From: Syntrophorhabdus sp. PtaU1.Bin058
GTDB taxonomy: Bacteria; Desulfobacterota; Syntrophorhabdia; Syntrophorhabdales; Syntrophorhabdaceae
Direction: 5' to 3'
Length of the DNA: 40,273 bases
NCBI GenBank assembly: GCA_002067975.1
Contig: MVRS01000262.1
Location: 1-40,273 of the forward strand
A program made the position numbers and the translations under genes. Positions 1-40,273 of this stretch are shown here, piece after piece. Each line of letters opens with the position of its first letter. The stretch's first letter is position 1. The notes beneath the pieces are model-generated. The model was given only the letters and a program-made list of their open reading frames with translations. It made no database searches and was not told the origin of the DNA.

Positions 1-159
1 GACAGGCTGGTCTTTACCGACATGGCGCTTTACAGCATCGTGAAAAACACCACCTTTAACGGAATAAATCTTCCCCATATTGCGGTGATACGGGATGGAG
101 GAAGGGTGGAACAGGTAAGATCCTTCGGGTACAGGGACTATCGCAACAGGCAATCGTAG
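1..159 (+). CDS. C-terminal fragment of an unidentified protein
   Basis: An open frame runs from the first base of the window to a TAG at 157-159 and gives the last 52 residues of a protein that begins upstream. The stretch around ALYSIVKNT followed by an HIAVIRDGG turn has a faint resemblance to the end of GerMN domains (small alpha/beta domains of secreted or lipid-anchored proteins), but the match is too weak to name it. The end is basic and polar (RDYRNRQS). The repeat tract begins almost directly after the stop codon. Confidence 0.55.
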   Translation, partial: DRLVFTDMALYSIVKNTTFNGINLPHIAVIRDGGRVEQVRSFGYRDYRNRQS

Positions 160-545
160 GCTACAGAAGCTTTCAGCGATCAGCTTAATAAATCCGTAAG
201 TCGTGAGGCAAGGAACAAAAATCTGTTCAGTGTTCTATGTTCAACGTTCAAGGTTTGAAAAAACAGATACTGGATACTTATAACTTCTTTAGCTATCAGC
301 TTTCAGCGATCAGTACAAAGCCTTTTTTGTTTTAGCTGACGGCTGTGTGCTGACTGCTGATGGCTGCTTTAATACTGGTCGCTCGTCGCTGGATGCTGGT
401 TCAAACCAGTGACAAGCAATAAGTAACGAGGGACAAGCTTTTCACCTTCCACAGGGTTTATCCAATTACGAATTACGATTCACGAATTACGAGGGTCTTT
501 CACGGGGTTTATCGCCTAACGCCTCACGCCTAACGACTTACGGCT
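160..545. repeat. Large non-coding tract of word-like degenerate repeats
   Basis: This 386-base stretch has no convincing gene and is built from short recurring words. An exact 16-base direct repeat, AGCTTTCAGCGATCAG, lies at 168-183 and 298-313. Other words are a GCTGACGGCTG / GCTGACTGCTGATGGCTG series (336-366), TTACGAATTACGATTCACG (472-490) and a GGGGTTTATCGCC / TAACGCC series (503-545). The same words recur at 21536-21636, 28089-28221, 38990-39275 and 39937-40049. I know of no named element with this make-up. Confidence 0.8.
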
Positions 546-624
546 TTCATGCTGACGGTTGTCCGCCGGTTTAATATTGAACAGAATGCGATGCCCGGGA
601 GCGGGCGCTATGGGCTAAAAGTAG

Positions 625-652
625 AACGGGGAGTTTCCTCCCCGTTTTTTTT
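625..652. terminator. Rho-independent terminator
   Basis: A perfect 9-bp stem, AACGGGGAG at 625-633 against CTCCCCGTT at 638-646, with a TTTC loop, is followed on the plus strand by a run of eight T (645-652). It ends plus-strand transcripts coming through the repeat tract. It also sits immediately after the stop codon of the minus-strand gene at 651, where a weaker U-rich stretch follows, so it may work in both directions. Confidence 0.75.
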
Positions 653-917
653 ACTTCTTGGGGGGTGCTTCCGGTTTTGGAGGTTCCGGCGGCTTCTCTT
701 CACCTTTTTTCGTTTTTGCCTTTTTTGTTTTCTTTGTTTTTTTCTTTTCGGCTTTCTTCTCTTTCACCGGTTTGTCGACTGGTTTATCAGGTGTAGCCTG
801 CTGCTCTACCTTGGGTACCGGCTTTGCGGGCGGCTCCTTTTTGTCCTGTGCAAAACCCGTTGCGACAAAGGCAATACTAATTACAAGGGCAAACACAAAG
901 ATAATAACCTTCTTCAT
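651..917 (-). CDS. Small secreted Lys/Pro-rich protein
   Basis: This encodes 88 residues. The start MKKVIIFVFAL at 917 is chosen over a longer frame because a strong ribosome site (AAAGGAGGTG) lies just upstream and because it gives a textbook Sec signal peptide: two Lys, a hydrophobic core, then TGFAQ at about residue 22. The mature part is low-complexity: PAKPVPKV and DKPVDKPV, a basic KKTKKTKKAKTKK block, then PPEPPKPEAPPKK. Such tails suggest a periplasmic or envelope protein that binds anionic polymers, but no domain is recognisable and the function is unknown. It is a single-gene unit with its own promoter (957-986) and terminator (625-652). Confidence 0.75.
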   Translation of the reverse strand: MKKVIIFVFALVISIAFVATGFAQDKKEPPAKPVPKVEQQATPDKPVDKPVKEKKAEKKKTKKTKKAKTKKGEEKPPEPPKPEAPPKK

Positions 918-956
918 TCTTTTCACCTCCTTTTCTTTGAAGTAAAATGCTGGCCT

Positions 957-986
957 AATATACAACGATCTAAAGAACAATGACAA
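957..986 (-). promoter_or_regulatory. Sigma70-type promoter for the Lys/Pro-rich protein
   Basis: Read on the minus strand: TTGTCA (981-986), an 18-base spacer, then TATATT (957-962). The start of transcription would be near 950, giving a leader of about 33 bases that carries the strong AAAGGAGGTG ribosome site. It is recognised by consensus only. Confidence 0.55.
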
Positions 987-1142
987 CAAATTTTTATTTA
1001 AAAATCTCTACAGGTTCCTTTGACCGTACCGCGGCACCCATTTGACAAAAAATGAGGAACGGCAGCGGAGGTGAAGGCGATCGGACAGGGAGTGGACTTT
1101 TGACATTTTGCTATGGTAATTTTGTGTGCAGAGGAGGATATC

Positions 1143-2135
1143 ATGAAGATATGCAGACTGGCGGTTTTATTGTTGCTCTTTTCAGGCCTCATATATCAGG
1201 GCGTTGCCTGGTCCCTGGAGATAACGCTGGGGGTTGTCACAAAACCGGGCGCTGCGCAGAATGTCTGTGCAGACAAATTCAAGGAACTCCTTGAGGCCCG
1301 TTCGGCCTACAAGGTCAGAATCTATGACAGCGGCTCCCTGGGGACCGAAGTGGAGATACTGAAAAAGATACAGGCAGGGGACGTCCATATGGGGGTCATT
1401 ACATCAGGTCCGTTTGACCGGTTCGTTCCCGAGGTGCGTGTTATCGATTACCCGTACCTTTTCAAGGATTATGAAGAGGTCGACAGGATCCTTGAGGGCC
1501 CACTGGGGCAAAGACTCTTGAGAACGCTTGAAAAATCAGGGTTCAAGGGCCTGGCCTTTTCAGAGAACGGTTTTCGTCATCTCACGAACAGCAAAAGGCC
1601 GGTCCATACGGTTGAAGATGTGGCAGGGTTAAAGATCCGCGTCATGGAGTCGGCTTTGCACAAGGAGTTGTGGCGTCTGTTCGGCGCCGATCCTGTACCG
1701 ATCGGGGATCTTAAGAAGGTCGTTGCTGATTTGCAGTCAAAGGCCGTCGATGGACAGGAAAACCCCCTGTCGGCAATCTGGCTTGACGATTTCTATAAAG
1801 GGCAGACCTATCTCTCCCTCACCGGACACGTGTATTCGTCGCATATAGGTGTTGCAGGCCTCAAATGGTTTCAGGGCCTTTCTAAGAAAGACCGGAAGCT
1901 CATTATGCAGTGCATGGAGGAGGCCGCTCGCTACCAGAGGCGCTGGAGCAGGGACAACCAGGCAGGTTTTCTCGATAAGATAAAGGCGGCAGGCATCATT
2001 GTGGATGAGAGGCCCGATATTGCTTCTTTCCGCAAAAGGGCATCCAGGATACAGGGGCTTGAGATATTTAAGGTCAAAGAGGTGCAGAACCTGCTTCGGG
2101 CGTTTCTGAAGGCCACCGCAGGTGACGGAAGATAG
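1143..2135 (+). CDS. TRAP transporter solute receptor, DctP family (orphan)
   Basis: This is a periplasmic substrate-binding subunit of a tripartite ATP-independent transporter, 330 residues, usual for the family. The ATG at 1143 is chosen because GAGGAGG (1131-1137) precedes it and the product then starts with a clean signal peptide (MKICRLAVLLLLFSG). DctP hallmarks follow: DSGSLGTEVEILKKIQAGDV, a VRVIDYPYLF segment, and VAGLKIRVMES, whose Arg in this family bonds the carboxylate of the ligand; then LQSKAVDGQENPLS. The ligand is therefore probably an organic acid. No DctQ or DctM membrane subunit lies next to it, so it must use membrane subunits encoded elsewhere or act as a sensor-linked receptor. 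A separate lipoprotein gene follows after 88 bases. Confidence 0.88.
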   Translation: MKICRLAVLLLLFSGLIYQGVAWSLEITLGVVTKPGAAQNVCADKFKELLEARSAYKVRIYDSGSLGTEVEILKKIQAGDVHMGVITSGPFDRFVPEVRVIDYPYLFKDYEEVDRILEGPLGQRLLRTLEKSGFKGLAFSENGFRHLTNSKRPVHTVEDVAGLKIRVMESALHKELWRLFGADPVPIGDLKKVVADLQSKAVDGQENPLSAIWLDDFYKGQTYLSLTGHVYSSHIGVAGLKWFQGLSKKDRKLIMQCMEEAARYQRRWSRDNQAGFLDKIKAAGIIVDERPDIASFRKRASRIQGLEIFKVKEVQNLLRAFLKATAGDGR

Positions 2136-2223
2136 AATTCAATGCCGTTCATTGGCCCTGGATTGATCTTCGGCGGCACCGGCTGAAAGACGAAAGGAAT
2201 AAAATTAAAGCAGGGAGGGTTAA

Positions 2224-2820
2224 ATGGCAGTACGTTGTGCGTGGTTGAAATATCTTATCCTGCTCTTCCCTCTGGCAGTCTTTGCGACAGGTTGCGCCTC
2301 TGTCCGACAGCAGGTTGATCTGACATACGGGCGGTTTGTCAATGCTGCCGGGGGTTCGGGAGAATTATTTATCGCCAGGCCTGCGGCACAGTACAGCGCT
2401 GCGCCTTTCCAGGCAGGAAGGACGGTACTTGGAAAAACAGGTGAAGAGGAGATCTTCACCGGGAACGATCCCGTAGACTGGTTTCTTTCGGCGCTCGTTG
2501 AGGAACTGTCCGCTGCCGGATATAAGGTAAAAACCTGCACGGAACTCCCGGATCGCGTGTCAAAAGGTGTGAAGCCCGCCATAGTCGGCCTGTCTGCAAA
2601 TCAGTCTTCCAATGCGCTTACTATTTCAACGGTTGCCCAGGTCAGGCTGGAGGCGCAGGTCTTCAAGGACGGCCGGTTGACAAAGACTTTGACGTCCGGC
2701 GCCAGGGATGAGGATGAGGGGATGGACCGTTCTGCGGAGCCGATCAGATGGGCGCTTGAAAAGACGCTGCAACATGCCATGCAGGGACTTGTTCCGGATA
2801 TTGTAAAGAGTCTGGAATAG
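2224..2820 (+). CDS. Putative lipoprotein, YajG-like
   Basis: This encodes 198 residues with GGGAGGG just before the ATG. The N-terminus (LLFPLAVFATGCAS) carries a signal peptide with a lipobox ending in Cys at about residue 24, so the mature protein is probably lipid-anchored in the envelope. The body has an alternating strand and helix pattern: a region where GNDPVDWFLSALVEEL leads into SAAGYKVKTC, then strands in which ISTVAQVRLEAQVFKDGRL repeats polar/hydrophobic residues, then a long C-terminal helix. This layout resembles YajG-type or ABC-associated lipoproteins, but the likeness is by eye only. The stop is 9 bases from that of the convergent gene, and a short CCCG/CGGG hairpin sits between them. 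Confidence 0.65.
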   Translation: MAVRCAWLKYLILLFPLAVFATGCASVRQQVDLTYGRFVNAAGGSGELFIARPAAQYSAAPFQAGRTVLGKTGEEEIFTGNDPVDWFLSALVEELSAAGYKVKTCTELPDRVSKGVKPAIVGLSANQSSNALTISTVAQVRLEAQVFKDGRLTKTLTSGARDEDEGMDRSAEPIRWALEKTLQHAMQGLVPDIVKSLE

Positions 2821-2829
2821 GAATCCCGG

Positions 2830-3219
2830 TTACGGGAGTTGTGCGATAAACGATACAGCTTGTGCGATCAACGTTACTGTCTGCTCCATGTAGCCGGCAA
2901 CCCCTGGTGCCGTGGCGGTATCACTGGCTACGCTTTTGATGCGGTCGCTCATCTCGTGAAGCGATGCAATCTGCAGTTTCAGTGCACTGGTGGATTTGGC
3001 AAAAAGGTCATCGTCTGCAATATCCCGGACCTGCATTAATTGTGTCAGGAAGGCATTGAGGGATTTACTCTCGACGTTGATTTGCTCGACTATTTTCGGG
3101 TCATAACCATACGTTGCTTTAACGGCCTGGCCCAGATAATCCCCGGCGTATTGGATGGCCTTCGCGGCGTTTAGCAGTATCTCTTTTGCGGTGTGTTCGG
3201 TCTTGGCTTCAGGGGACAT
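2830..3219 (-). CDS. Small all-helical hypothetical protein
   Basis: This encodes 129 residues. The start at 3219 has a strong AAAGGAGG site 10 bases upstream. The product is soluble and almost entirely helical, without signal peptide, Cys or a known motif. Long amphipathic stretches (AKEILLNAAKAIQYAGDYLG; SALKLQIASLHEMSDRIKSV) resemble a four-helix bundle. It lies downstream of the HD-GYP gene in the same direction but has its own likely promoter (3255-3283), so it need not belong to that pathway. I do not recognise a family. Confidence 0.65.
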   Translation of the reverse strand: MSPEAKTEHTAKEILLNAAKAIQYAGDYLGQAVKATYGYDPKIVEQINVESKSLNAFLTQLMQVRDIADDDLFAKSTSALKLQIASLHEMSDRIKSVASDTATAPGVAGYMEQTVTLIAQAVSFIAQLP

Positions 3220-3254
3220 GCCGTGTTCCTCCTTTTCATGATGACATTATCTAT

Positions 3255-3283
3255 TATATAAATCCGGTTCTTTTGCATTTCAA
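3255..3283 (-). promoter_or_regulatory. Probable promoter of the helical protein
   Basis: On the minus strand, TTGAAA (3278-3283) and TATATA (3255-3260) are separated by 17 bases. A TATAAT at 3253-3258 overlaps the latter with a 19-base spacer. It sits in the 125-base gap downstream of the HD-GYP gene and gives a leader of about 30 bases. Confidence 0.45.
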
Positions 3284-3344
3284 GAAGCAGAAGGAACATT
3301 TGTATGGAAGAAGATGCCGACGCTGCAAGAGGACCTGTAGCAGT

Positions 3345-4844
3345 TTACCTTGTTATCTGGTTATGCCTGTCCCCATTAAATCCAAACCCTTTCTCCCTGA
3401 ATACCCGTATACACGTATTGACTGTTTCCGTATCATAGAGGGTACCTTTATTCTTCTCGATCTCCTCAAGGGCGGCATCGATACCGCGAGCAGGTCTGTA
3501 TGGACGGTAGGAGGAGATGGCCTCAACAACGTCGGCTACAGTGATGATCCGGGATTCGAGAAGGATATCTTCGCCTTTTAACCCCCGGGGATACCCTGAA
3601 CCGTCAAGCCTCTCGTGGTGTTGATAGATTATCTCTGCTATAGGGTAGGGAAGATCAACGTCTTTGAGTATGCTGTATCCTGCCTGAGGATGGATCTTGA
3701 TAAGATCGAATTCTATCTTTGTCAGTTTGGTTGGTTTGCTTAATATCTCGGCGGGTACCGATATCTTTCCGAGGTCGTGGATAGTCCCTGACATACGTAT
3801 ATGCTCAACGGCATCCCTTGACAGTCCCATCTCCTGTGCTATTGTGCGGGCAAGGTTTGAAACCTTCTTCTGATGGCCTGCCGTATAGGGATCCCGTGCC
3901 TCTACGGTCACTGATAAGGCATGGATCGTACCTGCCAAGCTTCTCCGCAGTTTCTCGGTTGTCAACTGCAGCTCTTCTTCGGCATTCTTGCGATCGGTGA
4001 TATCGCCGCCCATGCACTGGAAATAAAGAAGATTTCCATTTGCATCATAGACGCTCCATATGTTGATGGAAACCCATATCTTGTCTCCGTTCTTTTTATA
4101 GAACTGCGTTCTGAATCCCCTTACCAGGCCATCCCGTTTCACTACCTCCATGAGATATTTACAATCTTCCGGATGCACGCAGAGTTGGCGGGAGATGTCC
4201 GTAATCGATTCGGCCATCTCATCATAGGAGTCGTACCCCAACATGCGAAAGAATGCAGGGTTTGCCGTGAGGAACCTCCCCTCCCCGGTAGTCCGGCAGA
4301 TGCCCTCTATAGAGTTTTCGAAGATGCTGCGGTACTTTTCCTCGCTCTGGCGGAGGGTGTTTTCCATCTCCTTACGCTCCGTGATATTCCGGGAGACGGA
4401 CAAGAACCATCTGTGATTCCCTATCTCGATAAGTTTGCCGGAAAATACGGCATGCAGGACCTCGCCGTTTTTTTTCTTGAATACCAATTCAAGGTTCTCA
4501 ACAGACCCTGTATCTCGCAGGCGGCCGAGCATTGCATTCCTGTCTATCTCGTTCGCCCAAATACCGAGTTCTATGGTGGTGTGGCCTACCAGTTCTTCCC
4601 GTGAGTAATGAGACTGTGTGACAAAGGCCTGATTGATGTCTATGATGCGTCCGTCATCAAGATTGGTGATCGCCATGGGATCCGGGGCGAGATCAAAAAA
4701 GGAATGATACGGGTAGTTACTCCTCCATCGACCTTCCTTGTCCCTGCTGCGCCTTGCTTCATATTCTTCCAGTTCCTTGATCCGCTGCTTTAAGACGGAT
4801 ATCTCTTCGAGCAGTTCCTGGTTTGTTCTGGAGGAATCTCTCAT
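3345..4844 (-). CDS. PAS-PAS-HD-GYP protein, probable c-di-GMP phosphodiesterase
   Basis: This encodes 499 residues. There is a short coiled coil (residues 8-35), PAS domain 1 (about 48-155, ending ISRNITERK-like), PAS domain 2 (about 170-285, ending GGDITDRK) and an HD-GYP domain (about 300-485). The metal and catalytic signature is complete: HD at 356-357 in a TIHDLGKISVP context, then HHERLDGSGYP at 409-419. HD-GYP proteins hydrolyse cyclic di-GMP to pGpG or GMP, so this is likely a cytosolic sensor phosphodiesterase whose two PAS domains tune activity. PAS 2 closely resembles the third PAS of the hybrid kinase at 6915 (NPAFF..GYDS..EM..SITD.SRQ...HP.D), suggesting a shared signal or domain duplication. 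Confidence 0.9.
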   Translation of the reverse strand: MRDSSRTNQELLEEISVLKQRIKELEEYEARRSRDKEGRWRSNYPYHSFFDLAPDPMAITNLDDGRIIDINQAFVTQSHYSREELVGHTTIELGIWANEIDRNAMLGRLRDTGSVENLELVFKKKNGEVLHAVFSGKLIEIGNHRWFLSVSRNITERKEMENTLRQSEEKYRSIFENSIEGICRTTGEGRFLTANPAFFRMLGYDSYDEMAESITDISRQLCVHPEDCKYLMEVVKRDGLVRGFRTQFYKKNGDKIWVSINIWSVYDANGNLLYFQCMGGDITDRKNAEEELQLTTEKLRRSLAGTIHALSVTVEARDPYTAGHQKKVSNLARTIAQEMGLSRDAVEHIRMSGTIHDLGKISVPAEILSKPTKLTKIEFDLIKIHPQAGYSILKDVDLPYPIAEIIYQHHERLDGSGYPRGLKGEDILLESRIITVADVVEAISSYRPYRPARGIDAALEEIEKNKGTLYDTETVNTCIRVFREKGFGFNGDRHNQITR

Positions 4845-5182
4845 CGGGCCCCCTGTCGAGATGAATTGTATGCTGATGAATGGAAATGGCTGGTATCACA
4901 TGTGGATTCATGTGAGTGTGATTTTTTTTGCCGATGACAAGCAATGTGGCTATCTTATAACACAATACCTTAAAAGGTAGAAACAATTTTTTCTATTTTC
5001 TTCATTTATCACCTGTGGGCATAAGGAGAAAAGAGCGGTGAATTCACGGCCTGCGTATGCCGCTGTCAACTAATAAAGAATAAGAAAGATTGCAATGAAA
5101 TGTAGAAGCCGGTGTTAACAGGTCGCCGATGAAAGACGACAGGGCAATACACCGAATGTTTGGTTAAAATATCGCATTTTCG
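4845..5182. other. Non-coding gap between divergent signalling genes
   Basis: This is the left part of the 525-base gap between the HD-GYP gene (minus) and the EAL gene (plus). It is AT-rich near 4918-5010, consistent with a promoter region for the HD-GYP gene, but I could not pick out clear -35 and -10 boxes. No RNA gene or repeat is visible. Confidence 0.4.
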
Positions 5183-5211
5183 TTGACATATCCCGGGGTG
5201 CATGTGATAAT
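5183..5211 (+). promoter_or_regulatory. Strong sigma70-type promoter of the EAL gene
   Basis: TTGACA (5183-5188), exactly 17 bases, then GATAAT (5206-5211): near-consensus. Transcription would start near 5218 and leave a long leader of about 150-165 bases with several hairpins before the coding region. Confidence 0.75.
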
Positions 5212-5257
5212 CAGATTCAGAGTTACAGTAGACGACGAAGTGCTACCATCCTTCACA

Positions 5258-5346
5258 CCGACGTGAAAATGTCGGGTCTTTGCAGACCGCAAATCTATTC
5301 TTTAAAAGATGCATGATTACTGATCAAACAGAACGGTCAGGCCGTT
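5258..5346 (+). promoter_or_regulatory. Structured 5' leader of the EAL gene
   Basis: Three hairpins follow the promoter. The first is CCGACGT-GAAA-ATGTCGG (5258-5275), a 7-bp stem with a GNRA tetraloop. It abuts the second, GGTCT-TTGC-AGACC (5275-5288). A third, AACGG-TCAGG-CCGTT (about 5331-5346), stands directly before a GAGG ribosome site. The layout suggests an RNA regulatory element. The conserved core of the c-di-GMP-I (GEMM) riboswitch is not present, so no ligand is claimed. Confidence 0.45.
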
Positions 5347-5356
5347 ATGAGGAAAT

Positions 5357-5401
5357 ATGACCTTGTTTCTTGTTCGGGAACCCCATGTTAAGCAGCCATG
5401 A
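5357..5401 (+). CDS. Possible 14-codon leader ORF overlapping the EAL start
   Basis: ATG at 5357 follows GAGG (5349-5352) and opens a 14-codon frame, MTLFLVREPHVKQP, ending in TGA at 5399-5401, just inside the EAL gene in another frame. It has the best ribosome site in the neighbourhood, while the EAL start itself has a poor one. Translational coupling is possible; chance is equally so. Confidence 0.3.
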   Translation: MTLFLVREPHVKQP

Positions 5402-6626
5402 TCTCTTCGGGATATTGCAGCGGAAGTCTGTCACGGTCCATTTTCAACCTATCCTTTCTCTTAAAAACCACTCGGTCATCGGATACGAAGGCTTGTCCAG
5501 GGGAATCGGCCCCCGCGGTGAAACAATCCCGCCCCTCATGCTCTTTGAAGCGGCGAGAAGGGAAAACAGGTTGGTAGATCTGGACCGTCTTTGCAGGGAA
5601 GCGGTCTTTGAAGTCTACAGGGGCATACAGGATAATGAGGATTCTTTGTTGTTCCTCAACCTTGAGAGTTCCCTTCTCGATACTGTCCCCCCGGGAAACG
5701 GTTATCTGCTCGAACAGGTAATAGGAAGGAAGATAGATCCGAGGAATGTGGTTATAGAGATCATCGAATCCAAGGTAAACGACATGGCCAACCTGATCGA
5801 ATTCGTGGATTTCTACCGGCCAAGGGGATTTCTTATCGCATTGGACGACGTAGGATCGGGATATTCGAACTTCGATCGCATAGCCGCTATCAAGCCTGAC
5901 ATAATCAAGATCGACAGGTCAATAGCAAAAGACCTCGACAAAAACTATTACAAGCAAGAGGTTTTTAAGTCTCTGGGAAACCTTGCGAGGAAGATAGGGG
6001 CCCTCGTACTCACCGAGGGGGTGGAGACAGAGGAAGAGCTTCTGTGGGCCATGGAATTCAATGCTGATTTTGCACAAGGATATTTTCTTGCCCGGCCTCA
6101 ACCATATAATACCGGGATTACCGAAAATGCCAGAGAGGTGATGTCTCAGATAAAGGACCGTTTTAAGCACCTCAAAGTCAGAAGGATCGAATCGGCAAGA
6201 AAGAGGCATCAGGTCTATGACAACACGGTACAATACATCGTGGAAAAGCTGATAAAAAGCGAGGCCTACAGGTTCAACGGGCTGCTTCAGGAGATCATCG
6301 GCGAATTCCCTTACGTAGAGGCCCTGTATATCCTGGATGGAAAGGGCATACAATGCACCGATACAATCATTAACGGCAACGCGAACGTATCAAGGCGAAA
6401 GATTTTTCAGTCCGCCAAGCGAGGCAATGACCTGTCGCTCAAAGAGTATTTTTACGTCCTTATTGATTCGGGCCTGCCAAAATACACCACGGACAGCTAC
6501 ATCTCTTTTGCTACCGGTAATCTGTGCAGGACTATCGCAACGACCTTCAATGGATTCGACAACCGGACCTATGTCCTTTGTGTAGATATCCTGGAAGCCG
6601 GCAACAGCTCCGGCCTGACCGTTTAA
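5385..6626 (+). CDS. EAL-domain cyclic di-GMP phosphodiesterase with C-terminal Cache-like domain
   Basis: This encodes about 413 residues. EAL enzymes cut cyclic di-GMP to pGpG using two metal ions. The essential residues look intact: Glu in YEGLSRG (EGL variant of EAL), Asn in LFLNLES, Glu in VIEIIES, the Asp pair in ALDDVGSGYSNF, Lys in IIKIDRS, Glu in LTEGVET and Gln in FAQGYFLARP. The domain spans about residues 5-245. The C-terminal 165 residues look like a PAS-fold Cache sensor, as in YkuI-type proteins (SLKEYFYVL and YTTDSYISFATG motifs), with no membrane segment, so sensing is probably cytosolic. The start is uncertain: ATG at 5385 is chosen; a TTG at 5370 would add five residues, and neither has a good ribosome site. 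Confidence 0.88.
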   Translation: MLSSHDLFGILQRKSVTVHFQPILSLKNHSVIGYEGLSRGIGPRGETIPPLMLFEAARRENRLVDLDRLCREAVFEVYRGIQDNEDSLLFLNLESSLLDTVPPGNGYLLEQVIGRKIDPRNVVIEIIESKVNDMANLIEFVDFYRPRGFLIALDDVGSGYSNFDRIAAIKPDIIKIDRSIAKDLDKNYYKQEVFKSLGNLARKIGALVLTEGVETEEELLWAMEFNADFAQGYFLARPQPYNTGITENAREVMSQIKDRFKHLKVRRIESARKRHQVYDNTVQYIVEKLIKSEAYRFNGLLQEIIGEFPYVEALYILDGKGIQCTDTIINGNANVSRRKIFQSAKRGNDLSLKEYFYVLIDSGLPKYTTDSYISFATGNLCRTIATTFNGFDNRTYVLCVDILEAGNSSGLTV

Positions 6627-6675
6627 ATCCGGGTACACGTTACCGTATTTTATTATCATCGTAAGGAGTGAAACG

Positions 6676-6813
6676 ATGCGGCGATCTGCACGACATTCAG
6701 GGACATTGGTAACTTCCGTAACTTTCCTGATGCCCCCCACATGTACATTTATTCTCCTCCGCCCTTCTACGCCAGACGCAGCATATTTCTCCCTTTCCCT
6801 TGTTAAGGGCTGA
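6676..6813 (+). CDS. Possible small ORF, 45 codons
   Basis: In the 288-base gap between the convergent EAL and kinase genes, AAGGAG (6663-6668) precedes ATG at 6676 and a 45-codon frame ending in TGA at 6811. The product begins MRRSARHSG and contains a hydrophobic middle (TFLMPPTCTFILL), perhaps a short membrane peptide. It lies 49 bases after the EAL stop, so co-transcription is possible. It is supported only by the ribosome site; no homology is recognised. Confidence 0.25.
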   Translation: MRRSARHSGTLVTSVTFLMPPTCTFILLRPSTPDAAYFSLSLVKG

Positions 6814-6914
6814 TCCCCTGTTCTTTTCCATATTCTCCCGGGACACCCGTTTGCTTGAAATCCGGACATTCGGGGTTGGGGCAGTACATTCAGTATCTCT
6901 TTATTTGTTTTGCC

Positions 6915-9392
6915 CTATTTATCGAGCACTGTTCTTATTTTCCGAAGGAGGTCATCCGGCAGGAGGGGTTTTGTGATAAAGTCAACGATATCGTCACGAA
7001 TCCCTTTGTCAAGGACCACATCCCCGGTGTACCCGCTGGTGAAAATGACCTTGATGTCGGGTTTTACCTTCCGTATCTCCTCGTAGACCTCGCGTCCATT
7101 CTTCTTCGGCATTACTACATCGAGGATCATAAGTGCTATGACATCCTTCTTTTCCTTGAATCTCCGAATGGCGTCTTCCCCATCAAAGGCCTCTATTACT
7201 GAATATCCTGTCATAGTGAGGATTTCTTTTGCAAGGTTTCGCACCATGGGATCATCTTCGGCAAGGAGGATGGTTTCAACTCCGCCCTTCATGGCAGGAG
7301 GGATACGGGTCGCTTCTTCCCTCATTGCTTTTACTGTGGGAAGGTATATGCGAAAGACTGTCCCCATTCCCGGTTGGCTTTCAACATCAATATATCCGTT
7401 GTGTTGTTTTATAATGCCATAGACCGTAGAGAGACCGAGGCCTGTCCCCTTTCCGATCTCTTTAGTGGTAAAGAAGGGATCAAATATCCTCTTTCTCGTT
7501 GATTCATCCATGCCGATGCCGGTATCAGATACAGAGATAAGGGCATGGGCGCCGGATTGGCCGTAGCCGTGCTCCGCGATGAAAGCATTATCAAGTTCGA
7601 CCTCACACACTTCAATGATCAGTGTACCTCCATTGGGCATGGCGTCCCGTGCGTTTGTGACAAGGTTCATCAATACCTGGTCCATCTGGGTCACGTCTGC
7701 CATAACCGTTGTGTTCTTGTCGGAGAATCTGACCTCGAGCTCGATATCCTCAGTGAGGAGCCGCTCCAGAAGTTTTTTAATCTCTTTGATGATAGTATGT
7801 ATTTTATAAGGTTTTAGTTCTATGACCTGTTTCCTGCTGAAGGCCAGAAGGCTCTGGGTGAGGTTGGCAGCCTTTTCTGATGAGTGGAGGATGTGTTCCA
7901 CGTAAACGCGTAGCGGGTCGTCTTTGCCCATTCTCCCCCGCAGGAGATTTCCGTAGCCGATGAGTGCTGTAAGTATGTTGTTGAAGTCGTGGGCGATGCC
8001 ACCCGCCAAGGTGCCGATAGCCTCCATCTTCCGGGATTGGAGGAGTTGGGCTTCAAGGTGCTTGCGTGATGTAATGTTTTCCGAGATCACCTCGTAATGA
8101 GATTTTGTTATCCCGCTTTTATCGCGGATTAAACGGGCATTCATGGATACCCATATCTTGCTTCCATCCTTACGATAATGCTCAACCTCAAAACCCTCGA
8201 CGGATCCGTGGATCTCCAATAAGTTCAACAGCCTTGCCCGATCTCCTGGATGAACATATATCTGTCTTGACGTATCGGTAATCAACCGTATCATCTCTTC
8301 GGGCGAGTCATATCCATACATTATAGCCCCGGCAGGATTGACGCTAAAGTAGCGGCCATCGTGAGTCGACTGAAAGATTCCCATGACGGCATTTTCGAAA
8401 ATGCCGCGGTATTTCTTCTCTGCCTGTATCAATGATTCTTTTGATGTGACGCTCTCAGTAACATCTTCGAGCGTTTCCAGGGCGCCGATGATATTGCCCC
8501 TGGTGTCCCTGATCGCCGTTGCGGTGAAATACAGCCATGTACCCTGCTTCCCGAGCGTTGGGAAGAAATCCACTGCTTCATAGGCTCCCTCAATAAGCTT
8601 TGATGCATTATATCTCCCGCTATACCAGGTAGGGATCATTTCAATATCTTCGTCTACCAGAAGATCTGTCAGACATGGTCTTTCTTCGTTATAAAATGCC
8701 TTCCAGTGATTCTTCGTGCCGACCATGTCCTGTACCTTCATTTTTGTGCATTCTTCTAAGGCCCTGTTCCAGTAAATGACTGTATGATCCTTATCGATGA
8801 CGAACTGGGGTATCGGGGAGCCTTGTATGATGGCTCTCAATTTTTCCTCACTCTTGCGGAGTTCTTCTTCCGTCTGTTTGCGTTTGGTAATGTTCCGTAT
8901 AATGACGACTATTTCATTTTCAGACAACGGCATGAGTCTTGCTTCGAAAAACTTCTCCTGTTTTTGCAGCGCCAGTGAATACTCGATACTGACAACAGAT
9001 CTTTTTTTTCGTACCTGTCGGATTGCATCGCGGAATTGGTCTCCGACATGTTTGACGGGAATGTCCTGGATTCGTTTCCCAAGAAGTTCACCCGGCTGGA
9101 TCAGAAAATCAGTTGTAAAACCTGCTTTATAATCAAGAATTATACCCTGATTGTCAAGTCGGAATAACAGGTCTGGCATGGCTTTAAAAATGGCCCGCAT
9201 TTCAGAGTTTGCCTCAAGTAATTCCTCCGAGCTCAGTTCGAGCGAACGTTCAAGCATCTCGCGATCTATATCAGATTCTTTATAGGCGTCGTTGACCGCA
9301 TCAATGAACCTCTTGAATTCCTCCGGGATAGAATAGCTCTCCCCAAAACATCGTTTGAGCTGGCGTTTCAGTAAATTATGCATCTTTTCCAA
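6915..9392 (-). CDS. Triple-PAS hybrid histidine kinase with receiver domain
   Basis: This encodes 825 residues, cytosolic with no membrane segments. Order: short N-terminal coiled region; PAS 1 (about 55-170), PAS 2 (about 180-320) and PAS 3 (about 325-445); HisKA dimerisation domain with the phospho-His in AGGIAHDFNN; HATPase with N box NLVTNARDAM, G1 DTGIGM and G2 GKGTGLGLS; and a C-terminal receiver (about 700-822) with LAEDD, the phospho-Asp in LILDVVMP, FTSG and TKP. It autophosphorylates on His and passes phosphate to its own Asp. No HPt domain or output regulator lies beside it, so the partner is elsewhere. The start is probably TTG at 9392, 7 bases after GGAG in the end of the FIST gene; an ATG lies three codons later. 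It follows the FIST gene with a 1-base gap, so the two form an operon. Confidence 0.92.
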   Translation of the reverse strand: MEKMHNLLKRQLKRCFGESYSIPEEFKRFIDAVNDAYKESDIDREMLERSLELSSEELLEANSEMRAIFKAMPDLLFRLDNQGIILDYKAGFTTDFLIQPGELLGKRIQDIPVKHVGDQFRDAIRQVRKKRSVVSIEYSLALQKQEKFFEARLMPLSENEIVVIIRNITKRKQTEEELRKSEEKLRAIIQGSPIPQFVIDKDHTVIYWNRALEECTKMKVQDMVGTKNHWKAFYNEERPCLTDLLVDEDIEMIPTWYSGRYNASKLIEGAYEAVDFFPTLGKQGTWLYFTATAIRDTRGNIIGALETLEDVTESVTSKESLIQAEKKYRGIFENAVMGIFQSTHDGRYFSVNPAGAIMYGYDSPEEMIRLITDTSRQIYVHPGDRARLLNLLEIHGSVEGFEVEHYRKDGSKIWVSMNARLIRDKSGITKSHYEVISENITSRKHLEAQLLQSRKMEAIGTLAGGIAHDFNNILTALIGYGNLLRGRMGKDDPLRVYVEHILHSSEKAANLTQSLLAFSRKQVIELKPYKIHTIIKEIKKLLERLLTEDIELEVRFSDKNTTVMADVTQMDQVLMNLVTNARDAMPNGGTLIIEVCEVELDNAFIAEHGYGQSGAHALISVSDTGIGMDESTRKRIFDPFFTTKEIGKGTGLGLSTVYGIIKQHNGYIDVESQPGMGTVFRIYLPTVKAMREEATRIPPAMKGGVETILLAEDDPMVRNLAKEILTMTGYSVIEAFDGEDAIRRFKEKKDVIALMILDVVMPKKNGREVYEEIRKVKPDIKVIFTSGYTGDVVLDKGIRDDIVDFITKPLLPDDLLRKIRTVLDK

Positions 9393-9393
9393 A

Positions 9394-10563
9394 CTATTTC
9401 TCCAGGAACGCGGTAATCGTCATTGTCTGGTTATGTAATTCACACTTCGCGCCGGGAGTGAACGGAGATATCTCGCCATAGGAATAGAATCCTGTCAGCG
9501 CCGCGTGATCACCCAGTATGTCACGCACGCCCTCAACCTCTTCCTCTACTCGTTGTTTGAGGACGAGTTTTCTCCCGACACAACTGATGAGGATAGCTAA
9601 GCCGGGGGTATTTTCCCCGATAGCCTTGTAGCTTGTTTTTGCTGCCCCGATAGCACCATCGATCAGCCGGTCAAAGTTTGCCTTCATAAAGCGCGCATAT
9701 GCGCCTTCGGGAACGTCCCCTGCAAATGTCATAGTCTGCTCTATTTCATCGACAGACAAAATTGTGCGAACAACTCCGGTCTCTCCGGTTTTGATACGAA
9801 GACTCAACGGGAACAGAAGCCCGGTGGCAGGAAGTCCTTTCGCATGTTCTCCCAGATATTTTTTGTATAGCCCCAGGGCGGAATGCCCGTCCAGTTCATA
9901 TAATATATTTCCTTCCGACCTGGTGATAATCCTTTCAGGACCAAAAGGGTCCCAACCTCCCAAAGAACCATAGCCAACCCGTAACCGGTTACCGTATAAC
10001 CCCAGCGCGGCAATAGTATCTTTTTCCGCAATGTTATCGCACAGCACGAACGTTTCTCCGAAACGGTCGCCATCTCCTGCCAGCCCACCTGTTACAGTGA
10101 CACCTTCGGGCAGATATTGGATCAATCCGCGAACCAGATCGCTCCCGTTGACCTGCAGACCGTCAGAGAGCACGAGGACGTGTACCAGTTCATCCTTTTT
10201 GCCGGATGCCCTTGCCGGAACTGCAGGGGGAAGGGCTTGTGCCAAATACCCGCCGGCCTGCAAACTGTTTGTTACCTCCTTTAGCCTTACTTTGGCACCC
10301 TTGAATTGTGTGTGTTCAAAGCGTACTGCCGTGATGCACAACGAATCGTCCAGCACGCTGGTGTTACAAATTTCACCGGCTGTTGAGCAGCCGAACATGT
10401 ATGCTTCCGGGTATATCTTTTTGACCTCATTAAATAGTCTTTTTTTTCTAAATATTGATGTGGCGCCAAATGCCAGGACCAGTTGTGCAGATTCCGCAAT
10501 GGCCCCGGGCGATCCTGGTTTCCACCCGTCTGTTTTTGTCCATATTTTTTGCTCGATTTTCAT
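9394..10563 (-). CDS. FIST domain sensor protein
   Basis: This encodes 389 residues, starting at ATG 10563 after AAAGGAGC. It has a FIST N domain (about 20-220), with FGCSTAGEI near residue 60 and VTGGLAGDGDRFG near 155, and a FIST C domain (about 225-370), ending in the characteristic LTGFYSYGEISPF then HNQTMTITAFL. FIST proteins are intracellular ligand-binding sensors, commonly encoded with kinases or cyclic di-nucleotide enzymes; the ligand is thought to be a small molecule such as an amino acid. Being directly upstream of, and coupled to, the hybrid kinase, it probably supplies or modulates that kinase's input. No catalytic motif or membrane segment is seen. Confidence 0.9.
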   Translation of the reverse strand: MKIEQKIWTKTDGWKPGSPGAIAESAQLVLAFGATSIFRKKRLFNEVKKIYPEAYMFGCSTAGEICNTSVLDDSLCITAVRFEHTQFKGAKVRLKEVTNSLQAGGYLAQALPPAVPARASGKKDELVHVLVLSDGLQVNGSDLVRGLIQYLPEGVTVTGGLAGDGDRFGETFVLCDNIAEKDTIAALGLYGNRLRVGYGSLGGWDPFGPERIITRSEGNILYELDGHSALGLYKKYLGEHAKGLPATGLLFPLSLRIKTGETGVVRTILSVDEIEQTMTFAGDVPEGAYARFMKANFDRLIDGAIGAAKTSYKAIGENTPGLAILISCVGRKLVLKQRVEEEVEGVRDILGDHAALTGFYSYGEISPFTPGAKCELHNQTMTITAFLEK

Positions 10564-10637
10564 GTGCTAAAGCTCCTTTTGCCGAGAATTGCAGGTAGTG
10601 TGATCAGTGCGGAATAACGTAGTATTGAGTGAGATTA

Positions 10638-10657
10638 TATGGAACTTAATTTCCATA
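10638..10657. promoter_or_regulatory. Inverted repeat, possible operator of the FIST-kinase operon
   Basis: A perfect 7-base inverted repeat, TATGGAA at 10638-10644 and TTCCATA at 10651-10657, is separated by six bases. It lies between the predicted promoter (10700-10727) and the FIST start, about 40 bases into the transcript, where a repressor could act. The regulator is unknown. Confidence 0.35.
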
Positions 10658-10699
10658 ATACTCCCCAATGTACGACGAATACTCCTAAATCATATACAA

Positions 10700-10727
10700 A
10701 GTATAGCACCTAAATAAAAGCGCGCAA
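10700..10727 (-). promoter_or_regulatory. Probable promoter of the FIST-kinase operon
   Basis: On the minus strand, TTGCGC (10722-10727), a 16-base spacer and TATACT (10700-10705). It gives a leader of about 130 bases containing the inverted repeat at 10638-10657. It is a consensus match only. Confidence 0.45.
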
Positions 10728-10823
10728 GACGTAATCATTGCCAAGACATCCGGGCTTGGAACATTGGATATCAGGATCCGTATTTCCGGTCAGGATCTTT
10801 TATATCGATTTGCATTGGAATGG

Positions 10824-11660
10824 TCAGTATCCTAATGCCTCGGCCTCTGCCTTGCAGTCGCGCGTTGGCTTGAGACCCCTGGCGCGGACGGCAGCGAGTT
10901 CCTCCCTGGCAGCCTCCACATCGGCACGGAACGAAGGGTCGCCGTGCAAACGGGCGATGGTGGCTGTTCCCATGAAATACCCCTCGGTCACATCGCTCTG
11001 CCAGTGCACGTTGCATACCAAGCGGCTCTCTCCGAAGGCCCGGCCCCGTGCGAGGATCGCGTTGGCCCGGTCGGGTGCGATCTCAGTGAGGGCAAGCGCC
11101 CATGCCCAGCCGATCGTGGTATGACCGGAAGGATAAGAGCCGTTCTTCCGTAAGCTCTTTTCCTCATCGGGCGAGCAGGTGGGTTGGTTATTCACCACAA
11201 ACGGACGGACACGCATGTACTTACTCTTTGCGCTGTGTGTCGATCGGCTTGCATCGGTTCGGATACGGCGTAACAGCGTGTACAGGCGCGGGGTATCCTG
11301 CTCGGTGATGGGGGCGTTGATCGCGCATGAGAACGTACCTGCCGCATCGGGGAACGTCAGTTCGGCGTCCAGCGCGGCCTGTTTCCAGCGCGGCGTACCC
11401 CGCAGTGCAAGATTCTTTCTGCTTACCTCCTCATCGAATGCGAGCTTGGCCGAGCCTGGAGCCGGGGGAGGGGGGAGCAGGAAAGAGCTGTCCGGGACCT
11501 CCTTGCTTGCAAGATAGCCTGCCAGGACGCCCGGACGGATTTCCGGTACGGCAGCAGGCTTGCCCTGCCTTTCAACGTTCGCACAACCCGTAATGACTGC
11601 AAGGCACGCCACAATAAGCACTATCCTGCATATTGCGTAATTACTCATAGAATGTCTCAT
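10824..11660 (-). CDS. Class A acid phosphatase (PhoN/PAP2 type), lipid-anchored
   Basis: This encodes 278 residues, starting at ATG 11660 after AAGGGG. All three motifs of the class A non-specific acid phosphatase / PAP2 superfamily are intact: KX6RP (K145, R152-P153), PSGH (177-180, in GSYPSGHTT) and SRX5HX3D (S212-R213, H219, D223). The active His attacks the phosphate and the enzyme releases inorganic phosphate from organic phosphomonoesters in the periplasm. The signal peptide ends in VITGC with Cys26, so it is predicted to be a lipoprotein, whereas typical PhoN enzymes are soluble. Base composition is visibly richer in G+C than the neighbours, perhaps a sign of transfer. It lies downstream of the ArsA pair, separated by a repeat-bearing spacer. 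Confidence 0.92.
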   Translation of the reverse strand: MRHSMSNYAICRIVLIVACLAVITGCANVERQGKPAAVPEIRPGVLAGYLASKEVPDSSFLLPPPPAPGSAKLAFDEEVSRKNLALRGTPRWKQAALDAELTFPDAAGTFSCAINAPITEQDTPRLYTLLRRIRTDASRSTHSAKSKYMRVRPFVVNNQPTCSPDEEKSLRKNGSYPSGHTTIGWAWALALTEIAPDRANAILARGRAFGESRLVCNVHWQSDVTEGYFMGTATIARLHGDPSFRADVEAAREELAAVRARGLKPTRDCKAEAEALGY

Positions 11661-11730
11661 TGAAACCCCTTATGGTTAATAGATATATTGGGACGAAAAG
11701 GGAATCCCTTTAAAGATGCCGCCGTGCATA

Positions 11731-11803
11731 TAAAGTGAAATGTGAAAGGTGAAAAGTGAAATGTTAAACAAATCTTTGAGGAAAGAACCTTTTACCTTTC
11801 ACG
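11731..11803. repeat. Repeat-rich spacer with inverted repeat
   Basis: The spacer between the ArsA pair and phoN holds the word series AAGTGAAATGTGAAAGGTG then AAAAGTGAAATG, and a near-exact inverted copy (CTTTTACCTTTCAC, about 11790-11803) that could form a long hairpin with GTGAAAGGTGAAAAG (about 11741-11755). It resembles the other word-like spacers in style but uses different words. Confidence 0.55.
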
Positions 11804-11811
11804 TTGTTTTA

Positions 11812-12792
11812 CTATGTAAAGAGATGATCCACCATGCGTTCGACCATAGCGGCACCTTTCACCTCTGTCTCGAAAAGCGGTATCACGGCCCTTACCCTGT
11901 CGCCGAAGATCTCCCAGATCTCCTCCATGTGTTCATCCTGCATCTTGACCCTGTTGAGGACAAACTCCGATGCGTCTTTACTGACCTGGTCCTTCTGGAT
12001 AATGCCGTTTACGACGACGCCGCCGACGGGAATGCCGAATTCATAGAACCAGTTGATGAACCTCGTGATGACGGCGATGGGCAGGCTTTCAGGCAGGGTC
12101 GCGAAAAAGAACGCCGTAAGCTGGTCGTTGGTGAGAAGGCTCTGCGCCTTTGCCATCCTTTCTTTGAAGCTGAGGAGGTAGTCCATCAGGGGGTCAGCCT
12201 CGTTCTTCTTGGAGAAGGAGAGCATTTCCCTGAGTGATTTTGCCTCCTCGCGGCTCTTCAGCATCTTTTCCACCCAGAGAGAATAGACCTTCGACATGCC
12301 GAGCAGCCTCCGCGCGTTTGCCGTAGGGGCCGTATCGAAGACATAGAAATCGTATTCGTCCTTGAACATGATGTCCGTCATGTTCTCGAACATGGCGGAC
12401 TCTTCAAAAGCAGGGTTCATCGTCGCCGACTCTACAAAGTCATCCGCCTTTGTCGTGAGGTCGGCAAACCTGAGAAACCAGTTTATCTTCTCCCTGATCT
12501 CCTGCTTTGACCGCTCTATCGTATCCTTCGTGTCGATCTCAAAGGCGAAGCACTTGTCGTGGTCACAGACAACGACTTCTTTGCCGAAGACATCCTTTTC
12601 AAAGAGATTGGAAAGGCTGTGGACCGGGTTTGTAGAAGCGAGGAGGGTCTTCTTGCCCTGCTTCGCAGACCATAGTGCTGCCGTGCCGGCCATAACGGTC
12701 TTGCCGACACCCCCCTTCCCCCCGAAGAAGATATATTTGAGATTCGGGTGATCGTTCATGAATTTTGTCATGCTGGTTGTGATCTGGTTCAT
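11812..12792 (-). CDS. ArsA/Get3-family ATPase, subunit A (Asn in switch I)
   Basis: This encodes 326 residues, a single ATPase half; start ATG 12792 after AAGGAG. The deviant Walker A GGKGGVGKT (24-32) contains the family's signature Lys, and switch II keeps DTAPT (D153). In switch I, where ArsA and Get3 have DPAHS or DPAHN, this protein has NPVHS with Asn55 in place of the catalytic Asp. The equivalent Asp-to-Asn change in yeast Get3 is used to abolish ATP hydrolysis. A helical region about 115-140 (ESATMNPAFEESAMF) is shared with the neighbouring paralogue. It is probably cytosolic, dimeric, and works with the paralogue 28 bases upstream. It is not evidence of arsenic resistance: no arsB, arsD or arsR is here. 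Confidence 0.88.
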   Translation of the reverse strand: MNQITTSMTKFMNDHPNLKYIFFGGKGGVGKTVMAGTAALWSAKQGKKTLLASTNPVHSLSNLFEKDVFGKEVVVCDHDKCFAFEIDTKDTIERSKQEIREKINWFLRFADLTTKADDFVESATMNPAFEESAMFENMTDIMFKDEYDFYVFDTAPTANARRLLGMSKVYSLWVEKMLKSREEAKSLREMLSFSKKNEADPLMDYLLSFKERMAKAQSLLTNDQLTAFFFATLPESLPIAVITRFINWFYEFGIPVGGVVVNGIIQKDQVSKDASEFVLNRVKMQDEHMEEIWEIFGDRVRAVIPLFETEVKGAAMVERMVDHLFT

Positions 12793-12820
12793 GAGAAACT
12801 CCTTGTTTATGAGAATGATC

Positions 12821-13801
12821 TCAATAAAACATCTTGTCTGCGAGCTTTTCGATCATGCCGAGACCGGTGATGTCCCGCTCCATCTCCGGAACAGAGGCGA
12901 GTATCTGGCCCTTGAAGACCTCGTCGATGACCTTCAGATAATGTTCCTGCATCGTGAGCCTGTTCTTGAGATACTCCGGTATCTGCTGGTTCCTCAGCTC
13001 GGGAGGCAGAACGCGGTTGATGATATACCCGCTCAGCGGCACGTCGAATTTCGCAAAGAGATCCGCTGCCTTGAGGGTATCGTTGATTATCATCTCCTCA
13101 GGTGTCAGGACGAAGAAAAAGGCGGTCTTCTCCTTATCGGTCAATATGCCCGATGATTTATTGATCCGCTCCTTGATGTAGAGCAGTTCGTTGAGGATTG
13201 CGTCCTCGTCGAGTTCCTTGTCGCGCCGTATGACGGCCGCGACCTGGTCGTATTCCCGCATCTGCTGGCGAAGGTTGGTGATCTTGTCTATCCACTCATC
13301 GTATACCGATGCCATGCTGAGGTAGTACAGCGCGTGGCCCAGCGGTACGAGGTCATAGATGTAATAATCGTACCCGCCCTGCACGACGATGTCGACAACC
13401 TCATCGAAGATGGCGCTCTCTTCCATTGCAGGCTCCGCTGCCGCTGCCTGGATATAGCTCTCGATCTCGTCGGGTATTGCATTCATGCCGTACATGTCGA
13501 TGATCTTTTTTCGTATCTCCTGCTGGTATTCCCTGACCCTGCGGTCTGCATCGATCTCCTGGGCATAGAGGTTCGGCATGATCTCTGTTGGTCCCTTGCC
13601 GAATATGTCCTTTTTGAATATGTCGCTGAGAGATGCCTGAGGGTCTACGGAGAAGACGAGGACACGTTTTCCCTGTTTTGCGAGATAGTAGGCAGTGGCT
13701 GCAGAGAAGGTCGTTTTGCCGAGTCCGCCTTTGCCGCCGAACATAATGTAACGCCGATCCGGAAATTCATCAAAGATTTTTATTAATGAAATGGGAACCA
13801 C
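12821..13801 (-). CDS. ArsA/Get3-family ATPase, subunit B
   Basis: This encodes 326 residues, the same length as the downstream paralogue but clearly diverged. The deviant Walker A is GGKGGLGKT (22-30). Switch I keeps Asp53 (VDPQASLSD), although the family's His is replaced. Switch II is altered from DTAPTGH to DLVPLGH (D150). It shares the helical insert EPAMEESAIFDEVVDI with its partner. The start is given as GTG 13801, but AAGGGG lies right against it, so the true start could be a few codons later. It is upstream in the operon, after the 90-residue protein. The complementary deviations suggest a heterodimer. Confidence 0.85.
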   Translation of the reverse strand: MVPISLIKIFDEFPDRRYIMFGGKGGLGKTTFSAATAYYLAKQGKRVLVFSVDPQASLSDIFKKDIFGKGPTEIMPNLYAQEIDADRRVREYQQEIRKKIIDMYGMNAIPDEIESYIQAAAAEPAMEESAIFDEVVDIVVQGGYDYYIYDLVPLGHALYYLSMASVYDEWIDKITNLRQQMREYDQVAAVIRRDKELDEDAILNELLYIKERINKSSGILTDKEKTAFFFVLTPEEMIINDTLKAADLFAKFDVPLSGYIINRVLPPELRNQQIPEYLKNRLTMQEHYLKVIDEVFKGQILASVPEMERDITGLGMIEKLADKMFY

Positions 13802-13825
13802 CCCCTTGTAGTAGTTTACAGCTAT

Positions 13826-13844
13826 GAGTTCGGAGTTCGGAGTT
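13826..13844. repeat. Short direct repeat in spacer
   Basis: GAGTTCGGAGTTCGGAGTT, a 7-base unit repeated 2.5 times, lies in the 78-base spacer between the 90-residue protein and ArsA subunit B. It is a minor relative in style of the long spacer repeats. Confidence 0.5.
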
Positions 13845-13879
13845 TTTTCGGATCATGTCCGTTATCCATAACTCTTGTA

Positions 13880-14152
13880 TTATGCCAGTCCGTCTGTCAG
13901 GTCTTTTTCCTTCAGCATCCTCCGCTTCCATGTTGAGATCTGGGGGACGACATAGGGCAGGAGGCGTAAAGAGTAATAAGGCGGAAGGATCGGCACCCCG
14001 AGCATATCACCCATTGTAATAAGGATAAAGAGGTGTTCCATGCTCGCCCGCGACTTGAGGGCAAAACGTGCCGAATCGTGTGCCGCTACACCATATACAA
14101 ATTCTTTAACTGCGCCGAAAAAACCACCTTTTTTCTTTTTTTCTTCCGACAT
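13880..14152 (-). CDS. 90-residue protein linked to CstA and ArsA-type ATPases
   Basis: It starts at ATG 14152 after AAGGAG. Layout: basic start (MSEEKKKKGGFFG), an amphipathic stretch (VKEFVYGVAAHDSARFALK), a hydrophobic segment (MEHLFILITMGDMLGVPIL, residues 38-56), a PPYYSLRLLPYVVP segment, then a charged tail (TWKRRMLKEKDLTDG). It may be a peripheral or single-pass membrane protein linking the transporter to the ATPases. The Pro/Tyr-rich core looks conserved in character, but I recognise no family. It is co-oriented with cstA upstream (79 bases) and the ATPases downstream (78 bases). Confidence 0.75.
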   Translation of the reverse strand: MSEEKKKKGGFFGAVKEFVYGVAAHDSARFALKSRASMEHLFILITMGDMLGVPILPPYYSLRLLPYVVPQISTWKRRMLKEKDLTDGLA

Positions 14153-14191
14153 ATTGCCTTTCTCCTTAAACTTTTATTACCGAACATTACA

Positions 14192-14219
14192 GGCCCCGCA
14201 CAGCAAGCTGCCCGGGGCC
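14192..14219 (-). other. Intercistronic hairpin after cstA
   Basis: A perfect GC stem, GGCCCCG (14192-14198) against CGGGGCC (14213-14219), lies 13 bases after the cstA stop. No U run follows on the minus strand, so it is more likely a stabiliser or processing site that sets different expression of cstA and the downstream genes than a full terminator. Confidence 0.5.
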
Positions 14220-14231
14220 GGAGATACGATA

Positions 14232-15923
14232 CTACGCCTTGGCTGCCGCTGCAGCCTGGGTCTTTATCGCTGTCCTGTACCGCTTCAATGCCTTCATCCC
14301 TTCGGAACCAAGGATAAGGGCGGCGATGACGAGGAAGAAACCGACGAGGCCCATCAATGTATTCCCGATGAGGGCCTCACCCTTCACTGCCCCTGTAATG
14401 ACCTTCTGGAGCAGGCTGTAGGATGTATACAGGAGGGCGGCGATTGTCGTGATGAACATAAAGATCATCGGCCAGAACGCCCATGCAGACGGTCTCCCTT
14501 CGGACATGAGCCATGCCGTCACCAAAAGCAGGGCAAGGGATGCCATGAGCTGGTTTGCTCCTCCGAAAAGTACCCACAGATACTGCCACCATCCCGTCAG
14601 AACAAGCACCATACCGAGTATGCATGCGATGAATGTCCCTACATGAGGGTTTCTGAATACAGGACTTATGTCGCTCAGAAGCTCTGATGTGGCGACCCTC
14701 ATGAAACGGATAACGAGTTGCATGATCGTTATTGCGAGAACGATCATCATAACACTGCCATAGGACCTCCCCAGATCGGCCGGCATCCCTATGGCGCCAA
14801 GGAATTTCGATACGCCGGCAGCGAAGATGCCGCCGGGGCCTTTTGCAATGGCTGCGCCGTATTCGGCCGATGAGGCATAGATGGTCCCGGCTATTACTAA
14901 GGCGAACAGCGCGAGCATCATCTCGACGAACATCACCCCGCCGCCTACGGGACGGGCGTCAAGCTCATTCTCAAGCTGCCTGGCTGTACCGGAGCTCGAC
15001 ACTATGCTGTGCCAGCCCGAGATAGCGCCGCATGCGATGGTAACGAACATGATAGGCCAGATGGGGCCGATCTTGATCGAGAAACCGGTGTATGCAGGAA
15101 GGGTAAAGTCGGGATGGAGTATGAAGATGCCGATTATCCCGAAAAAGAGCCCGAGGAAGACGATATATGAGGCAACGTAGTTGATGGGGAGCGCAAAACG
15201 CCAGATCGGCAGGACTGCCGCGAAATAACAGAAGACGAACGCCGCGATCGCCCATAGCCACCTGCTGTTGGCAAGGTCTGTACCGATTATGCTGTCGGAA
15301 GGGGCCTTGCTGCCCAACCATATGCCTGCCATGGCAATAATAACGCAAACGATCGTGGTGAGTATAATGTCCTTTCTCCAGCGGTATATCATCTGGCCGG
15401 CAAGGATACCTCCGATGGTGAGGAGCAGCCATGCCATGGGGGCGGCCTTCAATGCAATGGTGGTGCTTACTACAACGTTCCCGAATGCCCCGGCGATAAG
15501 GAGGAGGTAGAAATAGATAAAGGCGAGAAGGATGATCCTCGCCTTTGGCGAGATCAGCTTGTGGCTTAAGCCCCCGAATGAGGCGCCGTCGTTTCTCATC
15601 GCCACCATCGAACTCGAGTAGTCCTGGACCCAGCCGATGAAGAAGGTGCCTGCGAGTATCCATATCAGGGCCGGAAGCCATCCCCACTGTATCGCGATAA
15701 TGGGACCGATGATAGGGGCTGCACCGGCAATCGATTTGAACTGGTAGCCGAAGAGGATGTTCTTGCTTGTGGGCATGAACTCCACGCCGTCCATGTACAT
15801 CTTGGCTGGAGTAGCCCTTTTCGGGTCGGCCTTGATAACCTTGGCATCGATATGTTTAGCGTAGAAACGGTAACCGATAAAAGCAACAACGAGACCTAAA
15901 ATAAGAACCACCACTGAATTCAT
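14232..15923 (-). CDS. cstA: Carbon starvation protein A family transporter
   Basis: This encodes 563 residues with about 14-16 membrane helices, in the inner membrane. CstA hallmarks: N-terminal GYRFYAKHIDAKV, then TPAKMYMDGVEFMPT, ILFGYQFKSIAGAAPIIGPI and IQWGWLPALIWI, WVQDYSSSM, and ISGWHSIVSSSGTARQLENE further on. Members studied in enteric bacteria carry peptides or pyruvate, driven by ion gradients; they are APC-like secondary carriers. The length lies between the short (about 480) and long (about 700) forms. No BtsSR-type regulator is adjacent. Its placement upstream of a 90-residue protein and two ArsA-type ATPases, in the same direction, suggests functional linkage. The start at 15923 follows GGGGGAAG. 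Confidence 0.93.
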   Translation of the reverse strand: MNSVVVLILGLVVAFIGYRFYAKHIDAKVIKADPKRATPAKMYMDGVEFMPTSKNILFGYQFKSIAGAAPIIGPIIAIQWGWLPALIWILAGTFFIGWVQDYSSSMVAMRNDGASFGGLSHKLISPKARIILLAFIYFYLLLIAGAFGNVVVSTTIALKAAPMAWLLLTIGGILAGQMIYRWRKDIILTTIVCVIIAMAGIWLGSKAPSDSIIGTDLANSRWLWAIAAFVFCYFAAVLPIWRFALPINYVASYIVFLGLFFGIIGIFILHPDFTLPAYTGFSIKIGPIWPIMFVTIACGAISGWHSIVSSSGTARQLENELDARPVGGGVMFVEMMLALFALVIAGTIYASSAEYGAAIAKGPGGIFAAGVSKFLGAIGMPADLGRSYGSVMMIVLAITIMQLVIRFMRVATSELLSDISPVFRNPHVGTFIACILGMVLVLTGWWQYLWVLFGGANQLMASLALLLVTAWLMSEGRPSAWAFWPMIFMFITTIAALLYTSYSLLQKVITGAVKGEALIGNTLMGLVGFFLVIAALILGSEGMKALKRYRTAIKTQAAAAAKA

Positions 15924-16049
15924 ATCTTCCCCCTTGTTAACTTTATTTGTTTGATATGTAACGTTATTACACAGTTGCGGGATAACGTCAAGAAAATTTC
16001 ACAGTTACCCGACAGGGGTGTCAATATTCATTCGCACGTCCCAAACATC

Positions 16050-16078
16050 TTGATAATTTGAGGAGTTGTGTTTATAAT
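16050..16078 (+). promoter_or_regulatory. Promoter of the tig-clpP-clpX operon
   Basis: TTGATA (16050-16055), 17 bases, then TATAAT (16073-16078), a strong housekeeping-type promoter. Transcription would begin near 16085, about 50 bases before the tig start. No CIRCE element was seen. Confidence 0.7.
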
Positions 16079-16135
16079 AAGGCAGCTTATCGGGAAAACA
16101 AATATATAGTTCCCATGCATGCTCCGGAGGAATTG

Positions 16136-17413
16136 ATGAAAGTTCAGGTAGAAAACGTTGACAGCATAAAGAAAAAGGTAGAGGTGACCCTCCCTGTCGA
16201 AAAGATAAACGAATTAAGGGAAAGGATCTACGGCGAGCTTCAAAAACAGGCAAAGATAAAAGGTTTCAGACCCGGCAAGGTGCCGAGGTCGATGATTACC
16301 AGCTATTATAAGGAATACATCACCGATGAACTGAAGAAAAGGATGGTGCAGGAGACGATGTTCGATGCACTCGAAGAGGCGAAGGTCAATCCTGTGGGGC
16401 AGCCGGTGGTGGATTTTATCGATGAGGCAGACAAACACGGTTACGTCCTTGAGTGTGAGGTGATCCCGGAGATTGAGCTTCCGGCCTACAAAGGTATCGA
16501 GGTGGAGGTTGAGCCGATCGAGGTTACCGACGACGACGTTGCAAAAAGGATAGAAGGGTTGCAGCAGATGCACGCGGAGATAGTCGCGAAAGAGGGCGAC
16601 AGAGGGGCACAGAAGGGGGACCTCGTTATTGTCAAATACCAGGGATACGAGGACGGGAAGCCGATCAAGGGGGTCGGGACCGAGGCATATCCTATGGAAC
16701 TCGGGAGTTCTACCCTGATGCCTGAATTCGAAAATGAGATCTTCGGGATGAAGGAGAATGAAGAAAAAGAGATAACCGTGTCGTTCCCCGATGATTATCC
16801 CGATAAGGACATAGCGAATAAGACGTTGCAGTTCAAGGTAACGATGAAGGAGATCAAGGAAAAACGCCTCCCCGAAGTGAATGACGAGTTTGCCAAGGAC
16901 CTGAGTTTTGAGAACATGGAGGCGCTGCAGAAGGGCATGAGGGAAGAGATACACAAAGAAAAAGAGAATCTGAGAAATAAAGGGATCACGCAGAAGATCA
17001 TGGATACGCTGATAGGCAGCGCTGAGATATTGGTTCCCAGGATATTGCTTGAGAAACGTGTCGAGGCGATGATAGAAGACGCGAAATCAAGGTTCAAGCC
17101 TGACAGGTTGACCGCAGAAGAGGCAAGGGCGATCGAGGAAAGGTTCAGGAAGGATTTTGAAAAGAGCGCCGAGACGCGTATCAAGACGGAGATCATGATC
17201 ACGAAGATCTCGGAAAAAGAAGGCATCAAGGCCGACGAGAACGACGTCCAGGAGCGGATAAAGAAGATCGCCGAGGATGCCAAAAGACCGTACAGCGATG
17301 TCAGGAGTTTTTACGAGCAGTATAATCTTCTGAGCAATCTGCAGAGCAACATCATAGAGGAGAGGACGATCAATTTTCTCCGTGATAATGCGATGATTAA
17401 GGAGAAATCATGA
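16136..17413 (+). CDS. tig: Trigger factor, ribosome-associated chaperone
   Basis: This encodes 425 residues, typical length. ATG 16136 (MKVQVENVD) is chosen over an upstream in-frame extension because GGAGG at 16126-16130 precedes it and the family starts here. N-terminal ribosome-binding domain with the [11 protein letters not shown] signature (about 40-50); FKBP-type prolyl isomerase domain (about 155-240: [11 protein letters not shown], then the [11 protein letters not shown] loop); C-terminal helical arms, very rich in Lys and Glu. It shelters nascent chains at the ribosome exit. It overlaps clpP by 4 bases (ATGA), so translation is coupled; tig-clpP-clpX is the classic order. Confidence 0.97.
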
Positions 17414-17994
17414 ATCTTGTACCAATAGTCATTGAAAAGGACGGGAGAGGGGAACGGGCCTACGATATATACTCCCGGCTTTTAAAGGAAAGGATTGTTT
17501 TTCTCGGCACCAGCATCGACGACAACGTAGCGAACATTATCATAGCCCAGCTCCTGTTCCTTGAATCTGAAGACCCCGCGAAGGACATCTTCCTTTATAT
17601 CAACAGCCCCGGCGGATATCTGACAAGCGGGCTTGCGATCTACGACACAATGCAGTACGTCAAGCCGCCGATCGTCACCATGTGCCTCGGTCAGGCGGCG
17701 AGCATGGGGGCCGTTCTGCTCGCCGGAGGAGAAAAGGGCAAGAGATACGCCCTGCCGCATTCGAGGATACTGATACACCAGCCCCTTGGAGGCGCGCAGG
17801 GGCAGGCCAGCGATATCGACATACAGGCAAGGGAGATCCTGAGGATGCGCAGCGAGATCAACAAGATCTTTACAAAGCATACCGGTCAGCCCATCGAAAA
17901 GATAGCCGCCGATACTGAGAGGGATTTTTTCATGAGCCCCGAACAGGCCATCGAATACGGCATCGTAGACCAAATAGTCGAAAAGAGGATATAG
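17410..17994 (+). CDS. clpP: ATP-dependent Clp protease proteolytic subunit
   Basis: This encodes 194 residues, full length, without a long propeptide. The serine-protease triad is visible: Ser98 (GQAASMGA), His123 (SRILIHQP) and Asp172 (ERDFFMS). The YINSPGG strand-turn lines the substrate chamber. ClpP forms two stacked heptamer rings and degrades proteins unfolded by ClpX. The ATG overlaps the tig stop, and clpX starts one base after its stop, so the three are translated in a tight series. Confidence 0.97.
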
Positions 17995-17995
17995 C

Positions 17996-19249
17996 ATGAT
18001 TAAGAGAAACAACGGGAGGACGATCAAGTTGAACTGTTCCTTTTGCGGGAAGAGTCAGGATGAGGTGAAGAAGCTCATCGCAGGCCCCATGGTCTACATC
18101 TGTGACGAATGTATAGAGCTCTGCAATGAGATCATACAGGAGGAGGCCAAGAAGGAGCGTTTCGATTATATCAAGACGTCCATACCGAAACCTCACGAGA
18201 TCAGGAAGCTCCTTGACGATTACGTTATCGGCCAGGACCATGCGAAAAAGGTCCTCTCCGTGGCGGTGTACAATCACTACAAAAGGATAGAGGCGAAGAC
18301 CCATTTCGATGACGTGGAGATCCAGAAGAGCAATATCCTTCTCTTAGGTCCTACCGGCTCGGGCAAGACGCTGCTTGCCCAGACACTTGCGAAGATACTC
18401 CACGTGCCTTTTACTATTGCAGACGCAACGACGTTGACCGAGGCGGGATATGTCGGCGAGGACGTGGAGAACATCATCCTCTACCTCCTCCAGTCTGCCG
18501 ATTACAACGTGGAGAGAACGGAGCGGGGGATCGTCTACATCGATGAGATCGACAAGATATCGAGGAAGACCGACAGCCCGTCGATCACAAGGGACGTCTC
18601 CGGTGAGGGGGTCCAGCAGGCGCTTTTGAAGATCATAGAGGGCACGATAGCAAACGTCCCTCCGAAGGGCGGCAGAAAGCACCCCCAGCAGGATTATATC
18701 AAGGTCAATACTGGGAATATACTCTTCATCTGCGGCGGCGCCTTTCACGGCATAGACGGGCTTGTGGCAAGCAGGATCGGCAAGAAGGGCATCGGGTTCG
18801 GCGTCGACGTGGAGGGCGGCAGGGACAAGATGTATTCGGAACTGATGCGGGAGATCCAGCCCGAAGACCTCCTGAAATACGGCCTGATCCCAGAATTCAT
18901 AGGCAGGCTGCCGATCACGGCCACGCTTGATGAGCTCAGCGAGGAGAACCTCGTGGAGATCCTGAAGAGACCGAGAAACGCAATCGTTAAACAGTACAAA
19001 AAACTCTTCGAGCTTGAGAACGTCAAGCTTACCTTCACGGAAGGCGCGCTCAGGGGCATTGCGAAGGATGCCATGAAGAAGAAGACGGGTGCCAGGGGTT
19101 TGAGGTCCATCATGGAGAAGGTCATGCTCGACGTGATGTACGAGATCCCGGCGCTCTCCAACGTGAAGGAGTGTGTTGTCAGTGAAGAGGTCATCGTGAA
19201 CCACGAAAGACCCATACTCATTTACGAAGAAGAGGCAGAGATTGCCTGA
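17996..19249 (+). CDS. clpX: Clp protease ATP-binding subunit, AAA+ unfoldase
   Basis: This encodes 417 residues. N-terminal C4 zinc domain (C14, C17, C36, C39); Walker A GPTGSGKT (118-125); pore loop GYVG (151-154); Walker B YIDEID (181-186); RKH pore loop in GGRKHPQQ; ClpP-docking IGF in KKGIGFGVD; sensor 2 Arg in [10 protein letters not shown]. All parts needed to unfold tagged substrates and dock on ClpP are present. It is last in the operon. A tRNA pair follows 47 bases downstream, with no obvious terminator between. Confidence 0.98.
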
Positions 19250-19296
19250 GGGTTTGATTGACATTTATCGTTGAACCTGCTATATTGTGCCGGATC

Positions 19297-19371
19297 GGGC
19301 GGGTAGCTCAGCGGGAGAGCATCGGCCTTACAAGCCGGGGGTCACAGGTTCAAAACCTGTTCCGCCTACCA
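19297..19371 (+). tRNA. tRNA-Val (TAC)
   Basis: This is a cloverleaf of 75 bases including encoded CCA. Acceptor GGGCGGG pairs with TCCGCCT (G-U at both ends of the stem); D arm GCTCAGCGGGAGAGC; anticodon stem TCGGC/GCCGG with loop CTTACAA, anticodon TAC reading Val codons; T arm ACAGG-TTCAAAA-CCTGT. Discriminator base A at 19368. Positions 1-72 form a G-U pair where most Val tRNAs have G-C. Confidence 0.95.
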
Positions 19372-19378
19372 TTTAAGC

Positions 19379-19456
<78 letters not shown>

Positions 19457-19472
19457 TTTCAAAAAGGACGCA

Positions 19473-21539
19473 ATGAATTTTATCCTCTGCATCCACAATC
19501 ATCAGCCCGTCGGGAATATGGACTTTATACTTGAAGAGGCATATGCGAAATCGTATATGCCTTTTTTTGATGTCCTGAAAGATTTTGAAGATATCAAGGT
19601 AAACCTCCATTTTTCCGGTTTTCTCTTTTCGTGGCTCAGGGAGCACAAGCCTGAATATATCAAGCTCCTTAAACAACTGAAGAAGAGGGGCCAACTGGAG
19701 ATCATCTCCGGCGGCATGTACGAGCCTGTCTTTTCCCTTTTGAGCGAAGAGGACGGGGTGAGCCAGATAACAACGCACATGGACCTTATGGAAGACGTCT
19801 TCGGAGAGAGACCGGCCGGTATGTGGCTCGCGGAGAGGGTCTACGAGCCCTATATCCCCAGGGTGCTCCATAAGGCCGGGATCGCCTTTACCCTCGTTGA
19901 CGACAACCACTTTAAGGCCGTGGGCCTTGACGAGAAAGACCTCTACGGTTATTTTATCACGGAATATGAGGGACACCCCCTCTCGATCTTCCCCGGTCTT
20001 GAATTCCTCCGTTACGCGATCCCCTTCAAGCAGATCGATGTCCTCGACGGATACCTGAAGGGGATTGAAGAACAGGGAGGAGACCTCGTTGTCTTCGGCG
20101 ACGACGGCGAAAAGTTCGGCCTCTGGCCCGGGACATTCGATTACGTCTATAAGGAAGGATGGCTGCGGTCATTTTTTGAATATTTGTCCGGGAACAGTGC
20201 GTGGCTGAAGACAACGACGTTTTCCGAATACATGGAGGCGAAACCGCCGAAGGGCAGGATCTACCTCGGTTGCGAATCATATAAGGAGATGGGGGAATGG
20301 TCTCTGCCTGCCGGGATCTCGAAAGAGTACGGCGACCTGTTGAATGAAAAGGAGATACCCTACAGACGTTTCCTGAGAGGCGGCTATTTCAAGAATTTTC
20401 TCGTCAAGTACACGGAAAGCAACGACATGCACAAAAAGACCCTCCGCCTGTCAAAGAAGGCCGGGAGGAACGCCGGGGCAAAAAGACACGTGTACATGGC
20501 CCAGTGCAATGACAGTTACTGGCATGGCGTCTTCGGCGGACTTTATCTCCCCCACCTGAGGGCGTCCGTCTACCGGCACCTCATTGAGGCGCGGAAACTC
20601 CTTGACCCGAAGAGGCCCTTTGTTGACGGATATATCGAGGACATAAATTTCGACGGCCATGACGAGGCAATACTGGGCAACAACGAGCTCGAGGCGTCGT
20701 TTTTCCTGAAAGAAGGGGGCACGCTGTACGGGCTCGACTACAAACCGTCATCGGCCAATATCATGGCTACCCTCAGGAGACGGTACGAGGGATATCATGA
20801 AAAGATAAAACTGGCGCTCTCCGCAAACATTGCCGACGGGACGAAGACCATCCATGACATGGTCATGGCAAAGGAAGAGGGGCTCGACAAATACCTCCAT
20901 TATGACTGGTACCGGAGGGGTTCTCTCATCGACCATGTTATGGGTAATGATGTGACCCTGGAGCCATTTTACCGGGGGAGATATCTCGAGCCGGGGGATT
21001 TTGTCAAAGAGCCCTATCAGGGCATTATACAAAAGGACAAGAAGGCGGTACAGCTCTCGATGGAGAAGAAGGGACATTACTGGCAGGGCGAAAAGGGCAC
21101 GCCGCTCACTGTCAGGAAGAACGTCGTTATGCAGCAGGGGACAGGCCCGCTCACCGTTGATTACGTCCTCGAAGGGATGATAGAGGGGCAGTTCTGTTTC
21201 GGGGTGGAATGGAACTTTTCGCTGCTCGGTACCGGCGGGGACAGGTTCTTGGAGGCCGGCGGCACAAAGTACCCGCTGACAATCAAGGATACGCTCGGGC
21301 AGTCGGAGAGGGTGACGCTCTTCGATCCCTATCAGGACGTTGAGATTCTCCTCGAATGGGACACGCCCGCGCAGATCTGGACCTTTCCCGTTGAGGTCGT
21401 ATCATTGTCAGAGAACGGCTTTGAGCGGAACTACCAGAGCACAATGGTCATGCCGGTCTGGTCCGTGGACCTGTCCAGGGGACCGTGGAACATGTCGATG
21501 AAGCTCCACCTCAAACAGACCAGTGGAATAAACCCGTAA
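19473..21539 (+). CDS. GH57 4-alpha-glucanotransferase / alpha-amylase
   Basis: This encodes 688 residues; start ATG 19473 after AAAAGGA. The N-terminal GH57 barrel begins with HNHQPVG (8-14); the nucleophile Glu121 is in GMWLAERVYEP, matching Glu123 of the Thermococcus litoralis enzyme; the acid Asp is in VFGDDGEKFG (209-215). Around 300-400 is the DUF1925 helical part, and beyond about 410 the all-beta DUF1926 domain (YNDEAILGNNELEASFF-like start; ends MSMKLHLKQT). The length and the two C-terminal domains are typical of cytosolic 4-alpha-glucanotransferases acting on glycogen or maltodextrins. There is no signal peptide. The stop codon begins a repeat tract that runs to the GT2 gene. Confidence 0.93.
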   Translation: MNFILCIHNHQPVGNMDFILEEAYAKSYMPFFDVLKDFEDIKVNLHFSGFLFSWLREHKPEYIKLLKQLKKRGQLEIISGGMYEPVFSLLSEEDGVSQITTHMDLMEDVFGERPAGMWLAERVYEPYIPRVLHKAGIAFTLVDDNHFKAVGLDEKDLYGYFITEYEGHPLSIFPGLEFLRYAIPFKQIDVLDGYLKGIEEQGGDLVVFGDDGEKFGLWPGTFDYVYKEGWLRSFFEYLSGNSAWLKTTTFSEYMEAKPPKGRIYLGCESYKEMGEWSLPAGISKEYGDLLNEKEIPYRRFLRGGYFKNFLVKYTESNDMHKKTLRLSKKAGRNAGAKRHVYMAQCNDSYWHGVFGGLYLPHLRASVYRHLIEARKLLDPKRPFVDGYIEDINFDGHDEAILGNNELEASFFLKEGGTLYGLDYKPSSANIMATLRRRYEGYHEKIKLALSANIADGTKTIHDMVMAKEEGLDKYLHYDWYRRGSLIDHVMGNDVTLEPFYRGRYLEPGDFVKEPYQGIIQKDKKAVQLSMEKKGHYWQGEKGTPLTVRKNVVMQQGTGPLTVDYVLEGMIEGQFCFGVEWNFSLLGTGGDRFLEAGGTKYPLTIKDTLGQSERVTLFDPYQDVEILLEWDTPAQIWTFPVEVVSLSENGFERNYQSTMVMPVWSVDLSRGPWNMSMKLHLKQTSGINP

Positions 21540-21636
21540 GTCGTAAATCGTAAGTCGTAAGGGGTTTAATCGCCTAACGCCTACCGCCTTACGCCTAACG
21601 GGTTTCTGGCTGATTGCTGAAAGCCGATAGCTGATA
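21536..21636. repeat. Composite word-like repeat between GH57 and GT2 genes
   Basis: Read on plus: a CGTAAGT/CGTAAAT series that includes the GH57 stop, then GGGGTTTAATCGCC, then TAACGCC / TACCGCC / TTACGCC units, then GGCTGATTGCTGAAAGCC and GATAGCTGATAAA up to the next ATG. Bases 21550-21582 (33 bases) are an exact inverted match to 39990-40022. No promoter or terminator is evident. Confidence 0.85.
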
Positions 21637-21638
21637 AA

Positions 21639-22472
21639 ATGGTTTCCGTCATCATCACCACATATAACCGGAGAAGGTTTCTCAGAGAGGCCGTACTCTC
21701 AGTCCTGGAGCAGGACTACAGGGACAGGGAGGTGATCGTAGTGGATGACGGATCGACGGACGGCTCGCATGACGAGGTTGGAGACCTGCCTGTAACGTAC
21801 ATCAGAAAGGAAAACGGCGGTATAAGCAGCGCACGGAACAAGGGAATAGAAACGGCAGGCGGCGCATACATCGCGTTCCTCGATGTCGACGACTTATGGA
21901 AAAAGAAGAAGCTTTCAACGCAGATGGCACAGATGGCGGACCAGGATTATGTCCTGTCATATACCGATGAGATCTGGATCAGGAACGGAAAAAGGCTCAA
22001 CCAGAGGCTGCGCCATAAAAAATATTCCGGCAGGATCTTCGAACATTGCCTTCCGCTCTGTATTATCAGTCCATCGTCAGCGGTCATAAGAAGAGAGGTC
22101 TTTGAGGATGTAGGGCTTTTCGACGAATCGCTGCCTGTGTGCGAGGACTATGACATGTGGCTCCGGGTGACCGCGCGGTATCCGGTACTTTTTATAGAAA
22201 GGCCCCTGATAGTAAAAAGAGGGGGTCATGAAGACCAGCTTTCACGGCAATACGCAGGCATGGACAGGTTCAGGATAGAGGCAATCGTAAAGATACTGAA
22301 AGACCCCTGTCTGAAGGACAGCATGCGGGAAAAGGCGGTCGAGGAACTGAAGAGGAAGTGCCGGATCTACGCCAATGGTGCAATGCGGCGGGACAGGGTA
22401 GAAGAAGCGCAATACTACCTTTCCCTTGTCGGCGATTATGAACAATGCCGGCCTGGCTTCATAAAAAGTTGA
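21639..22472 (+). CDS. Family 2 glycosyltransferase
   Basis: This encodes 277 residues with a GT-A fold. N-terminal SVIITTYNRRRFL, nucleotide-binding VVDDGSTDGS, NGGISSARNKG, and a metal-binding LDVDD motif in place of the usual DXD; later PVCEDYDMWLR supplies the catalytic-base region. It transfers a sugar from a nucleotide-sugar donor, in the cytosol, to an unknown acceptor, perhaps a polysaccharide or lipid-linked chain. No membrane anchor. The start lies directly at the edge of the repeat tract and has no clear ribosome site, so translation may be weak or depend on the GH57 transcript. No other polysaccharide genes adjoin. Confidence 0.9.
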   Translation: MVSVIITTYNRRRFLREAVLSVLEQDYRDREVIVVDDGSTDGSHDEVGDLPVTYIRKENGGISSARNKGIETAGGAYIAFLDVDDLWKKKKLSTQMAQMADQDYVLSYTDEIWIRNGKRLNQRLRHKKYSGRIFEHCLPLCIISPSSAVIRREVFEDVGLFDESLPVCEDYDMWLRVTARYPVLFIERPLIVKRGGHEDQLSRQYAGMDRFRIEAIVKILKDPCLKDSMREKAVEELKRKCRIYANGAMRRDRVEEAQYYLSLVGDYEQCRPGFIKS

Positions 22473-22480
22473 TTTTATTA

Positions 22481-22509
22481 TTTACATACCTTTTTCAACA
22501 TGTTACTAT
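22481..22509 (+). promoter_or_regulatory. Promoter of nikR
   Basis: TTTACA (22481-22486), 17 bases, TACTAT (22504-22509). The -10 box is overlapped by the candidate NikR operator (22501-22526), an arrangement suited to repression. Confidence 0.55.
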
Positions 22510-22526
22510 TCTAAAAAAAAGTAATA
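22501..22526. promoter_or_regulatory. Candidate NikR operator (autoregulation)
   Basis: TGTTAC (22501-22506), 14 bases, GTAATA (22521-22526): an inverted repeat with five of six positions paired. From memory, delta-proteobacterial NikR sites are of the type GTGTTAC-N-GTAACAC with 14-16 base spacing, which this fits. It covers the -10 region and ends 10 bases before the nikR start. Confidence 0.5.
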
Positions 22527-22536
22527 CAGGTTGCAT

Positions 22537-22953
22537 ATGTCTGATTTGACACGATTCGGCGTTTCCCTGGAAAAGACCTTGCTTGATAAATTTGACCGTT
22601 TCATCAAGGAGCGGAACTATACCAACCGTTCCGAGGCATTCAGGGACATGATAAGGCAGGAACTGATAAAAAAGGAATGGGTTGAGGGCGACGACGTTGC
22701 AGGCGCCATAACGCTCATCTATGACCACCACAGAAAAGACCTGCTTAACAAGATTACCGATATCCAGCACAACTTTCAGAAGCTGATCATTTCAACGCAG
22801 CATATACACCTCGATCACCATAATTGCCTCGAGATCATAGCTGTGAGGGGTAATCCGTCGGAGGTTCAGAGGCTCATGGGTCTTATGAAGGCGATCAAAG
22901 GGGTAAAGCACGGAACGTTGAGCATGTCGAGCACAGGGAAAGAGATAGATTGA
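22537..22953 (+). CDS. nikR: Nickel-responsive regulator NikR
   Basis: This encodes 138 residues; ATG 22537 with ACAGG 6 bases upstream. N-terminal ribbon-helix-helix DNA-binding domain (about 1-48: LTRFGVSLEKTLLDKFD, then RSEAFRDMIR), C-terminal ACT-like domain. The square-planar nickel ligands align exactly with the E. coli spacing: His78 (from the partner chain), His89, His91 and Cys97 in QHIHLDHHNCLE. With nickel bound, NikR tetramers repress nickel uptake genes. The candidate operator overlaps its own promoter. The following operon, 179 bases on, is a transporter, which makes it a possible target, but no clear second operator was found. Confidence 0.96.
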   Translation: MSDLTRFGVSLEKTLLDKFDRFIKERNYTNRSEAFRDMIRQELIKKEWVEGDDVAGAITLIYDHHRKDLLNKITDIQHNFQKLIISTQHIHLDHHNCLEIIAVRGNPSEVQRLMGLMKAIKGVKHGTLSMSSTGKEID

Positions 22954-22977
22954 GGAGTATTATTTTTTTGTTATAAT
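22950..22977 (+). promoter_or_regulatory. Probable promoter of the radical SAM-ECF operon
   Basis: TTGAGG (22950-22955, overlapping the nikR stop), 16 bases, TATAAT (22972-22977). Transcription would start near 22984, leaving about 150 bases of leader before the radical SAM start. Confidence 0.55.
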
Positions 22978-23038
22978 ATAGCACTAAATGGTAAAAAGTA
23001 GCACAAAGAAGATACTATGTTGAGGCCGTACCCTATCG

Positions 23039-23113
23039 CTCTCCGTAGACAATATCTTTGACAGAGACTGCTTTTCGTCATACAGGGCGCCGGAAAGGAC
23101 GCAGTTCGGAGAG
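23039..23113 (+). ncRNA. Nested stem structure in leader of the radical SAM-ECF operon
   Basis: Two nested helices: CTCTCCG (23039-23045) with CGGAGAG (23107-23113), and inside it ACTGC (23067-23071) with GCAGT (23101-23105). The inner loop holds GGCGCCGGAAAGGAC; the 5' side carries a 21-base internal loop. The helix closes 20 bases before the start codon, a riboswitch-like placement. It does not show the conserved cores I know of the cobalamin, NiCo, Moco, glycine or TPP classes. Confidence 0.45.
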
Positions 23114-23132
23114 ACCATACTGGGGTTTTGAG

Positions 23133-23843
23133 ATGAACATTCACCGTATAACCTATAACCCAAAGCTGAATTCATGCAGCCTCTATTTCATCGGCTGCAA
23201 TTTCCATTGCATAGGATGTTACTGGAAGAAGATCTATCCCCGTGTGAATTTTAAGGAGATCAGATTTTTGGATCTCCGGGAGGTGATTGAGATCCTGAAG
23301 CCCGTATCGCCGAAACGGGTTATCATAATCAGCGGAGACCCTGTTGAGAATGACGAATTTGCCGTATTGCCGAAGAGGTTGTACGACGAGTTTTCATGCG
23401 AGGTACGGCTTCTCACCAACGGGTTCATATTGCCGTCCCTTGAGGGACTGAGCCACGTTTCCATGTCGATCAAGGCCTTGAACGATGATATCCATATCCG
23501 GTATACGGGCAGATCAAATAGACAATCACTTGAAAATTTCCGACATCTCCACGAAAGCAACATCGGGCTCTCGTCGTCGAGCGTATATATCCCGGGGCTT
23601 ATCGACAAGGATGAGATCCTGAACATTGCGAGGTTCATAGGGGGGATCGACAGGGATATCCCGTACCGCATTATCGGTTACATGCCCGTCAACGGCCTGC
23701 AATACCGCAAGCCTTCGTACACAGAGGTAAAGGAAGCGGCGGCAGCGGTGAACGGCAATCTCCGGAATGTTATTTTTTCAGACCCGACGGAACAGGACTA
23801 CGCGGGTATCATCGATCTGTTTACCAACAATCTGAAAAAATGA
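23133..23843 (+). CDS. Small radical SAM protein of the ECF operon
   Basis: This encodes 236 residues; start MNIHRITYNP at 23133, where family members begin; an in-frame TTG at 23058 would run through the RNA stems. It has the CX3CX2C cluster motif in GCNFHCIGC (near residues 25-32), followed by YWKK, a later VIIISGDPVEND strand in the position of the SAM-binding GGEP-type motif, and LLTNGF. There is no extra cluster-binding Cys set, so it is a compact activase- or QueE-like radical SAM enzyme. It overlaps the EcfA gene by 4 bases, so it is translationally coupled to a vitamin or metal transporter; its substrate may relate to the imported compound, but this is inference. Confidence 0.85.
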   Translation: MNIHRITYNPKLNSCSLYFIGCNFHCIGCYWKKIYPRVNFKEIRFLDLREVIEILKPVSPKRVIIISGDPVENDEFAVLPKRLYDEFSCEVRLLTNGFILPSLEGLSHVSMSIKALNDDIHIRYTGRSNRQSLENFRHLHESNIGLSSSSVYIPGLIDKDEILNIARFIGGIDRDIPYRIIGYMPVNGLQYRKPSYTEVKEAAAAVNGNLRNVIFSDPTEQDYAGIIDLFTNNLKK

Positions 23844-25207
23844 TATCAATAAGAAACCTTACCTACGCCTACCCTGAGGCCCATACCCCGGCGCTTCAGG
23901 ATATAAGCCTGGAGATCCACGATGGAGAGTGCGTCCTTATCGTCGGCCCGACAGGTTCAGGGAAGACAACGCTCCTCTACACATTGAACGGTCTCATACC
24001 GCATGTCCTCGGCGGGAGGACCGACGGGGAGATAACGATAAACGGTCTGTCCCCGGGAAAACTGCCGGTGAGGGAGATATCGCGGTTCGCAGGGACCGTA
24101 TTCCAGGATCCGGAGAGCCAGATATTCATGCTGAAGGTTGCCGATGAGGTTGCCTTCGGCTGCGAAAATCTCATGATGCCCGCTGACGAGATCATGCGGC
24201 GCAGCGACAGGGCGCTTGCAGAAATGGGTATGTTGCATCTCAGGGATGCCGAGACGTTTACCCTCTCCGGCGGGCAGAAGCAGCGGCTCGTAATAAGCTC
24301 CGTATACGCCATGGGTCCGGATATCTTTTTATTCGACGAGCCTACGACGGACATCGATGCAACGGGGAGGAAAGAATTTCTCGAAATCGTAAAGGGACTA
24401 AAGGACGACGGGAAGACGGTGATCATTGTCGAGCACCAGTATGAAGAGTTTTCTCAACTCGCCGACCGGGTCGTTGTGCTTGAAAGGGGGAAGATCAACG
24501 GCAGGGTCGCGCATAACACGGAGGACGACGCAGCGCCGCGGAGAAGGCAGCGCCCGCCGGAGCTGGCAGTGCATCTGAGACTGGAGGGCGTCCGTTTCGA
24601 ATATAAAAAGGGAGACCCCGTGCTGGAGGACATCGATATCGAGATCAGGAAAAACGAATTGGTAGCCGTTGTAGGGGACAACGGTTCAGGGAAAAGCACG
24701 CTTTTAAAGATCATGGCAGGACTTTTAAGGCCTGCATCGGGAGAGGTCCGCATACTCGGTAAAACGAATCCGAAGATGGATGACCTTGTCGGGCAGGTCG
24801 GTTTTTTGTTCCAGAACCCTGACGAACAATTATTTACAAATTCAGTGGAGGAAGAGATATTGTTCGGTCCGAAACAGACAGGCAGGACCATCGACATAGA
24901 AAGATATTTAAGGCTCTGCGGCTTGGAATCGATGAGGGATCGGCACCCGCAAACACTGTCCCGCGGTCAGCGGCAGCTTCTTGCAGTCGTATCGGTCCTG
25001 GCGCTGGAACCACAGATATTGATCCTCGATGAACCGACAACGGGACTGGATCGAAAGAGTTGGTCGGATCTCATGGACCTGCTCAGCGCCCTGACGGAAC
25101 AGGGGGTAACCGTGGTCTTTGCCACACACAATATTATGGCCGGAAGGTACGCAGACAGGTATATCCACCTTGATAGAAAACATTCCGGAAAAGGACAGAA
25201 AAAATGA
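23840..25207 (+). CDS. ECF transporter ATPase with two fused ABC domains (EcfA1-EcfA2 type)
   Basis: This encodes 455 residues. Domain 1 (about 1-225): Walker [13 protein letters not shown] loop FQDPESQIF, signature LSGGQKQRL, Walker B LFDEPTTDID, H loop VEHQYEEF. Domain 2 (about 240-450): GDNGSGKSTLL, FQNPDEQLF, signature LSRGQRQLL (second Gly replaced by Arg), LILDEPTTGLD, FATHNIM. Two ATPases in one chain energise an ECF importer together with EcfT and an S component. FQDPESQ/FQNPDEQ are typical of ECF ATPases. It overlaps the radical SAM gene upstream and the zinc-ribbon membrane gene downstream by 4 bases each. Confidence 0.94.
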   Translation: MISIRNLTYAYPEAHTPALQDISLEIHDGECVLIVGPTGSGKTTLLYTLNGLIPHVLGGRTDGEITINGLSPGKLPVREISRFAGTVFQDPESQIFMLKVADEVAFGCENLMMPADEIMRRSDRALAEMGMLHLRDAETFTLSGGQKQRLVISSVYAMGPDIFLFDEPTTDIDATGRKEFLEIVKGLKDDGKTVIIVEHQYEEFSQLADRVVVLERGKINGRVAHNTEDDAAPRRRQRPPELAVHLRLEGVRFEYKKGDPVLEDIDIEIRKNELVAVVGDNGSGKSTLLKIMAGLLRPASGEVRILGKTNPKMDDLVGQVGFLFQNPDEQLFTNSVEEEILFGPKQTGRTIDIERYLRLCGLESMRDRHPQTLSRGQRQLLAVVSVLALEPQILILDEPTTGLDRKSWSDLMDLLSALTEQGVTVVFATHNIMAGRYADRYIHLDRKHSGKGQKK

Positions 25208-25578
25208 TAAAAAAACTCCTTCTCTATATGGGCCGATGGCAGCTCAGCACCTTTACGCTTGCGCCCGTGATATGGCTGCTTGCAATCTATGGCGTCACGA
25301 ATTCGTGGATAGCGGCGTTCATAGGCAATTTCATAGGTTCGTTGATATTCTTCTGGGTGGACCGTTACATATTCAGGTCAGACCATTTTGAGGTATGGCA
25401 GACAAAGGAGGGCAGGTGTGATGTCTGCGGGAAACAGGACGTCGTGTGGCGCCTTGTAAGGGCCCCCGGCTACAACAGGATGGCCGATAAGCCGGTATTC
25501 CTCTGCCTGGAGCATTCACAACAGAAGACGGATGAGCTGAGGGAAAAGGGGATACCGGTAAAGGCGAGGAAAGGATAG
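25204..25578 (+). CDS. Small membrane protein with cytosolic zinc ribbon
   Basis: This encodes 124 residues. Two membrane helices (about 17-33 and 37-54); the second, with GNFIGSLIFFWVDRYIF, looks like the last helix of GtrA-family flippases. A soluble tail carries C72-X2-C75 and C101-X2-H104, a likely zinc site (CDVCGK ... VFLCLEH). It is encoded inside the ECF operon with ATGA overlap to ecfA and 9 bases from ecfT, so it is almost certainly part of the same system, perhaps an accessory or regulatory subunit or a metal sensor. I know of no such subunit in described ECF transporters. Confidence 0.85.
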   Translation: MIKKLLLYMGRWQLSTFTLAPVIWLLAIYGVTNSWIAAFIGNFIGSLIFFWVDRYIFRSDHFEVWQTKEGRCDVCGKQDVVWRLVRAPGYNRMADKPVFLCLEHSQQKTDELREKGIPVKARKG

Positions 25579-25587
25579 GACGGATCG

Positions 25588-26376
25588 GTGAGATACTTAA
25601 ACGGCGATAGCGTCTTCCATCGCCTCGATGCGCGGACAAAGATATTCTTGAGTCTGACACTGGCTTGTCTTATCGTGATCCTCAATACGGCAGGCAGTCT
25701 CTTCGTGCTCTTCATACTGCTCCTCTGCGGCTTCTTTCTGATACGACCCCCTGCGTCATACATCAGGATTATGTTTTATCTGATGGCAACGGCATTGTTC
25801 GCAACATTGATATCGCAGGGCCTCTTTTACTACTTTGAGCCGAGGACCCCCATATTTACCATTATCCGCAGCGATACACCGATAATAGGGAGATTAACCG
25901 GCGGTATATACCTCTACAGGGAAGGTCTCTTCTACGGGGCGATCCAGTCTATGAGGCTGTTTTCCGCGGCCCTGCTGAGCATGGTCATCGTCATGACCAC
26001 GTATCCCTCTGACCTTATCCTCGGGTTAAACAAACTCGGCGTCCCTGAAAAGGTCGGTTTCATGCTCACAATAAGCATCCGTTTTCTTCCCCTCCTTATG
26101 GAAGGGGCAAAGAGGATCATCACCGCCCAGAAACTCCGCGGGTTACAACTGAAGGGGCTGCGCGGTGGAATAAAGGGATTCCGTTATCTTATAGTCCCGC
26201 TTACCATAGACTGTCTCAGGAAGGCAAGGAGGATCGCCCTTGCGGCAGAGGTAAGGGGGTTCACCGGCAAACGGACCGAGATAAAGGAACTCAGGTTTAC
26301 ATCCCTTGACCGGGCCGCCTTTGCCGTCATGTCGTTGGCACTGGTGTTGGCGATCTGGCAGAGGCTTGTACGATGA
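25588..26376 (+). CDS. ecfT: ECF transporter transmembrane subunit EcfT
   Basis: This encodes 262 residues; GTG start at 25588, 8 bases after AGGA. Several membrane helices in the N-terminal half, then the two coupling-helix motifs: AQKLRGLQLKG and LAAEVRGFTGKR, which insert into the ATPase grooves. The start VFHRLDARTKIFLSL is typical of EcfT/CbiQ. It overlaps the next gene by 4 bases. It scaffolds the importer and transmits ATP-driven motion to the substrate-binding S protein. Confidence 0.93.
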   Translation: MRYLNGDSVFHRLDARTKIFLSLTLACLIVILNTAGSLFVLFILLLCGFFLIRPPASYIRIMFYLMATALFATLISQGLFYYFEPRTPIFTIIRSDTPIIGRLTGGIYLYREGLFYGAIQSMRLFSAALLSMVIVMTTYPSDLILGLNKLGVPEKVGFMLTISIRFLPLLMEGAKRIITAQKLRGLQLKGLRGGIKGFRYLIVPLTIDCLRKARRIALAAEVRGFTGKRTEIKELRFTSLDRAAFAVMSLALVLAIWQRLVR

Positions 26377-26993
26377 GCGCCTATGCTGGGTCTTTGATCT
26401 TTGTTTTCATTCTCGGCGGGATCGTATTCTATGGGGCCATGAAACAGAGGATCATACAGGGTTTCAGCCTCCAGGAGATTGTGACAATAGCCCTCTTTTG
26501 CAGCCTTCTTTATATTGCGACATTGCCCTTTAAGTTTGGGTTGAGCCGTATACCTTTTATCCAGGCATTTATCTTTTCCATACCCTTTACAGCAGTGCTT
26601 GTAGTCGGCATCAGGCTCGTGCCGAAATGCGGTACGGCGACCTTCATTATCTTCGGGAACAGCCTCCTCTCGCAGATCATCTCGCGGGGCATAAATCCCC
26701 TGTGGTGGCCGTATGCCTTGCTTGCAGGTTTTGTTCTGGAACTCTATTTCATGATAAGCAGGAATTACCTCGAGACAAGGATGAATGCCCTGGGGGCCGG
26801 TCTTTTAAGGGGTTTCACCGTCTACATATATTTTTATTTTTTTTCTGCTCCCTTTATCTGGCATCTCCACTATGCCTTCTGGTACGTGTGCGTACAGACG
26901 ATCCAGGGTATCGCAGGCTCGGGCATAGGGGCCTTGATAGGTTTTGCCGTCAGCAGACCGATACGGAACGCCTACCGGCATGGAGGGGTATAG
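26373..26993 (+). CDS. Probable S component of the ECF transporter (substrate unknown)
   Basis: This encodes 206 residues, with about six membrane helices, the size of S components. It is the last gene of the operon and overlaps ecfT. It lacks the MHIPDG start of CbiM/NikM, so it is not a classical cobalt or nickel S component despite the nikR gene nearby. Notable: FKFGLSRIPFIQAFIFSIPF, RLVPKCGTATFIIFGNSLLSQ with polar residues within membrane segments, NPLWWPYALL, and a His-containing IWHLHYAFWYV. These may form the binding pocket. Vitamin, cofactor precursor or metal chelate all remain possible. Confidence 0.75.
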   Translation: MSAYAGSLIFVFILGGIVFYGAMKQRIIQGFSLQEIVTIALFCSLLYIATLPFKFGLSRIPFIQAFIFSIPFTAVLVVGIRLVPKCGTATFIIFGNSLLSQIISRGINPLWWPYALLAGFVLELYFMISRNYLETRMNALGAGLLRGFTVYIYFYFFSAPFIWHLHYAFWYVCVQTIQGIAGSGIGALIGFAVSRPIRNAYRHGGV

Positions 26994-27038
26994 TTTTTGT
27001 CTGTAGCTTGATTTTAGCTATTTTTATTGAGATTTAGC

Positions 27039-27068
27039 TTGACAGGTTATTTAGAATAGTCATAATAT
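27039..27068 (+). promoter_or_regulatory. Promoter of the cold-shock gene
   Basis: TTGACA (27039-27044), 18 bases, TAATAT (27063-27068). The transcript would start near 27074, exactly at a perfect hairpin TTAAGCA-GCA-TGCTTAA (27074-27090), which would cap the mRNA 5' end. The remaining leader is AU-rich and ends in GAAAGGAG. Confidence 0.65.
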
Positions 27069-27117
27069 ACCCTTTAAGCAGCATGCTTAATCTATTATAT
27101 GAAAGGAGTTTTGTAGT

Positions 27118-27321
27118 ATGCCAGTAGGTAAAGTAAAATGGTTCAACGATTCAAAGGGGTATGGGTTCATCGAGCAGGATAACGGTGAAGATGTCTTTGT
27201 CCATTTCTCAGCCATCAAACAGGATGGCTTCAAATCACTCAAAACTGGCGAAAAGGTAGAATTTGAGATCGTAAAAGGTCCGAAGGGTCCACAGGCGGCA
27301 AATGTAGCGAAAGCCGAATAA
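27118..27321 (+). CDS. Cold-shock domain protein
   Basis: This encodes 67 residues, a complete CspA-type OB fold. RNP1 is [11 protein letters not shown]2 is VFVHFSAI; start [11 protein letters not shown]. It binds single-stranded RNA or DNA and melts mRNA structure. Monocistronic, with its own promoter (27039-27068) and a strong shared terminator (27322-27349). The 5' end hairpin of the mRNA may protect it from decay. The leader is short (about 43 bases), unlike the long cspA leader of E. coli, so cold induction by the same mechanism is not implied. Confidence 0.96.
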
Positions 27322-27349
27322 AAAAGCAGGGGTTAGTGCCCCTGCTTTT
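27322..27349. terminator. Bidirectional terminator overlapping the end of mazG
   Basis: A perfect 11-bp stem, AAAAGCAGGGG (27322-27332) against CCCCTGCTTTT (27339-27349), loop TTAGTG. A-run before and T-run after make it intrinsic in both directions. The stop of mazG is in the loop (27333-27335), and its last codons (Lys-Gln-Gly-His) lie in the stem. Confidence 0.9.
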
Positions 27350-28088
27350 CCATATTTTTTATCTCATTCCACAAGTTGTCCATGTCGGTAAGTGACGATT
27401 TACCGACGTCTATATTTTTTTCGATATAATTAAAACGCCGAATAAATTTCTCTGAAGTGGACCTCAGGGCATCCTCCGGATCGATGTTGTGAAATCTCGA
27501 TATATTCACGATGGTAAAGAGAAGGTCGCCGATCTCCTCCTTTATTGCGGCAATGTCTTTTGCCTCTTCCGCCCCTTTGAGCTCCCCGATCTCCTCGTGC
27601 ATCTTTTCGTAGATATCCTCAAGCTTTTCCCAGTCGAAGCCGACCCTCGCAACGCGCCTGGTAATGATATACGCCCGTAACAGCGCAGGGATATTGACGG
27701 GGATATTGGACAACAGCGAGTAATCTTCCTTTTCCCCTTTCTTGATCTCCTCCCACCTCATCTGTACAGGTTTTTCAGAGGATTCTTTGAGAAACACATG
27801 GGGGTGTCTGTTGTACATCTTACGGTATTCCGCTTCAAGGATATCCTTTATGTCAAACCGTTCCTGTTCCGCACAGATCCTGGCAATAAAGATTATGTGG
27901 AAGAGGAGATCACCGAGTTCCTCCCTGAGCGATTGGGTACTGTCTTTTTCGATGGCATCGATGAGTTCATACACCTCTTCCAGGAGAAAGGTCTTGAACG
28001 CAGGAAGGGTCTGCTTTCTGTCCCATGGGCAGCCTTCTTCTCCCCGCAAGGTGGCCACGAGTTCAACAAGATTTGAAAACTCTTTCAT
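27333..28088 (-). CDS. mazG: Nucleoside triphosphate pyrophosphohydrolase MazG
   Basis: This encodes 251 residues; ATG 28088 after AGGAGG. Two MazG domains: the first has LRGEEGCPWDRKQT, EEVYELIDAIEK and EELGDLLFHI (metal-binding EEXXE and EXXD helices); the second, HEEIGELKGAEE and EEIGDLLFTIVN. The helix bundle hydrolyses (d)NTPs to NMP and PPi, clearing damaged nucleotides. It is the last gene of the long minus-strand run; the spacer to waaA consists of word-like repeats, and its 3' end is shared with the terminator of the cold-shock gene. Confidence 0.96.
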   Translation of the reverse strand: MKEFSNLVELVATLRGEEGCPWDRKQTLPAFKTFLLEEVYELIDAIEKDSTQSLREELGDLLFHIIFIARICAEQERFDIKDILEAEYRKMYNRHPHVFLKESSEKPVQMRWEEIKKGEKEDYSLLSNIPVNIPALLRAYIITRRVARVGFDWEKLEDIYEKMHEEIGELKGAEEAKDIAAIKEEIGDLLFTIVNISRFHNIDPEDALRSTSEKFIRRFNYIEKNIDVGKSSLTDMDNLWNEIKNMEKQGH

Positions 28089-28221
28089 GGAACCTCCTGT
28101 TATAGGTCGAATAAGTCCTATAAGACCTATAGGACTTATATTCTGTTCTTTGCTCTTCGTTTTTCACTCTCAGCTTTCGCTCTCTGCTGCCTTTCTCCCC
28201 TCACGCCTTACGACTTACGAT
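28089..28221. repeat. Word-like repeat spacer between waaA and mazG
   Basis: Read on minus from the waaA stop: TGAATCGTAAGTCGTAAGG, GCGTGAGG, a purine-rich GCAGAGAGCGAAAGCTGAGAG stretch, AACGAAGAGCAAAGAACAG, then ATAAGTCCTATAGG / TCTTATAGG / ACTTATTCGACCTATA before AGGAGG of mazG. The last set forms an inverted repeat (ATAAGTCCTATAGG with CCTATAGGACTTAT shared). It begins with the waaA stop codon itself. Confidence 0.75.
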
Positions 28222-29466
28222 TCACGGGTGTTGTTGTATCTTCTCTACGATAATGTCCACGGTCTTTTTCATTACCTCCTGCTGCTCTTCGATGATCCTT
28301 TTCCCTGCCTCGCCCATCCTTTTTGTCAGTGCCGGATCCTCAAGGATCATAACGATATTTTTCACCAGCTCGTCGCCGTCCTTGACGACGATCCCAGCAC
28401 CGCTATCCGCCACCTTTTTCGCTATATCCCTGAAGTTTTCCATAAAGGGACCGAACAGGACAGGGGTGCCGAAGAACAGGGGTTCGAGTATATTCTGCCC
28501 GCCGTAGGGGGCGAGGCTGCCTCCGACAAAGGCAACCCGGCTTTCTTTGTATATACCGAGAAGGTCACCGACAGTATCAACGACAACGACGTCGGTATTC
28601 GCGTCTGCGGATGGCGTCTTTTTCAGAACCGAGTACCTGATGCACCTGAAAGAGGATGAGAGCTCGTTTTCTATCGTTTCGGTGAGATGCAATTCGCGGG
28701 GTGCCACAAAGATAGTAAAGTCGGGAAAACGCTCTTTGAGCCTTTTGATGGTGTCGAATACCGTATCAAGTTCCTTCTCCCTGACGCTGCCGTAGGTTAT
28801 GACCTTTTCTTTCCGGGGTATATCGCCGGAGACCTCTGCATATCTCCTGTAATATTTGATGTTGCCCGTATTGATCACCCTCCCGCGGTCCATCCCGATA
28901 GAGATGTAGCGGTTCTTATGTTCTTCCGATTGGGCAAGGACGCAATCGATATCTGCGAACACGTGCTTGAGGAAGAATGTCAGACGCTTGTAGAGCCTGA
29001 CCGTGCTGTCCGAGATCCTCCCGTTGATTATCATTACAGGTACCTTTTCTTTTTTTGTAAGCCATATAAGGTTGGGCCAGATCTCTGTTTCGATAATGAG
29101 AAGCGCCTGCGGCCTGACGTTCTTTAAAAAACGTCGTATTGAGTATATGAAGTCAAGGGGCAGCGATTGTACCCGGACAGAGTTGCCGAGCTTTTTCTCA
29201 AGGAGTTCACCGGCATAGTACGTGTTGGTAGTGATGAGGAACCGGTGAAGCCCTGCGTGCTCCTCCATATAATTGACAAGGTTTTCAGCTATCAGCGCCT
29301 CTCCTATGGACGCGGCATGGATCCACAGCGCACCGCGGGTGGCGGCGTTCCCCTGCGGTATTAATCGCTCAAGGATATTCTTCCTGATCTTTTTCTTTGC
29401 CAGTGCAAAAAGGAGAAAAAAGGGAAGGGCGATAAAGGTCAGTACGTTGTAAACTATCTTCCACAT
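28222..29466 (-). CDS. waaA: 3-deoxy-D-manno-octulosonic acid (Kdo) transferase
   Basis: This encodes 414 residues, full length. An N-terminal membrane-anchor helix (VYNVLTFIALPFFLLFAL) is followed by a GT-B fold: GALWIHAASIGE with the catalytic Glu, LITTNT, ETEIWPNLI, NGRISDST, AQSEEH, NTGNIKY; in the C-half YGSVREKE, APREL, GGSLAPYGGQNILEPLFFG. WaaA adds Kdo to lipid IVA at the inner membrane, one or two residues. The start overlaps the frameshifted DUF374 gene's restored 3' end by 13 bases. The stop TGA is the first base group of the repeat tract. Confidence 0.96.
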   Translation of the reverse strand: MWKIVYNVLTFIALPFFLLFALAKKKIRKNILERLIPQGNAATRGALWIHAASIGEALIAENLVNYMEEHAGLHRFLITTNTYYAGELLEKKLGNSVRVQSLPLDFIYSIRRFLKNVRPQALLIIETEIWPNLIWLTKKEKVPVMIINGRISDSTVRLYKRLTFFLKHVFADIDCVLAQSEEHKNRYISIGMDRGRVINTGNIKYYRRYAEVSGDIPRKEKVITYGSVREKELDTVFDTIKRLKERFPDFTIFVAPRELHLTETIENELSSSFRCIRYSVLKKTPSADANTDVVVVDTVGDLLGIYKESRVAFVGGSLAPYGGQNILEPLFFGTPVLFGPFMENFRDIAKKVADSGAGIVVKDGDELVKNIVMILEDPALTKRMGEAGKRIIEEQQEVMKKTVDIIVEKIQQHP

Positions 29467-30118
29467 GCTATGGCGTCCGCTTTTTCAGTGATGGATATTA
29501 GTGTCTGTTCGAGCTCGATCCTCTTTTTTTCAATATCTTCGGGAGTACTGTCCTTACTTATATGGATCGGGTCTCCCCAGAAAAAACAGATCGTTGAAAA
29601 GGGGTAGGGAAGGATAAAACGGTCCCAGGACTGAAAAGTTTTTTTTTACTTGCACCGTAGCTGACAGGCACTATCGCCTTGCCGGACAGCTTTGCAAGCT
29701 CTATGATGCCTTGCTTTACCTTGTAACGCGGGCCCTTCGGACCGTCAGGCGTGATCGCCACGTCGACGTTATGCTTCAGGTCCTGCAATATTGTTCTGAG
29801 GGATGAGACGCTCCCTTCTTTTCTGTAGGAACCCCGTATTGAGCCGAGCCCGAAAAAGCGGATGATCCTGGCAATAAATTCACCGTCCCGGTGGCGGCTT
29901 ATCAGGACCTTCCCCCCGCCTCCTTGCTTTGCGAAGGGCATCATCAGCAGCCTTCCGTGCCAGAAACAGACGATGAAGTTGCCGCCTTTGTCCCATACTT
30001 CCCGCACTGCCGATCTGTTGATATGCTTGAACCGCAATGTCATCCTGAGGAGCGTGAGGACCACATAGATGCAAGGCGGCAGTATAGTGAGGAGGAGAAA
30101 ATATTTTATCGTTTTCAT
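29454..30118 (-). CDS. DUF374 lysophospholipid acyltransferase family protein, frameshifted
   Basis: It starts at ATG 30118, overlapping the msbA stop (ATGA). The first frame yields 186 residues with the family's FWHGRLLMMPF, SRHRDGEFIA, RGSYRKEGSVSSL, TPDGPKGPRYKVK and KAIVPVSYGASKKK, then turns to unrelated sequence. A run of nine A (minus strand; 29639-29647) lies at the switch. With one extra A (or two fewer) the frame continues as TFQSWDRFILPYPF, then CFFWGDPIHIS and a C-terminal helix, ending in TAG at 29454-29456, the normal DUF374 end and length (about 220). So this is a frameshift at a homopolymer: a real mutation, slippage during transcription, or sequencing error. The family acylates lysophospholipids or lipid A precursors at the inner membrane. 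Confidence 0.85.
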
Positions 30119-31866
30119 TTTTTACCGATCTTTATGACCTTTTTCTGAGCCCCATCCCTGAATTGTAATTCATAGAGGCGTTTATACGGGCCTTCTTCCT
30201 CTATGAGGGTCGTGTGTGTTCCTTCCTGAACGATCGTCCCTTTTTCAAGGACGATGATCCTGTCGGCATTGATGATCGTTGAGAGCCTGTGGGCAATGAT
30301 GATCGTCGTCCTCCCTTTCATGAGGTTCTCAAGCGCCTTCTGTACCTCGATCTCTGAAGCGGCGTCGAGCGAACTCGTTGCCTCATCGAGGATAAGTATG
30401 GGCGAATCTTTATAGAGCGCCCTTGCAATGGCTATCCGCTGTTTCTGACCACCTGAAAGCCTTACACCTTTCTCACCGATGCCCGTATCGTATCTTTTTG
30501 GGAGCTTAACGATAAAATCATGGGCATATGCCATACGCGCCGCATTCTCCAGTCTTTCCTGATCAGGGACGACGCCGTAGGCTATGTTGTTTTTGATGGA
30601 GTCGTTGAAGAGGATGACATCCTGTGTCACGAGGGCAATATTCTTCCTCAACGAGTCCATCGTAACATCCCTGATATCAACGCCGTCGATCAGGAGCGCC
30701 CCTTCTGTTATGTCATAGAACCTGGGGATCAGATTGGCAAGGGTTGTCTTGCCGACGCCGCTTTCCCCTACTATTGCAACGACCTCGTTCTTATTGATCT
30801 TCAGGTTGATGTCGTTGAGGATCATCTTGTCTTCATACTTGAAAAAGACGTTGCCGAACTCTATCGACCCGCCGACCCTCCCGAACTGGATTGCGTCGGG
30901 TTTTTCCCATATCTCCGGTTCCCTGTCTATGACCTCAAAGACCCGCTGGCTCGCGGCGAGCCCCTGTTGTATATTGTGGTTCTCTTTGTTGAGCCTCTTG
31001 ATCGGTTCGTAGAGCATCAGAAGGGCTGCGGTGAAGGAGAAAAAATTGCCCGGCGTTGAAGCGCCTGAGATGACCTCTTTCCCGCCGTACCAGATGATCA
31101 CCGCTATGGCTATGCCTCCGAGCACCTCCATAATGGGGTGGGACAGCGCTCGTATCTTGGTGCGTTTGAGGATAATCCTGAACATCTCATCGTTTTCGTC
31201 CTCGAACCTTTTGTTCTCGTATGTCTCCATGGAAAAGGCCTTAACGACCCTCTGGCCGGTAATGGTTTCATGGAGAAAACTCGTGAGACGCGCTATTGTT
31301 TTTTGTGTCTTCATGCTTATCTTCCGTAATTTTTTTCCAAAGGCGACGATCGGATAGGTTGCGAAGGGCAGGATGATAAAGGCTATGATCGCGAGCCTCC
31401 AATCCCTGTAGAAGACAACGAAGATAAGGCCGATTATGGTAAAGGCGTCTAAGAGGATCGCGGTAAAGGAGTCGGAGACGGTGCTCTGGATAAGGTTCAC
31501 GTCGTTCATGATCCTTGATATGCTGGAGCCGGTGGGGGTTTTATCGAAGAAGGAAAGCGGTTGCCGTTGCAGGTTGACGAAGATGAGGTTCCGTATGTCC
31601 GTTATGACCCGTTGCCCCACATAGCCCATAAAGTATGCCTGGAGGTATTCGAATACCCCTTTGAGAAAATATAAGAGAACGACACCGATGGGGATGATAT
31701 AGAGCATCGTTTGGTTCTTCTCAAAGAAGATCTTGTCCAGTACCGGTTTGACGATGAAGGCCGTTAAGCCGTTCGTTGCCGCCACAAGGGCCATGCATAT
31801 CATGGCAAAAATGAGTTTTGTATAATACGGTTTTACAAAATTAAGCAGTCTTAAGTACAGTTCCAT
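30115..31866 (-). CDS. msbA: Lipid A export ABC transporter MsbA
   Basis: This encodes 583 residues, a half-transporter. Six membrane helices (about 15-300), with coupling region; nucleotide-binding domain with Walker A GESGVGKTTL, signature LSGGQKQRIA, Walker B LILDEATSSLD and H loop IAHRLST. It flips core-lipid A across the inner membrane using ATP. It starts within lpxB's end (26-base overlap) and overlaps the DUF374 gene by 4 bases. Its position between lpxB and waaA supports the lipid A role over a drug exporter. Confidence 0.95.
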   Translation of the reverse strand: MELYLRLLNFVKPYYTKLIFAMICMALVAATNGLTAFIVKPVLDKIFFEKNQTMLYIIPIGVVLLYFLKGVFEYLQAYFMGYVGQRVITDIRNLIFVNLQRQPLSFFDKTPTGSSISRIMNDVNLIQSTVSDSFTAILLDAFTIIGLIFVVFYRDWRLAIIAFIILPFATYPIVAFGKKLRKISMKTQKTIARLTSFLHETITGQRVVKAFSMETYENKRFEDENDEMFRIILKRTKIRALSHPIMEVLGGIAIAVIIWYGGKEVISGASTPGNFFSFTAALLMLYEPIKRLNKENHNIQQGLAASQRVFEVIDREPEIWEKPDAIQFGRVGGSIEFGNVFFKYEDKMILNDINLKINKNEVVAIVGESGVGKTTLANLIPRFYDITEGALLIDGVDIRDVTMDSLRKNIALVTQDVILFNDSIKNNIAYGVVPDQERLENAARMAYAHDFIVKLPKRYDTGIGEKGVRLSGGQKQRIAIARALYKDSPILILDEATSSLDAASEIEVQKALENLMKGRTTIIIAHRLSTIINADRIIVLEKGTIVQEGTHTTLIEEEGPYKRLYELQFRDGAQKKVIKIGKK

Positions 31867-32986
31867 ATCGTTTCTCTAAAGATTCAATGACAATATCCTT
31901 TGCAAGTTCATAAGAGTCATATCTGCCAAGCCTTGCAAGGATCTCATCGATATCCTTTTTTATGCTTTCTTTTCCATTATTTATCATATATAGTGCCTTT
32001 TCTGCAATCTTTTCAGGAGGAATATGCTGGATGAATTCCGGGAATACCTCCTTCCCTGCGATAATATTGGGGAGACTGACGTGCTTTATCTTAACGAGCA
32101 TTCTGGCTATGAGATAGGAAAACCGGGATATCCGGTAGATGACGATCGCCGGGGTGCCGAGGATCGCGGCCTCCAGTGTGGCGCTGCCGGATGAAATGAT
32201 GGCAAGGTCGCAATATGCGAGCGCGTCGTACGATTGTCCCCTGACGACAATACAGTCCTGAAGGGCCTTGCCGAACCTCTCTATCACCGATCCGTCGATA
32301 TTGTCTGCAAGGGGCAACAGAACGGCAAGTCTTTTCACCTGTCCCTTTATCGTTTTGACGGACTCAAGCAGTACCGGCATGTGTCGCAGGATCTCGTTTT
32401 CCCTGCTGCCGGGCATAATGGTGATAACGGTGGATCCCTGCTCGATGCCTGTCTTTCTGAAGAAGTCCTCTCTCGTGCTTGCCGGCTTTATCGTGGAGAC
32501 AAAGGGATGTCCTACGTAGGCGGCATCGATCCCGTATTCTTCATAGAGTCTCTTTTCAAAAGGCAGCACGCAGATCACCTTGTCGACACATTCTTTTATA
32601 CGGAGTATGCGTTTTTTTCTCCATGCCCAGATCTGGGGCGGGATAAAGTAGATTGTGGGGATACCCAGTTTTTTTGCAAACCCGGCGACCTTCAGGTTGA
32701 AACCGGGAAAGTCGACAAGTATCAGGAGGGAAGGCCGGGTTTGCTCAAGATGTCTTTTGAGCCTTCCGTAGGCATCCTTTATATGGTGCAATTTTGAGAA
32801 GATCTCGCTTAAGCCCGTGAGGGAGATGTTCCTGTAGTCGCAGATGATAGCCATCCCTTCATCCCGGAGCCTCTGGCTTCCTATGCCGCTTATCTCCACA
32901 GGGATGGACCTCTTGATGGCCCTGACGAGCTCTGTGGCGTGTATCTCGCCGGACAGCTCGCCGGTAACAATAACGATGTGATGCAT
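31841..32986 (-). CDS. lpxB: Lipid A disaccharide synthase
   Basis: This encodes about 381 residues from MHHIVIVTGELSGE at 32986, where LpxB proteins begin; a longer frame to 33037 would overlap the oxidoreductase and add no conserved sequence. The GT-B-type family motifs are present: TGELSGEIHA, GIGSQRLRDEGM, LLILVDFPGFNLK, YFIPPQIWAWRKKR, LPFEKRLYEE, GHPFV, LPGSRENEI-type (here MPGSRENEI), and SSGSATLEAAILGTPAIVIYR. It condenses UDP-2,3-diacylglucosamine with lipid X. It lies 7 bases after the oxidoreductase and overlaps msbA by 26 bases. Confidence 0.95.
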   Translation of the reverse strand: MHHIVIVTGELSGEIHATELVRAIKRSIPVEISGIGSQRLRDEGMAIICDYRNISLTGLSEIFSKLHHIKDAYGRLKRHLEQTRPSLLILVDFPGFNLKVAGFAKKLGIPTIYFIPPQIWAWRKKRILRIKECVDKVICVLPFEKRLYEEYGIDAAYVGHPFVSTIKPASTREDFFRKTGIEQGSTVITIMPGSRENEILRHMPVLLESVKTIKGQVKRLAVLLPLADNIDGSVIERFGKALQDCIVVRGQSYDALAYCDLAIISSGSATLEAAILGTPAIVIYRISRFSYLIARMLVKIKHVSLPNIIAGKEVFPEFIQHIPPEKIAEKALYMINNGKESIKKDIDEILARLGRYDSYELAKDIVIESLEKRYGTVLKTA

Positions 32987-32993
32987 TTTTGGG

Positions 32994-33917
32994 CTAACGT
33001 TGTTTCTTTGCAATGTGCTGCCTGATCCTGTTCGCAAGGATAAGCGCCCTGAGTCCGTCTTCTCCGGTGATGTCCGGCTGCGCGTTGCCCTTCATGACCC
33101 TGATGAACTCTGTCAGCTCATCCTGGACGGGGTCTATACGGTCGGATGCATATTCCTTGATGTGGATTCCGCCGCCGTGTCTTTTTGTGTTGGTAGTCAG
33201 TTTCCCCTGCATAAAGTCTATGCAAAAAGACCGTCCCTTTTCAAAAACGGTAAGCATCCTTTCCCGCTTTGCGGCAATCCTGCTTGCAAAGACGTTCGCT
33301 ACAGATCCGTTTGTAAACTCGATCCGTGCATGTGCCGCGTCGGTCTTATCCGTCACGAGGGCGATGCCGTTTGCCTGTATCGCCTTCACGTCCGCGTTGA
33401 TAAGGGAAAGGACAAGGTCAAGGTCATGGATCATGACATCAAGAATAACATCCACGTCCGTCGATCTTCCGGTAAAAGGACTTATCCTGCATGCCTCTAT
33501 GGCAAGCGGCGACCGGATCAATCGCTGCGCCTTCCTGAACGCAGGGTTGAACCTCTCAAGGTGGCCGACCTGGAAGGCAAGGCCCTTTTCCGATGCAAGG
33601 CTTACCAGTCTTTTGGCCTGGCCCACGGAAAGGGTGATGGGTTTTTCGATGAAGACATGCACGCCCTTTTCCATGAACAATTTCGCGATAGGGTAGTGTG
33701 TGTCGGTAGGGGTCGCTATGACGACACCGTTCAGGCCGTCGGTGATGTCCCTGTAGTCGGTATAATACGGCACACGGTATTTTTCCGACAGCTCGGATAA
33801 CGCTGCCCTGTCGATATCGGCGATACCGGCAACCCGGACGCCCTTGAAGGCATGGAGTTTGCCGAGGTGTATCCTCCCCATGTGCCCTGTTCCGACTACT
33901 GCTACTTTTAACGGCAT
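32994..33917 (-). CDS. Gfo/Idh/MocA-family NAD(P)-dependent oxidoreductase in the lpx cluster
   Basis: This encodes 307 residues. N-terminal Rossmann fold GTGHMGRIH, the ATPTDTH strand, and FIEKPITLS with the family's catalytic Lys; the C-terminal half has VGHLERFNP, DVMIHDLDLVLSL (His-Asp pair). Its ATG lies in the last codons of lpxA (10-base overlap), and lpxB follows by 7 bases. In some bacteria a Gfo/Idh enzyme next to lpxA, GnnA, oxidises UDP-GlcNAc at C3 so that GnnB can aminate it, giving amide-linked lipid A. No GnnB-like aminotransferase is in the window, so that role is only a possibility. Confidence 0.88.
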   Translation of the reverse strand: MPLKVAVVGTGHMGRIHLGKLHAFKGVRVAGIADIDRAALSELSEKYRVPYYTDYRDITDGLNGVVIATPTDTHYPIAKLFMEKGVHVFIEKPITLSVGQAKRLVSLASEKGLAFQVGHLERFNPAFRKAQRLIRSPLAIEACRISPFTGRSTDVDVILDVMIHDLDLVLSLINADVKAIQANGIALVTDKTDAAHARIEFTNGSVANVFASRIAAKRERMLTVFEKGRSFCIDFMQGKLTTNTKRHGGGIHIKEYASDRIDPVQDELTEFIRVMKGNAQPDITGEDGLRALILANRIRQHIAKKQR

Positions 33918-34675
33918 ATGCCTCTCTTCGATGACCGGATAAAACGTATCAGCTCGTCTATGTGCTCCCCCTTCAGCTCTTCCTGGATGACCTTCAGCGA
34001 TGTGGTGAGGGGGAGGGAAGACCGGAAGAGGATCCTGTATGCCTTTTTTAACTGCGAGATATCTTCCTTTGTAAAGCCCCGTCGTTCAAGACCGACAACG
34101 TTGAGGCCGTAAAGCTCTGCCCTGCTCCCTGCGGCGATCACGTAAGGGGGGACGTCCTTGGGCACCCCCGTGATGCCGCTGATAAAGGCATATTTCCCGA
34201 TCCTGCAGAACTGGTGGACCGCACACAGGCCGGCAAAGGTGACGAAATCCGCTACCTCGACGTGTCCCGCGAGGGTTGCACAGTTCGCCATGATGATGTT
34301 GCTGCCCACCTTGCAATCGTGGGCAATGTGTGCGTAGGCCATGATGAAATTATTGCTGCCTACCACCGTTGCCCCGCCGCCGTGGACAGAGCCTTTGTTT
34401 ATGGTAACGTACTCTTTGATGATGTTGTTGTCGCCTATGTTCAGCGTGGTATCTTCCCCTTTGTAGCTTATGTCCTGGGGGGGACCTCCTATGGAGGCAA
34501 AAGGACTGATCGTACAGCCTGCCCCTATCGTTGTGTTTCCCTGTAACACTACGTGCCCCAGGAGTTTTGTTCCTTTTCTGATCTTTACCTTTTCGTCAAC
34601 AATGCAGTAAGGGCCGATATCGACGTCATCATCGATTTCGGCATTTTTATGGATGATTGCGGTTGGGTGTATCAA
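33908..34675 (-). CDS. lpxA: UDP-N-acetylglucosamine O-acyltransferase
   Basis: This encodes 255 residues; a TTG start at 34675 preceded by AAGGAG. A left-handed beta-helix of hexapeptide repeats, the catalytic His in AYAHIAHDCKVG, then the helical C-terminal part ending STRG-like (SSKRGICR). It puts the first fatty acyl chain on UDP-GlcNAc, in trimers. At the hydrocarbon ruler position (Gly173 of E. coli, in FGVN) this protein has Gly in LYGLNVVGLERRGF, which in known enzymes allows a long (C14) hydroxyacyl chain. Preceded by fabZ (11 bases), and overlaps the oxidoreductase gene. Confidence 0.95.
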   Translation of the reverse strand: MIHPTAIIHKNAEIDDDVDIGPYCIVDEKVKIRKGTKLLGHVVLQGNTTIGAGCTISPFASIGGPPQDISYKGEDTTLNIGDNNIIKEYVTINKGSVHGGGATVVGSNNFIMAYAHIAHDCKVGSNIIMANCATLAGHVEVADFVTFAGLCAVHQFCRIGKYAFISGITGVPKDVPPYVIAAGSRAELYGLNVVGLERRGFTKEDISQLKKAYRILFRSSLPLTTSLKVIQEELKGEHIDELIRFIRSSKRGICR

Positions 34676-34686
34676 GCGTAAGCTCC

Positions 34687-35115
34687 TTATTCTTTCTTTA
34701 ACATTGCCATGATCCTTGCTTCAGCCGCGATGTCGTTGTCAACGTATGCCTTCCCGTCGAATATCCATATCTCCCGTCTGTGCCTCACCACCTCAACGAC
34801 GAATTTCAACTGGTCTCCCGGTATCACCGGTCTTCTGAACCGGGCGTCGTCAATGCCTGTAAAAAAGACAGTACCCTTTGCATCGGGGAAGGATTTGAAG
34901 GCGAGGACACCGCCTGTCTGGGCCATGGCCTCCAGGATAAGAACGCCGGGCATGATCGGTTTTTGAGGAAAGTGGCCGGTGAAAAAGGGTTCATTGTAGG
35001 TGACGTTTTTGATCCCTACTATCCTCTTTTCCGGTTCCAGTTCCAGTATCCTGTCAACGAGCAGGAAAGGGTAGCTGTGCGGCATGAGCCGTATGATCTC
35101 GTTGATGTCAATCAT
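34687..35115 (-). CDS. fabZ: (3R)-hydroxyacyl-ACP dehydratase FabZ
   Basis: This encodes 142 residues, a hot-dog fold. LMPHSYPFLLVDRI at the start, then GHFPQKPIMPGVL (catalytic His) and LEAMAQTGG (catalytic Glu). It dehydrates 3-hydroxyacyl-ACP and so competes with LpxA and LpxD for the same precursor, which is why it is commonly encoded with them. It overlaps lpxD by 8 bases. Confidence 0.96.
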   Translation of the reverse strand: MIDINEIIRLMPHSYPFLLVDRILELEPEKRIVGIKNVTYNEPFFTGHFPQKPIMPGVLILEAMAQTGGVLAFKSFPDAKGTVFFTGIDDARFRRPVIPGDQLKFVVEVVRHRREIWIFDGKAYVDNDIAAEARIMAMLKKE

Positions 35116-36139
35116 GGTCTTCCTCCAGGTGGAGTTTTTGCTCCACCTTCTTTATGCGTTCGAACAGGGCGGGCAGCCTTTTCAGGTAATTCTGAAGCTT
35201 CATCCATTCCCGGTGCGGCATGTGGGGTGTTCCCATTATGAGCATATTGTCCGGCACGTCTTTTGTGATGCCCGTCTGACCGCCTGCCTGGACGTTATTG
35301 CCTATGGTAGCGTGGTCTTTTACGCCTACCTGCCCGGCGAGGACGACGTTGTTGCCTATGGTTGCGCTCCCTGCTATCCCGACGTGCGCGACGATTATGG
35401 AGTTTTCTCCGATCGATACGTTATGGGCTATCTGGACGAGGTTATCTATCTTTGTACCCTTCCTTATGACCGTTTTGCCGAGGGACGCCCTGTCGATGGC
35501 TACGTTTGCCCCTATCTCCACATCGTCTTCTATCTCCACGTTGCCGAGCTGGGGGATCTTGGCGTGTTTTTTGCCGTCCCACATGTAACCGAACCCATCG
35601 CTCCCGATGACGGTACCGCCATGTATGATCACCCTTTTGCCTATGAGGACATCGTTGTATATCGTTACGTGGGGGTATATGGTCGTCTCTTCGTCTATGG
35701 CCGTGTTATCGCCTATGTAGACAAAGGGGAAAAGGGTCACATTGCCTTTTATAACGGCGCCGTCGCCGATAAAGACATACGGCGCTATTGAGGCATCGCC
35801 GGCAACATGAGCGCCGGGGGAGACAAAGGCGAGGGGGCTTATGCCTTTCACACCCCTCTTTAGTTTCAGGAACAGTTCTGCCGCCTTGATATAGGAAAGT
35901 CCCGGATTGTCTACAACGATGATATTTATATGTTCGAGGCGGTCTGTCTCGATGTCTTTACCGAGTATTATTGCCGATGCCCTGCATGCAGGGAGATATT
36001 TTTTGTAGCTGCCGTGGGTAAGAAAGGTGATGTCGCCGGCCTTCGCGTCCTTTATACTTGAAACACCGGTGATAGGGGTCTCTCCATCACCTATAAGACG
36101 GCCATGTACTGCCGTTGCTATATCTCTCAATAACAGCAT
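35108..36139 (-). CDS. lpxD: UDP-3-O-acylglucosamine N-acyltransferase
   Basis: This encodes 343 residues. N-terminal uridine-binding domain (LIGDGETPITGVSSIKDAKAGDITFL), a long beta-helix of hexapeptide repeats (about 100-300) with the catalytic His in LVQIAHNVSIG, and a C-terminal helix ending KLHLEEDHD. It adds the N-linked hydroxyacyl chain in lipid A synthesis (third step). LpxC, which must act just before, is not in the window. It is 3 bases after the skp stop. Confidence 0.96.
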   Translation of the reverse strand: MLLLRDIATAVHGRLIGDGETPITGVSSIKDAKAGDITFLTHGSYKKYLPACRASAIILGKDIETDRLEHINIIVVDNPGLSYIKAAELFLKLKRGVKGISPLAFVSPGAHVAGDASIAPYVFIGDGAVIKGNVTLFPFVYIGDNTAIDEETTIYPHVTIYNDVLIGKRVIIHGGTVIGSDGFGYMWDGKKHAKIPQLGNVEIEDDVEIGANVAIDRASLGKTVIRKGTKIDNLVQIAHNVSIGENSIIVAHVGIAGSATIGNNVVLAGQVGVKDHATIGNNVQAGGQTGITKDVPDNMLIMGTPHMPHREWMKLQNYLKRLPALFERIKKVEQKLHLEEDHD

Positions 36140-36142
36140 TTC

Positions 36143-36679
36143 TTATTTCTTGACAGGGGCCTTCTTTGTCGTTTCATTGAAAAGGGTGATCACCTTGCCG
36201 GTAATATCGATTGCCGAGTTGCCGTAGAGGATGCCTGCCTGGCTTTTTTCAAGGATCAGGGCATATTTCTCCCTTTCCCCGAGGCCCCTGATGACCTCTT
36301 CGATCTCTCTCAGGATCTTTTGCGTATACTCCATGTCCTTTTGCTGAAGCTCTGCCTGGTAGTCGTTAACGAGCCGCTGATAATCTTTCAGCTTGCCTTG
36401 ATACTGTTTTTCCTTGTCTGCCCTTGCCTCAGGGGTGATCGTTGCACTTTGTTTTTCAAGTGCATCCTTTAGCTTCTGAAGCTCGCCCTGTTTCCCGTCG
36501 AGGTCTTTCTTCAGCCGTTCCGCCTCGCCTGTAAGTGTCTTTCTGATGTCTTTCCCTTTATCCGATTCGAGCATGACCTTTTGCAGATCGACGTATACAA
36601 TACTGAGTGACTGGCCTTTCGCGAGGAGCGGCGTACAGAGAAATAGCGCAATAATGACAAAAAATATGAACTTTTTCAT
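36143..36679 (-). CDS. skp: OmpH/Skp-family periplasmic chaperone
   Basis: This encodes 178 residues. Signal peptide (MKKFIFFVIIALFLCTPLLAKG), then SIVYVDLQKVMLES at the core start and a long Lys/Glu/Gln-rich coiled-coil pair (about 45-130) forming the tentacles, ending in strand residues YALILEKSQAGILYGNSAIDIT typical of OmpH. The trimer holds unfolded outer-membrane proteins on the way to BamA. ATG 36679 has AGGAGG upstream; it lies 12 bases after bamA. Confidence 0.93.
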   Translation of the reverse strand: MKKFIFFVIIALFLCTPLLAKGQSLSIVYVDLQKVMLESDKGKDIRKTLTGEAERLKKDLDGKQGELQKLKDALEKQSATITPEARADKEKQYQGKLKDYQRLVNDYQAELQQKDMEYTQKILREIEEVIRGLGEREKYALILEKSQAGILYGNSAIDITGKVITLFNETTKKAPVKK

Positions 36680-36691
36680 GATGCCTCCTGT

Positions 36692-38953
36692 TTAATATTG
36701 TGTTCCGATTGTAAAGTCGAAAGCATTCTTTCTGTCACCGGTTTTAGGGAAGAGGTTAAAGCCGAACTCGAGTCTGATGGGACCCATTGGCGAAAACCAT
36801 CTGATACCGAATCCGGCGGTTGCCCTCATGCTGTCTTTTATCACATTCACATTTGTACCGTCAAACCCGGCGCCGGCATCATAGAAGATCACACCTTTCA
36901 GTCCTGCCGGTTTATAGATGGGGAAGATCCATTCTAAGTTGAAATACAACTGGTTCTCCGCACCAAGGACCTGATCGTTTTCATCCTTTGGACCGGCTTC
37001 ACCGAACCTGAATCCTCTGACTGAATTTAATCCACCGACATAGAATTTTTCATAAAGCGGCAGGTCTCTGTTTCCGTAAGTTCTTATCATGCCGCCGGTG
37101 CCTCGCACAAAGAACGAACTGTCCCAGAACCCCGCAGGGATATACTGACCGTAAAATCCCGTAACCCTGTAAAAATAGTTGTTACCGCCGAAGGGACCGC
37201 CTGCCAGTTCAACGGTAACGTCTGAATTGACCCCTTTCGTCGGGTTCAGTACATCGTCAATAGTGTTCTTTGTGAGTGACAGGCTGACGCTGCTTGTTGT
37301 CTTGGTGCCTGCCTGCTCCTTGATATCCCAGGTGGCCGTATCGTCAATATCATAAATGTCTGTGATTTCATAGCGATATTTCGTGCCGACCTTTAAGTCA
37401 TCGGTCAGGGGCCGCGTCAGCGCAACGCTCCCGCCCTGTTTCTGATAATCGTACGTATCCAGTACCCTGGTGAAATTGAACACGCTGAACCCTGCATCAA
37501 GATTCAGGTCAAAGATGTACGGTTCTATGAAGGTGAGCCGGTATTCCTGGGTATAACCGCTTAAAGAGGCGTCAAGGTACAGTTTTCTCCCGGTTCCCAG
37601 AAGGTTTTCCTGGGATACGTTGCCCGTTAATATGACCTTGTCGGCCGTGCTGTATCCCACGCCAAGGCTTAATGAGCCTGTGGGTTTTTCCTCTACCGAG
37701 AGATCCACGTTGACCTTATCGGGTTCCTCTGTCCTGACAAGTTTAAAGTCGGTTTCTTTAAAGAACGTAGTGTTTTTCAATTTCTTTTTACTGGCCTTCA
37801 GGTTGGTCGCCGAGAACCGGTCGCCTTCCGCAAACTTTAATTCCCTCCGGATGACCTTATCCCTTGTCCTGGTATTGCCCAGGATATTGATCCTGTTGAA
37901 GTATATCTCCTTTCCCTTTGTGATGTTAAAGGTCAGGTTTACCTTCCTTGCCTCGTCATCCATAAGGGTCAAGGGTACGATATCGCAGAATGCATACCCT
38001 TTGTCCTGGTATAGATCGGAAAGATTTAAAATGTCTTCCTGGTAGGCTGTAGCGCTGAAGGTCTTTCCCGTTTTACTTCTGAGATTGTTGTATAGTTCTG
38101 CTGTATCAAATATCACGTCTCCTGTGAAATTGACCGTTCCGATCGTATAAACGTTGCCTTCCTCTATAGGTATTGTAAGACTGATGCTCTTACCGTCCTG
38201 CGAGATCTTGATATCGGGTATGCCTACCTTGACCCGGAGATAGCCATAATCGTGGTAAAAGGCCTCAAGGTTCTTCCTGTCATCCTCCAGCGCCTCGTCA
38301 TCAAGGATGCCGGAACCGGTAAACCACGAAAAGATACCCTTTTCCCGGGTCCTCATATAATCTTTCAATTTACTGCCTTTAAACGCCTTATTGCCTGTAA
38401 AAGAGATCTTCCTGACATATGCCTGTGCCGGTTCCTCGATCGTCAGATTGACCGTTGCATCATATCCTTCACCGTACTCTATGTCGTAGTTTACCTTGGT
38501 GGCATAGTACCCCTTGCTGGAATATAACTTCTTGATCTCATCCATGCTTTCTTTGATTCTTTCTATGTTCAACACCGTATTTGTTTTGATCTTCAGTTTT
38601 TCCGTGATATCCGATGTCTTGATCTTTTTATTCCCTATGAGATAGATCGCCTTGATAGGTGGTCTTTCAATGACCACGAATGTTACAACCTTCCCTGCGT
38701 CTGTATCCTGTATGTTGATCTGCACATCGCTGAAGAACCCTGTCTTGTATATGTTCTTCATATCTTCCTGTAACTTGTCGAGGTTGTAGGGTTGCCCATC
38801 CTTTGTCTTGATGCTGTTCATGATAAATGCAGTGTCGATGCTCTCATTCCCGGTGACCTCGATCTTTGCTATCTTCCCGGCATCATTGGCCAGAAGCGGG
38901 ACGGAAAAGGTGAGAATCCATAATGATAATAAAATGGTTGCAAGGATTTTCAT
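36692..38953 (-). CDS. bamA: Outer membrane protein assembly factor BamA
   Basis: This encodes 753 residues. Signal peptide (about 1-22), five POTRA domains (about 24-420, with repeated GN-turn-strand layout: VTGNESI, IGNKKI, FTGNKAFK, FTGDVIF, ILGNTRT), then a 16-strand barrel with the conserved VRGF turn in GLNSVRGFRFG, and an aromatic C-terminus (FTIGTQY). It folds and inserts beta-barrel proteins in the outer membrane. The gene starts at the end of a long repeat-rich spacer, and no strong ribosome site precedes ATG 38953. Confidence 0.97.
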   Translation of the reverse strand: MKILATILLSLWILTFSVPLLANDAGKIAKIEVTGNESIDTAFIMNSIKTKDGQPYNLDKLQEDMKNIYKTGFFSDVQINIQDTDAGKVVTFVVIERPPIKAIYLIGNKKIKTSDITEKLKIKTNTVLNIERIKESMDEIKKLYSSKGYYATKVNYDIEYGEGYDATVNLTIEEPAQAYVRKISFTGNKAFKGSKLKDYMRTREKGIFSWFTGSGILDDEALEDDRKNLEAFYHDYGYLRVKVGIPDIKISQDGKSISLTIPIEEGNVYTIGTVNFTGDVIFDTAELYNNLRSKTGKTFSATAYQEDILNLSDLYQDKGYAFCDIVPLTLMDDEARKVNLTFNITKGKEIYFNRINILGNTRTRDKVIRRELKFAEGDRFSATNLKASKKKLKNTTFFKETDFKLVRTEEPDKVNVDLSVEEKPTGSLSLGVGYSTADKVILTGNVSQENLLGTGRKLYLDASLSGYTQEYRLTFIEPYIFDLNLDAGFSVFNFTRVLDTYDYQKQGGSVALTRPLTDDLKVGTKYRYEITDIYDIDDTATWDIKEQAGTKTTSSVSLSLTKNTIDDVLNPTKGVNSDVTVELAGGPFGGNNYFYRVTGFYGQYIPAGFWDSSFFVRGTGGMIRTYGNRDLPLYEKFYVGGLNSVRGFRFGEAGPKDENDQVLGAENQLYFNLEWIFPIYKPAGLKGVIFYDAGAGFDGTNVNVIKDSMRATAGFGIRWFSPMGPIRLEFGFNLFPKTGDRKNAFDFTIGTQY

Positions 38954-38989
38954 CGATTAGGAAAATTAACAGAAAATAGACGTGATGTA

Positions 38990-39275
38990 AAGGTAAAAAG
39001 TCAATATAAAGGCAGTGAATAGTCGATAGTGAATAGTAGATAGTCAAAAGACAGAAGAGAAATAAGATGGTGGACAGTGAACGGTCGATAGCAGACAGCC
39101 GTCAGCAGTCAGCATACAGCCATCAGGGGTATCCGGAATCCGGCATCTGGTTCTTCGCTATTGTCTTTTTCGTCCTTCGTCCCAGCGAAGCGGACGTCCT
39201 TCGTCCCTCGGTCCTTCCTTCACGCCGAAGGTTCTTCTTTGACCTACGATATACGATATACGAACGACTTTTCTC
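38990..39275. repeat. Word-like repeat spacer between nth and bamA
   Basis: Read on plus: AGTGAATAGTCGATAGTG / AATAGTAGATAGTC (39013-39047), GTGGACAGTGAACGGTCGAT, AGCAGACAGCCGTCAGCAGTCAGC (39090-39118), then TCGTCCTTCGTCCC / GTCCTTCGTCCC (39168-39212), and ACGATATACGATATACGAACG (39245-39265) reaching the nth stop. Apart from the bamA control region at 38954-38989 nothing else is seen in this 322-base gap. Several word sets differ from the CGTAAGT class but share its style. Confidence 0.8.
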
Positions 39276-39926
39276 TCAGCGGTGCTTCCCGACCCCTTTT
39301 CTCGCACAGAGGCGGGCAATGGGGCATATACTGCAGTAAGGTGATATGGGAGAGCATATCCGTTTCCCGAAGGTAACCAGGAGGGTATTGTAGATGATCC
39401 AGTACTGTTTTGGCAGTATCTTTCGCAGGGCTTCTTCGGTCTGGTGAGGATTTTTTGTTGTAACGGCGCCGATCCGGTTTGATATCCGGTGGACATGGGT
39501 ATCGACGCATATCCCCGGTTTCCCGTATGCCTCGGTGACAACGAGATTGGCGGTCTTCCTGCCTACGCCTTTGATTTTCAGCAATTCGTCTATCGAATCG
39601 GGTACAGCGCCCTTATAGGTGTCTTTAATGATCCGCGCGACGTTTACGAGCAACTTCGACTTGTTCCTGTAGAACCCGACCGGATAAATGAGCTTCTGCA
39701 GCTCGCCGATGGGGATACGGAGCAGTTCTTCAGGGGTCCTTGCCCTCCGTACAAGCCTCTCCATCACCTTCTCAGTCAGTTCGTCCTTGGTGCGGAGGCT
39801 CAGAAGGGTCCCCACGAGGATAAGGAAGGGATCTTTTCTCTCCTGTTGTGCGATCTTGGTGACAGCCGGCACGTCGTCCTTCAGATATCTTTTCAGGATC
39901 GCGACCATCTCTTTGAATGGGAACAT
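39276..39926 (-). CDS. nth: Endonuclease III, DNA glycosylase/AP lyase
   Basis: This encodes 216 residues. Helix-hairpin-helix LLKIKGVGRKTANLV with the catalytic Lys, then the catalytic Asp in CVDTHVHRISNR; C-terminal 4Fe-4S cluster with CX6CX2CX5C (in ICSPISPYCSICPIARLC). It removes oxidised pyrimidines and cuts the strand. Start ATG 39926 follows AAAGGGG at the edge of a repeat tract. Both flanking spacers are repeat-rich, so the gene stands as an island between Mut7-C and bamA. Confidence 0.96.
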   Translation of the reverse strand: MFPFKEMVAILKRYLKDDVPAVTKIAQQERKDPFLILVGTLLSLRTKDELTEKVMERLVRRARTPEELLRIPIGELQKLIYPVGFYRNKSKLLVNVARIIKDTYKGAVPDSIDELLKIKGVGRKTANLVVTEAYGKPGICVDTHVHRISNRIGAVTTKNPHQTEEALRKILPKQYWIIYNTLLVTFGKRICSPISPYCSICPIARLCARKGVGKHR

Positions 39927-39936
39927 GCTAACCCCT

Positions 39937-40049
39937 TTCAGCGTACAGCTATCAGCAGTCAGCTCGAAAGCCGTAAATCGTAAGGCGTCAGGCGTTAGGC
40001 GATTAAACCCCTTACGACTTACCCCTTACGATTTACCCCTTACGACTTA
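39937..40049. repeat. Composite word-like repeat between the Mut7-C gene and nth
   Basis: Read on minus: the Mut7-C gene's last codons pass into CGTAAGTCGTAAGG / GGTAAATCGTAAGG / GGTAAGTCGTAAGG, then GGTTTAATCGCC, TAACGCC / TGACGCC / TTACG, ATTTACGGC, and GAGCTGACTGCTGATAGCTG, ending in GCTGAAAGGGG at nth. Bases 39990-40022 match 21550-21582 exactly in inverted orientation. Confidence 0.85.
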
Positions 40050-40273
40050 CGGGTGTTCCGCCGTGGGCCGTAGTTATTTCGTCTATCCATTTTTTCATCT
40101 TCTCCGTATGCGATCCGCCCCAGTAGACCCTCTTGCAGGAGGGACATTGTTTAAAGTCCTTATGGTGGTGATAGATGTATTCGGGAACGTGGTGCTCGAT
40201 GTCTTCCCTTGCTGCCGCAACGAGCGGGACATTACATTCAATACACCGCGACATGATAGTGCCGGGATCGACA
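40033..40273 (-). CDS. Mut7-C RNase domain protein, 3' part (5' end outside window)
   Basis: The frame is open to the window's right edge (VDPGTIMSRCIECN), so only the last 80 or so residues are seen. A zinc-ribbon pattern C-X2-C (RCIECN) and C-X2-C (KQCPSCKRVYWGGSHTEKM) is diagnostic of the Mut7-C C-terminal domain (about 150 residues when whole), related to PIN RNases. A role in RNA processing is inferred by family. The last residues VSRKG and the stop TAA are made by the repeat tract. Confidence 0.85.
   Translation of the reverse strand, partial: VDPGTIMSRCIECNVPLVAAAREDIEHHVPEYIYHHHKDFKQCPSCKRVYWGGSHTEKMKKWIDEITTAHGGTPVSRKG

Follow-up and report, generated by a model that had tools for sequence, protein, structure and literature searches.

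One question raised by a cluster of four genes in Syntrophorhabdus sp. PtaU1.Bin058 is whether CstA, a carrier of a family known to work alone, can be placed under the control of ATP. The window analysed here is a stretch of 40,273 nucleotides (contig MVRS01000262.1) in which a CstA-family carrier stands with a small protein, CstX, and two ArsA/Get3-type ATPases, designated A1 and A2 (Table 1). A sequence-only reading of this DNA had described the four genes as running in a single direction with short gaps and no arsenic genes, and had proposed that they represent an undescribed, ATP-linked form of CstA. Analyses of ORFs and Pfam domains confirmed the four genes and their common minus strand, and the gaps measure 79, 78 and 28 bp. 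The claim of novelty does not hold, because both the operon type and the idea that the ATPase energises the carrier were published in 2010 (PMC2963123).

Table 1. Features of the CstA-CstX-A1-A2 cluster; positions are those of the window.
Feature	Position	Strand	Basis
CstA-family carrier, first gene of the cluster, 563 aa	14232..15923	-	PF02554, E 8.3e-139
CstX, candidate small helical linker, 90 aa	13880..14152	-	kept next to CstA and the ATPases across the 80 loci
A1, ArsA/Get3-type ATPase, 326 aa, GTG start	12821..13801	-	PF02374, E 4.2e-71
A2, ArsA/Get3-type ATPase, 326 aa	11812..12792	-	PF02374, E 4.9e-63
CstA-CstX gap, 79 bp, good Shine-Dalgarno (aaggag)	14153..14231	-	DNA read
CstX-A1 gap, 78 bp	13802..13879	-	DNA read
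A1-A2 gap, 28 bp, Shine-Dalgarno (aaggag)	12793..12820	-	DNA read
A1 Asp53 codon (Get3 D57 position), retained	13643..13645	-	alignment to yeast Get3
A2 Asn55 codon (Get3 D57 position), D57N state	12628..12630	-	alignment to yeast Get3

Castillo and Saier described operons in which CstA is joined by a CstX of about 90 aa with one transmembrane segment and by single-domain ArsA proteins of about 330 aa, at times two of them, noted that the three components co-evolve, and proposed that CstA is energised by ArsA with CstX as the link (PMC2963123). The window cluster belongs to these known but little-studied operons, in their two-ATPase form, as it brings together on one strand CstA, a protein of about 90 aa and single-domain ArsA proteins of about 330 aa (563, 90, 326 and 326 aa), the same combination, free of ars genes, as in their ArsA clusters 14-18. 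Tandem ArsA pairs were reported from two organisms, with identities of 31% and 25%, compared with 32% between A1 and A2 of the window. Their description does not include a fixed Asp/Asn asymmetry between the two ATPases, the separation of these into two clades from one duplication, or, in bacteria, the CstY protein of sister operons and its CCDC47 fold, all of which are new here.

A purine-rich stretch lies upstream of the start of all four genes, and inspection for hairpins found no convincing terminator in the gaps between them, the sole hairpin noted in the CstX-A1 gap being a trivial one of 5 pairs (13805-13793). The neighbours within 6915-21539, as judged from ORFs and Pfam, include PAP2, FIST, a PAS kinase, trigger factor and GH57. 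Trigger factor was considered as a functional link to the cluster and set aside, since this neighbourhood is kept in just four very close relatives. No arsB, acr3, arsD or arsR gene occurs in the same interval, which bears on the possibility of classical arsenite extrusion, in which A1 and A2 would be an arsenite pump ATPase split into its halves. Both proteins are members of PF02374 and TIGR00345, as such halves would be, but an arsenic pump was rejected because the ars genes and the metal-binding cysteines of ArsA are both absent (A1 has no cysteine, and A2 has C76 and C81 alone). In addition, the halves are separate genes of 326 aa, and the ATPases score about 103 on TIGR04291 against a cut-off of 650; the probability of arsenite extrusion is close to nil.

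The sequence-only reading had named lack of co-occurrence in other genomes as one result that would refute it. Among 148 genomes of the phylum, CstA was found in 73 and ArsA in 73, and the two lie no more than 5 kb apart in 20, where our own arithmetic predicts fewer than 1 of the 148 by chance; the grouping is not a chance one. When CstX alone was used as query, 80 loci were retrieved, 62 of which carry CstA, CstX, A1 and A2 in this order on one strand, with most of the others stopping at a contig border. Co-occurrence is thus clearly borne out, and the four-gene unit occurs in Desulfobacterota and Chloroflexota as well as in members of further phyla; by their names, many of its bearers belong to syntrophic or strictly anaerobic groups. 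These sequence comparisons support the view that CstA, CstX, A1 and A2 form one conserved unit.

The pair of single-half ArsA-type ATPases had been recognised correctly (both match PF02374), but the non-equivalence of its members had been missed, as A2 carries the Asn that blocks hydrolysis in Get3. Both proteins have a P-loop with the signature lysine (GGKGG.GK), and their motifs read GGKGGLGKTT, SVDPQASLSD and DLVPLGH in A1 and GGKGGVGKTV, STNPVHSLSN and DTAPTAN in A2. Alignment to yeast Get3 places Asp in A1 and Asn in A2 at position 57 in 91/91 paired loci; the catalytic Asp is kept in 13/13 single-ATPase operons, all of which also keep DTPPTG or a close variant. Get3(D57N) binds ATP without hydrolysing it (PMC12506534). 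Because the switch II of A1 (DLVPLGH) is altered too, A1 may be slow or inactive. In a phylogenetic tree, A1 and A2 each form one clade (100/99), the clades are sisters (100/97) and their subtrees resemble each other, which traces the pair, at the level of sequence, to a single ancient duplication. The two genes are adjacent on one strand in 93/93 paired loci, and remain so even at loci in which CstX and A1 have been separated by toxin-antitoxin or PIN genes. Together, the fixed Asp/Asn asymmetry, the one old duplication and the constant adjacency point to an obligate A1-A2 heterodimer, in which one site would hydrolyse ATP and the other would be ATP-locked.

Compared with related ATPases, A1 and A2 share with Get3/TRC40 a deviant Walker A with its signature Lys, the switch I/II layout and a single domain of about 330 aa that is expected to dimerise. 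They differ in comprising two different subunits, one of them in the D57N state, in lacking the CxxC zinc clamp (0/98 A1 and 0/93 A2 sequences), and in a more polar helical part (mean hydropathy of the tail-anchor groove region is -0.43 in A1 and -0.25 in A2, against +0.04 in Get3). The E. coli ArsA that works with ArsB is likewise genetically tied to a secondary carrier and has two unequal nucleotide sites, but it is one fused protein with metal-binding cysteines, whereas here there are two genes without them, the carrier is CstA and the link protein is CstX. Two different Get3-like subunits are also found in one PDB entry (6bs3) for BagA/BagB (Rv3679/Rv3680) of Mycobacterium tuberculosis, to which A1 and A2 show a weak similarity (E 6e-8 and 3e-6) that falls well under the NCBIfam cut-offs.

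The preferred reading, to which we give slightly less than an even chance, is that the A1-A2 heterodimer, anchored via CstX on CstA, drives or gates the carrier by ATP. A1 and A2 would pair obligately, with A1 hydrolysing ATP and A2 binding it without hydrolysis as a locked structural half; the two-helix CstX would anchor the pair on the cytosolic side of CstA through putative contacts, and the ATP cycle of A1 would open, close or drive CstA. A simple secondary carrier, probably for pyruvate or peptides, would in this way become an ATP-controlled one. The operon, its conservation, the active-site asymmetry and the single ancient duplication can be read from the sequences themselves, and since one ATPase is always without the residue that Get3 needs to split ATP, they suggest a two-part ATP switch built around CstA. 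Regulation alone would make use of the same parts: the ATPase pair would sense ATP/ADP and shut CstA via CstX at low energy, with transport not energised. One locked and one active site fit a switch better than a motor, as a second motor site has not been kept, and the syntrophic or strictly anaerobic names of many members are in keeping with such a role. By sequence, however, regulation is inseparable from the gating included in the preferred reading, and as a separate explanation it is quite unlikely.

Members of the CstA family carry pyruvate or peptides. The window CstA passes the PF02554 cut-off by a wide margin (464 bits vs 27) and falls far below that of PRK15015 (198 bits vs 1188). A second CstA of the same genome, on contig C99, stands alone, and the window CstA is about 29% like it. 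Pyruvate uptake has been demonstrated for both CstA and BtsT of E. coli (PMC5847655, PMC7730263), which belong to the same carrier family but have no CstX or ATPase partners, and the window CstA is shorter than these. As the solitary CstA on C99 and that of E. coli do without such partners, ATP is not required by the family as such. In one sister operon (L152), a LytS-type kinase and a LytTR regulator precede CstA, and BtsT, a pyruvate carrier of E. coli, is controlled by regulators of this kind (PMC10653868).

CstX is the gene common to the one-ATPase and two-ATPase forms of the operon. It has four invariant residues (G21, G52, P54 and P66), a peak 19-residue hydropathy of 1.49, which is a borderline value, and an AlphaFold model of moderate confidence (pLDDT 74, pTM 0.38) with two helices, 3-48 and 65-89. 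It matches no Pfam family, even with 66 relatives scanned singly, nothing in the PDB by sequence or by fold, and NF041419 'cory-CC-star' weakly (E 4e-9), under its cut-off. Asterix, the PAT partner, was discarded as a relative for want of a Pfam match at E up to 10. A plasmid collection, examined with a view to operons from archaea or actinobacteria, yielded no CstX and, in the annotated records opened, just lone copies of CstA. Some CstX relatives lie away from CstA, one beside FeoB, one beside NikR and others with no constant neighbour; one genome (G140) gave no CstA match despite having a CstX relative, and one locus (L133) has CstX-A1-A2 with no CstA within 9 kb. Such cases would be expected if CstX-A1-A2 were a module for membrane proteins in general and just happened to accompany cstA in the lineages concerned. 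This is very unlikely given the 62/80 loci with CstA in order, the contig borders behind most exceptions, and the fact that A1-A2 goes with CstX and CstA and is not linked to the stray copies of CstX. A specific CstX-FeoB link was rejected, there being one clear locus (L039), a broken remnant (L046) and other neighbours for the other stray copies.

The main rival to ATP coupling is a dedicated biogenesis or assembly module, in which the ATPases and CstX, with CstY where present, would not power transport but assist the insertion, folding or assembly of CstA. Get3, to which the ArsA-type ATPases are close, is a targeting factor for membrane proteins, and the predicted structure of CstY matches CCDC47 (7tm3_4) across its full length (Z 17.6, 204/207 residues, 2.8 A). 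CCDC47 is a eukaryotic membrane-protein biogenesis factor that, at the multipass translocon, forms part of the PAT intramembrane chaperone (PMC9630114, PMC13261788), and a 2026 review describes the PAT complex as without obvious bacterial homologues. The likeness is visible solely by structure comparison and single-sequence Pfam scans: PF07946 matches weakly 8/11 CstY members scanned singly and 0/14 control genomes, its best score of 27.2 bits, over just 36 residues, lies under the curated cut-off of 27.7, and a PDB sequence search with a CstY profile did not find CCDC47. The presence of a CCDC47-like protein in sister operons adds weight to the chaperone alternative, which the sequence-only reading had mentioned briefly, but TtfA, a transport factor according to its PDB entry, also shares the fold (Z 10.6; apart from translocon chains and TtfA, the next match has Z 7.3), so that the fold is no proof of biogenesis. 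CstY is, moreover, missing from the window's own genome and from another 13 genomes of the phylum that have two ATPases; A1 and A2 lack the CxxC clamp of Get3 and have a less hydrophobic helical part than Get3, and the second, solitary CstA of this genome does without such help. Biogenesis is somewhat unlikely. Counted against ATP coupling were the partner-free CstA proteins of this genome and of E. coli, the locus without CstA, the stray CstX copies, the CCDC47-like CstY and the altered switch II of A1.

A related and unlikely proposal is that CstX, ATPase and CstY constitute a bacterial membrane-protein module, in which a Get3-like ATPase and a protein resembling CCDC47 are grouped about a single polytopic carrier. 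The PAT/GET machinery of eukaryotes would then have a prokaryotic relative; in the window's form of this module, the ATPase would be the asymmetric A1-A2 heterodimer with its one locked site. If an ArsA/Get3-type ATPase is indeed linked to a CCDC47-like protein in bacterial operons, bacteria could serve to study how part of the eukaryotic machinery for inserting membrane proteins arose. A2, as a natural D57N subunit, offers a ready-made handle on one-site-at-a-time use in ArsA/Get3-type dimers. Should the preferred reading, ATP coupling through A1-A2 and CstX, prove true, a family of carriers known to act by themselves would include a branch that depends on ATP.

Four genes, encoding the carrier CstA, the 90-residue protein CstX and two ArsA-family ATPases of Get3-like type, A1 and A2, follow one another on one strand of the window, as the sequence-only reading had it. 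The gaps CstA/CstX, CstX/A1 and A1/A2 measure 79, 78 and 28 bp, each gene is preceded by a purine-rich ribosome-binding stretch, and a search for terminators between the four genes found none that was convincing. Upstream lies a divergent trigger factor-clpP-clpX group, and downstream are genes for PAP2, a FIST protein and a PAS histidine kinase. Because the flanking genes tested (trigger factor and PAP2) are kept beside the cluster only in four very near relatives, the unit consists of CstA, CstX, A1 and A2 alone. The FIST sensor and the adjacent PAS histidine kinase-response regulator hybrid, 3' of the cluster, nearly touch and are likely a sensory pair of their own.

Coordinates of cst genes and associated features in the window, on contig C219 of the same genome and in loci (L) from other genomes
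Feature	Location	Strand
CstA	window 15923-14232	minus
CstX, 90 residues	window 14152-13880	minus
A1, ArsA-family ATPase	window 13801-12821	minus
A2, ArsA-family ATPase	window 12792-11812	minus
FIST sensor, then PAS hybrid	window 6915-10563	minus
Separate ArsA/Get3-like ATPase	C219:10648-11553	
CstX relatives away from cstA	L039:9353-9658, L040:9321-9587, L041:9182-9529, L042:9458-9775	
CstX relatives away from cstA, further loci	L043:1408-1746, L045:1096-1398, L170:5414-5701	
LytS-type kinase and LytTR regulator	L152:6774-9581	
Membrane protein, 160-190 aa	L152:4512-4997, L153:5190-5768	
CstY	L143:5265-5855	minus
CstY, other loci in or beside cst operons	L144, L145, L146, L154, L183-L188	
CstY, Chloroflexota loci	L129, L132, L137, L140, L157, L161, L163, L165, L166	

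The cluster had been thought undescribed, but Castillo and Saier reported 26 CstA-CstX-ArsA operons in bacteria and archaea in 2010 (PMC2963123), with a CstX of ~90 aa, a single-domain ArsA of ~330 aa, at times two ArsA genes, and no ars genes. The same authors proposed that ATP hydrolysis by ArsA is coupled to CstA via CstX, so the idea of ATPases energising or gating CstA through the small protein, partly supported here, is not new in outline; no later experimental test of the coupling was found in the literature searched.

Of the 148 genomes examined from the phylum of the window, 20 have CstX, 73 have CstA and 73 give strong ArsA matches; the suggested neighbourhood check finds CstA and ArsA no more than 5 kb apart in 20 genomes, where chance would give less than one (our own arithmetic, from ~1.6 ArsA genes per 3.3 Mb genome). 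A CstX profile scan of 84,980 species genomes yielded 470 confirmed relatives; in the best 80 loci, all four genes are consecutive on one strand in 62, CstA lies on the opposite strand in two (L130 and L135), and most of the remainder end at a contig border, with CstA truly absent within 9 kb in one (L133). The same operon type is present in Chloroflexota (CstX in 16 of 151 genomes), frequently with a tandem CstX gene pair.

Residues G21, G52, P54 and P66 are common to 66 CstX relatives, which share the core GDLLGVP.LPPYYSLRLLPY..P.I..WKRRMLRE.DLTD. The CstX model, of moderate confidence, consists of two helices (3-48 and 65-89) and found no match in a fold search; hydropathy is borderline, and the protein may lie at, or partly within, the membrane. 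Some genomes carry additional CstX relatives outside cst operons: the one at L039 adjoins FeoB and genes for a metal ABC transporter, the one at L040 NikR, and the one at L043 NifU together with a radical SAM protein, the others having no constant neighbour. One phylum genome (G140) carries such a stray relative and no CstA match. The claim made in 2010 that CstX is never found without CstA (PMC2963123) therefore needs qualifying.

Aligned to yeast Get3, A1 retains the catalytic switch I aspartate (SVDPQASLSD) with an altered switch II (DLVPLGH versus DTAPTGH), and A2 has asparagine at Get3 position 57 (STNPVHSLSN) with DTAPTAN as switch II; the signature lysine is retained in all ATPases compared. 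Exactly one Asp and one Asn occupy position 57 in all 91 loci with two full ATPases, a count in which at least five genomes were entered twice under different handles. The Get3 D57N variant binds ATP without hydrolysing it (PMC12506534). Operons with a true single ATPase (seven, and six more added to them) all have Asp and a DTPPTG-like switch II; five other apparent one-ATPase cst loci are paired-type A1 genes truncated at contig ends. In a maximum-likelihood tree A1 and A2 each form one clade (100/99 each), the two are sisters (100/97) and the single-ATPase type is separate (100/99), deeper placement being unsure owing to long branches. A1 and A2 are adjacent on one strand in 93 of 93 loci, with one gap of ~400 bases (L104). 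CstX-A1 spacing reaches 570-1720 bases in eight loci, with toxin-antitoxin or PIN genes inside where scanned; in six of them (L114, L116, L117, L118, L121 and L122; 0.9-1.7 kb) the scanned inserts carry Phd/YefM antitoxin, nucleotidyltransferase or PIN-type genes, and A1-A2 is undivided. The Asp/Asn asymmetry and constant adjacency are the trace that an obligate heterodimer, in which one site is active and the other locked, would be expected to leave, and from them we infer such a heterodimer. The separate single ATPase on contig C219 has all motifs intact (SSDPTPSLSD, DTAPAGH, CxxH) and lies close to a MinD/ParA-type ATPase.

The A1-A2 dimer would close around two ATP molecules, only A1 would turn ATP over, and CstX would tie the dimer to CstA. 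On one reading, by analogy with ArsA-ArsB, the ATP cycle gates or powers the carrier; the chances of this are a little short of even. That the module purely regulates CstA is improbable. Arsenic transport is disfavoured, since ars genes are indeed missing from the cluster and A1 and A2 lack the ArsA-type cysteines, and so is classical tail-anchor targeting, since, unlike Get3, both lack CxxC and have a more polar helical part. In one single-ATPase operon (L152) a LytS/LytTR pair resembling the pyruvate sensor BtsSR lies directly upstream of CstA, which argues for a carrier of the pyruvate type that is controlled by demand. This operon and that of L153 lack CstY and encode, between CstA and CstX, a membrane protein with no Pfam match.

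Most single-ATPase operons close with a protein of ~210 aa with one N-terminal membrane helix, which fits the description of CstY, reported in 2010 from archaea only (PMC2963123). A diverged CstY lies beside the cluster on the opposite strand in 11 of 15 Chloroflexota genomes with two-ATPase loci; none was found in 14 Desulfobacterota two-ATPase genomes, including that of the window. Scanned individually, 8 of 11 CstY proteins match the CCDC47 family PF07946, just under or below its cut-off, and the match is confined to the first ~36 residues; across 30 genomes the family matched three CstY genes and nothing else, and in 14 control genomes nothing. The confident AlphaFold model of CstY from L145 (pLDDT 89, pTM 0.83) aligns with solved CCDC47 (7tm3_4) over 204 of 207 residues (Foldseek E 4.7e-6, Z 17.6, 2.8 A), with an SND3 translocon chain (9i78_4; Z 15.5), with 6w6l_7 (Z 10.4) and with TtfA, which in mycobacteria is a transport factor for trehalose monomycolate (Z 10.6). 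A probe consisting of a CCDC47 stretch, confirmed by its exact match, showed that 7tm3_4 and 6w6l_7 both bear the name CCDC47. From its model, CstY is predicted to share the fold of CCDC47 along its entire length. By analogy with Get3 and CCDC47, the module might instead help to make or assemble CstA, a reading that also fits but that we consider less likely. The PAT complex, which includes CCDC47, has no obvious bacterial homologues according to a 2026 review (PMC13261788), and bacterial CCDC47 relatives appear not to have been described so far. The parts that deserve specialist attention are the fixed catalytic asymmetry of A1 and A2 and the CCDC47-like CstY, a likeness that belongs to the sister operons rather than to the window and bears on the function of the module.
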